Shown here: piece by piece, positions 1 to 64,000 of the stretch
Layout: every line of letters begins with the position of its first letter
How positions within the stretch are numbered: the stretch's first letter is position 1
The notes under the pieces: model-generated
What the model saw: only the letters and a program-made list of their open reading frames with translations
What the model was told of the DNA's origin: nothing
Databases searched by the model: none
Source: Paroceanicella profunda
GTDB taxonomy: Bacteria > Pseudomonadota > Alphaproteobacteria > Rhodobacterales > Rhodobacteraceae
DNA: 64,000 nt
NCBI RefSeq assembly: GCF_005887635.2
Contig: NZ_CP040818.1
Location: forward strand, 2,758,501-2,822,500
Direction of reading: 5' to 3'
Program-made: the position numbers and the translations under genes

Positions 1-787
1 GAATGGGAACCGGCGGCGCCTCATACCCCCGAAGCACGCGCCGGAGCCGGCCGGTCCTGAGACCGTCTTCGAAAAGCCAGGACGGCCCGAGGGCGACGCC
101 GAGCCCTGCCAGAGCGGCTTCTCGCACGGCCTGGGGAGAGTTCACGCGGAGACGGCCCGAGACAGGCACCTCAATCCTCGAGAAGCGCCACACGGCGCCG
201 GTGGAAAGGAGGGAGTAGACGATGCAATCGTGCTGTCCGAGATCCTCAGGCGTGTGCGGTGTGCCGCGCGCCGCAATGTAACCCGTCTCGGCCACACACA
301 CGCGCTTGAACACTCCGATGCGCCGCGCCCGCAATGCGCTGTCGCTCAGCTCGCCGATGCGCAGCGCAAGCTCGGCGCCCTCGTCGATCAGATTCACGAA
401 GCGATCGGAGATCTGAAGGTCGAGTTCGAGATCCGGGTTCGCCCGCAGAAAGGACGGAACCAGCGGCATCACGAACTCATGCGCCAGCGCGGTCGGGCAG
501 GCAACGCGCAGCAGCCCGGCGGGTGCGACTTCGCTCCGGAGGGAGGATTCCGCTTCGGCGACCGCATCGAGTATGCGGCGGGCCTCGGCGTAGTAGCGTT
601 CGCCCTCGGGGGTCAGATGCAGCTTTCGGGTCGATCGCTGCAGAAGCCGGCGGTGAAGATGGCTTTCGAGCGCCGCCACGTATCGGCTGACGTTCGGCTG
701 GCTCAGCCCGAGATCCCGCGCCGCCGCCGAGAAGCTGCCCATCTCCGCGGTCCGCGCAAAGCACTGCATCAGCAGGAAACGGTCCAT
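1..787 (-). CDS. LysR-family transcriptional regulator (3' end cut by window edge)
   Basis: Reading leftwards from an ATG at 785-787, the frame stays open to base 1, giving about 262 residues of a family usually near 300. The N-terminus is a LysR winged helix-turn-helix (AARDLGLSQPNVSRYVAAL around residues 21-39), followed by a co-inducer-binding domain that begins near GLLRVACPTALAHEFVMPL. It is transcribed divergently from the SDR reductase at 923, with a palindromic site between them. The usual reading of this layout is that the regulator controls that reductase and itself; this is inference. The ligand cannot be read from the sequence. Only the extreme C-terminus is missing. Confidence 0.9.
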   Translation of the reverse strand, partial: MDRFLLMQCFARTAEMGSFSAAARDLGLSQPNVSRYVAALESHLHRRLLQRSTRKLHLTPEGERYYAEARRILDAVAEAESSLRSEVAPAGLLRVACPTALAHEFVMPLVPSFLRANPDLELDLQISDRFVNLIDEGAELALRIGELSDSALRARRIGVFKRVCVAETGYIAARGTPHTPEDLGQHDCIVYSLLSTGAVWRFSRIEVPVSGRLRVNSPQAVREAALAGLGVALGPSWLFEDGLRTGRLRRVLRGYEAPPVPI

Positions 788-800
788 GGCATTCCGATAT

Positions 801-815
801 ATACACTCACTGTAT
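801..815. promoter_or_regulatory. candidate LysR operator
   Basis: ATACA-N5-TGTAT, a perfect inverted repeat that also fits the LysR box T-N11-A. It lies in the AT-rich gap between the divergent LysR gene and the SDR gene, 13 bp upstream of the LysR start codon. Binding is inferred from position and form only. Confidence 0.5.
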
Positions 816-922
816 TGATATTATGCGAAACTGCCGGCTTATGCCAGAGAGCGTATAGGTCCATCTGTCGGACCGTGAGGAGCAGCCGCCCTGGCTGGTC
901 CCGCGAGCCAAGGAGAACCCGC

Positions 923-1675
923 ATGTCACGTCTTTCCGGCAAACGCGTCCTGATCACTGGCGGCACGAGCGGCATCGGCCTGGCCACCGCCCGGCGCTTC
1001 CTCGAGGAGGGCGCCCGCCTCATCGTTACCGGAGTGAATCCGGACACCCTGGCCAAGGCACAGGCCGAGCTCGGCCCGGATGTCACCGTGCTCAGCGCGG
1101 ATTCGGCCAGCGTCGACGCCCAGCGCGCGCTGGCCCGAACGGTCGCCGCCGAGTTCGGTCATCTCGACGTCGCGTTTCTCAACGCGGGCGTATCCGTCTG
1201 GCAACCGATCGAGGACTGGACCGAGGAGGCCTTCGACCGCTCCTTCGCGATCAACGTCAAGGGCCCCTACTTCCTCGTTCAGGCGCTGGTGCCGGTCTTC
1301 GCAAAGCCGGCGTCGGTTGTGCTCAATACCTCGATCAACGCCCATGTCGGGGCGGCCCGATCCTCCGTCTACGCGGCCACGAAGGCGGCGTTTCTGAACA
1401 TGGCCAAAACGCTGTCGACAGAACTGCTGGAGCGCGGTGTCCGATTCAACGCCGTCAGCCCCGGCCCGGTGGACACGCCGCTCTATGACAAGCTCGGCAT
1501 TCCGGAGGCGTATCGCGCGCAAGTGGACACCGACATCCTTGCGACGATTCCGTTCGGCCGTCTCGGCGCGCCGGAGGAGATCGCAAGCGCCATCCTCTAC
1601 CTCGCCTCCGACGAGTCCGCCTGGACGCTCGGCACGGAGATCGTCGTCGACGGCGGCCGCACCCTCAACGGCTGA
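923..1675 (+). CDS. SDR-family NAD(P)-dependent oxidoreductase
   Basis: Classical short-chain dehydrogenase/reductase of 250 residues, the normal family length. The cofactor motif TGGTSGIG is at residues 12-19, NAG at 87-89, and the catalytic Ser-Tyr-Lys is S137, Y150 and K154 (YAATK). The C-terminus ends in the usual VDGG motif. A longer frame is open upstream, but the ATG at 923 follows an AGGAG-type ribosome site (911-915) and starts right at the Rossmann fold. The substrate cannot be told from sequence. It is divergent from the LysR gene at 787, its likely regulator. Confidence 0.92.
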   Translation: MSRLSGKRVLITGGTSGIGLATARRFLEEGARLIVTGVNPDTLAKAQAELGPDVTVLSADSASVDAQRALARTVAAEFGHLDVAFLNAGVSVWQPIEDWTEEAFDRSFAINVKGPYFLVQALVPVFAKPASVVLNTSINAHVGAARSSVYAATKAAFLNMAKTLSTELLERGVRFNAVSPGPVDTPLYDKLGIPEAYRAQVDTDILATIPFGRLGAPEEIASAILYLASDESAWTLGTEIVVDGGRTLNG

Positions 1676-1757
1676 GGGGGACCCCAGACGCTCCGGGCGC
1701 CGCTCGCGGCCGCTCTCCGGGCCTGCGGGGCCCGGCGCCTGGAGCCCCGGTGGCGGT

Positions 1758-2729
1758 TCAGTCGACCTGAGGCGCCACCACCTGCTGCTGCCGCTTCCGG
1801 TAGCGGCCAGGGCTCTCGCCGAACTTTCGCTTGAAGGCCAGGCTGAAGGCGGTTTCCGATTCGTAGCCGATGGCTGCGGCAATGTCCGCGAGAGGCGCTC
1901 TCTCCCGCTTCAGCGCCTCGCGCGCCTTCATCATGCGCCAATGGATCAGATATTCGAGGGGTGCGAGGCCGACGAGCCGCCTGAACCGGTCCGCGAAGGC
2001 GGTGCGCGACATGCCGACGGCTGCCGCGAGCTCCGCCACCCGCCAGCGCCGGGCGAGGTCGCAGTGCATCGCCCGGATCGCCGCCCCGACCCGACGATCG
2101 TTCAGCGCACCCAGCCAGCCGGACGGCCGCTCGCCGCCGGCGAGGTGGAGGCGCAGGATGTTGACCAGAATGATGGCACAGATCCCGCTGCCGATGGCGG
2201 CGGTGCCCGGGCGTCGCGTTTCGGTCTCGTGGGTGATGAGCGCCAGGGCGGCCCGCAGTGCCCCCGCCTGTGGGTCGCTTCCCCGGATATGAAGGAGTGG
2301 CGGAAGCATCGACAGAAGCAGGCCAGAGGTTTCGTCATCCAGCACGAAACGGCCGCCAACCCCGACGCTTCGCGGCGCGCCGCTGCCGAAACGCACCACG
2401 CCATCGGCCTGCAAGTGCCTGTCCATGACGCCGAGACCGTCCATCGGCACCGCGTCGCGGTCGCTGGCAAAGCAGTACGGCCCACCATCGGTGAGGAGAT
2501 AGAAATCCCCCGCCTCCAGCTCCAGCATCCCGGCTCCGCTCTCGGTCCACAGCCAGCGCGTGCCCTCGATCACGCCGCCGAACTTCATGTGGCGATAGGC
2601 GGGAAAGCGCAGGGCCCAGGGCCCCGATGCCTCGATCCGGCGGGAGAGAAAGCTCCGCACGTCAAGAAGGGCCAGCATGTCGCTCAGCGGGTCGCACGCG
2701 CGAAGTTCGGACGATTGAATAGGAATCAT
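1758..2729 (-). CDS. AraC-family regulator with N-terminal cupin
   Basis: A 323-residue protein. The N-terminal part resembles the AraC-type cupin ligand-binding domain (PWALRFPAYRHMKFGGVIEG region, residues about 38-57). The C-terminus has the two AraC helix-turn-helices, including RWRVAELAAAVGMSRTAFADRF and the typical ending IGYESETAFSLAFKRKFG. The start is taken as the ATG at 2727-2729 (MIPIQSSELRAC); an upstream extension would overlap the divergent gene. It faces the VOC-MDR pair across 70 bp and has a paralogue at 4288-5214 that sits the same way beside another reductase. Confidence 0.9.
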   Translation of the reverse strand: MIPIQSSELRACDPLSDMLALLDVRSFLSRRIEASGPWALRFPAYRHMKFGGVIEGTRWLWTESGAGMLELEAGDFYLLTDGGPYCFASDRDAVPMDGLGVMDRHLQADGVVRFGSGAPRSVGVGGRFVLDDETSGLLLSMLPPLLHIRGSDPQAGALRAALALITHETETRRPGTAAIGSGICAIILVNILRLHLAGGERPSGWLGALNDRRVGAAIRAMHCDLARRWRVAELAAAVGMSRTAFADRFRRLVGLAPLEYLIHWRMMKAREALKRERAPLADIAAAIGYESETAFSLAFKRKFGESPGRYRKRQQQVVAPQVD

Positions 2730-2736
2730 GGTGCCC

Positions 2737-2751
2737 GCATTATGGAAATGC
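2737..2751. promoter_or_regulatory. candidate operator palindrome
   Basis: GCATT-N5-AATGC, a perfect inverted repeat in the 70-bp gap between the divergent AraC gene (start 2729) and the VOC gene (start 2800). It is a reasonable site for the AraC protein, although AraC sites are more often direct repeats. Confidence 0.35.
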
Positions 2752-2799
2752 AGGGCGGAACCGCAAGAATGCTCGGGACCTTCACCACGAGGACCGTTC

Positions 2800-3186
2800 A
2801 TGCGCATTCTGGAACACTGCTTTCGGGTCCATGCAGACCCCGACCATTTTGACGAAGCCATCGCCTTCTACGAGGCGCTGCAGGGGGTCGCCTGCGCCCG
2901 CCGCCTGACGATTGCGGAGACCGGCGTCAGGGTCGCCCGGATCGGGGGAGTCCTGCTTCTGTCGGGCACCGAAGAGCAGCTCGCCCCGGCGCGGCCGGTC
3001 GCTGCGATCTTCTATGTCGATGCGCTGGACGAGGCCGCGGCCTGGCTGACAGCCAGGGGCGCCGGAATCCTGCGCGCGCCACGTGCCGTCACCGGTGGGG
3101 CCAACCTGCTGGCGCGCCATCCCGACGGTCTCGTCGTCGAGTACTTCGAAGCCGCGTCCGCGCGTCGACAGGGGCAAAGCTCATGA
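2800..3186 (+). CDS. VOC-family (glyoxalase/bleomycin-resistance fold) protein
   Basis: A 128-residue single-module vicinal-oxygen-chelate protein. It starts with a strand (MRILEHCFRV), has the helix DEAIAFYEALQG typical of glyoxalase folds, and ends with the hallmark DPDG-like turn followed by VEYFE (HPDGLVVEYFE). The start is the ATG at 2800, behind CACGAGGA. Its stop overlaps the start of the MDR reductase by four bases (ATGA), so the two are translationally coupled. No specific substrate is suggested; the residues around the metal site are not all clear. Confidence 0.8.
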   Translation: MRILEHCFRVHADPDHFDEAIAFYEALQGVACARRLTIAETGVRVARIGGVLLLSGTEEQLAPARPVAAIFYVDALDEAAAWLTARGAGILRAPRAVTGGANLLARHPDGLVVEYFEAASARRQGQSS

Positions 3187-4250
3187 AAGCCTGGAGGATA
3201 GACCGCCTCGGCGGCACGCTCAGCCTTGTCGAGCGTGCCGTGCCCGCGCTGCGCCCCGGCAGCGTGCTCGTCCGCCTCCAGGCCCAGTCGCTGATGTCCT
3301 ACCTGAGGCCCTATCTGGAAGGCGCGTTGCCGGCCTACCGTGCCCCGGAGGGCTTTACGCCCGGCGGCAACGGCGTCGGCATCATCGAAGCGGTGGGGGA
3401 CGATGTCTGGCATCTGGGACCGGGACAGCGGGTCATCCTCTCGTCGCATCTGGTCGCGCGCGAGAATGTTCAGAAGCCGGGCCAGATCCTCCTCGGCGTG
3501 ACCTCTCCGGGCGGAGCCGGAGATGCGCTGCAGGCATCTTGGAAGGACGGCACTCTGGCCGAATATGCGCTTGTCCCCGCGCACCTCGCCACGCCGCTGG
3601 AGGGGCTGGACCATCTTGATCCGGTTCGGCTTGCGGTGCTGACACGGCTGGTCGTGCCCTATGGCGGGCTGCTCCGTGGGCGCCTGGCGGCGGGAGAGAC
3701 GGTGATCGTCAATGGCGCGACCGGCGCCTATGGAACGGCGGCGGTGTTCGTTGCCATCGCGATGGGCGCCGCACGGGTCGTGGCGGCGGGGCGCAACGGC
3801 GACGTTCTGCGCCGGCTCGCCGAGGCGGCGGGCCCTCTGGTCAGGCCGGTGGCGCTCACCGGCGATGTGGCAGCCGACACCGCGCGTCTGCGCGACGCCG
3901 CCGGCGGAGGCGCTCCTCTCGCGCTGGACATGATCGGGGGCGCCTCCGACGCAGGGTCGACGCGCGCCGCCCTGGGCGCGCTTCACCGGGGCGGCCGGCT
4001 CGTCATGACGGGAAGTGCGCATGCGCCGCTCCCGCTCGATTATCTGCAGATGATGTTCAACACCCTCGAGGTGCTCGGCAATTTCATGCATCCGGCCGAT
4101 GCGCATCTGCGCCTTGCCGCCCTGGTCCGCTCGGGTCGTCTGTCGCTCGACGCGATCGCCACGCAGGCCTTTGCGCTGCCCGATCTCGATCGGGCGATGA
4201 CGGCAGCGGCCGAGGCCGGCAGCCTGGAGATGGTCGTGGTGACCTCGTGA
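3183..4250 (+). CDS. MDR-family alcohol dehydrogenase / quinone reductase-like oxidoreductase
   Basis: A 355-residue medium-chain dehydrogenase/reductase. It has a GroES-like N-terminal half with GNGVGIIEAVG near residues 62-72 and a Rossmann half with GATGAYG at 178-184. I see no four-cysteine structural-zinc loop, which favours a zinc-independent, quinone-reductase-like enzyme. It is coupled to the upstream VOC gene by an ATGA overlap and probably shares its promoter and the AraC regulator at 2729. The hydride acceptor is unknown. Confidence 0.87.
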   Translation: MKAWRIDRLGGTLSLVERAVPALRPGSVLVRLQAQSLMSYLRPYLEGALPAYRAPEGFTPGGNGVGIIEAVGDDVWHLGPGQRVILSSHLVARENVQKPGQILLGVTSPGGAGDALQASWKDGTLAEYALVPAHLATPLEGLDHLDPVRLAVLTRLVVPYGGLLRGRLAAGETVIVNGATGAYGTAAVFVAIAMGAARVVAAGRNGDVLRRLAEAAGPLVRPVALTGDVAADTARLRDAAGGGAPLALDMIGGASDAGSTRAALGALHRGGRLVMTGSAHAPLPLDYLQMMFNTLEVLGNFMHPADAHLRLAALVRSGRLSLDAIATQAFALPDLDRAMTAAAEAGSLEMVVVTS

Positions 4251-4287
4251 GCGGTCGGGCGGGGGACACGCCCGCGGCGATCCGGCC

Positions 4288-5214
4288 TCAGTCGGCGTCG
4301 CCTCCCGCGTGCCGTTCGCGCCACAGCGAGGGCGAAAGCCCGGTCATCCGCTTGAAGGCAGTGCTGAACGCCCCTTGCGACGCATAGCCGGTGAGGGCAG
4401 CAACCGAAGCGACGGAGAGCCCCTCGTCGCGCAGCGCCCTGCAGGCGAGGTGCATGCGCCAGCGCGCGAGATAGCCGAGCGGCGCGATACCGGCCTGCGC
4501 GGTGTAGCGCGCGGCGAAGGTCGACCGCGACATCGCGCAGGCCCGCGCCAGCTCCCCGAGATGCCACGCGCGCGCCGGCTCGTCATGCATGAGCTCAACG
4601 GCCGGCGCCAGGCGCGGATCGCCCAGCGCGCGCAACCACCCCGGCGGGATGCGGCCGCCACCGCCCAACTGGGCCCGCAGGATCTGCACGAACAGCAACT
4701 GTGCCAGTTGCGACGCGACCAGGGCACCACCCGGGAGGCGCTGCTTGCGTTCGCTCACCAGTTCGCTGAGCAACCAGCGAAACCGTGCCGCCTGCTCGCG
4801 CGCACCCTCGATGCGCAGCCATGGCGGCAGCGCTTCCGACAGGAGTGTTCCACTGGTCGGATCGAGCAGGATGTGGCCGCCCACATAGCTGCAATCCTGT
4901 CCGTCGCCCAAGGTCACGAACGAGCGGCCGCGCCCGGAAAACAGCTCCATCGCGTCCAGCGGTGCCACCGACGGGTCGCTCGACACTGTGTAGGACCGTC
5001 GCGCCGTCAGCAGCCCCACGTCACCCTGTTCGAAGCGCAGCGGCGGCTCTCCGTCGATCCGGGCCCAGCATGCGCCCTTCGTCAGGGCGAAGAACTTGAT
5101 CGAATTGGGGGCGGGAAACCGCAGGGCCCATGGTGCCGAAGCGTCGAAGCCGCCGGTCACCATCGTTTCCACCGTCGCCAGGCGCAGAATTTCGGACAGA
5201 ACATCAGCGGGCAT
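4288..5214 (-). CDS. AraC-family regulator with N-terminal cupin
   Basis: A 308-residue paralogue of the regulator at 1758-2729, with the same layout. The cupin region begins near PWALRFPAPNSIKFF, and the C-terminal AraC domain includes AWHLGELARACAMSRSTFA and TGYASQGAFSTAFKRMTG. It ends convergent with the MDR gene and starts divergently from the reductase at 5315, about 100 bp away, which it probably controls. The inducer is unknown. Confidence 0.9.
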   Translation of the reverse strand: MPADVLSEILRLATVETMVTGGFDASAPWALRFPAPNSIKFFALTKGACWARIDGEPPLRFEQGDVGLLTARRSYTVSSDPSVAPLDAMELFSGRGRSFVTLGDGQDCSYVGGHILLDPTSGTLLSEALPPWLRIEGAREQAARFRWLLSELVSERKQRLPGGALVASQLAQLLFVQILRAQLGGGGRIPPGWLRALGDPRLAPAVELMHDEPARAWHLGELARACAMSRSTFAARYTAQAGIAPLGYLARWRMHLACRALRDEGLSVASVAALTGYASQGAFSTAFKRMTGLSPSLWRERHAGGDAD

Positions 5215-5252
5215 CCCGGACTGTCGCGTACATCTCGTGGACGTTCAAGCAT

Positions 5253-5263
5253 TCGGAATCCGA
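5253..5263. promoter_or_regulatory. candidate operator palindrome
   Basis: TCGGA-A-TCCGA, an inverted repeat midway between the divergent AraC gene and the reductase gene at 5315. It is a possible binding site for the AraC protein, supported by position only. Confidence 0.3.
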
Positions 5264-5314
5264 GAGTCCTGCCTATCTCCTGAGCGACGACACCAACGCG
5301 CTTCGGGAGCAGCC

Positions 5315-6343
5315 ATGCCAGACGACACCATCCTCATCACCGGGGCGACCGGATTTATCGCCCAGCACACGATCATCGCCGCGCTCGCCGCCGGTTTCCG
5401 GGTGCGCACCGCCATCCGTTCGCTCGGCCGTGCGGACGAGGTTCGCGCCTATCTGGCTCATGGCGGTGCCGAGCCGGGAGACCGACTGAGCTTCGTGGAG
5501 ACCGACCTGCTCAAGGACGAAGGATGGGCCGAGGCCGCGCAGGGCTGCGCCTATGCCATTCACAGTGCGTCCTCGACCCCCTCGGGGCATTATGCGAGCG
5601 AAGATGACTGGATCCGGCCGGCCGTGGACGGCAATGTGCGGCTGCTCCGCGCCGCCCGCGCCGCCGGCGTGAAACGTGTCGTGCTCACCTCCGCCTTCGG
5701 AGCCATCGGCGCGGGCAGGGCCAGCCCCGGCCGCCCCTTCACCGAGGAGGACTGGAGCGATCTGAACGGCAACATCGCTCCCTATCAGAAATCCAAAACG
5801 CTTGCGGAACGCGCCGCGTGGGATTTCATCGCGAGGGAGGGCGGTGCCATGGAACTTGCGACGGTCAATCCGACCGCCGTCCTCGGGCCGGCACTGGGGC
5901 CGGACACGTCGCATTCGCTGATGATGCTGAAAGGCATGATCGAAGGGCAGGCCGGCCAGCCGCGGATCCGGTCATGTTTCGTCGACGTGCGCGATGTGGC
6001 CGACCTTCACTTGCGGGCGATGACCGCTGCGGCCGCGGCCGGCGAACGCTTCCTCGCGACCGCGGGCGACGCGCTCTGGCTCGTCGACGTGGCCAGGATC
6101 GTCACGGAACGCCTCGGCGACCAGGCGCGAAGGGTGTCGACCAGGGAGGTTCCCGACGCGGATATGCGGGCCGCTGCCGAAACCGATCCCAGGGCACGGG
6201 CGCTTCTTCCTCTGCTGGGCATCGATCTGTCCGCCAGCAGCGAGAAGGCCAGGCGCCTCCTGGGGTGGCAGCCGCGACCGCCGGCCGATGCGATCGAGGC
6301 GGCCGCGCGGAGCATGATCGAGGTCGGGATCATCAAGGCCTGA
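5315..6343 (+). CDS. NAD-dependent epimerase/dehydratase-type aldehyde reductase
   Basis: A 342-residue extended SDR. The cofactor motif TGATGFIAQ is at residues 9-17 and the catalytic YxxxK is Y157/K161. The family's DVRDVADLH segment (FVDVRDVADLHLRAM) is present, as in dihydroflavonol-reductase-like aldehyde reductases. The ATG at 5315 follows CGGGAGC; a longer upstream frame has no domain content. It forms the third divergent regulator/oxidoreductase pair in a row. The substrate is unknown. Confidence 0.88.
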   Translation: MPDDTILITGATGFIAQHTIIAALAAGFRVRTAIRSLGRADEVRAYLAHGGAEPGDRLSFVETDLLKDEGWAEAAQGCAYAIHSASSTPSGHYASEDDWIRPAVDGNVRLLRAARAAGVKRVVLTSAFGAIGAGRASPGRPFTEEDWSDLNGNIAPYQKSKTLAERAAWDFIAREGGAMELATVNPTAVLGPALGPDTSHSLMMLKGMIEGQAGQPRIRSCFVDVRDVADLHLRAMTAAAAAGERFLATAGDALWLVDVARIVTERLGDQARRVSTREVPDADMRAAAETDPRARALLPLLGIDLSASSEKARRLLGWQPRPPADAIEAAARSMIEVGIIKA

Positions 6344-6666
6344 GAAGCGGTCCGGATGATGTCAGGGCGGGGCGCGGCCGGGCCCGCCCTCCGTCTCGCC
6401 AGCCCCGAGGGACCGGCAGGCGCCCCGAGCGGACGGCCAGCCATCCTGTCGGGGGGGCGAGGTGTGCAAGGCGCGCGCGGTTGACACTGCCGCGCGCTTC
6501 CCGCCGTCCCCGACGGCAGGTGCCGGAGACGACCGTGGCAGCATGCGGGCCCGGCACCGTGTTCGGCAACATATCGAGCAGGGGCCCGAGGCGCGGATGG
6601 ATCGGAACCGGGCGGCGCATGCGGCAGACTGCCACGCGCGTACGGCCAGGGCTTTGCTGCTCCGGC
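6344..6666. other. intergenic stretch between convergent genes
   Basis: GC-rich spacer between the 3' ends of the reductase and the PA14 protein. It holds a possible terminator hairpin at 6364-6390 (AGGGCGGG pairing with CCCGCCCT) without a clear T run. No gene is supported. Confidence 0.4.
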
Positions 6667-8505
6667 CTACAGGTCGGGCTGCTTTCCGTCACGGGCAACA
6701 CGTTCGGCCGTTGCGGTGGCGATGCTGTCGCGGGCGTTTTGCACCTGCCAGGCCAGGCCCGCCAGTTCATCCGACCAGCGCCGCGCCAGCACATCCTGCG
6801 GATCGTAGAGCGCAAAGCTCACGGCCGCCAGCGTGTCGGTCGGGCGGCTGTAGGCGGGATGGCCAACGACGAACTGGAGGCCGCAGCCTTGTCGCGTCGG
6901 GAATTCGAGGTCGGGCAGCCTGCCGCCCAGATCGCCCAGTTCAGCGTAATGGAGCGCGCCTGTGTCTGTCCCACCGGGATACTTGTTGCTGCAGCGGTCG
7001 GACGCTGCCGCATCCAGACGCCCACCCGCAGTGTCGAAGGACCAGGCCAGTCGCCCGCCGTGCCCCGCGCCCAGCGTCCGGGTGCGCGAGGGCGGACCAT
7101 ATTTCCGCTCCAGCGCGGCATGGAGGGTCTCGGCCGTCACCCGGTCCGCCTCGACCGGGATCCAGATACGCACCAGGCCCCAGGGCCGGCTGTCCGGCTG
7201 GAAGCCGGACGGATCCCGGCTGAGGATGAGGAACTCGTTCTCGGGATAGACGCGCAGATCATCCGGTTCGGCATCCGGCGTCGAGAAGCTCAGATAGGGG
7301 CCCGCCAGGCTGGTGCTGACGGTCGTCCAGGCCGGATCGGTCGGATGAGGTTCGTAGGAGGCGACAGGATCTTTCGGAATTGCGCTTTGCGGCGCAGGAT
7401 CGCCCGCGGGCGTGAAATTGGCGGAGACCCGGGCCATCATTTCGCCCAGGCGAGGGGCCAGCGTCACGCCCGCAAGGTCGAGCGGCCTCGCCGGCATGGT
7501 CGAGGTCGTCACCTCCGGCCCGGTCAGGCGTGGCAGCGGCAGGGTCAGGTCCAGGTCACCCACCCTGCCGCTGATCGCCAGCCTGCCCTCGCCGTCCAGC
7601 CCGTCGATGACGAAGGAAGTGCCGGCCGGATTGCAGTCGTTGCCGTCTTCGCGCATCTGCGCGAACCGTTCGGCCGCAGCAAACACGGCATGGCAATTGA
7701 CCGCCCCGCCGCTGGACAGCGACAGCAGCGCGGCTTCGGGCGACGAGATGAAGGAGGCCGTCAGCAGGCCGCCCTGAACCTTGAAACGCTGGAACCACAT
7801 GCCGATGGTCTGCTCAGGCTGTGCCGCCGGTTCGGGCGTGGCGGCGACAGGCTCTTGCGGGGACTGTTCGGAGGTTGGCTCCGCAGCGGGCAGGCCGCCA
7901 TCCGCCCCGGCGACCGCCGGCGCCCCGGCCGGGGCATCGGGATATTTCGGGGCCAGGATGCCGCCCTCGATCACCGGATCGTAGCCGCCCTCAGGGCGCT
8001 CGTTCGACAGCTCGATCAGCCCGCCGCCGGACACCTCGACGAAATAGAGCTCGATGCTGTGGGCGCCGGGCCGGAGCGCGATCTCCCCCCAGTTCTCGGT
8101 GGGCGGGTGGAAATTGCCATCGGCGATGACGGGCTGCCCGTCCACCAGCAGGAAGACGGCATCGTCATTGCGGGTCTTGAACACGAACCGGCCGGGCCTT
8201 TCGGTCATGAAGGTTCCGGTGGCGCGCAGCACGAAAGTGTCGTTCACGCCGTCATTGCCGGTGTAGCCGCCCGCCGCCGGGAACGGCAGCGTCTCGGGAA
8301 ACTCGCCATCGGCATCGCCGTAGTCGCTGAAATCGATACGGTCGGTCGTCACCGTGGCAGCGGGCGCGACGGCGGCCATGTGAGCGCGGATCGTCTCCAG
8401 AGAGCCGTCGACGAAACCCGAATACTGCGCGACCTCGAAAGCCTCAGCCCCGGTGCCGGCGGCAAACAGCGCTATGGCGCCGGCGAATACTGCTGTCTTG
8501 TGCAT
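6667..8505 (-). CDS. secreted PA14-domain protein of unknown function
   Basis: A 612-residue predicted exported protein. Starting at the ATG at 8503-8505 gives a signal peptide (MHKTAVFAGAIALFAAG, ending near GAEA-F). The PA14-like beta-barrel follows at about residues 25-180, recognisable by RFVFKTRNDDAVFLLVDG and RPGAHSIELYFVEVSGGG. A Pro/Ala-rich linker (about 190-230) leads to a long C-terminal region that I do not recognise; it contains four widely spaced cysteines and could form one or two beta domains. PA14 modules often bind glycans, so envelope or matrix binding is one possibility. An inverted repeat lies 49 bp upstream of the start. Confidence 0.75.
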   Translation of the reverse strand: MHKTAVFAGAIALFAAGTGAEAFEVAQYSGFVDGSLETIRAHMAAVAPAATVTTDRIDFSDYGDADGEFPETLPFPAAGGYTGNDGVNDTFVLRATGTFMTERPGRFVFKTRNDDAVFLLVDGQPVIADGNFHPPTENWGEIALRPGAHSIELYFVEVSGGGLIELSNERPEGGYDPVIEGGILAPKYPDAPAGAPAVAGADGGLPAAEPTSEQSPQEPVAATPEPAAQPEQTIGMWFQRFKVQGGLLTASFISSPEAALLSLSSGGAVNCHAVFAAAERFAQMREDGNDCNPAGTSFVIDGLDGEGRLAISGRVGDLDLTLPLPRLTGPEVTTSTMPARPLDLAGVTLAPRLGEMMARVSANFTPAGDPAPQSAIPKDPVASYEPHPTDPAWTTVSTSLAGPYLSFSTPDAEPDDLRVYPENEFLILSRDPSGFQPDSRPWGLVRIWIPVEADRVTAETLHAALERKYGPPSRTRTLGAGHGGRLAWSFDTAGGRLDAAASDRCSNKYPGGTDTGALHYAELGDLGGRLPDLEFPTRQGCGLQFVVGHPAYSRPTDTLAAVSFALYDPQDVLARRWSDELAGLAWQVQNARDSIATATAERVARDGKQPDL

Positions 8506-8553
8506 GAAACCCCGGCGTCTCCCGAAATACGGCCCGTCATAATGGCGGAATAC

Positions 8554-8571
8554 TGTCATTGGAACATGACA
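8554..8571. promoter_or_regulatory. candidate operator upstream of the PA14 gene
   Basis: TGTCAT-N6-ATGACA, a perfect 6-6-6 inverted repeat, 49 bp upstream of the PA14 gene start. It is the only conspicuous structure in the AT-richer stretch before that gene. Confidence 0.4.
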
Positions 8572-9382
8572 TTCGCAACACAATCACCGCGCCCTCTGCC
8601 GCCCGGCAGGGACATTTCCGTTCTCGACGGCCCGCCGCCGCGCACCGCGCGATCCATGGGTGTTGTGTGGACAGCGAAGCGGGCTGGACCTGCCTCGTGC
8701 CGCCGTTGCGGCAGGCCGTCCCCTGGGGGGCGCCGCTCCCACCCTGTCGGCCACCGGCATGGGAGACAGGTGGGCGGACAGATGAAGCGCCCGGACCGCG
8801 CGGCGACGGGTGCGCCCGGGCGGCCCCTGGCCCCCGTCCATGAGGGTGGGGAGAGCGCGACTGGCCGGCTGATGCGCGAGGGGCCCGGCGGCGGAGCATG
8901 TGCGCCGGGACATGGCAGTTCAAACGCTGCGGAGTGGGGAGCCAATTGCCACACTTGCCCGGCGGAACGGTGTCCGGCTGAGCTTCCCGGCGGAGCACGG
9001 CGGGGTGGGGCGAAGCCAAGGGCGCGGCCGGCCGCAGGGTGATCATGCTGTGGTGCCGGATCTCATTCCCCCTCACCGCGTGTCAATGGCGCGAGGCCCC
9101 GTCTGCTCTCGCTGGCGAGGAGATCTGTTCGTTGCGGGGTAGGGGAAGGGCGACGCCCCGGGTCACCGCCTCCCGGACCTTCCGCGAAAGGAGAAGGGGT
9201 GGGTTTGCGCGTGCAGGGCGATGCAATGGCCGAAAAGACGAATCGAGATCGTCGAACGGATCACTGTGGGCGGAGTGCGGGTGGCATCATGCAATCCGTT
9301 GCAGCCCTGCACCCGTTCGTTCCGTCCACGCCCGCGCCGCCCCGAAGGGCTTGCACGCAACGCATTGAAATATCTGGATATT
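8572..9382. other. gene-free GC-rich stretch
   Basis: About 800 bp between the promoter of the PA14 gene and tRNA-Gly. Open frames here are low-complexity Arg/Pro/Ala/Gly translations with no ribosome site or domain. I see no supported gene or RNA. Confidence 0.5.
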
Positions 9383-9458
9383 TGGAGCGGGCGACCGGGT
9401 TCGAACCGGCGACCCTCAGCTTGGGAAGCTGATGCTCTACCAACTGAGCTACACCCGC
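9383..9458 (-). tRNA. tRNA-Gly(CCC)
   Basis: A 76-nt cloverleaf on the minus strand. The acceptor arm is GCGGGTG/CGCCCGC, the D arm AGCTCAGTTGGTAGAGC, and the anticodon loop TTCCCAA with CCC at 9423-9425 (plus-strand GGG). The T arm is GGTTCGAACC, and the discriminator plus CCA are encoded (TCCA). Confidence 0.95.
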
Positions 9459-9522
9459 CTTGTCGCGCAACATACAGCGCCGGAGGCCGGGCGCAAGTGG
9501 TATTTCGCGGGGCGGGAGGGGG

Positions 9523-9549
9523 GGAGGCAGGCCGCCGGGGCCTGCCTCC
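9523..9549 (-). terminator. hairpin downstream of the aminotransferase
   Basis: On the minus strand GGAGGCAGGCC pairs with GGCCTGCCTCC around a 5-nt loop, 9 bp after the aminotransferase stop. It is followed by a C-rich rather than T-rich tract, so termination strength is uncertain. Confidence 0.5.
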
Positions 9550-9557
9550 GCAAGGGG

Positions 9558-10808
<1,251 letters not shown>

Positions 10809-10960
10809 TCAGGACGGCAAGCCGAAGGGCGGCGCGAATCGCCGCGCGGGGCGGGAAAATCGCACCCCCGCGCCGGAGCGGTGCGGGAGCGGCGCTTTTT
10901 TCCCGCGCCCCCGCATGCTAGGGAGAGCGCCCGGGATGAAACGACCAGAAAGGTTCGCGA

Positions 10961-11341
10961 ATGACCTCCGAGGAAGACTGGGGCACGGACGATTACACCG
11001 ACGGCGCCGCCACCTTCGGCGACAGGGTGACCGCCGCGCGCGAGGCCCTGGGGCTGAGCGTCGCGCAACTTTCGCGCCAGCTCGGCGTGAAGACCGAGAC
11101 CATCCTGAACTGGGAGGCCGATCGCTCCGAGCCGCGCGCCAACAAGCTGCAGATGCTCGCCGGGGTGCTGAATGTCTCGCTGGTCTGGCTGATGACGGGC
11201 GAGGGCGAGGCCCCCTCGGTGGAGGCGGACGGCGCGGACGGGGTTCCGGCCCCGCTGCTGCAGGAGATCCGAGCCATCCGCATCGAGCAGCTCCGCCTGG
11301 CCGAGCGGCTTGCGCGGCTGCTGCGCAGGATCCCCGGCTGA
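10961..11341 (+). CDS. XRE-family helix-turn-helix regulator
   Basis: A 126-residue protein. The HTH spans about residues 19-75: FGDRVTAAREALGLSVAQL, then LGVKTETILNWEADRSEPR. A C-terminal tail (LLQEIRAIRIEQLRLAERL) is likely helical and may serve dimerisation. It is a compact chromosomal regulator with no recognisable ligand domain. It lies 200 bp from the divergent aminotransferase and 170 bp before the ROK kinase. Confidence 0.82.
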   Translation: MTSEEDWGTDDYTDGAATFGDRVTAAREALGLSVAQLSRQLGVKTETILNWEADRSEPRANKLQMLAGVLNVSLVWLMTGEGEAPSVEADGADGVPAPLLQEIRAIRIEQLRLAERLARLLRRIPG

Positions 11342-11512
11342 CAGGCGCAAGACCGGCGGACGGCGCGGCGCGGTGCAACAGATCTGGACAGCGGCGCCCG
11401 GCGCGACAAGTGTGCGGGAAGGGCGCGGCCCGCTCCGCCGCCCGGACGCAGGAGGGCATCCCCCGGCAGGGAGCCGGCCGGGCCGCGGAGCAGTGAGTGA
11501 AGGGAGAGCAGA

Positions 11513-12433
11513 GTGGGCATCGGGGTTGATTTCGGCGGCACCAAGATCGAGGCGGTATATCTCACCGAGACCGGCGAGGAGCGCGGCCGTATGCGCGTGC
11601 CGACGCCGCGGGGCGACTACCAGGGCTCCGTGCGCGCCGTGACGGAGCTGGTGCGCGCGGTCGAGGCCGCCGCGGGCGCCGCCGGTGCGCCGGTGGGCGT
11701 GGGCATCCCGGGCTCGATCTCGCCGCACACCGGCTTCGTGCGCAACGGCAACGCCACCTGGCTGTTCGAACACCCTTTCGACCTGGACCTCGGCGCCGCG
11801 CTCGGCCGCCCGGTGCGGGTGACCAACGATGCGAACTGCCTCGTTCTCTCCGAGGCGCTCGACGGGGTGGCGAAGGGTGCGAAATCCGTGTTCGGCGTGA
11901 TCCTGGGCACCGGGGTCGGCTGCGGCACGGTGATCGATGGCCGGATCCTGGAAGGCTACAACGGCATCGGCGGCGAATGGGGGCATATCCCGCTCATCGC
12001 CACCACGCCGGAGGAACTGCACGGCCCGCGCTGCTTCTGCGGGCGGCACGGTTGCCTGGAAATGTGGCTGTCCGGCCCGGCACTTGCGCAGGATTTCGCC
12101 CGCGCCCTGGCGCAGGGCGAGGCGCCGAAATCGCGCGAGATCGTCGAACTGGCCGAGGCGGGGGACCCCGAGGCCCGCGCGGCGCTTGACCGCCATGTCC
12201 AGCGTCTCGCCCGCATGCTGGGGATGATCGTGAACATCATCGACCCGGAGGTGATCGTGCTGGGCGGCGGCTTGTCGAACATGGAGCATCTCTATACCGA
12301 GGTGCCCGCGGCGATGATGCCGCATGTCTTCGCCGATTCCGCGAAGATCAATCTGCGCAAGGCGCTGCATGGAGACAGTTCGGGCGTGCGTGGCGCGGCC
12401 CGGCTCTGGGAGCAGGATTATGGATTCAACTGA
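11513..12433 (+). CDS. ROK-family sugar kinase
   Basis: A 306-residue ROK kinase that probably phosphorylates a hexose such as fructose or N-acetylglucosamine. The N-terminal phosphate loop is GVDFGGTKIEAV, the catalytic aspartate sits in TNDANC, and ROK signature 2 contains GEWGHIPL followed by the zinc-binding CFCGRHGCLE. The start is a GTG at 11513 behind AGGGAGAG. The 3' end overlaps the sdhE start by 14 bases, so the two are probably co-translated, an unusual pairing by function. Confidence 0.9.
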   Translation: MGIGVDFGGTKIEAVYLTETGEERGRMRVPTPRGDYQGSVRAVTELVRAVEAAAGAAGAPVGVGIPGSISPHTGFVRNGNATWLFEHPFDLDLGAALGRPVRVTNDANCLVLSEALDGVAKGAKSVFGVILGTGVGCGTVIDGRILEGYNGIGGEWGHIPLIATTPEELHGPRCFCGRHGCLEMWLSGPALAQDFARALAQGEAPKSREIVELAEAGDPEARAALDRHVQRLARMLGMIVNIIDPEVIVLGGGLSNMEHLYTEVPAAMMPHVFADSAKINLRKALHGDSSGVRGAARLWEQDYGFN

Positions 12434-12677
12434 AATCACCCTCAAGCGCCTGCGGATCCGCAGCTGGCGGCGGGGCATGAAGGAGATGGACATCATCCTC
12501 GGCGGCTTTGCCGACACCCGTCTCGCCAGCCTCGCGCCCGAGCGCCTCGCCGGCTACGAGCGCCTGCTGGAGGAGAACGACCAGGACCTTTTCCTCTGGG
12601 TCACCGGCCGCGCCCCGGTGCCGGAAGCCCACGCGGGCATCGTGGCCGAAATCCGCGACGGCATGGGACCAAAATAG
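12420..12677 (+). CDS. sdhE: FAD assembly factor for succinate dehydrogenase (SdhE)
   Basis: An 85-residue protein of the SdhE/Sdh5 family, which promotes covalent flavinylation of SdhA. The family signature RGMKEMD (RGxxE core) is at residues 17-23, and the C-terminal LFLWVTGR is also characteristic. The length is normal. The ATG at 12420 lies inside the last codons of the ROK kinase, which indicates translational coupling. Confidence 0.9.
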   Translation: MDSTEITLKRLRIRSWRRGMKEMDIILGGFADTRLASLAPERLAGYERLLEENDQDLFLWVTGRAPVPEAHAGIVAEIRDGMGPK

Positions 12678-12712
12678 GAACATTTTGTTCCGTCATTAAC
12701 CGAAAATTTCGG
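12678..12712. promoter_or_regulatory. two palindromes upstream of the LdtR-like regulator
   Basis: GAACA-TTT-TGTTC (12678-12690) and CCGAAA-A-TTTCGG (12700-12712), with centres 22 bp apart (two helical turns). They lie 50-80 bp before the MarR-family start codon and are good candidates for autoregulatory sites. The second could alternatively end the sdhE transcript. Confidence 0.45.
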
Positions 12713-12760
12713 GATCTGCCTCAGTGTTTCCTCGTCAGCATCAAGCGGGGAGAAAGCGGA

Positions 12761-13267
12761 ATGTCGTTCCTGTCGTCTATCAAGGGCTCGGATACGACGC
12801 CTGAAAAGGTGTCGCTGGAGGGCTACATCGACATGTTGTCCCTGGTGGAGCGCCTTCACCGGCTCCTCCTCGACGTGATCAAGGACGAATTCGAGCGCCT
12901 CGGCGTGCTCGACATCAACGCGGTTCAGGCCCTGCTGCTGTTCAACATGAGCGACAACGAGGTGACGGCCGGGGAACTCAAGAGCCGGGGCTACTACCAG
13001 GGCTCGAATGTGTCCTACAATCTCAAGAAGCTGGTCGAGGCGGGCTACATGCACCACCAGCGCTGTGACATGGACCGGCGGGCGGTGCGCGTGCGGCTCA
13101 CCGAACGTGGCGCGCGGATCCGCAAGGTGGTCTCCGACCTCTTCGGCCGGCACGCGGACGGGCTGTTCCGCGAAGGCCGGCTGGACGGCGGAACGGTGAC
13201 GGAAATGAACCTCGCGATGCAGCGGATCGAGCGCTACTGGAGCGATCAGATTCGCTACATCTACTGA
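12761..13267 (+). CDS. MarR-family winged-helix regulator, LdtR-like
   Basis: A 168-residue protein with a MarR core. The N-terminal dimerisation helix is LERLHRLLLDVIKDEFERL-like (residues about 29-45). The recognition region is AGELKSRGYYQGSNVSYNLKKL and the wing contains CDMDRRAVRVRLTERG. This sequence pattern matches the alphaproteobacterial LdtR group, named for control of an L,D-transpeptidase and osmotic tolerance; the assignment is from memory of the family. The ATG is at 12761. Paired palindromes lie upstream. Confidence 0.85.
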   Translation: MSFLSSIKGSDTTPEKVSLEGYIDMLSLVERLHRLLLDVIKDEFERLGVLDINAVQALLLFNMSDNEVTAGELKSRGYYQGSNVSYNLKKLVEAGYMHHQRCDMDRRAVRVRLTERGARIRKVVSDLFGRHADGLFREGRLDGGTVTEMNLAMQRIERYWSDQIRYIY

Positions 13268-13554
13268 AGGCGGCAGGCCATGCGCGCGCTGCGGCCTCCC
13301 ACGCCCGGGCCGGGGGCGGGACACCGGGGCATCGGGAGGCGGATGCGGGGCGTGAATCCGCCGGTTCGCAGCGGGTCACGGCGGTTTTTCGCCGATACGT
13401 CCGGGATCTCCATCTCTTGTGGGAAAGTTCCGGAAATTCGCCAGATCTGTGCTAAGCTTAGTTGCGAAACAGCCGGGAAAGCCTGTATGGAGGGCTTCTC
13501 AACCGGAATAACAAAGGCGCAGGCTACGGGCCTGCGCGAGGCGATGAGCGCAGG

Positions 13555-14751
13555 ATGCGGGACGAGAGCGTCATAGCCCTTCAGGGGTTTGACTCCTATG
13601 AGCTCCGGCTGGGTGATGAGCTCAGGGGAGAGCGTGCCTCGCTTGGCAAGTCGCTGCTCGACGTGCAGCGCGATCTCAAGATCAAGGCCGCCTATATCGA
13701 CGCGATCGAGAATTGCGACGCATCCGTGTTCCCGAATCGCGGGTTCATCGCCGGATACGTGCGCGCCTATGCGCGCTACCTCGGGCTCGACGCCGAAGAG
13801 ACCTATTGCCGCTTCCGCGACGAATCAGGCTTCCGCGGGGTGAATTCCGACCTCGCCGGCATGTCCGGAAACCGCCCTGCAAGCTCCGGCGGCTCCGCGC
13901 GCTCGATCTCCGACGAGATGCTGCGAAAATCCCGGTTCGCCCGCCCCGTGGCACCGGACATTTCCTTTGCCGCGCTCTCCGGCCTCGGCTCCGTCCTGAT
14001 GCTGGCGCTGCTGATTGCCGGGCTCGGATACGGCGGCTGGTACCTGCTCAAGGACATCCAGCGCATCGGCTTCGCGCCCATCGCCCAGGCCCCGGACGTG
14101 CTGGACGAGCTGAGCACCCCCATCGCCCCGGAGCAGGTGGACAGCGCCTCCGGCGCGCCCTCGGCCACCAGCCAGCGCGACATCGCCCTCTCCGAAATCT
14201 ACGCGCCCCGCCTCGAAGCGCCGAAGATCGAGCCGCGTGACGGCCCCATTGCCGCCATCGACCCCAATCGCATCGGCCATTTCGCGCCGCACATCCTGCC
14301 CGGTGCTCCCGGCATGCCGGGGGCGCTGGCCGATGCCGGCGATCCGCCGCTGCCCGGGCTTCCCGAGACGGTGGTGGCCGCGGCCGAAGCCGCGACCCCT
14401 GCACCGGAGCCGGTCGCCGCGCCGGAAGTGTCGGTCTATGCGCGGGAAAATGCCTGGGTGCGCGTCTACCTGCCCAACGGCACGGTAATGTTCGAGAAGA
14501 TCCTCAGCCCCGGTGAGAGCTATCAGGTGCCGGACGATCTCGACGGGCCGCTGCTGCGCGCCGGGAATGCAGGCGCGGTCTACCTGCGCGTCGGCGCCAA
14601 GGTGTTCGGGCCGCTGGGCAAGGGCACGGGCGTGGCCAAGCAGGTCTCGCTGGTCGCGAACGACGTGCAGGCCTCCTGGCCGCAGGCCAGCGTCGGCACC
14701 ATCCCCGATACGCCGGTGGCCAAGAACGCGGCATTGCCCGCCAGCGAGTGA
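13555..14751 (+). CDS. RodZ-like membrane protein (HTH_25 + DUF4115)
   Basis: 398 residues if started at the ATG at 13555; an in-frame TTG at 13462 would add 31 residues. The N-terminal HTH of RodZ type spans about 10-80 (LGDELRGERASLGKSLLDV, NRGFIAGYVRAYARYLGLD). One membrane helix lies at about 135-162, followed by a Pro/Ala-rich linker. The C-terminal beta domain (WVRVYLPNGTVMFEKILSPGE) matches DUF4115. In Rhodobacterales such proteins are thought to link MreB-type cell-shape systems to the membrane. The HTH is intact but may bind protein rather than DNA. Confidence 0.85.
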   Translation: MRDESVIALQGFDSYELRLGDELRGERASLGKSLLDVQRDLKIKAAYIDAIENCDASVFPNRGFIAGYVRAYARYLGLDAEETYCRFRDESGFRGVNSDLAGMSGNRPASSGGSARSISDEMLRKSRFARPVAPDISFAALSGLGSVLMLALLIAGLGYGGWYLLKDIQRIGFAPIAQAPDVLDELSTPIAPEQVDSASGAPSATSQRDIALSEIYAPRLEAPKIEPRDGPIAAIDPNRIGHFAPHILPGAPGMPGALADAGDPPLPGLPETVVAAAEAATPAPEPVAAPEVSVYARENAWVRVYLPNGTVMFEKILSPGESYQVPDDLDGPLLRAGNAGAVYLRVGAKVFGPLGKGTGVAKQVSLVANDVQASWPQASVGTIPDTPVAKNAALPASE

Positions 14752-14835
14752 TCGCGCCCGGTCGGGGGGTGACAATGCCGGCCCGCGGGCCTATTTTCCC
14801 CGCAGCACAGCAACGGCGTGAGCAGAGCATCCGAC

Positions 14836-15972
14836 ATGAGCAACAGCATCCGTCCGTGGCGTGACATCTACCGCCGCAAGAGCCGCCAGATCCACGTGGG
14901 ATCGGTCGCCGTCGGTGGCGATGCCCCGATCTCGGTCCAGACCATGACCAACACCCTCACCACGGACGTGGCGGCGACGGTGGAGCAGATCCGCCGCTGC
15001 ACCGAGGCCGGCGCGGACATCGTGCGCGTCTCCGTGCCCGACGAGGCCAGCTCCGCGGCGCTGAAGGAGATCGTCCGCCAGGTCGAGGTGCCCATCGTCG
15101 CGGACATCCACTTCCACTACCGCCGCGCCATCGAATCCGCCGTCGCCGGCGCCGCCTGCCTGCGCATCAACCCGGGCAACATCGGCTCGGCCGAGCGGGT
15201 GCGCGACGTGGTGAAGGCCGCCCGCGACCACGGCTGCTCCATCCGCATCGGCGTGAACGCCGGCTCGCTGGAGCGCCACCTGCTGGAGAAATACGGCGAG
15301 CCCTGCCCGGAGGCGATGGTCGAGAGCGGCCTGCACCACATGCGCCTGCTGCAGGACAACGACTTCCACGAGTTCAAGATCTCGGTGAAGGCGTCGGACG
15401 TCTTCCTCGCCGCCGCCGCCTATCAGGGCCTCGCGGAGGCCTGCGACGCGCCGATCCACCTCGGCATCACCGAGGCAGGCGGCCTCACCTCCGGCACCAT
15501 CAAGTCCGCCATCGGGCTGGGAAACCTGCTGTGGATGGGCATCGGCGACACGCTGCGCGTCTCGCTCTCCGCCGACCCGGTGGAGGAGGTGAAGGTGGGG
15601 TTCGAGATCCTCAAGTCCCTCGGCCTGCGCCACCGCGGCGTGACGATCATCTCCTGTCCGTCCTGCGCGCGACAGGGCTTCGACGTGATCAAGACCGTCT
15701 CCGCGCTCGAGGAACGCCTCGCGCATATCCAGACCGCGATGAGCCTGTCGATCATCGGCTGCGTGGTGAACGGCCCCGGCGAGGCGCTGATGACCGATAT
15801 CGGCTTCACCGGCGGCGGCGCGGGCTCGGGCATGGTCTACATGGCCGGCAAGCAGGACCACAAGATGGACAATGCCCGCATGGTGGAGCACATCGTGGAA
15901 CTGGTCGAGGCCCGCGCCGCGCAGATCGAAGCCGAGAATGAGGCGGAGAAGGCCGGCATCGCCGCCGAGTGA
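14836..15972 (+). CDS. ispG: 4-hydroxy-3-methylbut-2-en-1-yl diphosphate synthase (IspG)
   Basis: 378 residues. Catalyses the penultimate step of the MEP isoprenoid pathway, reducing MEcPP to HMBPP with a [4Fe-4S] cluster. The conserved start ([19 protein letters not shown]), the barrel motif LRINPGNIG and the cluster cysteines C274, C277 (SCPSCARQG) and C309 ([12 protein letters not shown]) are present. The ATG at 14836 is preferred to a GTG six codons upstream because of family alignment; both are possible. It is the short bacterial type, without the insertion found in plants. Confidence 0.97.
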
Positions 15973-15977
15973 CCGGC

Positions 15978-16250
15978 TCAGCCGGTGCGCGGCGGCCGCG
16001 TGAGGCCGGAGGTGGGCGCCGCCGTGCAGCCGCCGCTCACTTCCCGCCAGGCCGGCACGTTCAGCGACATCGCGCAGCGGGCGAGGAAGCTGCGCCCGTC
16101 CACCCGCAGGCAGCGGGTGTCGCCCAGTTCCACGCGGGCGCCGCTGCTGTCGGTGCAATAGCAGTCCGGCACGTGGCGCGCGGGCGCCCGGTCCTGCGCC
16201 GTGACGGCCAGGGGGCAGAGCAACACGGCACATGTGAGCGCTCGCAACAT
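15978..16250 (-). CDS. small secreted cysteine-rich protein
   Basis: 90 residues, with a clear signal peptide (MLRALTCAVLLCPLAVTA, cleavage near AQD). The mature part has five cysteines: CYC at about 30-32, then C47, C59 and C75, within DCYCTDSSGARVELGDTRCLRV. This reads like a small periplasmic disulfide-bonded protein. It converges with ispG, with only 5 bp between stops and a short hairpin (15972-15985), and is divergent from prfA. Function unknown. Confidence 0.7.
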   Translation of the reverse strand: MLRALTCAVLLCPLAVTAQDRAPARHVPDCYCTDSSGARVELGDTRCLRVDGRSFLARCAMSLNVPAWREVSGGCTAAPTSGLTRPPRTG

Positions 16251-16328
16251 GACCCCATGCTATCACATCGGAGCCGGTTCCACGAGGGTGCTTGACCATT
16301 CCGGTGCCGCGGTCCAATGCTCCTGCGC

Positions 16329-17384
16329 ATGATCCCGCAGGAAAAACTCGACACCATTTCGCAGCGCTTCGCCTATCTCGAAGCCCGTCTCTCGGAGGCC
16401 CTGTCGCCGGCCGATCTCGCGTCCTATTCGCGCGAATATGCCGAGCTGAAGCCGGTGGCCGAGCAGATTTCCGCCTATCGTGCCCTCCTCGACGACACCG
16501 CCGCGGCGCGGGCGCTGCTGGACGACCCGGAGATGGCCGGCCTCGCGCGTGAGGAACTCGCGGAACTGGAGGCGCAGCGCCCCGCCCTCGAGCAGGCGAT
16601 GCGGGTTGCCCTGCTGCCGCGCGACATCGCGGACACGCGCCCCGCCATCCTGGAGATCCGGCCCGGCACGGGGGGGGAGGAGGCCGCGCTCTTCGCCGCC
16701 GACCTCCTGCGCATGTACCAGCGCTTCGCGGAGGCGCAGGGCTGGACCTTCGAGATCCTCGACGAGACCGCGACAGAGCTGGGCGGCGTCCGCGACGTGG
16801 TGGCCGCCGTGCGCGGCCCCGGCGTGTTCGCGCGGCTGAAATACGAATCCGGCGTACACCGGGTGCAGCGCGTGCCGGAAACCGAATCCGGCGGGCGCAT
16901 CCATACCTCGGCCGCCACGGTGGCCGTGCTGCCCGAGGCGGCGGAGACCGAGGTCGACATCCCCGCGAGCGACATCCGCATCGACACGATGCGGGCCAGC
17001 GGCGCCGGCGGCCAGCACGTGAACACCACTGATTCGGCCGTGCGGATCACCCATCTGCCCACCGGAATCGTGGTGACCAGTTCGGAGAAATCCCAGCACC
17101 AGAACCGCGCCCGGGCGCTGGAGGTTCTGCGCGCCCGCCTTTACGACAGGCAGCGCCAGCAGGCGGCGGACAGCCGCGCGGCCGAGCGCCGGTCGCAGGT
17201 CGGCTCCGGCGACAGGTCGGAGCGCATCCGTACCTATAACTTCCCGCAGGGCCGCATGACCGATCACCGCATCAACCTCACGCTCTATCGCCTCGAACAG
17301 ATCCTGGCGGGGGACCTCGCGGAGGTTGTGGACGCGCTGGTCTCCGCCGACCAGGCGGCGCGCCTCGCGCATCTCGAACCATGA
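16329..17384 (+). CDS. prfA: peptide chain release factor 1
   Basis: 351 residues. Recognises UAA/UAG and triggers peptide release. The codon-recognition tripeptide is PET (PxT class, in [14 protein letters not shown]), and the catalytic GGQ is at 227-229 ([14 protein letters not shown]). Its glutamine is the substrate of PrmC, encoded next. The ATG at 16329 fits the family's N-terminus; another ATG lies four codons upstream at 16317. The stop overlaps the prmC start by four bases. Confidence 0.97.
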
Positions 17385-18220
17385 CCGCCGAAAGCCGCGC
17401 CGCGCTGCTGGCCCGCGCAATCGCCGCGCTGCGCGACGCCGGGGTTCCGGGGCCGGAGCGGGACGCGCGCCTGCTGCTGCGCGAGGCCTCCGGCCTGTCC
17501 GCCGCGCGGTTTTCCACCGAGCTGGCCGCGCCCCCGGGCCCGGAGGAGCATGAGCGGTTTTCCGCCTATCTGGCCGCCCGGCTGGCGCGGCAGCCCGTGT
17601 CGCAGATCCTCGGGCGCCGGGCCTTCTGGGGGCGCGACTTCCGGGTGACGCCCGATGTGCTGGACCCGCGCCCGGAAACCGAGACGCTGATCGAGATCGC
17701 CCTGGAAGGGCCGCCGCGCCACCGGGTGCTGGACCTCGGAACCGGCTCCGGCATCCTGCTGGTCACCCTGCTGGCGGAGTGGCCAGAGGCGCGGGGGCTC
17801 GGCGTGGACGCAAGTTTGCCGGCGCTGGAAATCGCGCGGGAAAATGCCGCACGGGCAGGGGTTTGCGACCGGAGCCTGTTGCAGCACGGCAACTGGCTGG
17901 ACGGCATCACCGGGGAATTCGATTGCGTTGTGGCGAATCCGCCCTATATCTCACAAAGTGCAATGGCGGGGCTTGCCCCGGAATTGCGAGACTGGGAGCC
18001 GGACATGGCTCTCACCCCCGGCGGAGATGGCCTTGACGCCTACAGGCAGATAGCGACCGGACTGGCCAGGATCCTGACACCTCGTGGAATTGCCCTGTTC
18101 GAAATCGGATTCGACCAGGGCGAGAGTGTTCCGGAAATCTTCCGGAATGCGGGGTTTTGCGAGGTTTCCTTGCGGCATGACATGAACGGTCAACCGCGCG
18201 TCGTGATAGTGCAGGGATGA
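17381..18220 (+). CDS. prmC: release factor glutamine N5-methyltransferase
   Basis: 279 residues. Methylates the GGQ glutamine of release factors with S-adenosylmethionine. The AdoMet motif is [12 protein letters not shown] and the catalytic NPPY is at 186-189 (VVANPPYIS). It overlaps prfA by ATGA, the standard prfA-prmC operon. Its last third is somewhat richer in A+T than the rest. Confidence 0.95.
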
Positions 18221-18425
18221 CACAGTATAGGCAAGATTCCGCCGAAAACTGTTTATCACGAGCGTTTAGGGGTTGAGTCATACATTCGGCGCAGTGTAGG
18301 AAGATCCTGTCCGGTTGAGACTGCACTGAGAGGCAGCACTCCCAGGGGGCCGGACCGACTAATTGGCATTGCGGGACTACACTGGCGGAAATCCGCTTGT
18401 GCACGGCTCTGGGCCAGTGCCCGCA

Positions 18426-18439
18426 GCACACCCATGTGC
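18426..18439 (+). promoter_or_regulatory. hairpin next to the DUF4167 ribosome site
   Basis: GCACA-CCCA-TGTGC, directly before the AGGA ribosome site of the DUF4167 gene. It lies in a 229-bp leader that holds several other short stems. A role in translation control is possible but unproven. Confidence 0.25.
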
Positions 18440-18449
18440 AGGAAATCGA

Positions 18450-18992
18450 ATGAGATCTTCGAACAAGAATCGCTCTCGTAACAAGAGCAGCCGCAAGAGT
18501 ATCGGTAACATCGTCAACCGTGTGTTTGACAGTTCCGGTCCCGAAGGCAAGGTGCGCGGTACGCCGCAGCAGATCATCGAGAAATACACGACCCTCTCGC
18601 GAGACGCTCAGACGTCCGGTGACAGGGTCGCGGCAGAGAACTTCATGCAGCACGCGGAGCACTACATCCGCATGCTCAGCGAGGCGCAGCGCGAAATGGG
18701 CGTGCGTCCCGAAAATGGCCAGGGCGGGCAGCATGCCTCCTCCGGGCAGGACGATCAGCCGAGGGACGATTCCCCCCTGGCGACCTTCGAAGAGGACAGT
18801 AACGAGAGCGGCCTCGTCGACACGCCGGAGAGCAGCGAACGCGCTCCGGAGCCGGTCGCCGCCGAGGAAGATGCGGCCGCCGCTGCGCCCAAGCCGCGAA
18901 CCCGCGCGCCCCGTCGCCGGACCCCGCGCAAGACCGAAGCCAAGTCTGACGATTCGGCTGAACCGGAAGCCGCATCCGCATCGGTGGGCTGA
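18450..18992 (+). CDS. DUF4167 protein, probably RNA-associated
   Basis: 180 residues. The N-terminus is a basic Ser/Asn/Arg/Lys run (MRSSNKNRSRNKSSRKS), then the DUF4167 core with GKVRGTPQQIIEKYTTL and SGDRVAAENFMQHAEHYIRM. The C-terminal half is acidic and then Lys/Arg/Pro-rich, probably disordered. DUF4167 is an alphaproteobacterial family often found next to prmC, as here. The basic ends suggest nucleic-acid binding (inference). The ATG at 18450 follows GCAGGAA. Confidence 0.88.
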   Translation: MRSSNKNRSRNKSSRKSIGNIVNRVFDSSGPEGKVRGTPQQIIEKYTTLSRDAQTSGDRVAAENFMQHAEHYIRMLSEAQREMGVRPENGQGGQHASSGQDDQPRDDSPLATFEEDSNESGLVDTPESSERAPEPVAAEEDAAAAAPKPRTRAPRRRTPRKTEAKSDDSAEPEAASASVG

Positions 18993-19002
18993 CGCCCCCT
19001 GG

Positions 19003-19848
19003 TCACCGCGCTTCCAATGCACGCGCCAGCGCGCAGAATTCGCCGAGATCGAGTGTCTCGGCGCGACGGGTGGGCGTGATGCCCGCCGCTTCCAGCAGGG
19101 CTTCCGCATCGCCCCCCAGGGCGCGCAGGCTTGCTCGAAGCATCTTGCGGCGTTGGCCGAAGGCCGCCGCAACGACTCGTTCCAGGAGATCCGCACGCGC
19201 CGGGTAAAGCGGCGCGGGCCGGGATGTGAGATGCACGATCGCCGAGGTGACCTTCGGCGGAGGGGTGAACGCCTTCGGCGGCACCTCGAACACCATCCGT
19301 GCATCGCAACGCCACTGCGCGAGCAGGGACAGGCGCCCGTAGGCCTTGCTGCCCGGGCGCGCCACGATGCGTTCGGCAACTTCCTTCTGGAACATCAGCG
19401 TCATGCTGCTCCAGAACGGCGGCCAGACCGCGGGCGTGAGCCAGCGGATCAGCAGTTCCGTGCCCACGTTGTAGGGCAGGTTCGCCACGATGCGGATCGG
19501 CGCGGAGAGCTTCTCCAGCGGGTTGACCTTCAGCGCGTCGCCCTCGATCACCTCCAGCCGCCCGGGATAATGCGCCGCGACCTCGGCGAGGGCCGGCAGG
19601 CAGCGCGGGTCCCGCTCGATGGCGAGCACGCGCCGTGCCCCCTCCATCAGCAGCGCCCGGGTGAGGCCGCCGGGCCCGGGCCCGATCTCCAGCACGTCGC
19701 ACTCCTCCAGCTTGCCCGCGCTCCGCGCGATGCGTGCCGTGAGGTTCAGGTCGAAGAGGAAGTTCTGGCCGAGGGACTTGCGCGGCGCCAGCCCGTGTTC
19801 GGCGATGACCTCGCGCAGCGGCGGCAGGCCGTCCGGGCTGCGGTTCAC
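19003..19848 (-). CDS. rsmA: 16S rRNA adenine dimethyltransferase (KsgA)
   Basis: 281 residues. Dimethylates two adjacent adenines in the 3' hairpin of 16S rRNA. The family start [10 protein letters not shown], AdoMet site [15 protein letters not shown], catalytic NLPY ([14 protein letters not shown]) and the C-terminal segment [12 protein letters not shown] are all present. It overlaps the upstream pdxA by four bases and is the last gene of the leftward lptF-to-rsmA cluster, converging on DUF4167 with a 10-bp gap. Confidence 0.97.
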
Positions 19849-20813
19849 GCCCGGGCTCCTGCCATGTCACGCGCGAGGCGCAGTGCCGCGATCAGGCTGT
19901 CCGGCCGCGCCACGCCCCGTCCGGCGATGTCATAGGCGGTGCCGTGGTCCGGCGAGGTGCGCACGATGGGCAGGCCCAGGGTGACGTTCACGCCGCTGTC
20001 GAAATTCAGCGTCTTGGTCGGGATCAGCGCCTGGTCGTGATACATGCACACGGCCGCGTCGTAGGTGGCGCGGGCACGCGGGTGGAACATCGTGTCGGCC
20101 GGGTAGGGGCCGGAAATGCGCATGCCCTCGGCCGCGAGCTTGCGCAGCACCGGCGTGATGCAGTCGATGTCCTCGAACCCCATCGCGCCGCCTTCGCCGG
20201 CATGCGGGTTCAGCCCCGACACCGCGATATGCGGGGAGGCGAGGCCGAAGTCGCGCCGCAGGCCGGCATGGGTGACGCGCAGCGTCTCCTCCAGCAGTTC
20301 CGGCGTCAACGCGGCGGGCACCTGCGACAGGGGAATGTGGATGGTCACCGGCACCACGCGCAGGTCCGGCCCGGCCAGCATCATCACCGGGCGCGGGCTG
20401 TCGCACAGATGGGCGAGGAACTCGGTATGGCCGGGAAAGGCGAAATTCGCCCCGTCCTGCAGAGCCTTCTTGTTGATGGGGTTGGTGCAGACCGCCGCGG
20501 CCTCGCCGCTCAGCGCCTGGGCCACGGCGCGCTCGATGGAGCGCACCACCGGGGCGGCATTCTCCGGCGCTGGGCGGGCCAGGGTCACCGGCACCTCCAG
20601 CCGCTCCGGCAGCACAGGCAGGGCGTCGGACATGCAGGATGTCGCCTCGGAGGGCGAGGCGATCTCGCGCACCACCCCGCCGAGGTGGCGCATCCAGTCC
20701 GGATCCCCGATCAGGTAGAACACCGTCTCGGTGCGCAGGGCCGCCCAGGCGGCGAGCGTCAGCTCGCCCCCGATCCCGGCCGGGTCTCCCATGGTCAGCG
20801 CGATGGGGCGCAT
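19845..20813 (-). CDS. pdxA: 4-hydroxythreonine-4-phosphate dehydrogenase
   Basis: 322 residues. Oxidises 4-phosphohydroxy-L-threonine in the DXP-dependent pyridoxal phosphate pathway. Family motifs are [13 protein letters not shown] at the start, the metal-binding histidine in [18 protein letters not shown], and the C-terminal [10 protein letters not shown] and [14 protein letters not shown]. It is coupled to surA upstream (shared base) and rsmA downstream (ATGA). Confidence 0.96.
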
Positions 20814-22084
20814 CAGCGGTACTCGATGACCGCGTCGCGACGAAGCTCCTGCAGGTAGCCGGCGGCATAGGATTCCATGCGCTGGCTGATCAGGCGAGAG
20901 CGGGCGCGCTGCAGCTCGTCATTGGTGGCATCGGTGCCGGAGGCGGCATCCTCGGTGCGCGCGCAGACCATCACGATGGCCACGCCGTCGCGCAGGCGCA
21001 CGGCATTGGCCATGGCGCCGGCCTGCAGGTTCGCGATCGCCTCGCGCTCGGCGGGCTCCAGGCTGGCCAGGGAGACCGGACCCTCGAGGCCGGAGCGCGG
21101 ACCGTAGCTCGCCTTGCGCGCCTCGATGTCCGAGCAGCTGGAGATGTCGCGCGACACCTGCTGTGCCTCGGTGCGGGCCTCGGCGACATCGGGCTCCGGC
21201 GCGCCTTCGCGCACGGGCACGATCAGCCGTGCCACCGTCACCTGAACGTTCGAGGCCGCCGCGGGCGCGGAGGCCACCGCATCCTGCCGCACGTCGAGCA
21301 CCTTGAGGAGCACCACGGCCTGCGGCACGGCGATCGGCCGGGTCACCTGGCCCGCGGTGAGCAGGGCAAGTTCGTCGCTGATCTGCGGCGGCATCCGGTC
21401 CAGCGGCATCCAGCCCACGTCGCCGCCGTTGGACGCGCTCTTGGTGCGGCTGTACTTGCGCGCCGCCTCGGCGAAATCTCCGCCATTGGCAAGCTCATCG
21501 TGCAGCTTCGCGACGAATTCCTGCGTGCGCTCCGCGCCGCGCTCCTGAATGGGGATCACCAGCTCGGCGAGTCTCACCGAGGTGGGGCCCACACCGGCGG
21601 TGGCTCCTTCGGCCGTGGCCGCGGCGACCTCGGCCTCCGTCGGCTGGGCGCGCGACAGGTAGCGCACGCGTATGGCCTCGCGGAAGGCGGCCTGATTGGC
21701 CACCAGGTCCACCACCGCCTGGCGCGACACGCCGGCCGCACCGATGCGCTTCACGAATTCATCGCCGGAGGCAAAGCCGCGCTGCTTGGCAAAATCGTCG
21801 AGCGCCGCGTTCACCTGGTCGTCCGACAGCTCGACGCCGGTGCGCTTGGCCGCCTGGGCGCGCAGCTTGTCGTCGATCAGGCTCTCGATGGCGGGGGCCT
21901 TGTCGTCCCCCTGGGAGGCGCCCATCAGCTGCATCATGCGCAGGCGCTGCGCGACATCGAAATTGGTCACGAGGGAGTCGTTCACCACCACGGCGGGAGC
22001 GAAGGGGTCCTCCTGGGCCCGCACCGCTCCGGGGAGCAGAGTGAGGGCGAGGAAGCTCAGCACAACGGCCAGACGCGCGAACAT
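20813..22084 (-). CDS. surA: periplasmic peptidyl-prolyl isomerase / chaperone SurA
   Basis: 423 residues. Starts at the ATG at 22082-22084 with a signal peptide (MFARLAVVLSFLALTLLPGAVRA). The N-terminal chaperone domain begins PAVVVNDSLVTNFDVAQRL. A parvulin domain follows (about 170-280: SVRLAELVIPI to GDVGWMPLDRM); the second PPIase half is less well conserved. SurA escorts outer-membrane proteins, including LptD, encoded next upstream. The upstream extension of this frame has no signal and overlaps lptD. Confidence 0.93.
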   Translation of the reverse strand: MFARLAVVLSFLALTLLPGAVRAQEDPFAPAVVVNDSLVTNFDVAQRLRMMQLMGASQGDDKAPAIESLIDDKLRAQAAKRTGVELSDDQVNAALDDFAKQRGFASGDEFVKRIGAAGVSRQAVVDLVANQAAFREAIRVRYLSRAQPTEAEVAAATAEGATAGVGPTSVRLAELVIPIQERGAERTQEFVAKLHDELANGGDFAEAARKYSRTKSASNGGDVGWMPLDRMPPQISDELALLTAGQVTRPIAVPQAVVLLKVLDVRQDAVASAPAAASNVQVTVARLIVPVREGAPEPDVAEARTEAQQVSRDISSCSDIEARKASYGPRSGLEGPVSLASLEPAEREAIANLQAGAMANAVRLRDGVAIVMVCARTEDAASGTDATNDELQRARSRLISQRMESYAAGYLQELRRDAVIEYR

Positions 22085-22107
22085 CGGAATTTCCTTTTTC
22101 TCGTCTA

Positions 22108-24279
22108 TCAACGGGTGACCATGCGGCACCGGTCTTCCCGGCGGGCCCGGGTGAGGTCCGAGCCCAGTCCGGCAAGGCGCACCTGTACCCCGAAACTCGT
22201 GGAAGCGTCCACCGACTCGGAGCTGGTAAACCGGCGATACACCGAAAAATCGACCTCGAAACACTCGTTTCCATATGTGATGCCGGCTCCGGCACGCACG
22301 AAGCTCTCTTCCTGGAAGTCATACCGCATCCGGCCGCTCACGGACCAGTTCGGCGTGATCACATACGAGGCATCGACAGCGCCCTCGGACCGTTCGTCGA
22401 ACGCCTGGGCCTGCGGGTCCGGCGAGAGGTAGACATAGGAGCCCGACAGGGTCATCGGCCCGTAGGCGCTGTCCAGCCGCACCTCGTAGCGGTCGAACTC
22501 CAGGTCCTCGCGCAGCAGCACCCGGTTCACCAGGTTCAGGTAGGGCGGGATCTTGAAGGTGACGGCGCCGACATAGTCCGACGCCCGGCCTTCCAGCGAG
22601 GGCGTGTCCGCGAACACCTCCTGCTCCTCGTTGCGCAGCACCCGGCCCACCACTGTGCCGATGCTCCAGCCATCGGCGTCGAAGCGCTCGTAGCGCAGGC
22701 CCAGGTTGGCGCGGAAGCCCGGCTCCACCCGGTCGTAACCGGCGAAGCGGGAGGTGTCGAACAGGTTGGTCTCGTCGAATTCCACCAGTGCGCTGTCCTC
22801 GTTGGGCAGCAGCGACTGGGTGTTGCTGGGCTCGGACCAGATCAGCTGGGCGATGGGCTCCAGCACATGGGTCGCGTTCTCGGTGGACTGGATCATCGGG
22901 TAGCGCATGTCCACGCCCACCTCCGGGGTGAAGCGCGGCTCGTAGGTGTTGGGCACCTCCTCGCTGTCCCAGGTGCGGAAGGCGTCGAACTGCGCCGAGC
23001 CGAAGCCGCGCAGCGTGACACCGGAGGCGGTGATCCAGGTCTTCTCGTAATCCAGGATCGCGGTGGCGCGGAACGTGTCCTGCCCCTCGGAGCGCTTCAG
23101 GCCCACGGAGTTCAGCGTCAGCCCCAGGTCGCCGCCGAAAGTCGGCTGCCACACCTGCTGAAGGTCGAATTCCGGCAGCGCGAAGGGAACGGAGCCCTTG
23201 CCCTCGTCGTCGCGCAGGCTCTGGAAATAGGCGGTGCCGATCTCCCAGTAACCGTCCTTGCGGAAGGAGGAGATGGCCGCCTCGCTGGTCAGCCGGTCAT
23301 CCTCGGAATACTCGAAATCGCTCAGGAAGGCGTCGTCGGAGACCAGCCGGCTGTCGAAATGGCCGAAGACCTCGTCGGAGAGGTAGTAGTAGCCGTCGCC
23401 GTTGAACGTGCCGCGGAAGGGGCGGGTGTTCACGTCGTTGTCATAGGTGACGGCGCCGCCCAGCCGCACCCGGCCGCGCTCGAACATCCGGCGGTACTCG
23501 CCCTCCATCACCAGCCCCGCGTCCGTGGTGAGGAAGGGGGTGATGGTGGCGTCGCTCTGCTCGTCGATCACCCAGTAATAGGGCAGCTTCGCGCCGTAGC
23601 CGAATGTGTCGGACTGGCGGAAATCCGGCATCAGGAAGCCGCTCATCCGCTCCACCGTGGGGTCCGGATGGCTGAAATAGGGCAGGTACATCACCGGCAC
23701 GCCGAGCAGGTCGAACGTGGCGTCCTCGTAGTGGATCTTGTGCTCGAGCTGGTCATGGACCACCCGGCGCGCCCGGATGCGCCACCAGGGCTCGGGATAT
23801 TCCGCGCAGACCTCGCAGTTGGAGAATACCGCCTTGCCCAGCACGTTGTAGCGCCCGCCCACGCGCTCGCCCTCCACCGCGGCGATGCGGAAGCGCTGCG
23901 CGAGCACCGACTGGGCGGAGCGCAGCAGGCCGTTCTGCAGGTCGCGGTCCAGCTCGGCGTAACCGGCGTAGAGGGTGGAGCCGTCCGGGTTGCGCACCAC
24001 GATCTGCCCCGTGGCGGTGATCTGGTCGGTCTGCTGATCGTAGATGATCTGGTCCGCGGTCAGGGTGCGGTCGCCGTAGAACACCTCCACCGACCCTGTG
24101 GCCGTCAGCTTGCGCCCGACGGAATCGTATGTGACCTCGTCCGCGACGAGGGTGACCGGAAGGTCGTTGCGAAGCTCGACGAGCTCCTGCGTAAAGCCCG
24201 GGCCGGGCGCGATGAGAGCGCCCGTTGCCACGAGAACACCGAGGATGCCGCCTCGTGCCGTCCTGAATGCCAAACCCAT
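22108..24279 (-). CDS. lptD: LPS assembly protein LptD
   Basis: 723 residues. Outer-membrane barrel that inserts lipopolysaccharide at the cell surface. The signal peptide is followed by an OstA/LptA-like jellyroll domain (about 40-160: LVADEVTYDSVGRKLTATG). A long beta barrel then extends to the C-terminus, with family segments YLPYFSHPDPTVERMSGFL and FGYGAKLPYYWVI. The ATG at 24277-24279 is chosen; a TTG directly after the lptG stop is also in frame. It lies between surA and lptG in one transcript. Confidence 0.95.
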   Translation of the reverse strand: MGLAFRTARGGILGVLVATGALIAPGPGFTQELVELRNDLPVTLVADEVTYDSVGRKLTATGSVEVFYGDRTLTADQIIYDQQTDQITATGQIVVRNPDGSTLYAGYAELDRDLQNGLLRSAQSVLAQRFRIAAVEGERVGGRYNVLGKAVFSNCEVCAEYPEPWWRIRARRVVHDQLEHKIHYEDATFDLLGVPVMYLPYFSHPDPTVERMSGFLMPDFRQSDTFGYGAKLPYYWVIDEQSDATITPFLTTDAGLVMEGEYRRMFERGRVRLGGAVTYDNDVNTRPFRGTFNGDGYYYLSDEVFGHFDSRLVSDDAFLSDFEYSEDDRLTSEAAISSFRKDGYWEIGTAYFQSLRDDEGKGSVPFALPEFDLQQVWQPTFGGDLGLTLNSVGLKRSEGQDTFRATAILDYEKTWITASGVTLRGFGSAQFDAFRTWDSEEVPNTYEPRFTPEVGVDMRYPMIQSTENATHVLEPIAQLIWSEPSNTQSLLPNEDSALVEFDETNLFDTSRFAGYDRVEPGFRANLGLRYERFDADGWSIGTVVGRVLRNEEQEVFADTPSLEGRASDYVGAVTFKIPPYLNLVNRVLLREDLEFDRYEVRLDSAYGPMTLSGSYVYLSPDPQAQAFDERSEGAVDASYVITPNWSVSGRMRYDFQEESFVRAGAGITYGNECFEVDFSVYRRFTSSESVDASTSFGVQVRLAGLGSDLTRARREDRCRMVTR

Positions 24280-24315
24280 CCCTTCCCTTGACGCCGGGGC
24301 GCCTGCGCCGCGCAA

Positions 24316-25422
24316 TTATCCGTCCTCGAGGTAGAACAGCAATCCCAGCGCCAGCAACATCGCGGCCGCCGGTGGTACCCAGGCCGCGATCAGCGTCGGA
24401 ATCGCTCCCGACGCCCCGAGAGCCTGTGTGATATCCGAGACGAAGAACAGGGCAAAGCCCGTAAGCGTCGCGCCGACCAGCATCAGCCCGATGCCGCCGA
24501 AGCGCACGTGGCGCATGGAGAAGGCCGCGCCGATCAGCACCATCGCCGAGAACAGCAGCGGCTTGGCCAGTTCGGTCTGGAAATGCATCTCGTGGCGCAG
24601 GGTGGAGAAGCCGGAGGCCCGGAGCGCCTCGATGAACTCCGGCAGGTTCCAGAAGCTGATCGCGTCGGGAGAGGCGAAGCTCTCCAGGATATGGCTGGAG
24701 GTGAGGTCGGTGGGCACTTCCGCGGTTTCCGCCGCCTCGCGCACCGGGCTCGCATCCGGGTGGGCGGGGTCGAAGGTCCAGCGGTGCAGGTCGGTCAGCG
24801 TCCAGACATGGTTGCCCAGGTCCGCCCGCTGCGCCTCGATGCGCGACAGCAGGGCGTTGTTCGGGCCGAAGCGGAACAGCGTCACCTGGTCGAGCTCGGT
24901 GCCCTCCGGGTTCGAGCGCCGCGCGCGGATGACCGTCTGGTCGTTGCGCCCGCCCTGGCGCAGCCACAGCCCCTCGCGCGAGACGGAGAGCAGGCTCTCC
25001 TGGCCGCGGAAATACCGCGCTTCCAGCGTCTCGAACCGGCTCAGCGTGGCGGCGGAGATCGGGTTGTACACCGAGAAGGCCAGCACGCCGAGGCAGGCGG
25101 AGGTGAAGACCACCGGCAGCAGCAGCTTCCACACCGAGACCCCCGCCGCCCGGGTGACCACCAGTTCCGAGGAGCGCGCCAGCCGGCCGAAACAGGCCAT
25201 TGCCGCCAGCATGAACACGAAGGGAAACGTGGTGTTGGCCACCGAGAGCGCGTGCAGCAGCGCCAGCGCCAGCAGGTCTCCGAAGGTGGCGTCGGTGTCC
25301 GAGCTGCGCCGCATCAGCTCCACCAGGTCGATGAGGACGATGAGGATCAGCACCACCGCCACCGCCCCGGCCAGCGTGCCCAGGAAGCGCCGGGTGATGT
25401 AGCGGAACAGCGTCGGGCTCAT
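24316..25422 (-). CDS. lptG: LPS export permease LptG
   Basis: 368 residues. Inner-membrane permease of the LptB2FG exporter. There are three N-terminal membrane helices (residues about 12-34, 60-80, 97-118), a periplasmic beta-jellyroll, and three C-terminal helices ending in LLALGLLFYLEDG. The ATG at 25420-25422 overlaps the lptF stop by four bases. A longer frame upstream would lie inside lptF and is rejected. Confidence 0.95.
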   Translation of the reverse strand: MSPTLFRYITRRFLGTLAGAVAVVLILIVLIDLVELMRRSSDTDATFGDLLALALLHALSVANTTFPFVFMLAAMACFGRLARSSELVVTRAAGVSVWKLLLPVVFTSACLGVLAFSVYNPISAATLSRFETLEARYFRGQESLLSVSREGLWLRQGGRNDQTVIRARRSNPEGTELDQVTLFRFGPNNALLSRIEAQRADLGNHVWTLTDLHRWTFDPAHPDASPVREAAETAEVPTDLTSSHILESFASPDAISFWNLPEFIEALRASGFSTLRHEMHFQTELAKPLLFSAMVLIGAAFSMRHVRFGGIGLMLVGATLTGFALFFVSDITQALGASGAIPTLIAAWVPPAAAMLLALGLLFYLEDG

Positions 25423-26534
25423 GAGATCACCTCCGGTCGGCGGGCCCCGGAGCGCCGGCGCAGCAGCAGCCAGACGATGATCCCCAGCGCCACCAGCGGC
25501 GGCGCGTACATCACCGGCCACAGCGCGCCGTTCCCGGTGACCAGCGCCTTCGCCGCAACCCCGAGAAGCCGCACGGTGAGCGCGGCGACGATGCTGAGCA
25601 GGATCTGCGTGGCGAACCCCCGCCGCCGGAAACCGCCCAGCAGGATGAAGGCCGCCGCGATCAGCGGCAGCACCAGCGCGTAGAGCGGGGCGACGATCTG
25701 CTCATGCCCCTCGGCGAGGAAATCCCCGGCGCGGAAGCCCGGCTGCGCGCGGATGTCCGCGGGCGGGTTCACCAGGGTGTCCACGTAGTATTCCGAGGGC
25801 TTGCGCCGCCGGTCGCCGTCATCCTGCATCAGCGCCGTGAGGTCGTAGGTGAAGGTGTCGAACCGCAGGGTGGAGAGGCTGGTGGTGCGGGTGTCGTATT
25901 GCTGGGCGGTGCCGTCGAACATCACCACCCGGGCCTCGCCATTCGCGCGCACCAGCGCCGCGCGGTTGGCCGAATAGGTCACCGGCTGCACCGGGTTGCG
26001 CATGTCGTGGATGAAGATGTCCGCCATCTCGCCGGTGCGGCTCGCATCCCCCACGTAGATGGTGATGCCGTCGGAGGGGTGGATGAACTGGCCCTCGCGG
26101 ATCAGCACGTTGGCGACGTCGCCGCGCAGGTCGGCCATCCGGTCGCGCAGCTGGCGCGCCGCGGTGGGCATGAGGTAGAGCGTCACCACCATCATCGCCG
26201 CCATGATCATCAGCCCGAACATCGCCACCGGCCGGGCGATGCCGGCGAAGCTGCGCCCGGCGGCCATCATCACCACCAGTTCGGATTCCGTGTAGAGCCG
26301 GTTCAGCGCGAACAGCGTGGCGGCGAAGGCCGAGACCGGCATCACCACAGACATCACCGTGGGCAGCAGCAGCGCGGTGAATTCCGCGAACACCGCCGCG
26401 GACTGGCCGTTGTTGACCACGAGATCGATGATGCGCAGGCTCTGGCTCAGCCAGATCACGCCGGTGAAGATCAGCGCGAAGAAGCCGAACGGTCCGACGA
26501 TCTGGCCGAAGATGTATCTGTCGAGCTGGTTCAC
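25419..26534 (-). CDS. lptF: LPS export permease LptF
   Basis: 371 residues. Partner of LptG. The start is the GTG at 26532-26534 (MNQLDRYIFGQIVGPFGFF) behind GGAGGG; the upstream extension is Pro/Arg filler. The YjgP/YjgQ fold is visible: N-terminal helices, the LYTESELVVMMAAG loop, a periplasmic domain, and C-terminal helices (LYALVLPLIAAAFILLGG). It is the first gene of the leftward lptF-lptG-lptD-surA-pdxA-rsmA unit, divergent from pepA. Confidence 0.95.
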   Translation of the reverse strand: MNQLDRYIFGQIVGPFGFFALIFTGVIWLSQSLRIIDLVVNNGQSAAVFAEFTALLLPTVMSVVMPVSAFAATLFALNRLYTESELVVMMAAGRSFAGIARPVAMFGLMIMAAMMVVTLYLMPTAARQLRDRMADLRGDVANVLIREGQFIHPSDGITIYVGDASRTGEMADIFIHDMRNPVQPVTYSANRAALVRANGEARVVMFDGTAQQYDTRTTSLSTLRFDTFTYDLTALMQDDGDRRRKPSEYYVDTLVNPPADIRAQPGFRAGDFLAEGHEQIVAPLYALVLPLIAAAFILLGGFRRRGFATQILLSIVAALTVRLLGVAAKALVTGNGALWPVMYAPPLVALGIIVWLLLRRRSGARRPEVIS

Positions 26535-26683
26535 GCACCCTCCGTGCCCCCTCGGGGGGAGCGGTGCCCCTGTCGGACGGGGCACGTATCCCCCTCCGCG
26601 TATGTTTTTCGCGGCGGCTGGTCAAGATCGGGCAAAGGCACTACGTGTGATTGCCTGAACAATCGCCTTGCCGGAGGAGCACC

Positions 26684-28159
26684 ATGACCGACCCAGTCCA
26701 GATCAGTTTCGAGGCCGTCGACATTTCCGCACTCGCCGGCGTCACCGGCTCGATCGCGGTCTTCGTGCCGGCGGAGGGCGCCCTCGTCCCGCCGCTGCGC
26801 CGGCTCGACCGGATGGTGAAGGGGGCGCTCAAGCGCGCCATCGACAGCAAGTCCTTCGAGAAGCTGGAGGAGGGCACCGGCCTCGTGCTGGCCATGCCCA
26901 CGGGCACGGACGCGGAAAAGCTCCTCATCGTCAAGCTGGGGCGCAACCCCGCCGTGCACACCGCGCGCAAGGCCGGTGCATGGGTGGCGAAGAACATGAG
27001 CGAGACCGGCGCCTCCCTCGTGGTGCCCAACGTGCGCATCCCGCAGGACATCGCCTACGGCCTCGCCCTGCGCGCCTATGACTTCCGCGTCTACAAGAAG
27101 GCCCCGGAGGAGGAGAAGCCGCGCCCGAAGGTGACCATCGCCGTGAGCGACCCGGAAGCCACCGCCGCCGCCTCCACCGCCTACATGGCGCTGGTCGAGG
27201 GCGTGTTCTTCACCCGCGACCTGGTGAACGAGCCCTCCAACGTGCTCACCACCACCGAGTTCGCCAACCGTCTCGCCGCGATGGAGGCCATCGGGCTGGA
27301 GGTCGAGGTGCTGGAGGAGGCCGATCTCGAGAAACTGGGCATGCGCATGCTGCTCGGGGTCGGGCAGGGCTCCGCCAGCCCCACCAAGATGGTGGTGATG
27401 AAGTGGATGGGCGGCGGCGACGAGCCCCCCTTCGCCCTCGTGGGCAAGGGCGTGGTGTTCGACACCGGCGGCATCTCGATCAAGCCGGCCGGCGGCATGG
27501 AGGAGATGACCATGGACATGGGCGGCGCCGGCGTCGTCTCCGGCGTGATGCGCGCCCTGGCGCTGCGCCGGGCGAAGGCCAACGTGGTCGGCCTGGTCGG
27601 CCTGGTCGAGAACATGCCCGACGGACTGGCGCAGCGCCCCGGCGACATCGTGAAGTCCATGAAGGGCGACACGGTGGAGATCATCAACACAGACGCGGAG
27701 GGCCGGCTCGTGCTCGGCGACGTGCTGTGGTACGCGCAGGAGCGGTTCAGCCCGGTGGGCATGATCAACCTCGCCACCCTCACCGGCGCCATCATCGTCG
27801 GGCTGGGGCATGAGAATGCCGGGGTGTTCTCCAACGACGACACGCTCGCGATGGCCTTCCTCAACGCCGCGCGCAGCGAGGGCGAGGGTGCCTGGCGCAT
27901 GCCGATGGGCCCGGCCTATGACAAGCTCATCAAGTCGCGCCTCGCCGACATGAAGAACACCGGCGGGCGGGCCGGCGGCTCCATCACCGCCGCGCAGTTC
28001 CTCGGCCGCTTCGTGAAGGACGACACCCCCTGGTGCCATCTCGACATCGCCGGCGTCACCCTGCCGCCCTCCGAGACCGACCTCGCCCCCAAGGGCGCGA
28101 CCGGCTGGGGCGTGCGGGCGCTCGACCGGTTGATCCGCGACAAGTACGAGGCGGAGTGA
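26684..28159 (+). CDS. pepA: leucyl aminopeptidase (M17)
   Basis: 491 residues. Cytoplasmic dizinc aminopeptidase. The M17 signature NTDAEGRL is at about 334-341. Metal and catalytic residues also sit in VGKGVVFDTGGISIKP and in MDMGGAGVVSG. The C-terminal LDIAGV matches the family. The ATG at 26684 follows a strong GGAGGAG. Ten bases separate it from holC, as in many proteobacteria. Confidence 0.96.
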   Translation: MTDPVQISFEAVDISALAGVTGSIAVFVPAEGALVPPLRRLDRMVKGALKRAIDSKSFEKLEEGTGLVLAMPTGTDAEKLLIVKLGRNPAVHTARKAGAWVAKNMSETGASLVVPNVRIPQDIAYGLALRAYDFRVYKKAPEEEKPRPKVTIAVSDPEATAAASTAYMALVEGVFFTRDLVNEPSNVLTTTEFANRLAAMEAIGLEVEVLEEADLEKLGMRMLLGVGQGSASPTKMVVMKWMGGGDEPPFALVGKGVVFDTGGISIKPAGGMEEMTMDMGGAGVVSGVMRALALRRAKANVVGLVGLVENMPDGLAQRPGDIVKSMKGDTVEIINTDAEGRLVLGDVLWYAQERFSPVGMINLATLTGAIIVGLGHENAGVFSNDDTLAMAFLNAARSEGEGAWRMPMGPAYDKLIKSRLADMKNTGGRAGGSITAAQFLGRFVKDDTPWCHLDIAGVTLPPSETDLAPKGATGWGVRALDRLIRDKYEAE

Positions 28160-28169
28160 GCGCCGCGCC

Positions 28170-28637
28170 ATGGCCGAGGTGCTGTTCTACCACCTGACCG
28201 GCAGCCCGCTGGAGGCCACGCTGCCCGGCCTGCTCGAGCGCACGCTCGAGCGCGGCTGGCGCGCCGTGGTCCGCTGCGGGGTGGCGGAGCGGGTGCCGGC
28301 GCTCGACGGCCTGCTGTGGAGCTATTCCGAGGCCGGGTTCCTGCCGCATGGCACCGAGGGCCCGCACGCGGAGCGCCAGCCGGTCTACCTCACCGCCGGC
28401 GCGGAGATGCCCAACGGCGCCGAGGTGCTGTTCCTGGTCGATGGCGCGCAGGCGGCGACCGAGGAGATTTCCGCGCTCACCCGGACCGTGCTGCTGTTCG
28501 ACGGTGCCGACGGCGGTGCCGTCGCCCGGGCGCGGGAGGACTGGAAGCGCGTGGCCGGGGCCGGGCTGCAGGCCACCTACTGGGCGCAGGAAGATGGCCG
28601 CTGGCTCCGCAAGGCGAGCTCGGGCGCCCAGGGCTGA
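28170..28637 (+). CDS. holC: DNA polymerase III subunit chi
   Basis: 155 residues. Links the clamp loader to single-strand binding protein. The N-terminus (EVLFYHLTGSPLEATLPGLLE) and the centre (LDGLLWSYSEAGFLPHG, QPVYLT, ANGAEVLFLVDG-like) match chi. It follows pepA closely, the common pepA-holC pair. The region just past its stop holds a tandem repeat. Confidence 0.93.
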   Translation: MAEVLFYHLTGSPLEATLPGLLERTLERGWRAVVRCGVAERVPALDGLLWSYSEAGFLPHGTEGPHAERQPVYLTAGAEMPNGAEVLFLVDGAQAATEEISALTRTVLLFDGADGGAVARAREDWKRVAGAGLQATYWAQEDGRWLRKASSGAQG

Positions 28638-28660
28638 ACGTCGGCCCCGGCTGGCGGGGC

Positions 28661-28828
28661 AGTATCGCGAAATGTCCTGCCACATCGCGACACCGCCGGG
28701 ACGTATAGCGAAATCGCCGCGCCACATCGCGATGCCGCCCTGCCACATCGCGACACCGCCGGGAGGTATCGCGAAATCACCCTGCCGCGTCGCGAAACCG
28801 CAGGGCCACAGTGCGAAGCCGCCTGGCG
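28661..28828. repeat. 21-bp tandem repeat, eight units
   Basis: Eight consecutive 21-bp units with no spacers, in the gap after holC. A typical unit is ACATCGCGACACCGCCGGGA plus one base. The core TCGCGA or a one-base variant recurs in each unit, and units 2 and 5 differ at a single base. Because 21 is a multiple of three, one plus-strand frame reads as a 7-residue repeat (IATPPG/IAKSP type), but it has no ribosome site or start in place. It is best described as a degenerate minisatellite. Confidence 0.85.
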
Positions 28829-28846
28829 GCAGGGCCGCACGTGACG

Positions 28847-28887
28847 AAAAATCGGGCCGCCCCTCGCGTCGCGGAGAGGGGCGGCCC
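28847..28887 (-). terminator. intrinsic terminator of the universal stress gene
   Basis: On the minus strand a perfect 12-bp stem (GAGGGGCGGCCC with its complement, 28854-28887) with a 10-nt loop is followed by ATTTTT (28848-28853). It lies about 70 bp past the stop of the leftward stress gene. Confidence 0.8.
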
Positions 28888-28958
28888 TCACACGGCCTTC
28901 GCTCCGGTCCGGGGCCCCACCGGGCCGGGGATCGGGCCGTGTCCCGCCCGGGGCGTGC

Positions 28959-29783
28959 TCAGTGGCTGAGCAGCACCGGGATGGGCGTGTTGCGCAGCAC
29001 CGTGTCGGTCACGCCGCCGAACAGGTCCTCCGCGAATTTCGAATGCTCGTAGGCGCCCATGATCAGCAGGTCGACGCCCCCGGCGCCGCAGCCTTCAAGC
29101 AGGGTCTGCGCCACGGAGCGGCCGGGCCGGCGCTGGCGGATGTCGCGCTCCACCGCGAGGCCGTGGCGCGCGAGATGCGTTGCCACCGGGTCCAGCGCCG
29201 CGCTGTCTTCCGGCCGGCCGATGGTCACCACCCGCACCACCGCCTCCGGGGTGAGCAGCGGCAGCGCGTCGCTGAGGGCGCGGGAGGCGGCGCGTCCGCC
29301 GTCCCAGGCGATCATCGCCGAGGTGGCGCAGGTTGTCCCGGCGTATCCGGCCGGCACCACCAGCACCGGGCGGCCCGAATGCCGGGCCACCACGTCCGGG
29401 TGCGGCTCCATGTGCGGGAAGGCGCCGGTTTCCTCGGCGCGGCCCATCACGATGATGTCGTAGCAGCGCGCCACGTCCATCAGCCCGTTGTCGGCGGAGG
29501 AGAACACGTCGCGGAAATGCACCCGGGAGGGGTCCATGTCCGATGTCAGCGTTCCGAAGCGCGCCATCACCTCGTCGCGGCGGGTGAGGTCGGCCTCCAC
29601 CAGTTGCTCGGCCACCCCCGCGGGCATGTAGCCGGCATAGGAGGTGATGATCTCCTGCGGCCCGTAGGACAGCACCCCGGTGAGGTGGCCGTCCCGCATC
29701 AGGGCCAGGCGGCGGGCCAGCGCGAGGGCGGCATCCGCGGCGGGCGTTGCGTTGTAGGACACGAGAATGTTGCGAATCGTCAC
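28959..29783 (-). CDS. universal stress protein, two tandem Usp domains
   Basis: 274 residues. The first Usp domain starts NILVSYNATPAADAALALA; the second starts near CATSAMIAWDGGRAA and ends with an ATP-loop-like MGAYEHSKFAEDLFGGVT. The start is the GTG at 29781-29783 behind AAGGAG; the long open frame upstream is GC-rich filler. Tandem Usp proteins respond to oxygen limitation, growth arrest or metabolic stress. An FNR-type box lies about 70 bp upstream and a strong terminator downstream, so it is probably a single-gene unit. Confidence 0.92.
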   Translation of the reverse strand: MTIRNILVSYNATPAADAALALARRLALMRDGHLTGVLSYGPQEIITSYAGYMPAGVAEQLVEADLTRRDEVMARFGTLTSDMDPSRVHFRDVFSSADNGLMDVARCYDIIVMGRAEETGAFPHMEPHPDVVARHSGRPVLVVPAGYAGTTCATSAMIAWDGGRAASRALSDALPLLTPEAVVRVVTIGRPEDSAALDPVATHLARHGLAVERDIRQRRPGRSVAQTLLEGCGAGGVDLLIMGAYEHSKFAEDLFGGVTDTVLRNTPIPVLLSH

Positions 29784-29852
29784 GGTGCGACTCCTTGAAC
29801 GAGGGCCTGTCGGCCACGCCACCGAGGTAGCACCGCCGCGCCCCACGGCGCC

Positions 29853-29866
29853 TTGATCCAGATCAG
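29853..29866 (-). promoter_or_regulatory. FNR-type box upstream of the stress gene
   Basis: On the minus strand CTGAT-N4-ATCAA, one mismatch from the FNR consensus TTGAT-N4-ATCAA, centred about 76 bp before the GTG start. FnrL-type sites before universal stress genes are common in Rhodobacterales; control here is inferred. Confidence 0.5.
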
Positions 29867-30218
29867 ATGAATCGCCGTTTCGGCGTTGCGCAGGGCGAGG
29901 CGAAACGGGCGATGGGTGCAGCCGGCTGCGGAGCGGATGCCGGCGCAGGCGTGCCGCAGCCGGCCCGGGCGTGAGCAGGTGGCGCAGCCCCGGCGCCAGG
30001 GCGGGGGGCAGGAGCCGCGCGGGCCGGTCCTGACTGCGGTCCCGAACCGCCGCAAGCGTGGCCGGGATGCTGGCGCGCGCCGGGCCTCGGTGCCGGGGCC
30101 GAAGCCGCGCCCGGGGCCCCCTGCCGGCCGGGGTCTCCCCGCACTGCGCCATTTATCTCAACGGCCGGACCTGATATGTCCGCCCTCCGGCAACACCCCA
30201 GTCACGAAGGCGAAGACC
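29867..30218. other. GC-rich gap before argC
   Basis: About 350 bp between the stress gene promoter and argC. The frames across it are Arg/Pro/Gly/Ala-rich and lack ribosome sites. No gene, RNA or clear repeat is supported. Confidence 0.45.
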
Positions 30219-31142
30219 ATGGCGTGGAACGTATTCATCGATGGCGAAGCAGGCACCACGGGGCTGCAGATCCGCGAGCGCCTGGAGGCCCGCGCGGATA
30301 TCGCGCTGATCCAGCTCGCCGATGACGCGCGCAAGGACACCGCCGCCCGGCTCGAGGCCTTCGCCGCCGCCGATGTCGCCATCCTGTGCCTGCCCGATGC
30401 GGCGGTGCTCGACATCGTGCCCCGGCTCGCGGGAACCGACACGCGGCTCATCGACGCGAGCACGGCGCACCGCGTCGCCCCGGACTGGGTGTTCGGCTTC
30501 CCCGAGCTGACGGCCGGCGCGCGCGCCGCCGTGGCCGGGGCGGAGCGGGTGTCCAACCCCGGCTGCTATGCCTCCGGTGCCATTGCGCTGCTGCACCCGC
30601 TGGTGTCGCGCGGGCTGGTCGCGGCCGACGCGCCGCTCAGCATCAACGCGGTGAGCGGCTACACCGGCGGCGGCAAGGCCATGGTCTCGGAATTCGAGGC
30701 GCCCTCCCACCCGCATTCCTTCGCCTACGCGATGGGCCAGCGCCACAAGCACATCCCGGAGATCATGCAGTATGGCGGGCTCACCCGCCGGCCGATCTTC
30801 GCGCCCTCGGTGGGCGATTTCGCGCAAGGCATGGTCGTGCAGGTGCCGCTGCATCTCGGAAACGGCCTCACCATCGCGCGTCTCACCGCCGCCTATGCGG
30901 AGCATTACGACGGTGCGCGGTTCGTCCGCGTCCTGCCGGCCTCCGCCTACGAGGGGCGCATCGATGCGGAGCGCACCACCGGCACCAACCGCATGGAGAT
31001 TTCCGTGCATGGCGATGACGAGACCGGCTGCGCCGTGCTCGTCGCCGTGCTCGACAACCTCGGCAAGGGCGCCTCGGGTGCCGCGGTGCAGAACCTCAAC
31101 CTGATGCTGGGTATCGACGAAGGCACCGGCCTCACCGCCTGA
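30219..31142 (+). CDS. argC: N-acetyl-gamma-glutamyl-phosphate reductase, type 2
   Basis: 307 residues. Third step of arginine synthesis. The N-terminus FIDGEAGTTGLQI has the type 2 cofactor loop, and the active-site cysteine is in VSNPGCYASGAIAL. VSGYTGGGK and the histidine segment QRHKHIPEI follow. The short length fits type 2 enzymes rather than the roughly 340-residue type 1. The ATG at 30219 matches the family start; 111 further codons are open upstream but are low-complexity. Confidence 0.95.
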   Translation: MAWNVFIDGEAGTTGLQIRERLEARADIALIQLADDARKDTAARLEAFAAADVAILCLPDAAVLDIVPRLAGTDTRLIDASTAHRVAPDWVFGFPELTAGARAAVAGAERVSNPGCYASGAIALLHPLVSRGLVAADAPLSINAVSGYTGGGKAMVSEFEAPSHPHSFAYAMGQRHKHIPEIMQYGGLTRRPIFAPSVGDFAQGMVVQVPLHLGNGLTIARLTAAYAEHYDGARFVRVLPASAYEGRIDAERTTGTNRMEISVHGDDETGCAVLVAVLDNLGKGASGAAVQNLNLMLGIDEGTGLTA

Positions 31143-31740
31143 GCCCGGCCCGCCGGCGCATTACGCAGCAGGCCCGCCCCGCGGGCCCGGTGGCCTTCGC
31201 GCCGCGGCCTGCTCGGGCCGTGGGTCACCGGCTTGCCTGCCGATCGGCCGTTCGCTCGCCAGCGGGGGGCGTCGCCCACGCGCGGCCCGGCACCACAGAC
31301 TGCGCGCCCCGGCGCCGGGGGGCGAGCGGTGGCCCAGGGTTCAGGCCCGGCAGACGGGAGACCGGATGTGGCTTGTTCCGTCCGGGCTGCGTGCGGGAAG
31401 CCTGTGCCATCCGGCGATCGGGCGGCCTCCGAAAACCTGTCCGTCTGACGCGCAGCGCGTCCGGCCGCGCCATGCGCCCGAGGCATGGGAACAGGGTGTG
31501 GAAGGGTGGCAATGGGCAGAACGGGCCCGGCCCGTCGCGCCCGGCTGCTCCCACGCATCGGTGAATTTGCCTCCGTCAACCGGCCCCGGCACGCGCGTCC
31601 GCGATCGGGCGATACCGGTCCACACGCGCAGGGCCGCCGGAACGGCGGCCCGGCCCAACGGGAGCGTCCCCGCGCCGCGCGGGGATGGCGACGGGCGGGA
31701 GCCCCCCGTCTCCGCCTGTCGGCCCGGGCCGGCCGCGGAC
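31143..31740. other. gene-free GC-rich gap
   Basis: About 600 bp between argC and the end of the leftward ABC-F gene. It holds a short hairpin just past argC (GGCCCGC-CCC-GCGGGCC) without a T run. Open frames here are extensions or antisense shadows with no start context. Confidence 0.45.
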
Positions 31741-33624
<1,884 letters not shown>

Positions 33625-34336
33625 GAGGCAGTCCCTAGCATTGCTGCACTGCGATGGGCAACGTGGCGCGTGCACGCCGGCCGCGCAAAAACACGCGATT
33701 GCGCGCCGCCGTGTCCTCCCGGCCATGCTTCCCGGCCCGACGCCCTCGGCCCGGAGCCCGACGCCCGATGCCTGACGCCCGAGGCACGGGGACGCGAAGG
33801 GGCGGGCGCGGATGCCGGAGGCGCTCCCGGTGAGGGGGCGCTCCCGCCCGTCGCCACCACCGCGACGCGCGGCGGCGCTCCCGTTGGGCCTGGCCGCCGC
33901 GTGCCGCGGCGGCGTGGCGCGCACGCCGGGCCTCTCGCGCCATGCCCCGCACGGCCGGGCGCCGTCGCATGCACCGTGCCCGGAGCCACCGGAACCGGTG
34001 TGCCGCACCCCGGGCGGCCGGAACTGTTGCCCCGGGCTGTGATGGAACGCGCGCGCCATGCCCCGCACGGCCGGGCGCCGCCGCGTGCACCCTGTCCGGA
34101 GCCGCCGGAACCGGTGTGCCGTGCCCCGGGCGGCCGGAACGTGCGCGGCATGCCCGGATCGGCCGGGCCGGTGCCACGCGCTCGTGAGGTCGGCGCGGCG
34201 CGCGGTGCGACGATCGGCATCGGCTCGCTGGCAGGAGAGGTTTGCGGGCGTTCGGCTTCCATGCTAGGAGCCTGCGCGAGCCGGCCGGATCACGGTCCGG
34301 CCGCACTGCAGCGCATTCAAATTCCGGGAGCCGCAC
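33625..34336. other. gene-free gap upstream of ndk
   Basis: About 710 bp of GC-rich sequence between the divergent ABC-F and ndk genes. Apart from the 88-bp direct repeat listed separately and a short GACGCCC run near 33740-33780, I see no gene. Frames on both strands are Arg/Gly/Pro/Ala-rich shadows. Confidence 0.45.
33937..34140. repeat. 88-bp direct repeat, two copies
   Basis: Copy 1 is 33937-34024 and copy 2 is 34053-34140, offset by 116 bp, with about seven mismatches. Both begin GCGCCATGCCCCGCACGG and end GGGCGGCCGGAAC. A looser third piece follows at about 34141-34180. It is not an insertion sequence; recent local duplication is the simplest reading. Confidence 0.8.
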
Positions 34337-34759
34337 ATGGCCATCGAACGCACTCTCTCCATCATCAAACCCGACGCCACCCGCCGCAACCTGACCGGCA
34401 AGATCGTGGCGATGTTCGAGGAAGCCGGCCTGCGGGTCGTCGCGTCCAAGCGCATCCACCTCACCCCGGCGCAGGCCGGCGCCTTCTACGCCGTGCACAA
34501 GGAGCGCCCGTTCTACGGTGAGCTCGTCGAGCAGATGAGCGCCGAGCCGGTCGTGGTGCAGGTGCTCGAGGGCGAAGGCGCCATCGCGAAGAACCGCGAA
34601 GTGATGGGCGCGACCAACCCGGCCAATGCCGACGAGGGCACCATCCGCAAGTCCTTCGCCCTGTCGATGGGCGAGAACTCGGTGCATGGCTCCGACGCCC
34701 CCGAGACCGCGAAGGAAGAGATCGCGTTCTTCTTCTCCGGCATCGAACTGGTCGGCTGA
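34337..34759 (+). CDS. ndk: nucleoside diphosphate kinase
   Basis: 140 residues, full family length. Transfers phosphate between nucleoside tri- and diphosphates through a phosphohistidine. The start [14 protein letters not shown] and the active-site histidine H117 in the NSVHGSD signature are present. It is followed by a strong terminator and has its own long 5' gap, so it is probably monocistronic. Confidence 0.98.
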
Positions 34760-34813
34760 TCCGCAGCCGCCGGTGCGGGCATTCCGGTGCCCGTACCGGC
34801 CAGGCGACATGAG

Positions 34814-34852
34814 AAACGGCCGCTGCCCGGATCAGGGCGGCGGCCGTTTTTC
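34814..34852 (+). terminator. intrinsic terminator after ndk
   Basis: A stem of about 15 bp (AAACGGCCGC...GCGGCCGTTT with CCC/GGG inside), a 6-nt loop GGATCA, and a run of T at 34847-34851. It lies 55 bp past the ndk stop. Confidence 0.9.
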
Positions 34853-34986
34853 GTTTCAGTACAGATATGTACCGCGCGAAGCTGATCCGGACGCTCAGGC
34901 CCGGCTCACGCGCCCGGCAGAGCCGAAGCCTCAGCCCGGAACGGGTGGCGCCCAGGCCGCTTCGCTCCGGCGCGAACCCCGGGCCT

Positions 34987-35589
34987 TCAGCCGAACAGGG
35001 CGAGCGGCGTGCGGTCTCCGCGCACGAATTGCGCGAGCACGGCGGGATAGAGGCGATGCTCCATCGGCAGCAGCCGGGCGGCGAGGCTGTCGGGCGTGTC
35101 CTCCGCCGTCACGGCGATCACCGCCTGGCCGCGGATCGGGCCGCCGTCCAGCTCCGCCGTCACCTCGTGTACAGTGCAGCCATGCACCGCCATCCCGGCG
35201 TCGAGCGCGCGCTCATGGGTGTGCAGCCCGCGAAACAGCGGCAGCAGCGAGGGGTGGATGTTGAGCATCCGCCCCTCCCAGGGCGCGATGAACCCGGGCG
35301 TGAGGATGCGCATGAACCCGGCCAGGCAAACGATATCCGCCCCGCAGGCGCGCAGTTCGGCCTGCACGGCGGCGTCGAAAGCCTCGCGGTCCCCCTTGAA
35401 GGGCTTGTGGTCGACCACCGCGGTGGGCACGCCGAGCGCCGCCGCCCGGGCGAGCCCGCCGGCATCGGGGCGGTTCGACAGCACCAGCGCCGGCTCCGCG
35501 GCCACGGCGCCGGACTGCATGGCGGAGACGAGGGCGAGCATGTTCGACCCGCCGCCCGAGATCAGGATCGCGACGCGCGGCAGGCTCAC
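34987..35589 (-). CDS. purN: phosphoribosylglycinamide formyltransferase
   Basis: 200 residues. Adds a formyl group from 10-formyl-THF to GAR in purine synthesis. The phosphate loop [10 protein letters not shown] and the catalytic N110, H112 ([14 protein letters not shown]) and D148 (ELDGGPI) are intact. Its start overlaps the purM stop by four bases, the usual purM-purN pair. Confidence 0.97.
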
Positions 35590-36632
35590 GCGAGGCTGCC
35601 CTCGTAGGAGACGCCGGTGCCGGCGGTGACATGCCCGATGCGGTGCACGGTTTCGCCCGCGGCCTCCAGCAGGCCGGAGACTGTGTCGGCCGCGGCAGCC
35701 TCGACCACCACGATGAGGCCGATGCCGCAGTTGAAGGTCTTGAGCATCTCGGCCTCGTCCAGCCCCGCGCTCGCGGAGAGCCAGCGGAACACGGGCGGCA
35801 GGTCCCAGGCATTCAGGTCGATCGCCGCGCCGAGGCCCTCGGGCAGCACGCGGGGCAGGTTCTCGGTGAGCCCGCCGCCGGTGATATGCGCCAGCCCGTG
35901 CACGCCGCCGGCACGCACCGCGGCGAGCGCCGGTTTCACGTAGAGCTTCGTGGGCGCCAGCAGGGCTGCGCCCAGCGTGCCCTCGCCGAAGGGCGACGGG
36001 GCGTCCCAGCCCAGCCCGGCGGCCTCGGCCACGCGGCGCACCAGCGAATAGCCGTTGGAATGCACTCCGGAGGAGGCGAGGCCGAGCAGCACGTCGCCCT
36101 CCGCCACTTCGCGGGGCAGGGCGGTGCCGCGCTCCATCGCGCCCACCGCAAAGCCGGCGAGGTCGAAATCGCCCGGCGCGTACATGCCCGGCATCTCGGC
36201 CGTCTCCCCGCCGACCAGCGCGCAGCCGGCCTCGCGGCAGCCGGCGGCGATGCCCTCGACCACCCGCGCCGCCTCATCCACAGAAAGCTTGCCGGTGGCG
36301 AAATAATCGAGGAAGAACAGCGGCTCCGCGCCCTGGCAGACGAGGTCGTTCACGCACATGGCGACGAGGTCGATGCCCACCGTGTCCAGCAGCCCGGTGT
36401 CGATGGCGAGGCGCAGCTTGGTGCCCACGCCATCGGTCGCGGCCACCAGAACCGGGTCGGTGAACCCGGCCGCGCGCGGATCGAACAGGGCGCCGAAGCC
36501 GCCCAGCCCGTCCATCACCCCGGGCCGCGCGGTCGAGGCGGCGGCGGGCTTGATCCGGTCGACCAGGGCATTCCCGGCGTCGATGTCGACACCGGCGTCC
36601 CGGTAGGTGAGGGCATTCTTCTGCTCTGGCAT
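35586..36632 (-). CDS. purM: phosphoribosylformylglycinamidine cyclo-ligase
   Basis: 348 residues. Forms AIR from FGAM with ATP. Family motifs include [41 protein letters not shown] and [15 protein letters not shown]. The ATG at 36630-36632 ([14 protein letters not shown]) is the normal start; 38 more codons upstream are not family-like. First gene of the purM-purN operon, divergent from the tRNA-Ile2 gene. Confidence 0.97.
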
Positions 36633-36760
36633 CGCGGCAATCCCCTTGCAATCCGGCGCTCGCTTTATCGCATGGCCGGGGCAAAGGGAACACCCGCGGC
36701 GTGCACCACGTGTCCCGGCATTGACCCGCCCCGGCTTCGATGCCAAACAGACCGTCTCGT

Positions 36761-36836
36761 GGGCCCGTAGCTCAACGGTCAGAGCAGGCCGCTCATAACG
36801 GCTTGGCTGGGGGTTCGAATCCCTCCGGGCCTACCA
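36761..36836 (+). tRNA. tRNA-Ile2(CAU), prophage attachment tRNA
   Basis: A 76-nt cloverleaf with encoded CCA. The acceptor is GGGCCCG/CGGGCCT (one G-T pair), the anticodon loop is CTCATAA with CAT at 36794-36796, and the T arm is GGGTTCGAATCCC. The pattern AGAGCAGGC...CTCATAA...GCTTGG is that of the lysidine-modified isoleucine tRNA (reads AUA), not initiator or elongator Met. The prophage integrase gene begins 64 bp downstream. Confidence 0.9.
36811..36836. other. probable left attachment site (attL core) in the tRNA 3' end
   Basis: The T arm and acceptor end of tRNA-Ile2, where tyrosine integrases commonly recombine. The integrase sits directly downstream and all further genes to the window end are phage. 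The core length cannot be fixed because the matching right copy lies outside the window. A directly repeated TTCAGGTTCG (36875-36884, 36899-36908) and the palindrome GGTTCGAACC next to it could be arm-type sites. Confidence 0.6.
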
Positions 36837-36899
36837 ACAAAGTCAATGACTTAGAAGTATTTCAACAGTTCGCTTTCAGGTTCGTTGGACCTGATCCGT

Positions 36900-37904
36900 T
36901 CAGGTTCGAACCGCACGGATCCGTGTGAAGTCCAGCAGCTCAGCCTCCTCCCGCAGATGGTCCGGCGCGAATCGGGCGTAGACCCGCTCCGTGACCGCCG
37001 TTGATGAGTGCCCGAGGAACTGGCTGATGCGGTTCAGCGGCATGCCTCCGGCGGCCAGATGCACGGCCGCCGTGTGGCGAAGCACATGGGGCGTGACATC
37101 CTTCAACCCGGCGTCCGCAACGGCAGCCCGAAACCCCGTCTTGATGTCCCGCACCGGTCCGCCGTTCCACTCGATCACGTGATCGGTGAGGGCCGCGCGT
37201 CGAGCTTCTGACAGGGCCGCCTTCAGGCCGGCGTTGATCGGCACCACGGCACGGCCCTTCCTGGGGCCGGTGGCATCCGCGCGCAAATCGAGGATGCCGC
37301 GTTCGAGGTCGACGCGATCCCATGTCAGCTCCAGTGCGGCCGTCACCCGACATGCAGTGGAGAGCATCACGAGGATTGCCAGTCTGGTGTGCGGCGCCAT
37401 CTTGGCCGCGAGCAAGAGCGAGATTTCGGCATCGCTCAACCACCGATCTTTCGGCGCCGGCTTGCTCGGCCGCGCGATGTGCGGGGAGTTGTCGAGGAGC
37501 TTGCGCTTCACGGCCCAGTTGCACGCGCTGCGCACGCGCCCCAGCTCGGTCCAGATGGAGCCATCAGAGATCCCTTTGGCGCGCCGGGTGGTCGCGTACT
37601 TCCGACAGGTCTCTACGGTGATCTGATCCGGGCGGAGATGGCCGAAGTGCGGCAGCACGGCCTTCCCTTCGTGGCCCATCGCCTGAGCCGCCCTGCGCTC
37701 GCCGAGGTCTTCGCGATAGGCGGCCCAGATGTCCGCAAGCGTGAGCCCTCCTGTGGGCGCCTGGGCCATCCTCCAGAGGTCTAGCGCCTCGCGTTCCGCA
37801 GCTTTCCGATCATCCGCGTCGAGGCGGAAGCGGCTCCGGCGGCCGTTCGTCCACCACGACACGACCCATCGGCCGTTGAGCCTTCCGAGTTTCCATTCTG
37901 GCAT
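36900..37904 (-). CDS. phage tyrosine integrase
   Basis: 334 residues. N-terminal arm-binding and SAM-like core-binding segments (about 50-140), then the catalytic domain with R186 (STACRVTAA), H273 and R276 (PHVLRHT), H299 (LGHSS) and nucleophile Y309. The ATG at 37902-37904 starts MPEWKLGRLNGRWVVSWW. It runs towards the attachment tRNA and overlaps the upstream Xis-like gene by 124 bases. It is the last gene of the leftward early operon. Confidence 0.95.
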   Translation of the reverse strand: MPEWKLGRLNGRWVVSWWTNGRRSRFRLDADDRKAAEREALDLWRMAQAPTGGLTLADIWAAYREDLGERRAAQAMGHEGKAVLPHFGHLRPDQITVETCRKYATTRRAKGISDGSIWTELGRVRSACNWAVKRKLLDNSPHIARPSKPAPKDRWLSDAEISLLLAAKMAPHTRLAILVMLSTACRVTAALELTWDRVDLERGILDLRADATGPRKGRAVVPINAGLKAALSEARRAALTDHVIEWNGGPVRDIKTGFRAAVADAGLKDVTPHVLRHTAAVHLAAGGMPLNRISQFLGHSSTAVTERVYARFAPDHLREEAELLDFTRIRAVRT

Positions 37905-38095
37905 GCTTCGTACTCCATGACTGCATCTGCGGGGATGCGGAACAGCTTTCCGACTCGGAACGCCGGCAGATCCCCGGCGCGGATCATGGCCCGGATCGTG
38001 GTGGATGAGCACTCCCAGCGCTCGGCCAGGGCATCCGGAGTGAAGGGGCGGGATGGCTGCATGAGCGCTTCTCCTGTTCGTTGGGCCTCTGACAT
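37781..38095 (-). CDS. excisionase-like helix-turn-helix protein
   Basis: 104 residues from the ATG at 38093-38095, behind GAAGGAG; a second ATG at 38062 also has an AGGAG. The core is an HTH_17/MerR-type fold (PFTPDALAERWECSSTTIRAMIRAGDL, VGKLFRIPADAVMEYE). The C-terminal third is low-complexity and encoded within the start of the integrase. Position and fold point to a recombination directionality factor. Its start overlaps the stop of the zinc-ribbon frame as TGATG. Confidence 0.75.
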   Translation of the reverse strand: MSEAQRTGEALMQPSRPFTPDALAERWECSSTTIRAMIRAGDLPAFRVGKLFRIPADAVMEYEACQNGNSEGSTADGSCRGGRTAAGAASASTRMIGKLRNARR

Positions 38096-38217
38096 CAGTC
38101 GGACTCCTTCTCCGGCCGGCACGCCGGGCAGGGCACGCAGCCGTTGTCCCAGCGCGGATGCCACGCGCCGCCGCAGCCGGCGCATCGTGGACAGGGTGGC
38201 TGAGCGGGGCGGTCCGC
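38095..38217 (-). pseudogene. zinc-ribbon frame without a start codon
   Basis: Forty codons reading on in the same frame directly after the TAA of the MazG-like gene. The frame encodes six or more cysteines in zinc-ribbon spacing (CPRCAGCGG ... CVPCPAC) and ends KESD before TGATG, which overlaps the Xis-like start. No ATG, GTG or TTG is available after the TAA. The first codon, GCG, would be GTG with one transition. It is either a gene that has lost its start, a readthrough tail of the MazG-like protein, or a sequence error. Confidence 0.4.
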
Positions 38218-38553
38218 TTACTCGGGCAGCCGAGTCTGCATCCCGTGTTCGGCGGAGGTCCGGTTGAACTTGCGGGCGATGGCCGTGCTCAGGTCGATAC
38301 CCAGCTCGGAGGCGAGGAGGTCGAGCGCAATCAGCGCATCAGCCATCTCGTCGGCGATATCCTCAACCGTCGCGGTGCTGCCCTTGATCCCGCGAATGGC
38401 TCGGAGATGCTTCTTGACGGCTTCGGAGACTTCGCCGAACTCCCCGGCGACCTCCACTGCCCGAAAGGCGACATCCGCCTGCTCACTGCCAGGCCACTCC
38501 ATCTGCCTGGTGTCGTTCGCCTGGCGCAGCGCGCCGAAGGTGAGGGTTCTCAC
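38218..38553 (-). CDS. MazG-like nucleotide pyrophosphohydrolase
   Basis: 111 residues, starting at the GTG at 38551-38553 behind AGGAGC. All-alpha NTP pyrophosphohydrolase pattern: EVAGEFGEVSEAVKKHL (the ExxE metal pair) and EDIADEMADALIALDLLA (the ExxD pair). Phage copies may clean up modified nucleotides or lower alarmone levels; the role here is inferred. Its start overlaps the upstream gene by four bases. Confidence 0.85.
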   Translation of the reverse strand: MRTLTFGALRQANDTRQMEWPGSEQADVAFRAVEVAGEFGEVSEAVKKHLRAIRGIKGSTATVEDIADEMADALIALDLLASELGIDLSTAIARKFNRTSAEHGMQTRLPE

Positions 38554-38795
38554 GGGTTGCTCCTGTGTGGGTGGGGTGTGCCGACCGGCTCGGGCCGGCG
38601 GTGGTGATGGGCGTAGGTGAAGAAGTCGGGTCGGCTCTCGGGCGGCAGCTCGTACCAGGCCGATAACAGGTCTTCGCGAGGCGAGGGCTGCTCGATCTCG
38701 AAATCCTTCAGCCCGAGCCGCCGTGCCAGCGCTTCGCCGGCGGGCTCGCTCGCCACGCGCCACCAGCGTCCCGTCTTGCAGCACGAGAGGATCAT
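38550..38795 (-). CDS. phage protein of unknown function
   Basis: 81 residues, ATG at 38793-38795, overlapping its neighbours on both sides by four bases. It begins MILSCCKTGRWWRVASEPAGE and carries no domain I recognise. The balanced composition and the tight coupling support translation. Confidence 0.65.
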   Translation of the reverse strand: MILSCCKTGRWWRVASEPAGEALARRLGLKDFEIEQPSPREDLLSAWYELPPESRPDFFTYAHHHRRPEPVGTPHPHRSNP

Positions 38796-39187
38796 GGCTG
38801 CGCCATGCTGTCGGAGAGCTTGCCGCCCGAGGCGAGGTGTGCCTCGATGAGTTCAGACGCTCGCCTCTCGGAAAAAGGCGCGTCAGCGTCATTGTCCCAA
38901 AAGCCTTCGGGGTCCGCGTTGAAGTCCGCCCATGTTGGTGAGCAGTGAGCGCAGAGATTGTAGCCGCACTCGCTGTCGCGGGTGTACGGATCGCCTTCGA
39001 AGATCTCCGCGTCGCATTGTGCGCAGTTGTCAAAGGGTTCGGGCCGCTCCCGATCTCGCTCGGCCTGGATCAGTCGGCCCATCGCTCGCACCGCGTCTGC
39101 GCGGCTGTCATAGGACCCGCGCGGCGTGCACTCGTAGAGTGTGACAGAGCCGTCCTCGTGGCTGACGATCTTGTAGCTGCTGCTCAT
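38792..39187 (-). CDS. phage zinc-finger protein of unknown function
   Basis: 131 residues from the ATG at 39185-39187 (MSSSYKIVSHEDGSVTLYEC). It contains two paired CxxC motifs, CAQC and CAHC, about 22 residues apart around SECGYN, probably one zinc site, and an acidic C-terminal part. Overlaps the methyltransferase stop and the next start by four bases each. Confidence 0.7.
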   Translation of the reverse strand: MSSSYKIVSHEDGSVTLYECTPRGSYDSRADAVRAMGRLIQAERDRERPEPFDNCAQCDAEIFEGDPYTRDSECGYNLCAHCSPTWADFNADPEGFWDNDADAPFSERRASELIEAHLASGGKLSDSMAQP

Positions 39188-41040
39188 GCCGCGGCCTCCG
39201 CCATCGCCAGCTCTGGCACGTTTGCGCGGGCCAGCGCGGCGGCGAGCGGCGGGCACACGCTGTTGCCGCACATGCGGCCTTGGGCGGTGCCGGTGAGCTT
39301 GATGGTGCTTCCGTCCGGGAGCACGCCGGTGTCGATCTCGTAGCTGTCCGGGAAGCCCTGCGCGCGGAAGCGCTCGCGCGGCGTGAGCATGCGCATACCG
39401 ATGTCGGCGATGGCATAGGGGTTGACGTCGATCTCGACCGTCACCAACCCGAAGCGGTCCTTCGTGGTGTCGGTGTGCATCGGGCCCGCGAGCTCGGCGC
39501 CGCCGCCGGTGCCGTAGTACTTGGTGAGGAAGGCAGAGATGAGGCCCGCGTGCTGGCCGCCGGCGGTGAGGGTGCGCAGCGGTTCATCCACCGGGTGCGC
39601 TGTTCCCGTGCCGCGTAGCGAGGCGAGGCTCGCGGCGACCAGTTGCTGGTGCGAGCCGGCGGTGGTGAGGGTGGAGAGCGGCGCATCGGCGCGCCGCCCG
39701 ACCACGCCGCCGTTGTGCTGGGCGAGGAACGCCATGGCGATCCCGATGGGGGCCGCGCCACCGGGGCGCTTGATGAAGCTGTTGGCGGTGATCGTTGGCG
39801 CGGGGTCCGACAGTGGCGCGCCGGTGGAGCCGGTGTTGAACTTCGTCAGGAACGCCGCCACCAGCGCATGCTTGCAGGCCCCGGCCACCTGCGTGCCAAG
39901 CGGCGCCTCGATGTCGAGGGCGCGCGGGGCCTGCCCCTTGCGCTCGCCGTAGCCGGTCTGCACCAGCGTCGGCGCCACCACGCAGTTCTGGTCCTTCGGG
40001 CTGGCCGTGATGGTGTGCAGCGGCTCCCCTGCCGAGCGGTTCGCGCCGCCGTGCTGGGCGTAGCTCACGAAGGGGGCCAGTGACGGGACGACGACAGCAT
40101 GGCTGCCCGCACCGGCAGTCTGCACGCCTACAGGCTCATCGACGCTGTATTCGCGTCTGCCTCCCGAGTAGCCGTGTGCGACCGAGATCAGGAAGGGGCG
40201 CTCAGCCTCCAGCACGTAGCGCATCACGCCCCGGGCGATCCGGCGCATGGTGGCCTCGGCCAAAGGCCGCACGGCCCGCAGCCCGTGCTTCGCCATGATC
40301 TCCTCGCTGGTGTCGAAGATGGACGGGCAGGGCAGCGACCAGTCGATGATCTCCGCCGCGGTGCGCCATGGTTTCAGCTTGCCGGCCTTCACCTCGGCGC
40401 TGTCGGGCGCGCCGTGCGTCGGCTCGGGCCAGACGATGGGCTTGCCGTCGCGGCGGGCGATGACGAAAAGGCGCTTGCGGATGGTCGGGGCGCCGTAGTC
40501 GCAGGCGCGCAGCTCCCGGTGCTCGACCTTGTAGCCGAGCCGCTGCAACTCGCGCACCCAGCGGGCGAAGGTCTCGCCCCGGCGCTGCGGGCAGGGCTTG
40601 CCGTCAACCGTGAGCGGGCCCCAGGTGCGGAACTCCTCGACGTTCTCCAGGATGATCACCCTGGGCCGCACGCGCTTCGCCCACAGGACCACCGTCCACG
40701 CGAGATCGCGGATGTTGCGCTTGAGCGGGCGGCCGCCCTTGGCCTTCGAGAAGTGCTTGCAGTCTGGACTGGACCACGAGAGCCCGACCGGCCGGCGGCC
40801 GATCAGCTCCAGCGGATCGACCTGCCAGATGTTCTTGGACACGTGCACCGTGTCCGGGTGGTTCGCGGCATGCAGGGCCAGCGCCTCGGCGTCGTGGTCG
40901 ATGGCATAGTCTGGAGAGCGACCGAGCGCCATCTCGATGCCGGTGGAGGCACCGCCGCCGCCGGCGAAGCTGTCGGTGATCAACTCGCGGTCATCGACGG
41001 GCTCGGCGGGGAGCGGGGCAAAGGGGAGGAGGGCGTTCAT
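39184..41040 (-). CDS. C5-cytosine DNA methyltransferase with tandem internal repeats
   Basis: 618 residues. Motif I is DSFAGGGGAS (23-32). The catalytic cysteine is C94 in SPDCKHFS, where Asp replaces the usual second Pro. The ENV motif is at 132-134, motif VIII is CDYGAPTIRKRLFVIARR (180-197), and motif X-like MCGNSVCPPLA is at 590-600. Between motifs VIII and X, about 283-534, six or seven repeats of 33-40 residues occupy the target-recognition zone (pattern AFLxK...G...P..TxTA...H.LVA). It probably protects phage DNA from restriction. ATG at 41038-41040, coupled to the small membrane gene by ATGA. Confidence 0.9.
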   Translation of the reverse strand: MNALLPFAPLPAEPVDDRELITDSFAGGGGASTGIEMALGRSPDYAIDHDAEALALHAANHPDTVHVSKNIWQVDPLELIGRRPVGLSWSSPDCKHFSKAKGGRPLKRNIRDLAWTVVLWAKRVRPRVIILENVEEFRTWGPLTVDGKPCPQRRGETFARWVRELQRLGYKVEHRELRACDYGAPTIRKRLFVIARRDGKPIVWPEPTHGAPDSAEVKAGKLKPWRTAAEIIDWSLPCPSIFDTSEEIMAKHGLRAVRPLAEATMRRIARGVMRYVLEAERPFLISVAHGYSGGRREYSVDEPVGVQTAGAGSHAVVVPSLAPFVSYAQHGGANRSAGEPLHTITASPKDQNCVVAPTLVQTGYGERKGQAPRALDIEAPLGTQVAGACKHALVAAFLTKFNTGSTGAPLSDPAPTITANSFIKRPGGAAPIGIAMAFLAQHNGGVVGRRADAPLSTLTTAGSHQQLVAASLASLRGTGTAHPVDEPLRTLTAGGQHAGLISAFLTKYYGTGGGAELAGPMHTDTTKDRFGLVTVEIDVNPYAIADIGMRMLTPRERFRAQGFPDSYEIDTGVLPDGSTIKLTGTAQGRMCGNSVCPPLAAALARANVPELAMAEAAA

Positions 41041-41234
41041 GACAACCACCACAGCAGCACGATGCCAATGAGCAGCCAGCCGAAGCCGCCCAGCGTGGCG
41101 GCGAGCAGGAAGGGCCGCAGGCCGTGCAGGCAGACGCCGTTGGCGTCGGCCCAGATGCCGGTCGCTAGCGCGCCCGCCGCCACGCCGCAGATCGCGACGA
41201 AGGTCAGGGGCAGGGCGAGGGTGATGTCCATCAT
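41037..41234 (-). CDS. small phage membrane protein
   Basis: 65 residues with two hydrophobic helices (LALPLTFVAICGVAAGALA and the C-terminal FGWLLIGIVLLWWLS). It is coupled on both sides by four-base overlaps, between the 54-residue protein and the methyltransferase. Function unknown. Confidence 0.7.
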   Translation of the reverse strand: MMDITLALPLTFVAICGVAAGALATGIWADANGVCLHGLRPFLLAATLGGFGWLLIGIVLLWWLS

Positions 41235-41395
41235 GCCTGCGCCTGCAGGTCGGCGCGGTGCCGGGCGATCTCGGCACGCATGCGGGTGAGGGTGTCGTGC
41301 TCGGTGGCCGCGGCATCGTCGGCGCCGTTATGGGCGTGCACGCTCGCCTCGAAAATGAGCTGCGACACCTGGGCGGAATGCTCTCCGAACTGCAT
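41231..41395 (-). CDS. 54-residue phage protein
   Basis: ATG at 41393-41395 behind AGGAGC; the stop overlaps the next start (ATGA). The sequence MQFGEHSAQVSQLIFEASVH continues as an Ala/Arg/His-rich helical tail. It is short but has an excellent ribosome site and operon fit. Function unknown. Confidence 0.6.
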   Translation of the reverse strand: MQFGEHSAQVSQLIFEASVHAHNGADDAAATEHDTLTRMRAEIARHRADLQAQA

Positions 41396-41505
41396 CTTGG
41401 TGCTCCTGATTGGATAAGGTGCCCGCCGGCGTGATGGGAGGGGTCTGCCGGCGGGCTGGCTGCCGTGGCCCGAGAGGGACAGGGGCCGGGCAGGTCTCGG
41501 GATGC

Positions 41506-42453
41506 CTATCGATGGTTGCCGTAAAAGAGCGGCAGCTCGGTCTCTGCCTCGGCGAAGGCGCCGGCGCCCTCGAGGGCGTCACGGCGCGCGAGATCGGCGC
41601 GGTGCATGTCGTAGAACCACGTCACCTTGCCGTCGCGCACCCGGTAGCGCAGGTGGGCCGCGATGGCGTAGCGCGGGCCGTTCTCGAAGACAGGCAGCGA
41701 AAGCAGGAACAGACTCGGGATTTCGAGTGGCGCCCCGCTGCTGTCGAGGTGATCCTCTTCCCATGCCATGCCAGCGCGTCCGCTCTGCAGGCTCACCTTG
41801 CCCTTCACCCGGGCATGCGCGCGGATCTCGATCCCCTCGGCGAACTGCATCATCTGCGCCCGCGTGGCGAGCCGGCCGCCAATGGCCTGCCGGTATTGCC
41901 ACAGCCGCAACACGTCCTCGGGCACATCGTCCTCCTTCGCAGCCTCGAGGCCGGGCAGCGGATCGATGATGTCGATGGCGTTGTCGGTGAGGTGCTGGGC
42001 GAAAGCCTCCTGCGACATGGCCGCCTTGTTCAGTTCCGACCACGCGTGCCATTCCGGCGCCAGCGGGAAGGGATAGGACACGGTGTGATCGCAGAAGGCC
42101 GGGGTGCCGCCGTTCGGGGCATGATAGTCGATCACCGCCAGCAGCTCGGGCGCATCGCCGCTCGACAGAAACAGCGCGGAGTGCTTCTCGCGGTGGTGCT
42201 TCACCATAGCGACGAAGGCAGTCAGGGTTTCCGCGCGGGCCTTGCGGCGGATGCGTCGGGGATGCAGGGCCAGCGCCTCAAGGTCATCGGAGACGTTCTT
42301 CGCCTGCACGGTGCCGTGTGCGCCGGGGGTGAGCAGATAGCGGGCGGGTGCATCATGTCGAACGCTGTCGCCCTGCACCTCGATCACGCGGGGTTCGTAG
42401 GCGCCACGCATCTCGGTGAGCAGTGCGGCCATGCCGGGCTCGTGGGTGTCCAT
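41506..42453 (-). CDS. DUF2303 (YfdQ-like) phage protein
   Basis: 315 residues. Typical DUF2303 features: YLLTPGAHGTVQAKNVSDDL near the N-terminus, FVAMVKHHREKHSALF, VIDYHAPNGGTPAFCDHTV and WHAWSELNKAAMSQEAFAQ. YfdQ-like proteins occur in the early regions of many phages beside recombination or single-strand-binding genes; their role is not established. It is preceded by the 122-residue protein with a 13-bp gap. Confidence 0.85.
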   Translation of the reverse strand: MDTHEPGMAALLTEMRGAYEPRVIEVQGDSVRHDAPARYLLTPGAHGTVQAKNVSDDLEALALHPRRIRRKARAETLTAFVAMVKHHREKHSALFLSSGDAPELLAVIDYHAPNGGTPAFCDHTVSYPFPLAPEWHAWSELNKAAMSQEAFAQHLTDNAIDIIDPLPGLEAAKEDDVPEDVLRLWQYRQAIGGRLATRAQMMQFAEGIEIRAHARVKGKVSLQSGRAGMAWEEDHLDSSGAPLEIPSLFLLSLPVFENGPRYAIAAHLRYRVRDGKVTWFYDMHRADLARRDALEGAGAFAEAETELPLFYGNHR

Positions 42454-42466
42454 GTCGGTGATCTCC

Positions 42467-42835
42467 TCAGACGGTGCGGGGCGCGGTCTCGCCGGCGCCT
42501 CCGTTGGTGGTTGCGAAGTTCAGCCGGCCTTGCCGCGGATCGTGGGCGGTGGGGTTGCCCTCCCGCGACAGGAAGAGCGTGGCCTCGGTGGCCGGCGGTG
42601 CGGGTGTCTTGATGGAGATGGCGGCCTTCGCCTTGAGCATCCCGCGCTCGAGGGTGAGGTCGATCTTGACGGTGATGGAGCCCTTGGCGCTGACCTGGTT
42701 CTCGGCGGCGTGCGCTCGCAGGGTGTCGAGCATCTCTCGCAGGCGCTCGGAGGCCGTGATTTCCGCGTCACCGTGATTGATGAGCTGCAGGAAGTCCGAG
42801 AACGTGGTGGCGCCGGTGTCGGCGGGTTCGGTCAT
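42467..42835 (-). CDS. phage protein paired with DUF2303
   Basis: 122 residues, ATG at 42833-42835. The N-terminal part is helical (FSDFLQLINHGDAEITASERL), and a beta-like segment GSITVKIDLTLERGMLKAKAA follows. The tail GEGNPTAHDPRQ-like region is polar. No function recognised; it sits directly upstream of the DUF2303 gene and may work with it. Confidence 0.7.
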   Translation of the reverse strand: MTEPADTGATTFSDFLQLINHGDAEITASERLREMLDTLRAHAAENQVSAKGSITVKIDLTLERGMLKAKAAISIKTPAPPATEATLFLSREGNPTAHDPRQGRLNFATTNGGAGETAPRTV

Positions 42836-42889
42836 TGGGGTGTCTCCTGGGGCGAGGTTGGTGGAAAGCGTGCCTGGGACGCGCGGCGG

Positions 42890-43075
42890 TTATCCGAGGT
42901 GCACCAGCAAAAAGAGGATGCCGGCGAGGAGCAGGCCGACCGCGGAGAGGGCGGCCTGAACGTCGACCCGGTACGTCTCTTGTTCTATCTGGCCGCCGTC
43001 CGTGAACCGGACCACGTGATGGAGCAGCATCTCGAATGTGTGGCCGCTCACGGCGAGCTGGTTCTGGTCGGTCAT
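42890..43075 (-). CDS. small phage membrane protein
   Basis: 61 residues, ATG at 43073-43075, overlapping the upstream stop by four bases. The N-terminus is polar (MTDQNQLAVSGHTFEML) and a single C-terminal helix (ALSAVGLLLAGILFLLVHL) spans the membrane. Function unknown. Confidence 0.65.
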   Translation of the reverse strand: MTDQNQLAVSGHTFEMLLHHVVRFTDGGQIEQETYRVDVQAALSAVGLLLAGILFLLVHLG

Positions 43076-43650
43076 GATCCCGCTCCCAAAGCCGCCAAGC
43101 CACAGGCGAGGCCTGCAATCAGGACGATCACAAGTGAGAGGATCGTCCCCACGCGCAGGCTGACTTTCGTGGCGCGCTCGTTCTCCTCGATCTGCGCCCG
43201 CAAACGCTCGACAGCCTCGGCGCACTCTGCCCCGGGCACCGCCTCCTCGGCCACGAAGAGCGTCACGACAACTTTGTCGATGGCGCCGATCCCAGCATGC
43301 TGCTTCACCACGAGATCGCTCTGCGCCTTGAGTGGCTGCCTGGTCTCGCGGTCCACCACCATCAGCGCACGCTTGCCCCGAACCTCCTGCATGTCGAGGG
43401 TGACGGGGCGGCGCGATGGGGTGGGCGTCGGCGGGATGTCCGGGTGCAGCGCGAAAGTGGCGCGCACCGAGTAGGCGCTCCACGTGGTGTCGGTGATTTC
43501 GACGCGCTCCACGCCGGCCAGCGGCTGGCCCGTCTCCGCATCCACAAGGGTGGGGGCAACCCGGAAGGGCCCGCGGGCAACCATGCGCAGGGCAATGGCG
43601 CGGGCGGGGCGGGGGCGCGGGGGCAGGGTGGTGTGGTTGTCGTGGATCAT
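43072..43650 (-). CDS. tail-anchored phage membrane protein
   Basis: 192 residues, ATG at 43648-43650. A beta-rich body (VERVEITDTTWSAYSVRATF, GKRALMVVDRETRQPL) is followed by a helix (AECAEAVERLRAQIEENERA) and one C-terminal membrane span (VGTILSLVIVLIAGLACGLAAL). It shares one base with the upstream stop (TGATG). No family recognised. Confidence 0.7.
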   Translation of the reverse strand: MIHDNHTTLPPRPRPARAIALRMVARGPFRVAPTLVDAETGQPLAGVERVEITDTTWSAYSVRATFALHPDIPPTPTPSRRPVTLDMQEVRGKRALMVVDRETRQPLKAQSDLVVKQHAGIGAIDKVVVTLFVAEEAVPGAECAEAVERLRAQIEENERATKVSLRVGTILSLVIVLIAGLACGLAALGAGS

Positions 43651-43904
43651 CACGCCGCCCTCTGACTGGCGGCAATGCACCAGCGGCGCAGGGCGTGCTC
43701 GACGGTCTCGGCATGCACCTCGATACCGAGCATGCCGAGGCGGCAGAGACCTCCCGGCCATTCGAGGCTGGCCTCGCCATCGGCCAGGAGGGCGTCCAGC
43801 AGGTCGCGCCGGTCGGCGGGGGTCTTCCGGCGGCGGAAGTCCTCGACCAGCACAAGGCGCTGGTCGGCGGGGCGGGTGAGGCAATTGCGGGAAATGCCGA
43901 TCAT
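43650..43904 (-). CDS. phage protein of unknown function
   Basis: 84 residues, ATG at 43902-43904. It begins MIGISRNCLTRPADQRLVLV and contains a helical centre (ADRRDLLDALLADGEASLEW). Coupled on both sides by overlaps. Function unknown. Confidence 0.65.
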   Translation of the reverse strand: MIGISRNCLTRPADQRLVLVEDFRRRKTPADRRDLLDALLADGEASLEWPGGLCRLGMLGIEVHAETVEHALRRWCIAASQRAA

Positions 43905-44095
43905 GCCGCGCGCTCCCGAACGAGGGGGACGTAGCGGGCCGTGCCATCGGGCGCGGTGACCATGCGGAGGGCCGGCAGGCGGCCCTCGTGCTTCAGGGTG
44001 AGCAGCGCGAGGCTGGCGAGTGAGGGGGTGTGCGGGCCGGTGCCGGTGAGGATGGCGCGGGCCTCGCTGCGGATGCGGTCAGGGTGGGTCTGCAT
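43901..44095 (-). CDS. first gene of the leftward early operon
   Basis: 64 residues, ATG at 44093-44095 behind GGGAGACG. It is basic and helical at the N-terminus (MQTHPDRIRSEARAILTG) with an Arg-rich end. It lies 30 bp from the PL -10 box, so it is the first protein made from that promoter. Function unknown. Confidence 0.65.
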   Translation of the reverse strand: MQTHPDRIRSEARAILTGTGPHTPSLASLALLTLKHEGRLPALRMVTAPDGTARYVPLVRERAA

Positions 44096-44124
44096 TGCCG
44101 TCTCCCGTGTGGTGATTGGGGATA

Positions 44125-44175
44125 AATATGGCAAAACGGCATATGGTCGTCAAACACAAAATGTCAAAATGACAT
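44125..44175 (-). promoter_or_regulatory. PL-type promoter with two repressor operators
   Basis: On the minus strand TTGACG (-35, 44148-44153), a 17-bp spacer and CATATT (-10, 44125-44130). Operator 1, ATGCCGTTTTGCCAT (44128-44142), fills the spacer and part of the -10. Operator 2, ATGTCATTTTGACAT (44161-44175), is a perfect 6-3-6 palindrome with its centre 33 bp upstream. The layout is repeated at the Cro-side promoter. It drives the operon from 44095 to 36900. Confidence 0.75.
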
Positions 44176-44240
44176 ATTTTCTAGTGGGAGGGCCAAGCTA
44201 CAGCTACACTGCTCCGGCGCCCGGATGGCCCGGGCGCACG

Positions 44241-44265
44241 AAAAAGCCCCGCGCGAGGCGGGGCT
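44241..44265 (-). terminator. terminator of the repressor operon
   Basis: On the minus strand AGCCCCGC-N5-GCGGGGCT is followed by TTTTT (44241-44245 as A on the plus strand). It lies 95 bp past the stop of the gene that follows the repressor and before the PL region, so it closes that transcript. Confidence 0.85.
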
Positions 44266-44276
44266 GAGGAGGATGG

Positions 44277-44489
44277 ATGAAAGATGTCCTGCAGCTCGCG
44301 GCTGATCTTACAGAGAGCGCAGTGTTCTGGGCATTTCTAGAGTGGTCGCTAACTTTCGTTCATGCGGGGCAGCTCGCTTTTATGGTAATTTTGTTTCGCC
44401 GCATGTCTGCTTCTGAAAGAGCCAGGCGAAGAACTGCGGCTCTTTCTCGTGCCGCGCTCGAGGCCGGGCGGTCGTCGACCGAAATGTGA
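44277..44489 (+). CDS. possible small membrane protein on the opposite strand
   Basis: 70 residues with hydrophobic stretches (FWAFLEWSLTFVHAGQLAFMVILF) and a basic tail. GAGGAGG lies only four bases before the ATG. It overlaps the 3' end of the leftward gene 44360-44938 for 130 bases and begins next to a leftward terminator, with no clear promoter. It could be an antisense shadow; kept because of the ribosome site. Confidence 0.25.
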   Translation: MKDVLQLAADLTESAVFWAFLEWSLTFVHAGQLAFMVILFRRMSASERARRRTAALSRAALEAGRSSTEM

Positions 44490-44938
44490 CGGCAAAATAC
44501 AAAGGAATAGGTTTTAGTTTGGGAAGGGGGGATCCATGACGCGTTCAGGTCTACGCCGGAGATCTGCTGTTTAAACCCCTCTGGCTCTGGGTGTGTGAGC
44601 ATGTGCCCCCCTCCGGGGGCGCGAGTCTTGACAAGAGGTGAGATCAGTTCGGCCCATCGATGCGAGGTGCGGATGTAGTCTAACCGTATGCCTGATGGCT
44701 GATTGTTGGTGATGGAAAGTTCAGCGCTGTATGCCCGATAGGGCCCGATGTGACGTAATTCGGTGCTTGTCATTCCACCTTGACCATCGTCCTCCATCTT
44801 CGTCGTGTTCTTTATCGTTATTTCGATGGTTGGTCGGGTTTGTCGCTCTTGGTGGCGCCACCTTCTGTACTGAACATAGCCCATGCCAATGGTCAGGGAC
44901 CAATTTCCGATCCAGTTGAGATCGGCCAGCCAGCTCAC
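44360..44938 (-). CDS. lysogeny-operon protein in the rex position
   Basis: 192 residues, ATG at 44936-44938, overlapping the repressor stop by four bases, so it is translated from the repressor transcript. The N-terminus is weakly hydrophobic (LNWIGNWSLTIGMGYVQYRR) and may be a membrane anchor or signal anchor. The rest looks beta-rich (RPTIEITIKNTT, YSAELSITNNQPSGIRLDYI, KTYSFVF) with a basic helical end. I recognise no family. It is noticeably richer in A+T than its neighbours. The position matches lambda rexA, making superinfection exclusion or another lysogen-expressed trait the best guess (inference). Confidence 0.75.
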   Translation of the reverse strand: MSWLADLNWIGNWSLTIGMGYVQYRRWRHQERQTRPTIEITIKNTTKMEDDGQGGMTSTELRHIGPYRAYSAELSITNNQPSGIRLDYIRTSHRWAELISPLVKTRAPGGGHMLTHPEPEGFKQQISGVDLNASWIPPSQTKTYSFVFCRHISVDDRPASSAARERAAVLRLALSEADMRRNKITIKASCPA

Positions 44939-45561
44939 AAGGCCTTTTCCACCAAATCAGCCGGAAGCGACAGGCGCACGCGTGCTGCCCATTTCAACGC
45001 GATGTTGAACTGGTTCTCGGCCAACATGTTTACCGAGATCAGGTGGAACAGCCCGGGCTCTGTGCCCTGCTTCACCACCTTCACCCAGGCATTGCCGTCC
45101 ATGCCCTCACAGACGCAGATGTGGTTGATCGCCTCGGTGGGCACGCCCTCGTGCGTCTCGCGCCGGTAGAACAGCACGTCGCCGGGCTGGTAGGTCGGCG
45201 CCATGCTGTCGCCCTCAACCTCGACGGCGACGATACCGTGGGGTGAGAGTTCGCGCGGGCAGGTGACCTGATAGAGCCCTTCGCCCTTTGCGTAGGCGTC
45301 CACGAGTGGCACTTGGGCTCCCGCGCCGACGCGGCCGGCGACGGCGATTGAGGAGCGGTCATCTTCGATTAGATCCGCTACGCGACATCCGAGGGCCGTT
45401 GCGATGTCGATAAGAAATTCCAGCGTCAGCCGCCGGCGACCATTCTCGAGGCGAGAAACTGTCCCCTGTTCAACGCCCATGCGGGCGGCGAGCTCAGCCT
45501 GGCTGAACCCCACCTTCTTCCGGATCTGGGCAATGCGGTTTTTCATATGCGCTTCAGACAT
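44935..45561 (-). CDS. CI-type repressor, XRE HTH + S24 peptidase
   Basis: 208 residues from the ATG at 45559-45561; another ATG at 45546 is possible. The N-terminal HTH is FSQAELAARMGVEQGTVSRLENG. The hinge VAGRVGAG offers an Ala-Gly self-cleavage site. The S24 domain has the catalytic serine in EGDSMAPTYQPGD and the lysine in WVKVVKQG. It is therefore expected to be inactivated by RecA-stimulated autocleavage. It is divergent from the Cro-like gene, with shared operators between them. Confidence 0.93.
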   Translation of the reverse strand: MSEAHMKNRIAQIRKKVGFSQAELAARMGVEQGTVSRLENGRRRLTLEFLIDIATALGCRVADLIEDDRSSIAVAGRVGAGAQVPLVDAYAKGEGLYQVTCPRELSPHGIVAVEVEGDSMAPTYQPGDVLFYRRETHEGVPTEAINHICVCEGMDGNAWVKVVKQGTEPGLFHLISVNMLAENQFNIALKWAARVRLSLPADLVEKAL

Positions 45562-45581
45562 ATGTACGCAGGGAAGCGCAA

Positions 45582-45633
45582 TGGTCATTCTGGCATATAC
45601 CATATTGACATAATTATGCCGAATTGGCATTGT
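45582..45633 (+). promoter_or_regulatory. PR-type promoter with two repressor operators
   Basis: TTGACA (-35, 45605-45610), a 17-bp spacer and CATTGT (-10, 45628-45633). Operator 1, ATGCCGAATTGGCAT (45616-45630), starts 5 bp after the -35, exactly as at the leftward promoter. An imperfect operator 2, TGGTCATTCTGGCAT (45582-45596), matches 11 of 15 bases of the leftward operator 2, with its centre 34 bp upstream of operator 1. It drives the Cro-like gene and the rightward genes; the repressor's own promoter must lie in the same gap. Confidence 0.7.
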
Positions 45634-45641
45634 CCCATGCC

Positions 45642-45887
45642 ATGACAAAGCTCGCTGACTATCTCTCCGAACACGGCATCCGCCAGAAGGACTTCGCTGA
45701 TCGCGTTGGCGTCACGCAGGGCACCATCTCGCGGGCGTGCCGGAACACCGCTGGCATCAGTATGAAGCTGGCGGCGCGTATCTCGGCTGCCACAGGCAAG
45801 GCCGTCCCCGTCGAAACCTGGACCGAGCAGTACGTGCCGGTGGAGGCTCCTGCCTCCTGCTCCTCGGCAATTGCGGGGGCGGAGTAA
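45642..45887 (+). CDS. Cro-like repressor
   Basis: 81 residues, ATG at 45642, only 8 bp after the -10 box, so the message may be leaderless or nearly so. Single HTH (QKDFADRVGVTQGTISRACRN) and no peptidase domain. First gene of the rightward transcript; by analogy it shuts off repressor synthesis during lytic growth. Confidence 0.85.
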   Translation: MTKLADYLSEHGIRQKDFADRVGVTQGTISRACRNTAGISMKLAARISAATGKAVPVETWTEQYVPVEAPASCSSAIAGAE

Positions 45888-45951
45888 TGCCCGCCCCCGC
45901 GTCTCCTGCTGAAACCCGCTTTTCCCCACCCATCCCTCTCAACGCGGCACC

Positions 45952-45999
45952 CCTGTTCGCAACCGCACAATGCCTTTGCGGCAGTGCGGCGAACAGGGA
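45952..45999 (+). promoter_or_regulatory. leader hairpin between the Cro-like and CII-position genes
   Basis: CCCTGTTCGC (45952-45961) pairs perfectly with GCGAACAGGG (45990-45999), with an inner CCGCA/TGCGG stem. It lies 20 bp before the next gene's GGAGG. It could be an attenuator or an antitermination signal; no T run follows. Confidence 0.45.
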
Positions 46000-46020
46000 A
46001 TAGGCACCGGAGGTTTTCCC

Positions 46021-46524
46021 ATGCGCCCGCTTCGTCCCAATTCCTTCCACGCGATGCTCGCCGAGGCGCTCGATGCCTGCGGCCGCAAGCATGTCGAGGC
46101 CGAGCTCGGTCGCTCGCTCTCGATGATCAGCCGCTGGACCGACCCGGATGAAGAGAACGGGCGTCGCATGCCGGCCCCCGATCTCGATCTCCTGTGCCGC
46201 CGGTTCCCGGCCGCGGCCACTGTCGTCGCGCACCATTTCGCGGGGATCGCCGGCGGCTTCTTCCTGCCGGTGGAGGAGGGGGACGGCGACGTGGCCGCGG
46301 CGGCGAGCGACTTCACCATGCGGTTCGCGGACACCGCGTCCGGCGTGACGGCGGCCCTCGGCCTGGGCTCGAAGTTGCCGGGAGACCTGACGCCGGAGGA
46401 GGCGGAGGACGTGCATGCGCGCATCGTGCAGACGCAGCTCTCGCTCAACCGCCTGTCCGCCATCGTGCAGACCCGGCGTGCGCCGCAGGCCCGCCTGCGC
46501 GCGGTGGAGGCAGGTGGCAAATGA
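46021..46524 (+). CDS. phage regulatory protein in the cII position
   Basis: 167 residues, ATG at 46021 behind GGAGG. The N-terminal half resembles a short HTH (RKHVEAELGRSLSMISRWTDP), as in phage CII-type activators, and the C-terminal half is helical (TPEEAEDVHARIVQTQLSLNR). CII-like function is inferred from position and the HTH. Overlaps the next gene by four bases. Confidence 0.6.
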   Translation: MRPLRPNSFHAMLAEALDACGRKHVEAELGRSLSMISRWTDPDEENGRRMPAPDLDLLCRRFPAAATVVAHHFAGIAGGFFLPVEEGDGDVAAAASDFTMRFADTASGVTAALGLGSKLPGDLTPEEAEDVHARIVQTQLSLNRLSAIVQTRRAPQARLRAVEAGGK

Positions 46525-46964
46525 GCAGCGCAGCTTGTCACCCCGCCTTGACGCCGAGGGTCCGCCAGGCGCTTTGCGAGCGGCTTCTGACAGCCCGCGG
46601 CCAGACGCAACAGGAGATCTACGCCTGCGTCGCCGCCGAGACGGGCCTCGCGCGGGAAATCATCTGGTGTGCCGTGAAGGGTCTGGATCTGCGCGGCATG
46701 CCGCGGCGCGGCCGGCGGAGCGGCTACCTGGATGGCACCAGCGCGGCGCGTGTCATCGCGGCCCGGCGGCGTGTGGCGAAGGGCGAGGCGATCTCGGCGG
46801 TACGGCGTTCGCTCGGCTGCAGCATGGCTGACGCGCGGGCGATGATTCACGGAGAGGGCCGGTTCTCCGGCCTGCGCCCGACGCTGGTCGAACTGGTGGC
46901 CGATGAGCTGGCGCAGGGCATGGCGCAGAACATCGGGCAGCGCAGGAGGGTGGCGCATGGCTAG
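46521..46964 (+). CDS. phage protein of unknown function
   Basis: 147 residues, ATG at 46521 overlapping the previous stop (ATGA). It has several helix-turn-helix-like stretches (TQQEIYACVAAETGLAREII, GEAISAVRRSLGCSMADARA) and basic patches, so DNA binding is likely. Family not recognised. Confidence 0.6.
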   Translation: MSSAACHPALTPRVRQALCERLLTARGQTQQEIYACVAAETGLAREIIWCAVKGLDLRGMPRRGRRSGYLDGTSAARVIAARRRVAKGEAISAVRRSLGCSMADARAMIHGEGRFSGLRPTLVELVADELAQGMAQNIGQRRRVAHG

Positions 46965-47175
46965 GCAGTCCCCGAACACCTACAGCGACGCGCAACTGCT
47001 GCGCATGCTCGACCTGCAAGACGCAGGCTGGACCGGCAAGGCGATAGCGCAGCAGATGACGCGCGAGGGGCTGCCCATGTCCCGCGCCGGCGCCCTGGCC
47101 CTTCTCAATCGCATCAAGCGCGAAACCGACGCGGCCGAAATCGCTCCGCTCGGGCGCGCGGCGGCCGCACAATGA
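46957..47175 (+). CDS. small helical phage protein
   Basis: 72 residues, ATG at 46957, 8 bases inside the previous gene, with AGGAGGG upstream. YSDAQLLRMLDLQDAGWTG and AIAQQMTREGLPMSRAGALA form an HTH-like fold, perhaps a small regulator. Overlaps the next start by four bases. Confidence 0.6.
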   Translation: MARQSPNTYSDAQLLRMLDLQDAGWTGKAIAQQMTREGLPMSRAGALALLNRIKRETDAAEIAPLGRAAAAQ

Positions 47176-47594
47176 GCATCGCCGCGACCACCTATGACAA
47201 GCACGAGGCGCAGATCCTGATGATCGCGGACGGCGCGAGCCACCAGGAGGCCGCCCGCGCGACCGGTGGCGCCACCAGCATTTCGGGATGGCTCTCCAAG
47301 CGCGCCATCACGACCGCCGCTCTTCGTGCGGTCGGCCCCGACCCGGACCGCCTGCGCGCCCTGTGTGACCGCGACGTCATCAAGCGGCCTTCGGAGCCCG
47401 GAACGGTCCACAAGGCCAAGCCAAAGCTCAAACCCGACCCGAAGCAGTTCCTCGACAGACGCTCACAGAAGGCGCTCGAAGAACTGCGGCGCGGCGCGCT
47501 GCCGCTCACCGTCGCGCGGATGGTCGGTCTCGACCTCGCCCGCGTGACCGAGCTGCGCGCCGCATGGCAGAGAGGCGAATACCGCAATGTCTGA
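47172..47594 (+). CDS. phage protein with HTH-like segments
   Basis: 140 residues, ATG at 47172 (ATGA overlap). A N-terminal HTH-like part (GASHQEAARATGGATSISGWL) leads through a basic Lys/Pro linker to a second helical part (PLTVARMVGLDLARVTELRAA). Probably DNA-binding; no family recognised. Overlaps the next gene by 8 bases. Confidence 0.6.
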   Translation: MSIAATTYDKHEAQILMIADGASHQEAARATGGATSISGWLSKRAITTAALRAVGPDPDRLRALCDRDVIKRPSEPGTVHKAKPKLKPDPKQFLDRRSQKALEELRRGALPLTVARMVGLDLARVTELRAAWQRGEYRNV

Positions 47595-48216
47595 TCTTCC
47601 CCTGTACCCCGTCCCGAGCGGGTCACGAATTCGCGGCGACTGGGTGCCGCTGCACTTCCGGCGGCTGCTCAATTCCCGGTTCGTTGCGCAGGTTGATCCC
47701 GCTGCGGGCTTTTTCGCGGTGATCCTCTGGGCCGTCGCCTGCGACCAGGACCCGGCCGGCACTCTGCCCGAGGATGACGTGCAGCTCGCGCGGCTGGCCG
47801 GTTTCGGGCGCGATCTGGACGGCTGGCGAAGGGTGCGCCAAGGCGCGCTCTACGGCTGGACTCCCTGCGCTTGCGAGATCGACGGAGAAATGGTGCGGCG
47901 CCTGCAGCACCGGACCGTGACGGAGATGGTGGGCGACGCCATAGCCAAACTCGCGCGGCGGCAGAAGGTGAACGAGGAAGGGGCCGAGCGCGCCATGCTC
48001 TCGCGCCTGCGCGACCGCATGCAGAAGGCCGGGGCCACTGCCCGGATGACCGAGCGCGAGGACCTGGTGATCGAGACGCGGCGGATCCTCGGCCTGCAGC
48101 AATGCAGGTGGACCATCGAGAATGTGCGCGCGGCCATGAGCGAGGCCGAGATGAAGTTCGAAAACGACAGAAGGGTGGCCGATCTCAATATCAGGCGCAT
48201 GCCGTCAGGGGGCTGA
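47587..48216 (+). CDS. DUF1376-like phage replication-region protein
   Basis: 209 residues, ATG at 47587. The N-terminal half fits the DUF1376 pattern: WVPLHFRRLLNSRFV, a helix AGFFAVILWAVAC, GTLPEDDVQLARLAGF and a following helical segment. Such proteins are frequently found in the replication region of phages, where they may act in initiation or helicase loading. The C-terminus is charged and helical. The gap that follows is rich in palindromes. Confidence 0.65.
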   Translation: MSDLPLYPVPSGSRIRGDWVPLHFRRLLNSRFVAQVDPAAGFFAVILWAVACDQDPAGTLPEDDVQLARLAGFGRDLDGWRRVRQGALYGWTPCACEIDGEMVRRLQHRTVTEMVGDAIAKLARRQKVNEEGAERAMLSRLRDRMQKAGATARMTEREDLVIETRRILGLQQCRWTIENVRAAMSEAEMKFENDRRVADLNIRRMPSGG

Positions 48217-48368
48217 TTTTGAAACAGTTTCGCGAGTGCATTCCAACTGCTTCGCGAAACTGTTTCGCACCCACAACACACACACAGACACACACACATC
48301 ACATCCCCTTACCCCGAAACACTTCGCCCTGTGGATAACTCCGGATCATGCAGAGAGAGGCTGAGCAG
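48217..48368. other. palindrome-rich noncoding stretch, candidate phage origin
   Basis: A perfect 15-bp inverted repeat, GAAACAGTTTCGCGA (48221-48235) with its complement at 48252-48266. Each arm contains its own palindrome: GAAAC-A-GTTTC, and GCGAAAC-T-GTTTCGC across the right arm. A weaker third copy, CGAAACACTTCGCC, is at 48315-48328, and between them lies a CA-dinucleotide tract (48274-48297). This resembles an iteron or partition-type site more than a terminator. Confidence 0.5.
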
Positions 48369-48968
48369 ATGACCACCGACAGCGAGACGACAGAGCCGGT
48401 CACGGGCAAGGCCGCCGTGCGCGAACTGGTGATCGACCGGCTGATCGGAGCGGGCTTCCAGCGGCCCACCGGCACCACGGTGGAGGCGCACCGGGCGGAG
48501 CTGGAGCGCATCGTGGCCAAGCTCGCCTATCTCGACCGGGCCGACCTCGCCACGCTGGCCGAGGGGCTGATGACGATGGGCGAGGGCAAGGCGGGGGATC
48601 GCTGGCCGCGCGAGGTGCGGGTGGTGAAGTTCGCGCACACGATCAGCGCGCCGCCGCCGGGCTTCGACCGCAAGGTGACCAGCTTCATGGCCTGTGCCGT
48701 GGGCCGGCGCGCGCAGGCGGAAGGCTGGGCCGGTCCGCTGCTCTCGGCGCTGGTGAAGCCGGGTCCGCCGCCCACGTCCGAGTACGCCCTGGCGCAGCTG
48801 CGCGAGCAGGCGGCGGAGGAGCGGCGGCGGCTGGTGATCATCGAGGAACGGCTGGCGGCAGGGCAGGCGCTCTCCGAGGACGATGCCCGGTTCCGGGGCT
48901 TCTGGGACCGGCGCGAGAAGATGGCCGCGCAGCTGGTGCGCGGCGAGGCAGCGGAGGGTCGGGTGTGA
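48369..48968 (+). CDS. phage protein of unknown function
   Basis: 199 residues from the ATG at 48369, behind GAGAGAGG; an ATG at 48348 is also in frame. The first part is helical (VRELVIDRLIGAGFQRP, AELERIVAKLAYLDRADL) and the C-terminus is a coiled coil rich in Glu/Arg (LAQLREQAAEERRRLVIIEE). Follows the candidate origin, so a replication helper is possible. Its stop overlaps the next GTG. Confidence 0.65.
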   Translation: MTTDSETTEPVTGKAAVRELVIDRLIGAGFQRPTGTTVEAHRAELERIVAKLAYLDRADLATLAEGLMTMGEGKAGDRWPREVRVVKFAHTISAPPPGFDRKVTSFMACAVGRRAQAEGWAGPLLSALVKPGPPPTSEYALAQLREQAAEERRRLVIIEERLAAGQALSEDDARFRGFWDRREKMAAQLVRGEAAEGRV

Positions 48969-49681
48969 GTGGAAGGTTTGCTCAGGTGTCCAGAAGGCTG
49001 CCCTCGGCTCTGGAGTTCGAGCAGAGCGGAACTGTGGTGCGTGCCCGCTGCCATTACTGCCGGAAGAACGACACGATGCAATCCAGCGGTGGCAGGCATC
49101 GGGCGCCGCCAGAGGAGGCGCACAAGTTCTTCATTCATCGGGGTTGGACGGGCCTCACCGGCAAGAAGCCAGCGTGTCCGGCGTGCGTGTCGAAGTTCAG
49201 GGCGATCAAGGCGCGGGAGCGCGAGGAGAAGGCGGCGATGAAAGAGGCGGGCAAGACGGCGGGGCCGGTGGTGGACAGGGTGGTGCAGATGCGAGGAGAG
49301 GCAGGGCTCCCGACGCCGGGCGTGGCGGAGATGAGCCGCTCGGATCGTCGGAAGGTGTTCAGGGCCATCGATGACGCCTATTCCGAGGACGGCGGTGGCT
49401 ACGTGGGCGGCGAGACCGACCACACTGTTGCCCTGTCTGCGGGCGTTCCGGTCTGCTGGGTGGAGAGCATCCGGGAGGAGGAGTTCGGGCCGGCGGTGAA
49501 CGAGGACGCGCGGAGGCTGGAGGCAGACCTGGCCACGATCACGGCGAAGGCTCGGAAGGCGGAGGAGGATGCACTCGCGGCGGCCACGCTGGCCGAAGAG
49601 GCATCGAAGGATGCAGCCGAGTGGGGCAAGCGGTTCTCGCGGCTGCAGGCTGCGATGGGACCGAAGGCGGCGCGGCTGTGA
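48965..49681 (+). CDS. phage zinc-finger/coiled-coil protein
   Basis: 238 residues, GTG at 48965 (GTGA overlap). It carries a zinc-finger pair, CHYC (about 29-32) and CPAC (about 71-74), then a helical region and a long C-terminal coiled coil (EDARRLEADLATITAKARKA). Function unknown. The next gene shares one base (TGATG). Confidence 0.65.
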   Translation: MSGRFAQVSRRLPSALEFEQSGTVVRARCHYCRKNDTMQSSGGRHRAPPEEAHKFFIHRGWTGLTGKKPACPACVSKFRAIKAREREEKAAMKEAGKTAGPVVDRVVQMRGEAGLPTPGVAEMSRSDRRKVFRAIDDAYSEDGGGYVGGETDHTVALSAGVPVCWVESIREEEFGPAVNEDARRLEADLATITAKARKAEEDALAAATLAEEASKDAAEWGKRFSRLQAAMGPKAARL

Positions 49682-50304
49682 TGGGGGTCGGGCGCAAGCG
49701 CAAAGTGGTGACAACGCTGCCACAGGTGGATCTCGGTGGAACGGACTGGGACGCCGGCGCCAGCGTGACACGGCCGGTGCCAGTGGCGCGGGGCGCGGTG
49801 TGCCGGGTGAAGGTCACGCGGAACGAGACGACGGGCGCGCCCCGGATCGTGCCCCGGGACACCGAGCAGCGCGAGGTCGGCGCCCGGGCGCGGCTGCGGA
49901 TGATCACCGAGCCGGTGCCGGAGGATGCGAACGGTCGGCGCCGCCGGCGGGTGCTGCACCCGATCGAGGACATGTACGTGCGCGGCATCCTCGACAAGCA
50001 GCAGCGCGCCGCCGGCCTTGCCCTGGCCGATGCCTGGGAGGGCTGCCAGACCACGCCTTCGGCCGATCTCTCGCAGCCACGGGTGGACAGCACGCCGCGG
50101 CCTGATGCGCGCACGATCATCCTGCTGGACGCCCAGCACCGCTACGCCCGGCTCGCCCGGCAGATCCCGCGCGACGCCTGCGCCGTGGTGCAGCACGTGT
50201 GCTGTGACGGGCGGTACCTTCGGGACGGCTTTGCGCGGAACCAGTGGGAATGCGGGAACGCCGTGGAGGCCCTCAAGATGGCGCTGTCGGTCATGGATCT
50301 CTGA
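49681..50304 (+). CDS. DUF6456-like protein in the late-regulator position
   Basis: 207 residues, ATG at 49681. The N-terminus is basic (MGVGRKRKVVTTLPQVDLGG). The C-terminal half resembles DUF6456 (IEDMYVRGILDKQQRAAG, QHVCCDGRYLRDGFARNQWE, GNAVEALKMALSVM). It is the last gene before the hairpin and the packaging genes, where lambdoid phages carry antiterminator Q or a late activator. That role is inference. Confidence 0.6.
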   Translation: MGVGRKRKVVTTLPQVDLGGTDWDAGASVTRPVPVARGAVCRVKVTRNETTGAPRIVPRDTEQREVGARARLRMITEPVPEDANGRRRRRVLHPIEDMYVRGILDKQQRAAGLALADAWEGCQTTPSADLSQPRVDSTPRPDARTIILLDAQHRYARLARQIPRDACAVVQHVCCDGRYLRDGFARNQWECGNAVEALKMALSVMDL

Positions 50305-50366
50305 CACTCGTCCATAACCCTCTTGACAGGTGTCCGCTAAACAGGGCACAGAAATGCACAGTAGAG

Positions 50367-50399
50367 AAGCCCCGCCCGGAGATCCCGGTGCGGGGCTTT
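50367..50399 (+). terminator. hairpin before the late genes
   Basis: AAGCCCCGC pairs with GCGGGGCTT, with a further CCGG/CCGG pairing inside, followed by only TTT. A TTGACA hexamer lies 40 bp upstream (50323-50328) without a convincing -10. The pair could form a late promoter plus terminator that needs an antiterminator. Confidence 0.6.
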
Positions 50400-50415
50400 G
50401 CATTTGGAGGTGAGC

Positions 50416-50784
50416 ATGGCGCGACTCCGCATGTTTCGCGTCCGCAGCGGCATCGCCAAACCACCACCACCAGAACGCACGCCGGCACCGGCCGCGCCAT
50501 CGGCGCGCTGGGACCGGCTCTATGACCTGAGGATCTGGCGGCGCAAGCCGGACGGGCTGCGCTGGTCGTGCCTGGTCGCCGCGCAATTCACCTGCGCGAT
50601 GTGCGGGCGGGTCGATGCCTCCCACCGCATGGTGGCGGACCACATCACGCCGCATCGCGGCAACATGGATCTCTTCACCGATGCGGAGAACCTCCAGTGC
50701 CTCTGCGCCGAGTGCCACTCGGGCGAGAAGGCGCGACGGGAGGTCGAAGAGCGGGAGCGGTCTGGCGGCCTGAACTGGTGGTGA
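50416..50784 (+). CDS. HNH endonuclease
   Basis: 122 residues, ATG at 50416 behind GGAGGTGA. The ββα-metal HNH core is CAMCGRVDASHRMVADHITPH with the second cysteine pair in CLCAECHSGEKA, and the conserved N in DAENLQC. HNH nucleases next to terminase are needed for DNA packaging in HK97-like phages. Confidence 0.93.
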   Translation: MARLRMFRVRSGIAKPPPPERTPAPAAPSARWDRLYDLRIWRRKPDGLRWSCLVAAQFTCAMCGRVDASHRMVADHITPHRGNMDLFTDAENLQCLCAECHSGEKARREVEERERSGGLNWW

Positions 50785-50876
50785 CCGGCCCGGCCGAAGC
50801 CCCCCCCCGGGGTCAGACCTGGCGGCGGAGGAGGGGGTGGCAACCGCCGTCTCCCCACATACGGAGTTTTTTTCCC

Positions 50877-51332
50877 GTGGATGAGCAAAATTCCGACGAC
50901 CCGTTGGCCTTTGACCTGTTCGGGGCGCCGGTGTCGCAGATCCGCGAGCGGTGGGGTCGGCCATCGTTCGCAAAGACGAAGGAAAATCAACAGCTTGTCG
51001 CTCTACTGGTGGGGAATGGCTGGTCGCAGAAGCGCGTGGCCGCCCATCTGGGCTGCGATGAGAAGACCCTGCGCAAACATTTTTCCCGTGAGCTCGCCGT
51101 GGGCGCGGACCTGATCGAGAGCATGGCGCTCGAGGTCGTGATGGCCCGGATGCGTCAGGGCCACGTTCCCTCGGCGCGCCTGATGCTGGAGCGACTGGAA
51201 CAGGGCCGCGCCGCGCCGCCTCCGCCCAAGAACGATCCGCGCGAGCCAGCACTCGGGAAGAAGGCGCAGGCGCAGCGGGACGCGGGCGACATGCCGACCA
51301 GCTGGGGTGACGTGCTTCCGCAGGTGCACTGA
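50877..51332 (+). CDS. terminase small subunit
   Basis: 151 residues from a GTG at 50877 behind ACGGAG. A helix-turn-helix (NGWSQKRVAAHLGCDEKTLRKHF) would recognise packaging sites, followed by an oligomerisation helix (VVMARMRQGHVPSARLMLERL). It shares one base with the large-subunit start (TGATG). The identification rests on the HTH and position. Confidence 0.8.
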   Translation: MDEQNSDDPLAFDLFGAPVSQIRERWGRPSFAKTKENQQLVALLVGNGWSQKRVAAHLGCDEKTLRKHFSRELAVGADLIESMALEVVMARMRQGHVPSARLMLERLEQGRAAPPPPKNDPREPALGKKAQAQRDAGDMPTSWGDVLPQVH

Positions 51333-53047
51333 TGGCCTTCGACGGCTGGGACTTCTCGTGCCCGGACTGGGCAGACCGGCTGCGTGATGGCCGGTCTCTC
51401 GTGCCTCATCTGCCGCTCGACACTGCTGCCGCCGACCAGGCGGTGGCGATCTTCGACCGGCTGCGGCTGCCTGACGTGGTGGGCCAACCTGCGATGGCGG
51501 AGGCCGCGGGCGACTGGTTCCGCGACATCATCCGCGCTGCCTTCGGGTCCATCGACCCCGAGAGCGGGCAGCGGCGGGTCGCGGAGATCTTCGCGCTGGT
51601 ACCGAAGAAGAACTCGAAGACCACCAACGCGGCAGCAATGGGCCTGGTCGCGATGCTCGCGAACCGGCGCCCGAACGCGGAAATGCTGGTGGTGGGCCCG
51701 ACGCAGGATGTGGCCGACCTGTGCTTCGGTCAGATCCAGGGGATGATCGAGGCAGACCCGGACGAATACCTGTCCAAGCGCTTCCACGTGCAGGAGCACC
51801 TGAAGCGGATCACCTGCCGGATCACGAGGGCGGTGTTGAGGGTGAAGACCTTCGACATGCGGGTGATGACCGGCACCAAGCCGGTGCTGGTGATCCTCGA
51901 TGAGTTGCACGTCATGGCATCGAGCGCCTTCGCATCGCGGGTGGTGGGACAGATCCGTGGCGGCCTGCTCGCCAATCCGGAGAGCCTGCTGGTGTTCATC
52001 ACCACGCAGTCGGACCGCCCGCCGACCGGAGTGTTCGAGACCGAGCTCAAGTACGCGCGGGGCGTGCGCGATGGCGTGATCCGCGAGGACGTGCGGATGC
52101 TGCCGGTGCTCTACGAGTTCCCGGAGGCGGTCCAGATCGACGAGCGCAAGCCGTGGCGCGATCCGAAGCTCTGGCCGATGGTGCTGCCGAACCTCGGCCG
52201 CTCCATCTCGATCGAGCGGCTGGTGTCGGAGTACCGCGGCGCCATCGATCGGGGCATCGAGGAGGAGGCCCGCTGGGCCTCCCAGCACCTCAACGTGCAG
52301 ATCGGTCTCGCGCTGCACACCGACCGCTGGGTCGGAGCGGACTACTGGGTCGCCGCTGGCAAGGGGCCGGCCAGCCTCGATGAGCTGCTGGAGACCTCGG
52401 ACGTCTGCACCGTGGGCATCGACGGAGGCGGCCTCGACGACCTGCTCGGCGCGGCGGTGATCGGCCGCCACCGCGAGACCCGGGTCTGGCGGTCCTGGGC
52501 GCATGCCTGGGCACACCCCATCGCCCTGACCCGCCGGCCGGAGAACGAGGACACGCTGCGCGGTTTCGAGCGGGCAGGGCACCTCACCATCTGCGAGACC
52601 CCCACGCAGGACGTGGTCGAGGTCGCGGCCCTGGTGGGGCGCATCTGGTCGGCCGGGTTGCTCCCGGAGAAGGCCGGCGTCGGCCTCGATCCGAACGGGG
52701 TGGCGGCCATCGTGGATGCCATCGCGGAAGAGGATGTGCCGGACGAGGTGATCGCGGGCGTGAGCCAGGGCTGGCGACTTTGCGCCGCGATCTGGGGGCT
52801 GGAGCGCAAGCTGCATGACGGGACCTTCCTGCATGACGGCTCGCCGATGATGGCCTGGTGCGTGGGCAACGCCCGGGTGGAACCGAGAGGAAACGCGGTG
52901 CTGATCACGAAGCAGATCTCCGGCAAGGCGAAGATCGACCCGCTGATGGCGGTGCTAGACGCCGCGATGCTGATGGCGGCCAACCCCGAGGCGCATGCCC
53001 CCGGCGGACGCTCGTATCTCGAAGCCTCCGGCCTGATGGTGCTGTGA
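51332..53047 (+). CDS. terminase large subunit
   Basis: 571 residues. The packaging ATPase domain has a Walker A-like VPKKNSKTT (90-98) and Walker B LVILDE (186-191) followed by LHVMAS. The nuclease domain begins near the acidic VGIDGGGLDDLL (about 361-372). Belongs to the terminase_1 / HK97-type group. It overlaps the portal gene start by one base. Confidence 0.95.
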   Translation: MAFDGWDFSCPDWADRLRDGRSLVPHLPLDTAAADQAVAIFDRLRLPDVVGQPAMAEAAGDWFRDIIRAAFGSIDPESGQRRVAEIFALVPKKNSKTTNAAAMGLVAMLANRRPNAEMLVVGPTQDVADLCFGQIQGMIEADPDEYLSKRFHVQEHLKRITCRITRAVLRVKTFDMRVMTGTKPVLVILDELHVMASSAFASRVVGQIRGGLLANPESLLVFITTQSDRPPTGVFETELKYARGVRDGVIREDVRMLPVLYEFPEAVQIDERKPWRDPKLWPMVLPNLGRSISIERLVSEYRGAIDRGIEEEARWASQHLNVQIGLALHTDRWVGADYWVAAGKGPASLDELLETSDVCTVGIDGGGLDDLLGAAVIGRHRETRVWRSWAHAWAHPIALTRRPENEDTLRGFERAGHLTICETPTQDVVEVAALVGRIWSAGLLPEKAGVGLDPNGVAAIVDAIAEEDVPDEVIAGVSQGWRLCAAIWGLERKLHDGTFLHDGSPMMAWCVGNARVEPRGNAVLITKQISGKAKIDPLMAVLDAAMLMAANPEAHAPGGRSYLEASGLMVL

Positions 53048-54225
53048 TGGGCAGCTGGTGGCGGCCATGGTCGTGGTTCGGCTCCTCCGTGAGCACGACC
53101 GCGAGCCTGCCGATCGATGTCAGCCGCAGGATGCGGCGCCTCGGGCCGGACGGGTTCCTGCAGCTCTCCGCGGTGCTTTGCGGCGTGCGGGTGATCTCCG
53201 AGGGCGTGGCGATGGCGCCGCTCAAGGTCTACCGCCAGACCCGGGAGGGGGGCCAGACCCGCCGCCGGCCGGCGACGGACCTGCGGGTCTACGATCTGCT
53301 CTACCGCAAACCCAACGAGTGGATGACCGCCTTCGAGTGGCGCGAGCTCATGACCGTGCACGCGGTGGTCTATGGCAACGCCTTCTCGATGGTGAACCGG
53401 GTGGGCGGCAAGGTCGACGAACTGATCCCGATCCACCCGCGCGACATGCAGGTAAGCTGGGACAAGGGCGTGCTGTCCTACCGCGCCACGGTGGACGGCC
53501 GGCAGTTCGACCTGTCGGTGAGCGAGGTTTTCCACCTCCGCGGCCCCTCGATGGACGGGCGCGTGGGGCTGGAGGTGATGGCGCTGATGCGTGACATGCT
53601 CTACCTCACCGCCGGGCTCGAAGGACAGCAGATCGACCTGCAGGAGCAGGGCGGCAGACCCTCGGGCATCCTGTCCTACAAGGGTGACAGGCTCTCGCCC
53701 GAGAGCCGCGAGGCCTTGCGCGAGGCGTGGGTCGAGCGCTTCGGTCCGGACGGCCGGGGCGGGGTCGCGGTGCTGGACGAGGGCTGGAGCTTCACCGCGA
53801 TGCAGGTGAGCCAGATCGACCAGCAGCACCTGGAGAGCCGGCGCTTCCAGATCGAGGAGGTGGCCCGCGCGCTGCGCGTCCAGCCGCTGATGATCATGCA
53901 GGCGAGCGGCATGAGCTACGCGAGCGCCGAGCAGCTGTTCCAGGCGCATGTGGTGCACACACTGATGCCATGGTTCGAGCGCTGGGAGCAGGCCCTCGAC
54001 CGGGTGGTCCTGCCGGAGCCCGAGCTCTACGCCTACCACAACGTGAAGGGGCTGATGCGCGGCACCGCCGTCGACCGCGCCGCCTACTACGAGAAGGCGC
54101 TCGGCGCGCCGGGCAAGCCGGGCTGGATGACGCAGAACGAGGTGCGGGACGCCGAGGGCGAGGACCGTGTCGAGGATGGCGACTGGCTGAACAACGGCAA
54201 CCTGCAGACAGGCACGGAGACCTGA
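53047..54225 (+). CDS. portal protein, HK97 family
   Basis: 392 residues from the ATG at 53047. Family features: AVLCGVRVISEGVAMAPLKVY near residue 45, PNEWMTAFEWRELMTVHAVVYGN, the RFQIEEVARALRVQPLMI motif and NVKGLMRGTAVDRAAYYEKAL. It forms the dodecameric ring at the head vertex through which DNA passes. The frame is open further upstream, inside the terminase gene, and is rejected there. Confidence 0.95.
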   Translation: MGSWWRPWSWFGSSVSTTASLPIDVSRRMRRLGPDGFLQLSAVLCGVRVISEGVAMAPLKVYRQTREGGQTRRRPATDLRVYDLLYRKPNEWMTAFEWRELMTVHAVVYGNAFSMVNRVGGKVDELIPIHPRDMQVSWDKGVLSYRATVDGRQFDLSVSEVFHLRGPSMDGRVGLEVMALMRDMLYLTAGLEGQQIDLQEQGGRPSGILSYKGDRLSPESREALREAWVERFGPDGRGGVAVLDEGWSFTAMQVSQIDQQHLESRRFQIEEVARALRVQPLMIMQASGMSYASAEQLFQAHVVHTLMPWFERWEQALDRVVLPEPELYAYHNVKGLMRGTAVDRAAYYEKALGAPGKPGWMTQNEVRDAEGEDRVEDGDWLNNGNLQTGTET

Positions 54226-54226
54226 G

Positions 54227-54880
54227 ATGGAGCACAAGTTCCGGGCGCTCGACGATGTCGAGGTGAAGGATCGCACGATCACCGGCTATGCCAGCGTGTT
54301 CGACCAGGTCGACACCTACGGCGACACCATCCTGGCCGGCGCCTACGCCAAGAGCATCCGGGCCCGCAAGGCGCTCCCGATGCTCTGGAACCACAACCCG
54401 GACGTGCTCATCGGGCGGTGGACCTCGCTCGCCGAGGACGGGAAGGGGCTGCGGGTCACCGGCGAGCTGACGCCGGGGCACACCGAGGCGGAGAACGCCT
54501 ACGCGAGCCTGAAGGCCGGGCATGTCGACGGCATGTCGATCGGCTACCGGGTGCCGTCCGGCGGGTTCAAGGAGACGGCCGAGGGCGGGCGGCTGCTCAA
54601 GCAGATCGATCTGTTCGAGGTGAGCGTGGTTGTGTTTCCGGCCGACGGGAACGCCATGATCGATGCGGTGAAGGCCGTCGATCTCCAGATGCGGGAATTC
54701 CGCGACGTGATGCGCAGTGCCATGCGGGACGCTGGCTACGTGCTCACGCGCAAGGAAGCCGAGGCCTTCATGGCCGACGGCTACAAGGGCCTCGAAGCCA
54801 TGCGGGACGCTGGCGGCAGGCATGAACTGGAAGAGCTGAAAGCAGCCTTCCTCGATGCACTCCACAGCGTGAAAGGATGA
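54227..54880 (+). CDS. prohead protease, HK97 (S78) type
   Basis: 217 residues. Cleaves the capsid N-terminal scaffold domain during maturation. The fold start ITGYASVFDQVDTYGD and the likely catalytic H56 (MLWNHNPDV) and S104 (DGMSIGYR) are present. Its stop overlaps the capsid gene start by four bases. Confidence 0.94.
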   Translation: MEHKFRALDDVEVKDRTITGYASVFDQVDTYGDTILAGAYAKSIRARKALPMLWNHNPDVLIGRWTSLAEDGKGLRVTGELTPGHTEAENAYASLKAGHVDGMSIGYRVPSGGFKETAEGGRLLKQIDLFEVSVVVFPADGNAMIDAVKAVDLQMREFRDVMRSAMRDAGYVLTRKEAEAFMADGYKGLEAMRDAGGRHELEELKAAFLDALHSVKG

Positions 54881-56103
54881 GAGCGATGCCTCCGTTCGAC
54901 GAAGCACAGATCACCGAGTTCAAGGACGCGATGCGGCAGGAGGTCCAGAAGACCTACGCCGACGTGGACAAAAAGGCCACCGCCCTGGGCGAGGTCATGG
55001 ACGAGTTCAAGAAGAAGCTCGAAGGGAAGGCCGACACGACCGACATCGACGGTCGCCTGAAGGACCTGACCGAGGAACTGAAGAAGGCGGGCGATCGCGC
55101 CGACGAGATCGAGCGCAAGGCGAACCGCGGCGGCCTGGGTGGCGGCGGTGCCGAACACAAGTCGGCCGGCCAGCTCTACACCGAGAGCGACGAGTACAAG
55201 CAGTTGCAGCGCCAGCGCGGCGGCCGGCAGATTGTCGAGATGAAGGCGATCACCTCGCTCGCCTCGCCCGCGGCGCGCAATCCGCTGCAGACGGTGCAGA
55301 GCGTGCCGGGCATCATCGCCGAGCCCGACCGTCCGCTCATGGTGCGCGACCTGCTGCCGGTGGGCACCACCACCTCGCTCACCATCGAGTTCCCGAAGGA
55401 GAACGTCTTCACCAACGCTGCGGCGCCGGTGGCCGAGAACACCACCAAGCCCGAGAGCGGCATCACCTTCACGGCGGAGATGGCTCGTGTCGCGACCATC
55501 GCCCACTGGATCGCGGCGTCCAAGCAGGTGCTCGACGATGCATCCTTCCTGCAGGGCTACATCGACAATCGCCTCCGCATGGGTCTGATGCAGAAGGAGG
55601 ACACGCAGCTGCTGAACGGCGACGGGACCGGCACCAACATGCTCGGCCTCATCCCCCAGGCGACCGCCTATGACGACACTGGCATCCCCGGCGTGCCGAC
55701 CATTGTCGACACGGTGCGCTGGATGAAGCTGCAGGTGCGCAAGTCCTATTACTCGGCCGATGCCGTGGTGCTGAATCCGGCGGACTGGGCGGCGCTGGAA
55801 CTGCTGAAGGACACGCATGGGGCGTACCTCTACGCAGCCGTGACCACCGGGGCGACGCCGCGCCTCTGGGGCATGCGGGTGGTGGAGAGCGACGAGATCG
55901 CGGAGGGCAACGCGCTGGTCGGTGCCTTCAGCCTCGCCGCCCAGATCTGGGATCGACAGCAGGCCTCGGTGATGGTCTCGACGGAGAACGGCGACAACTT
56001 CGTCAAGAACATGGCGACCATCCTCGCCGAGGAGCGCCTGGCGCTCACCGTCTACCGGCCGAAGTCGTTCGTCTACGGCGCGCTCACCCCGCCGGCGCCG
56101 TAA
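54877..56103 (+). CDS. major capsid protein, HK97 fold
   Basis: 408 residues. The first 110 or so form a charged coiled-coil delta domain (EFKDAMRQEVQKTYADVDKKA), to be removed by the protease. The HK97 body follows from about residue 125, with SLTIEFPKENVFTNAAAPVAEN, the E-loop region, and FVKNMATILAEERLALTVYRP at the end. ATG at 54877 or 54886. Confidence 0.95.
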   Translation: MRAMPPFDEAQITEFKDAMRQEVQKTYADVDKKATALGEVMDEFKKKLEGKADTTDIDGRLKDLTEELKKAGDRADEIERKANRGGLGGGGAEHKSAGQLYTESDEYKQLQRQRGGRQIVEMKAITSLASPAARNPLQTVQSVPGIIAEPDRPLMVRDLLPVGTTTSLTIEFPKENVFTNAAAPVAENTTKPESGITFTAEMARVATIAHWIAASKQVLDDASFLQGYIDNRLRMGLMQKEDTQLLNGDGTGTNMLGLIPQATAYDDTGIPGVPTIVDTVRWMKLQVRKSYYSADAVVLNPADWAALELLKDTHGAYLYAAVTTGATPRLWGMRVVESDEIAEGNALVGAFSLAAQIWDRQQASVMVSTENGDNFVKNMATILAEERLALTVYRPKSFVYGALTPPAP

Positions 56104-56107
56104 GGCC

Positions 56108-56284
56108 ATGGCTGCCGTGAAGCGCTATGTCGCCTTGCGGCGGCTCTACGCCGGGCAGGGGGCCTACCACCAGCCCGGCGATGTGATCGAGCTGGCGCCG
56201 CACGAGGCGGCGCCGCTCCTCGAAAGCGGCGCGATCCGCGCCGAGGAACCCGCGGCAAAGCCGAGAAAGCGGAAGGCGAAGTGA
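56108..56284 (+). CDS. 58-residue head-region protein
   Basis: ATG at 56108; the stop shares a base with the next start (TGATG). MAAVKRYVALRRLYAGQGAY, then a GDVIEL turn and a Lys/Arg-rich end. The order matches small proteins found between capsid and connector in related phages. Function unknown. Confidence 0.65.
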   Translation: MAAVKRYVALRRLYAGQGAYHQPGDVIELAPHEAAPLLESGAIRAEEPAAKPRKRKAK

Positions 56285-56940
56285 TGCTGCGACCCATCCG
56301 CATTGCCGCGCCGGCGGAACCGCTTCTCACCCTCGACGATGTGAAGGAGTGGGGGCGGCACGACAGCATTCTCGAGCCAGTAACGTTTGCGGCTTGCATC
56401 TCGGCGGCCACGGATCTGCTCGACGGCTGGAACGGGATCCTCGGTCGCTGCCTCGTGACCCAGACCTGGGCATGGGAGACCTCGAACATGGTAGGGAGAT
56501 ACCTCGACCTTCCGTTCCCGGATGTGTCCGAGGTCATCCTCGATGCCTACAGCGCTACGCCGGTCCGCGAGCTTGTCTATGACACCGGCTCCCTGACCTC
56601 AGTGGGGCCGGGGGTGTTCTGCACGGACGCGTATCTGTCGGGCGCGGAGCCGGGCGCGACGTCCTGTCGACTGGAGGAGCGCAATCGCTGCACCCGGCTC
56701 CGGCTGGAGGGTGTGGCACCTCGGGTCCCGGCGCAAGAGAGCGAAGGGGCGGTCCGCGTGATCATGACAGCCGGGTATGGTGCGCCGGGAGATGTGCCGG
56801 GCGGCATCCGCGTCGCGGCGTTCCTGCTGGCGCAGAACTGGGCAGAGAACCGCGAGGCGGCGGTGGTCGGCACCATGGTCTCCACGCTCCCTTACACTGT
56901 GCGCTCGCTTCTGGCGCCTCACGCCGTCGGCGGGATCTGA
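56284..56940 (+). CDS. head-tail connector protein (gp6-like)
   Basis: 218 residues, ATG at 56284. The N-terminus resembles the phage gp6 / phiE125 gp8 connector family (LLTLDDVKEWGRHDS, FAACISAATDLLDGWNGILG, CLVTQTW), and the C-terminal helices begin RVAAFLLAQNWAENREAA. It attaches to the portal ring in the head completion step. Confidence 0.85.
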   Translation: MLRPIRIAAPAEPLLTLDDVKEWGRHDSILEPVTFAACISAATDLLDGWNGILGRCLVTQTWAWETSNMVGRYLDLPFPDVSEVILDAYSATPVRELVYDTGSLTSVGPGVFCTDAYLSGAEPGATSCRLEERNRCTRLRLEGVAPRVPAQESEGAVRVIMTAGYGAPGDVPGGIRVAAFLLAQNWAENREAAVVGTMVSTLPYTVRSLLAPHAVGGI

Positions 56941-56944
56941 GGTC

Positions 56945-57319
56945 ATGCGGGCAGGAAGGCTGAAGGCGCGGCTCGCCTTCGATGCACCCGTGCGCAGCCC
57001 GGCGCCCGGCGGAGGCACCGTGCTGGGCTGGAGCGAGAAGTTCCGATGCTGGGGCTCAGTCATCGCGCCGATGACTCCGCCTCAGGAGAGCGAGATGCAT
57101 GAGCGGGTGTCCGGCGGGGCTGTCGTGGCACCGGTTGCCGGGCTGGTGACGGTACGCCTCTCGCCGGACACGCTTGGTGTCCGGGACGATTGGCGCATCC
57201 GCGACATCGTCTCCGGCGAGCCGGGGGTCGCAATGCAGATCCGCACTGTTTCCCCGAAACTTCCCGGCGTCCCGTCCCTCAAGTTCGGCGTGGTCTGGAA
57301 TGCCCCGGGAGAGGAGTGA
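56945..57319 (+). CDS. head closure protein
   Basis: 124 residues, ATG at 56945. A small beta-barrel of the SPP1 gp16 / HK97 gp7 type is suggested: AGRLKARLAFDAPVRS, KFRCWGSVIAPM, DWRIRDIVSGEPG. It follows the connector in the standard order; position adds much of the confidence. Confidence 0.75.
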   Translation: MRAGRLKARLAFDAPVRSPAPGGGTVLGWSEKFRCWGSVIAPMTPPQESEMHERVSGGAVVAPVAGLVTVRLSPDTLGVRDDWRIRDIVSGEPGVAMQIRTVSPKLPGVPSLKFGVVWNAPGEE

Positions 57320-57325
57320 GCCCAC

Positions 57326-57739
57326 ATGAGTAAGGTTGAAGGCATCAAGACACAGCGGGTCCGGGTGAAGCGGCTCACCACCGCGCTGCACGAGCAGGTC
57401 GCCGACAGCATCAACGAGACGGTCCGGGAGGTGCACGCGGCGGGCCTCGCCAACCTCGACGCGATGGTGACCCGCCGCACCGGCCGGCTGCGGCGCTACT
57501 ACCGCAAGGCCTTCCGGCGCGGGACGCTTGAGGGGCTGGTGGGCTACATCGGGGCCAAGGGGCGCGACGCGGCCTTCTACGCCCGCTTCGTGCATGACGG
57601 CACCGAGGAGATGGCGGCCCGGCCCTGGCACGACACCGCCATCGAGGAGGTGGCCCCGGACCATGCGCAGCGCATGCGCCGGGCGTCGCCCTCCGAGCTC
57701 GCACGCACCGGCGGCGGGCGCGCCCGGAGGGTCCGATGA
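57326..57739 (+). CDS. HK97 gp10-like tail-terminator-region protein
   Basis: 137 residues. The gp10 family pattern is visible: TTALHEQVADSINETVREV, then MVTRRTGRLRRYYRKAF, GRDAAFYARFVHDGTEEMAARPW. Such proteins act in tail completion. Its stop overlaps the next start (ATGA). Confidence 0.85.
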   Translation: MSKVEGIKTQRVRVKRLTTALHEQVADSINETVREVHAAGLANLDAMVTRRTGRLRRYYRKAFRRGTLEGLVGYIGAKGRDAAFYARFVHDGTEEMAARPWHDTAIEEVAPDHAQRMRRASPSELARTGGGRARRVR

Positions 57740-58158
57740 GCTTCGCGCGCCGCTGGGCGCTGCAGGTCGCCGTGGTCGCGCGGCTGCGCGCCGCGCTGAC
57801 CGGGATGGGCCCCGGCGGAACCGACCTCTACGTGCACACCGCGCCCCCGGCCGAGCGGCCGGCGGTGCATCTGCGCGTCGACGGCTGGGCGGTCCTGCCC
57901 CGCCGCCGGGCCGGGCCGGGGGCCACGGTCGACAGCGTGCAGAGCTTCATGGTCCATGTCTTCGCCTCGGCCGTGCCCGGCACCACGCCGGCGGCCGAGG
58001 CCACCCGCATTCAGGGGCTCGCGCTCGCGGCCCTGGAGGATTGGCAACCCATCCCGGGCGCGACCGGGGTTGACCACGTGAGCAGTTCGGACGCGCCCGA
58101 CCAGAACCCGGCCACCCACCACGCGGTGAGCCGGTTCCGCATCCATGCAGGAGGATAA
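57736..58158 (+). CDS. tail completion protein (DUF3168-like)
   Basis: 140 residues, ATG at 57736. The pattern VVARLRAALTGMGPGGTDLYV, VHTAPPAERPAVHLRV and VDSVQSFMVHVFAS resembles DUF3168 tail terminator proteins, which cap the tail tube at the head end. Assignment is from pattern and gene order. Confidence 0.78.
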   Translation: MSFARRWALQVAVVARLRAALTGMGPGGTDLYVHTAPPAERPAVHLRVDGWAVLPRRRAGPGATVDSVQSFMVHVFASAVPGTTPAAEATRIQGLALAALEDWQPIPGATGVDHVSSSDAPDQNPATHHAVSRFRIHAGG

Positions 58159-58161
58159 GTC

Positions 58162-58584
58162 ATGGCGAATGAAGTCGCGGTGAAGGGCAAGGACAGCAGG
58201 ATGTCCATCAACGACGGCTCCGGCTTCGTGGAGCTGGAGAAGCAGAACGAGGGCACGCTCTCGCCCGGCGTGAGCGCGTCGAGCAAGAAGCACAAGGTCG
58301 GCCAGACCCCGATCCGCACCGAGGCGGGGATGAGCTTCACCACCACCTTCACCAAGACCCGGCCGCTGTTCCCCGGCCAGTCGCTGGCCTACGCGGCGCA
58401 CGAGTCCGGGGAGCTGGTGCAGGTGAAGATCGCGGACCAGAGCCCGGGCGGCGAGGTGTGGACCGGCACGGCGATGATCGTGCTCGGAGACGAGGCCTCC
58501 GGCACCTCGGGCGAGACCGTGGACGTGCCGGTCACCGTCACCTTCGACGGTGCGCCGGCGAAGACCGTCACGCCGGCCCCGTGA
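58162..58584 (+). CDS. major tail tube protein
   Basis: 140 residues, ATG at 58162 behind AGGAGG. It starts MANEVAVKGKDSRMSINDGS and is beta-rich throughout, as in GTA/TP901-type tube subunits. It precedes the chaperone pair and shares one base with it. Confidence 0.85.
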   Translation: MANEVAVKGKDSRMSINDGSGFVELEKQNEGTLSPGVSASSKKHKVGQTPIRTEAGMSFTTTFTKTRPLFPGQSLAYAAHESGELVQVKIADQSPGGEVWTGTAMIVLGDEASGTSGETVDVPVTVTFDGAPAKTVTPAP

Positions 58585-58943
58585 TGGCGCACGGGGACAT
58601 CGCGATCACGCTCGCGGGGCGCGGCTATGCGCTGCGCCCGACCTTCGGCGCCGCCCGCGAGATCGAGCGGCGCACGGACTTCGCGCTGGCCGAGCTCTGC
58701 CAGGTGCACCGCGCCGGCCGGCTGAAGTACGAGGAGGCGGCCACCATCATCTGGGCCGGCGCCGAGGCGGCGGGCGAGCGCTTCAACGTCGATGACGTGG
58801 CCGAGGCGGTGTTCATGGTGCGGATCACCGACCCGGCGCTGCGCGAGGCCATCGGCCTCTTCCTCCTCGCGCTGCTCTGGTCGCCGGAGACCGCCCGAAA
58901 AAAGTGGCTCGAGGAGACCGGCGCGGCCGATCCGACTGGCTGA
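58584..58943 (+). CDS. tail assembly chaperone, short form (G-like)
   Basis: 119 residues, ATG at 58584. GTA-type tail chaperone pattern: GRGYALRPTFGAAREIERRT, FALAELCQVHRAG, EEAATIIWAGAEAAGE. It coats the tape measure protein during tail assembly. Near its end the codons read CGA AAA AAG, a canonical A AAA AAG slippery heptamer (58898-58904) where ribosomes can shift -1 into the next frame. Confidence 0.87.
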   Translation: MAHGDIAITLAGRGYALRPTFGAAREIERRTDFALAELCQVHRAGRLKYEEAATIIWAGAEAAGERFNVDDVAEAVFMVRITDPALREAIGLFLLALLWSPETARKKWLEETGAADPTG

Positions 58944-59083
58944 CCGCCGTCTCCTCCTTCGCAACCGTGCACCTGCGCTGGTCGCTGGCCGATCTCTGGT
59001 CGGCGACCCCGCAGGAGTTCTGGGCGGCGCATGACGCGCATCTCGCCCATCTCCGCGCCCGGCAGGGCTCCCGCCAAGGCTGA
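58904..59083 (+). CDS. tail assembly chaperone extension, -1 frame (T-like)
   Basis: 59 codons in the -1 frame, directly after the slippery site: the frame after slippage continues with GTG at 58904. Sequence includes WLTAVSSFATVHLRW and LWSATPQEFWAAHDAHLAHL, like the second GTA chaperone peptide. A shift at 58904 would give a 166-residue fusion. Translation from the GTG alone is possible but there is no ribosome site. It ends 7 bp before the tape measure gene. Confidence 0.75.
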   Translation: MARGDRRGRSDWLTAVSSFATVHLRWSLADLWSATPQEFWAAHDAHLAHLRARQGSRQG

Positions 59084-59090
59084 TCCCCCC

Positions 59091-62000
59091 ATGCCCACCC
59101 ATGACGAGATCCTCACGCGCTACACCGGCGACGTGACCGGCTTCCTGCGCGCCACGTCGCAGTATGACCGGCGGCTCGCGCAGCTCGACGGCTCGGTGCG
59201 CACGCGGCTCGACCGGATCGACGCGCGCTGGGAGCGTTCGGCCCGGGTGATGCACGGCGTGCGCGGCGTGCTCTCGGGGCTGGCGGTGAGCTTCTCCATC
59301 GGCAGCTTCGTGCGGGACGCCGTGACCGCCGCGAAGGACTTCGAGGCGGCGATGAACCGCATCGGCGCGGCGAGCGGTGCGGCACAGGCCGACCTCGACA
59401 GGCTCGCGGCGAAGGCGCGCGAGCTGGGCCGCACCACCGCCTTCTCCGCCTCCGAGGCGGCGGATGCGGCCGAGGTGCTGGTGCGCAACGGCGTCTCGGT
59501 GCAGGAGATCCTCGGCGGCGCGCTCGACGCCTCGCTGACGCTGGCCGCGGCCACCGGCGGGCAGCTCGCCAGCGCCGCCGACCTCGCCACGGACGTGATG
59601 GCGCAGTTCGGCCTCAAGGCGCGCGATCTCGCGCAGGTGGTCGACATCGTCACCGGTGCCGCGGTGAACTCCAAGTTCGGCTTCAACGACCTCGCGGGCG
59701 CCATCGCGCAGGGCGGCGCGGTGGCCGCGCAGGGCGGGCTCGACTTCGGCGAGTTCGCCACCGCGCTCTCGCTCACCGCGCAGGCCTTCTCCTCGGGCTC
59801 CGATGCCGGCACCAGCTTCAAGACCTTCGTCACCTCGCTGTCGGGCAACTCGAAGGAGGCCCGCGCCGAGATCGCGCGGCTGGGGCTCGAGTTCTACGAC
59901 GCGACCGGCACCCTGCGGCCGATGTCGGCGGTGGCCGAGGAATTGCGCCGCGCGCTCGCCGGGCTGTCGGAACAGCAGCGCACCGTCTCGCTGAAGACGA
60001 TCTTCGGCACCGACGCGATCCGCACCGCCGCCACGCTGGCCGAGGCCGGCGCGGCAGGCTTCGACACGCTCGCCGCCTCCATCGCCAAGGTGTCGGCGCA
60101 GGACCAGGCCGAGGCCCGCATGGCCGGGCTCGAAGGCAAGCTGAAGGCGCTGGCCGCCGCCTGGGAGGGCGTGCTGCTCTCGCTCGGCGAGGGCGGCGGG
60201 CTCGCGGCCGCCACCGTCGCGGTGCAGGGGCTCACCGAGGCGCTCACTGCGCTGCAGGAGAACGTCCCCGAGATCGCGGCCGGCATCGGCGCCTTCGCCG
60301 GTGCCCGGGGCCTCGGCGCCCTGATTGCTGCCACGAAGGCCTCGGCGGCCGCGGCGCGGGACGCGACCACGGCCACGGCGGCGCAGGTGCGCATCGCGCA
60401 GACCGAAGTGGCCGCCGCCGAGGCGCAGGTGGTGAAGACAGCGCAGAAGGCGGCGGTGCTGCGGCAGCTTCAGAATGCGACCAACGCGACGAAGGAGAGC
60501 ACGAAGGAGCTTGAGAAGGCAGAGCGCTCGGCAGCCAACGCCCGCACCCGCCTGACCCGCGCCACCGAGGCTGCCAGCCGGGCGACCACCGCGAACGCCG
60601 CCGCCGTCGCGCGCCTCTCGGCCACCACGCGCATCGCACAGGGCGTGATGACCGGCCTGCGCGGGGCGATGGCCTTCTTCGGCGGGCCTGTCGGCCTCGC
60701 GATCACCGCCGCCTCGGTGGGCATCGCGGCACTCTCGGCCAACACCGAGAGTGCGCGCGAGCGCATGGAGCGGCTCACCACCAGCACTGGAACGCTGGAC
60801 CAGGCGGTGAGCACGCTGAAGGACACGCAGGACGCTTACAAGAAGGCAATCTCCACCACCGGTGACGCGCAGGTAAAGGCCTCGGGCAAGATCATCGCGG
60901 CGACGAAGGCGGAGTACGATGCCAAGCGCGAGCTGCTGCGCCTCGAGACGGAGCGCGCGCGGCGCGAGCAGGCAGAACGCATTGCGGCTGCGGATGATCT
61001 CGAACGGGACCTGGCCGACTATGAGAGCCGACCGGCCAATCGGCGTTCCACCGCCCGCGCCGAGGATATGCGCGAGCGCCTTCTGCGCCTGCAGATCCGA
61101 AGAGAGGAAGCGGACCGGGAAATTGCTACTGCCGAGCGCGCGCTCAACGGCCAGTTCCCCGACCTGGCCACACTGCCGCCGAGCAACAGCGGCGACGGAG
61201 ACGGCGACAATGGCGGCGGTGGAAAGGGTGGCAGTGGCGACAAACCCGACCCGCCGACCACCTCGACCACCTCGAAAGGCACCACGCCGAAGAGCCTCTC
61301 CGATCTCCTCGCCGGCTCGGCCGAGCGCATCGCGGCGCTGCGCGACGAGAGCGTGGGGGTGCGCCGGCTCGACACCGACACCGCGGCGCTCGAGGAGCGG
61401 GTGCGCCTGCTCTCGGAGGCGCGCGCGGCCGGGATCGACCTCGACGCGCGCACCGCCGCCGGCGGGCAGACGGTGCGCGAGGTCCTCGAGGCGCAGGCGG
61501 AGGCCTACGGCAAGGCGAAGGCCGGGCTCGATGACCTGCAGGCCGCCGCGGCGCTCTATGCCGAGACCCGCACGCCGGAGGAGACGCGCGGGCAGCGGAA
61601 GGCCGACATCGAGGCGCTGCGCCCGGCGCTCATCCGGTACCTGGGCGACGAGGCGGCGGCCAACGAGGTGCTCGCCCGCGCGATCAGCAAGGTGGACGGT
61701 GCCTATGCCGACAGCAGCCGGGCCGGCGAGGACATGGTCTCGACCCTCACCGATGGCCTGCGCGGCCTCGCCGACGAGACCCGCTCCGCCGGCGACGTGA
61801 TCCTCGACGTGATCGCGCAGATCGTGAGCGCGAACGCGGGGAGCTTCTTCACCGCGCTCGCGGGCGGCGCCTCGACCGGCGTCGGCGGGGCGCTCGGCTC
61901 GGGCCTGCTCGGGCTCTTCGGCGGCACCTCGGCGGCTCCGGCCGTCTCGGCCAACACCGCCCCGGTCGCCGGCATGACCGCGATCCTGCCCACCGGCCAC

Positions 62001-62348
62001 GCGGGCGCGGTGATCGGGGTGCGCGCCTCGGGCACGACCCGGGTCGACCCGCGCGTCTTCGAGGACGCGGAGCGCTGGCACACCGGCGGAACGCTCGGGC
62101 TGAAGCACGGCGAGGTGCCGTTCATCGGCAAGGTGGGCGAGCCGATCTTCCCGGACATCGAGAGCGCCGCCGCCTTCGGCCAGCAGCCGCGCGGCGGGGA
62201 CAACGTGACCATCACGATCAACAACCCGACCGGCTCTGCGGAGGAAATGATGGCCCGGCTCACCCAGGCGCTCGATCAGCGCGAGCGCCAGCGGGCACAG
62301 CGCGAGGCCACCCGGCGCTTCACCAACCCGCGCATGACGGGGGGCTGA
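59091..62348 (+). CDS. tail tape measure protein
   Basis: 1085 residues from the ATG at 59091. A TP901-type core lies at about 75-330 (DFEAAMNRIGAASGAAQADL, RTTAFSASEAADAAEVLVRN, FATALSLTAQAFSSGSDAGT). Long Ala-rich helices follow, then hydrophobic stretches near LRGAMAFFGGPVGLAITAA, and a Ser/Asp/Gly/Thr-rich linker at about 700-725. Length sets the tail, roughly 150 nm by the usual rule for such proteins. It begins 7 bp after the chaperone. Confidence 0.93.
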   Translation: MPTHDEILTRYTGDVTGFLRATSQYDRRLAQLDGSVRTRLDRIDARWERSARVMHGVRGVLSGLAVSFSIGSFVRDAVTAAKDFEAAMNRIGAASGAAQADLDRLAAKARELGRTTAFSASEAADAAEVLVRNGVSVQEILGGALDASLTLAAATGGQLASAADLATDVMAQFGLKARDLAQVVDIVTGAAVNSKFGFNDLAGAIAQGGAVAAQGGLDFGEFATALSLTAQAFSSGSDAGTSFKTFVTSLSGNSKEARAEIARLGLEFYDATGTLRPMSAVAEELRRALAGLSEQQRTVSLKTIFGTDAIRTAATLAEAGAAGFDTLAASIAKVSAQDQAEARMAGLEGKLKALAAAWEGVLLSLGEGGGLAAATVAVQGLTEALTALQENVPEIAAGIGAFAGARGLGALIAATKASAAAARDATTATAAQVRIAQTEVAAAEAQVVKTAQKAAVLRQLQNATNATKESTKELEKAERSAANARTRLTRATEAASRATTANAAAVARLSATTRIAQGVMTGLRGAMAFFGGPVGLAITAASVGIAALSANTESARERMERLTTSTGTLDQAVSTLKDTQDAYKKAISTTGDAQVKASGKIIAATKAEYDAKRELLRLETERARREQAERIAAADDLERDLADYESRPANRRSTARAEDMRERLLRLQIRREEADREIATAERALNGQFPDLATLPPSNSGDGDGDNGGGGKGGSGDKPDPPTTSTTSKGTTPKSLSDLLAGSAERIAALRDESVGVRRLDTDTAALEERVRLLSEARAAGIDLDARTAAGGQTVREVLEAQAEAYGKAKAGLDDLQAAAALYAETRTPEETRGQRKADIEALRPALIRYLGDEAAANEVLARAISKVDGAYADSSRAGEDMVSTLTDGLRGLADETRSAGDVILDVIAQIVSANAGSFFTALAGGASTGVGGALGSGLLGLFGGTSAAPAVSANTAPVAGMTAILPTGHAGAVIGVRASGTTRVDPRVFEDAERWHTGGTLGLKHGEVPFIGKVGEPIFPDIESAAAFGQQPRGGDNVTITINNPTGSAEEMMARLTQALDQRERQRAQREATRRFTNPRMTGG

Positions 62349-62352
62349 GGCC

Positions 62353-63081
62353 ATGCGCTACGTCCACAAGTGGCCGGCGGACGTGCCGCTGCAATTCTGC
62401 CAGTGGCGCGACGCGCCCGACCCGGTAACCACCGCCGGCACGATCAGCATGGCCCCCTATGGCGGGCGCGGCCCGCAGCGCGCGCAGGTGGCGCTCTCCG
62501 GCGAGATCGCCAATGCCGCGCAGGCGGCGGCGATGGCGGTCTGGCTGGCGGATCTCGACGGCGGCGGCGCGCTGGCGCTGCTCGCGGACTTCGACCGGGC
62601 GCTCTACGGCTACTCGCCACGCTACGCCGAGAGCCTGGCCCGGGCCGGCGAAACGCCGTGGCGCGCCTCCAACGGCATGCCGCAGTACTGGCGCTCCAGC
62701 ACGGGCGACCTGCTCGGCTGGTCGGCAGGCGCGCGGGTGGTCTCGGGTGGCTCGGCGGGCAACCGGATGATCGGGCTCGCCGGGCTTTACCCCGGCGCGG
62801 TGCTCGGGAGGGGCCAGAAGATCCGCATCGGCGTTCGCCGCCATGTCATCGCCTTCGGCGACACGGTCGCGGCGGATGGCACGGTGCAGATCCGGGTCGC
62901 GCCGCATTTCTGCGCCGCGGTGCCGGTGGGAACCCCGGTGACCTATCCCGGCGACATCGGCCTGTTCCAACCGATCTCCTGGAGCGTGCCGAACTATGAC
63001 CAGGACCGGCGCGGCGGCTGGTCGATGACCTTCCGGGAAACCTATCCCGAGGAACAGCGGGAGACCCTGACCTATGTTTGA
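62353..63081 (+). CDS. distal tail or baseplate protein
   Basis: 242 residues, ATG at 62353, four bases after the tape measure stop. It begins MRYVHKWPADVPLQFCQWRD and is rich in Gly and aromatic residues, with no family I can name with confidence. In this place GTA-type phages carry the DUF2460 protein, which forms the distal tail hub. Overlaps the next gene by 8 bases. Confidence 0.7.
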   Translation: MRYVHKWPADVPLQFCQWRDAPDPVTTAGTISMAPYGGRGPQRAQVALSGEIANAAQAAAMAVWLADLDGGGALALLADFDRALYGYSPRYAESLARAGETPWRASNGMPQYWRSSTGDLLGWSAGARVVSGGSAGNRMIGLAGLYPGAVLGRGQKIRIGVRRHVIAFGDTVAADGTVQIRVAPHFCAAVPVGTPVTYPGDIGLFQPISWSVPNYDQDRRGGWSMTFRETYPEEQRETLTYV

Positions 63082-63655
63082 ACCGGTGTTCCTGACCGAT
63101 TACGCGCCCGCGCTGGTCGACGCGCTGGAGCGGCCCTATCACCACGTGGTCGAGCTGGCGCATCTCGACTGGCCGGGGGGCGAGGTGCTGCTCTGGTCCG
63201 GCCTCGGGCAGCTTCCGCTCGCCGGCCGGGTGTTCGATGGCTCCGGCGGGCTCGGCGAGATCGAATATGCCGAGGACGCGGACGCCGACGCGGTGCAGAC
63301 CGTCACCGCCCGGCTGCGCGGCTTGCCGCTCTCCTTCCTGGAGGAGCAGGTGCGCGAGGATCTCGCCGGCCGCCGCGCCGCCTTCGGCTGGACCCTGGTC
63401 GGGGAGGATGACCTGCCGATCCCGGCGCCGGTGTTCTCCTTCAACGGCTACCTCGACGGCCGGCGGATCTCTGTGGCCCGGTCCGAGGACGGGCTCTCCG
63501 TCGAGGTCGCGGTCACCGTCACCACCGGCGAGCGCCCGGCCTCGCGGATCTCGCAGCGGCACACGCCGCAGGACGTGACCGGCACCGACACCGGCTGGGA
63601 GCACCTCACCGCGCTGGCCGAGGATCCGCCGCAATGGCCGGGGGTGGCGGAATGA
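63074..63655 (+). CDS. baseplate protein, DUF2163-like position
   Basis: 193 residues, ATG at 63074. Features are FEPVFLTDYAPALVDALERP, LAGRVFDGSGGLGEIEYAED and SVEVAVTVTTGERPASRISQ. It fills the slot of the GTA DUF2163 baseplate protein and is likely structural; similarity by motif is only moderate. Its stop overlaps the next start (ATGA). Confidence 0.7.
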   Translation: MFEPVFLTDYAPALVDALERPYHHVVELAHLDWPGGEVLLWSGLGQLPLAGRVFDGSGGLGEIEYAEDADADAVQTVTARLRGLPLSFLEEQVREDLAGRRAAFGWTLVGEDDLPIPAPVFSFNGYLDGRRISVARSEDGLSVEVAVTVTTGERPASRISQRHTPQDVTGTDTGWEHLTALAEDPPQWPGVAE

Positions 63656-64000
63656 GCGGGGCACCCTCGCCCGAGGCGGTGCAGCGCGCGGTCTCCCGGG
63701 TGTTCTCGCGCCGCTTCGCCTGGGGCGAGGCGGATTGCTGCCTTGCGGTGGCGGACGTGCTCTGCGCCCTCGGCCTGCCGGACCCGGCCGCGCTCTGGCG
63801 GCTGGGCTATGACCGCAAGTGGGCCGAAGCGGCGCTGGTGGGGGCCGGCGGGCTCGCCGCGCTCATCGGCGACGTGGCGAAAGAACAGGGCTGGCCGCGG
63901 GTGTGCAGCCCGCAGCCGGGCGATATCGGTGCCGGAGCCACGCTCGCGATCTGCGACGGCCGGCGGTGGTGGGCGAAGGGCGCGCGCGGCATGGTCGCGG
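63652..64000 (+). CDS. DUF6950/NlpC-P60-like tail protein, cut by window edge
   Basis: 116 residues visible from the ATG at 63652, open to the window end. The start SRRFAWGEADCCLAVADVL carries the cysteine of the DUF6950 / NlpC-P60-like fold. In GTA-type phages this peptidase-like protein precedes the large receptor-binding protein and helps penetrate the wall. The histidine of the catalytic pair is not yet seen, and may lie beyond the edge or be absent. Confidence 0.75.
   Translation, partial: MSGAPSPEAVQRAVSRVFSRRFAWGEADCCLAVADVLCALGLPDPAALWRLGYDRKWAEAALVGAGGLAALIGDVAKEQGWPRVCSPQPGDIGAGATLAICDGRRWWAKGARGMVA

Follow-up and report, generated by a model that had tools for sequence, protein, structure and literature searches.

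The immunity region of a prophage in Paroceanicella profunda is best explained as a lambda-like lysis-lysogeny switch in which operator pairs flank the repressor gene, and we assign this reading, including the mechanism proposed below, a probability of about 0.87. The switch is of the CI/Cro type with a core of two operators on each side, and a two-plus-three arrangement is possible. In the 64,000-nucleotide stretch of P. profunda DNA analyzed here (the window), the repressor has paired short palindromes on either side of its gene, and these very probably serve as the sites by which it would hold the prophage dormant; all operators named here are predicted sites. Furthermore, dozens of related phages appear, from comparison of their sequences, to have retained this layout and to have swapped the DNA-reading half of the repressor together with the matching sites.

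The prophage runs from an integrase gene adjoining tRNA-Met (36761-36836) into genes for terminase, portal, major head, and tape-measure proteins, and the features of its immunity region are collected in Table 1. The repressor and cro-like genes are divergent, with early promoters on both sides, the right one being recognized by its -35 and spacing. The recognition helices of the two proteins are near-identical (EQGTVSRL in the repressor and TQGTISRA in Cro), as expected where two proteins share operators. The repressor also carries the features of S24 self-cleavage, namely Ala75-Gly76, which we take to be the cleavage site, and Ser119 and Lys161, presumably the catalytic residues, by comparison with lambda and LexA. 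A relative, Pyei1, in which matched operator pairs were found in this analysis, is induced by mitomycin C according to excerpts from one report (PMC6536676).

The true start of the repressor may be the in-frame ATG at 45588, inside OR2, to judge from the N-terminal extensions of its relatives. In the protein database the repressor has 181 residues, a length that implies a start at Met28 within the HTH, and this database start is probably wrong. The first gene of the left operon has no match in Pfam or PHROG, and the 192-residue orphan matched no family in searches that included both collections. This orphan occupies what we take to be the position of rex in the lambda gene order and is a candidate exclusion gene.

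Table 1. Predicted and annotated features of the immunity region in the window, followed by examples of cargo at related loci (locus coordinates).
Feature	Position	Strand	Remarks
First gene of left operon	43901-44092	-	called start 31 bp from operator edge; Shine-Dalgarno-like stretch ahead
Leftward early promoter, -10 CATATT	44130-44125	-	promoter scan
OL1, ATGCCGTTTTGCCAT as read on the - strand	44142-44128	none	within leftward promoter spacer; centre 44135; predicted from right-hand sites alone
Leftward early promoter, -35 TTGACG	44153-44148	-	promoter scan
OL2 (distal left), ATGTCAAAATGACAT	44161-44175	none	centre 44168; predicted from right-hand sites alone
Terminator-like hairpin and T run	44265-44245	-	between repressor operon and left promoter
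192-aa orphan	44360-44938	-	immediately downstream of repressor
CI-like repressor, HTH_3 and S24 peptidase half	44935-45561	-	PF01381, 6.2e-16; PF00717, 1.9e-08
Repressor recognition helix, VEQGTVSRL	45448-45474	-	placed by alignment with 434 repressor
OR2 (second right), TGGTCATTCTGGCAT	45582-45596	none	centre 45589; poorest match of the sites
Extra right-hand site, ATACCATATTGACAT	45597-45611	none	covers right -35; adjoins OR2
Rightward early promoter, -35 TTGACA	45605-45610	+	sequence and layout of relatives
OR1, ATGCCGAATTGGCAT	45616-45630	none	within rightward promoter spacer; centre 45623
Rightward early promoter, -10 CATTGT	45628-45633	+	weak, 3/6 matches; placed by spacing
Cro-like HTH protein	45642-45887	+	start codon 37 nt from first -35 base
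CII-like activator (phrog_101)	46021-46524	+	PHROG match
PD-Lambda-5 A and B	L077 3945-6253		cargo between repressor and OL
RhuM/PDC-S05 protein	L011 3899-4933		cargo between repressor and OL
HicB-like antitoxin	L034 3912-4313		cargo between repressor and OL

A sequence-only reading of this region had proposed that a 15-bp operator begins 5 bp past each early -35 and fills the spacer, and that a second operator lies upstream at a centre distance of 33 bp on the left and 34 bp on the right; all of this was borne out. Its description of the left distal site as a perfect palindrome was not, since ATGTCAAAATGACAT pairs at six of seven positions. In a motif search of the window, the same operator motif is present at both early promoters. 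A motif built from OR1 and the extra right-hand site alone, which provides a non-circular test, recovers the left pair, and none of 20 shuffles did so. With each site left out in turn, the ranks in the window were 1 for OL2, 3 for OR1, 4 for OL1, 4 for the extra site, and 10 for OR2, and the five top scores of the four- and five-site motifs are the five named sites, rather than a stoperator-like scatter. The window has three copies of the exact pattern ATGNCNNNNNGNCAT, all of them inside the two intergenic stretches (183 and 80 bp), and at least three copies were reached in 0 of 20,000 shuffles of both stretches (shuffle mean 0.0046), a post hoc test in that the pattern was derived from these very sites. 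The promoter scan returned the left promoter only; the right one is predicted from its -35, its spacing, and a similar layout in relatives.

The sequence-only reading had also favored two sites per side over three. On the left two sites were found, as claimed, but on the right a strong further candidate, ATACCATATTGACAT, covers the -35 and had been overlooked; it has one mismatch to ATGNCNNNNTGNCAT and fits the motif better than TGGTCATTCTGGCAT of OR2 (fourth versus tenth when left out). An arrangement in which the repressor uses two left and three right sites (OR1, the -35 site, and OR2), in numbers like those of phage 933W, is a contender, to which we give somewhat less than even odds. A site over the -35 is also present in L005, L006, and L070 (three of 15 other long-spacing loci examined), L063 carries a third right-hand site past its second, such a site lies 15 bp beyond the second in five of the six loci of a separate repressor family (that of L151, described below), and several loci of other HTH classes have three right sites. 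However, TTGACAT doubles as -35 and half-site, so that part of the match to ATACCATATTGACAT comes free; the distance from the -35 site to OR1 is 19 bp in the window and 16 bp in L005, L006, and L070; and no site covers the -35 in 12 of the 16 long-spacing loci examined.

It is very improbable that the sites belong to the Cro-like protein, or to some other HTH regulator, instead of the repressor. The close likeness of the two recognition helices would permit this, but the repressor has to act at both early promoters, and family-wide the operators on both sides go with the repressor HTH and the S24 half is retained. The view that the sites are chance palindromes of AT-rich promoter DNA has a negligible claim: in the window, the slightly longer pattern ATGNCNNNNTGNCAT with one mismatch allowed shows no enrichment (13 copies versus 10.86 expected), exact ATGNCNNNNNGNCAT occurs 47 times genome-wide (a control pattern 7 times; beyond the window the DNA was scanned with the exact pattern only), and tandem pairs occur in two of 394 genomes versus one for a backward control pattern, so that a lone tandem pair in a genome is unremarkable, but the left pair sits exactly at an early promoter next to the repressor operon, its presence was predicted from the right-hand sites, and the same layout recurs in relatives. 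In a same-family genome (L163, 1501-1550), tandem ATGGCTCATTGCCAT-type sites flank a CTTGAC box at a short gene that looks Arc-like by eye.

Relatives of the repressor were found at 57 viral and 42 genome loci (25-67% identity, mostly at least 45%), and their hosts, where named, are mostly Rhodobacteraceae and allies. Their HTH halves are unlike that of the window, and the S24 half is common to an alphaproteobacterial family with many HTH types. No phage with the window's HTH was found, this HTH being without a close relative in the homologue searches. The family sample consists of the loci numbered up to L097 (of 99) and the window, and loci from the genome pattern search are kept outside the family counts. 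One contig of this sample, L077, is titled Nocardioides marinus, yet its repressor falls inside the alphaproteobacterial family, and it is perhaps a contaminating contig.

Enough upstream DNA was available for 95 loci, which became 71 after removal of near-copies and 72 with the window; five with too little downstream DNA (L015, L049, L056, L057, and L093) were excluded, leaving 67. For each locus, a palindromic motif was derived from the repressor-cro region, and a pair of sites 26-37 bp apart was then sought beyond the repressor. This cro-side motif finds a second pair in 50 of the 67 nonredundant loci, the window included, and the same search found one in 1 of 1340 shuffles, 0 of 67 reversed downstream sequences, and 0 of 64 stretches upstream of cro. 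Forty-eight of the 50 pairs are credible; those of L030 and L079 look spurious and are omitted from the cross-motif, spacing, left-gene-start, and repressor-OL interval counts. Motifs of relatives give left pairs in 7 of the 19 remaining loci, with a best motif identical or closely similar to that for the right sites, although this class match is a loose test because the GGG...CCC-like classes, which hold most of the 19, overlap. Overall, a left pair is present in 55 of 67 loci, none of them plainly different in class from its own right sites, a match that is partly built into the detection for 48 of the 55; in 12 of the 67, no motif gave a left pair in the roughly 3 kb searched per locus.

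The promoter layout recurs as well. By a loose pattern, 47 of 48 credible loci have a -35-like box between their left sites, and an open frame begins at most 140 bp from the left operator in 47 of 48 (median 34 bp), preceded in 33 cases by a Shine-Dalgarno-like stretch according to automatic start calls. As in the window, the cro-proximal operator of relatives mostly starts a few bases past a TTG-type -35 and fills the spacer. In addition, the called cro start is 35-37 nt from the first -35 base in 35 of the 57 loci where both were called, and 37 nt in the window; the start codon is thus placed at the predicted transcript start, from which a leaderless cro mRNA is predicted.

Sorting the loci by HTH type, in broad single-linkage clusters, links operator sequence and spacing to the DNA-reading half. 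A motif from within the cluster finds the pair in 202 of 458 tests, and one from another cluster does so in 47 of 1798, all of these among clusters 0, 1, and 3, which have GGG...CCC-like operators. The window's left pair is found by no foreign motif, those of its own broad cluster 2 included, and its operator therefore appears to be peculiar to it among these loci; its motif in turn finds no pair in the other loci. The left spacing is 27-31 bp in all 31 credible loci of clusters 0, 1, 3, and 7 and 33-35 bp in all 17 of clusters 2, 4, 10, 11, and 12, the window (33 bp) among them, and no credible locus of the family has 32 bp within the search range of 26-37 bp. In the window's cluster, the automatic right-hand spacing is 34 bp in 8 of 12 loci, the others having 33 bp, 16 bp (twice), and, in the window, 19 bp. 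In clusters 0, 1, and 3, left sites are usually 29 bp apart, which differs by roughly half a turn from the right-hand 23-25 bp, and the value of 58 for the outer right sites is twice 29. One HTH class of the family has OR1 and OR2 24 bp apart, equal to what we take to be the lambda distance. That relatives have operators on both sides that follow the repressor HTH supports two further proposals of the sequence-only reading, namely that the sites are the OL/OR pairs of a CI/Cro-type switch and that they would set the immunity specificity of the phage.

When viral contigs were scanned for two ATGNCNNNNNGNCAT sites 33 bp apart, the search led to L151, whose S24 repressor matches that of the window weakly (27% over residues 10-141, E 5.6e-4). 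This contig and five relatives have ATGCCANNNTGGCAT-type sites in a layout much like the window's, with left pairs 32-35 bp apart in all six loci and a right pair 33-34 bp apart in five. The helix of this family, DPTAV[SN]KRL, and that of the window have a [TA]-V-[SN]-[RK] stretch in common, which supports, without proving, the assignment of the window motif to a recognition helix of this kind.

S24 halves that are up to 97% identical stand beside HTHs without BLAST similarity, as in L011/L034 and L004/L030, and 465 cross-cluster pairs have S24 halves more than 65% identical with an HTH E value above 0.1. A quickly built tree of 67 S24 halves (L054, L056, L057, L096, and L097 omitted) requires 31 changes among the six larger HTH labels, with a minimum of 5 and a shuffled mean of 36.5 (as low in 3 of 200 shuffles); because few inner branches are strongly supported (17 of 64), about thirty changes is an upper estimate. 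A blastn comparison of 11 pairs showed a common S24 part of about 390-760 bp and no common HTH-OR block; several pairs regain homology upstream of cro and past OL1, and others share only the S24 part. Homology begins between -5 and +14 bp from the outer edge of OL1 in 26 of 32 cross-cluster pairs and 3 of 23 same-cluster pairs, counts that exclude stretches starting more than 60 bp past the operator and that come from nonindependent pairs (L003 is in 10). L006 and L014 have different operator cassettes within one 1193-bp alignment at 91.7% identity; in the same homology comparison no such DNA-level pair was found for the window.

We tentatively suggest, while leaning slightly toward doubt, that the immunity region has a design suited to re-tooling. 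The fixed part would be a repressor half of ~410 bp, an island of homology between two exchangeable blocks, one of the cro side, OR, and HTH and the other of cargo genes and OL, with joins at the hinge, just past the repressor, and at the outer OL1 edge. Wholesale changes of specificity, affecting both sides, could then have occurred as many as about thirty times among the 67 sampled phages, with no mismatched hybrid seen. The interval between repressor and OL, presumably the place of lambda rex, is 25-2694 bp long (median 1064 bp, 47 loci) and holds varied cargo (Table 1); 5 of 11 different cargo proteins scanned had no Pfam match and at most a weak one in PADLOC.

In the lambda-like switch that we favor, repressor dimers on OR1 and OL1, within the rightward (cro) and leftward promoter spacers, would exclude RNA polymerase. 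Cooperative binding via the S24 half would come from the second site in each pair, which is some three helical turns off. OR2, which is beside the repressor start, would probably also tune repressor synthesis. A DNA loop may bridge OL and OR, which are ~1.45 kb apart. Cro, with its almost identical recognition helix, would compete for the same sites, and DNA damage would trigger self-cleavage of the repressor.

A change of immunity requires the repressor and several distant operators to change together, and the route by which this happens is an old question. The present family supplies dozens of natural cases in which the operators, the spacing rule, and candidate exchange joins can be read from the sequence, so that the question of specificity change becomes testable by binding assays on natural sequences. 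In addition, the family offers a way to predict the immunity groups of alphaproteobacterial prophages.

Several known systems exhibit similarities to this switch, but there are also differences. The operators of Rhizobium phage 16-3 are, we assume, of another type (ACAA/TTGT). This phage, like that of the window an alphaproteobacterial temperate phage, has the C repressor operators oL1, oL2, oR1, and oR2 (PMC12429752), and the likeness lies in the two operators per side; the window has two sites on the left and two or three on the right. In the passages on 16-3 in PMC12429752 and PMC10460002 there is nothing on HTH exchange. Lambda has the same divergent repressor and cro genes, operators over both early promoters, an S24-type repressor, and a CII-like gene after cro, but it differs in having two sets of three operators (PMC5880393), whereas the window has two on the left, and two with a third candidate on the right, and its class has pairs 33-35 bp apart. 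Stx phage 933W has 10 half-sites, that is, five operators, in the passage concerned (PMC3317979), and is comparable in its odd number of operators, a likeness of count alone that does not extend to operator sequence or spacing. In telomere phage PY54, excerpts describe leaderless cI and cro mRNAs by RACE (PMC4488713), the latter matching the prediction for the window's cro; unlike the present phage, PY54 is a linear plasmid prophage, and its Cro binds a single site. In cluster A mycobacteriophages, as far as the extracts of PMC6550527 go, the motifs of the binding sites vary along with the repressor and have a bearing on immunity, but these stoperators are many, scattered, and gradually drifting, in contrast to the palindromic promoter operators and abrupt HTH exchange seen here. 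Passages of the literature matches listed, including PMC7305329, PMC8951638, PMC10460002, PMC10090143, and PMC6536676, contain no description of these operators or of the HTH exchange, in a coverage that leaves out most subscription journals. Overall, two operators per side, five in all, and motifs that follow their repressors are known from these systems, and what appears to be new is the family-wide exchange of the HTH together with its dispersed operators.
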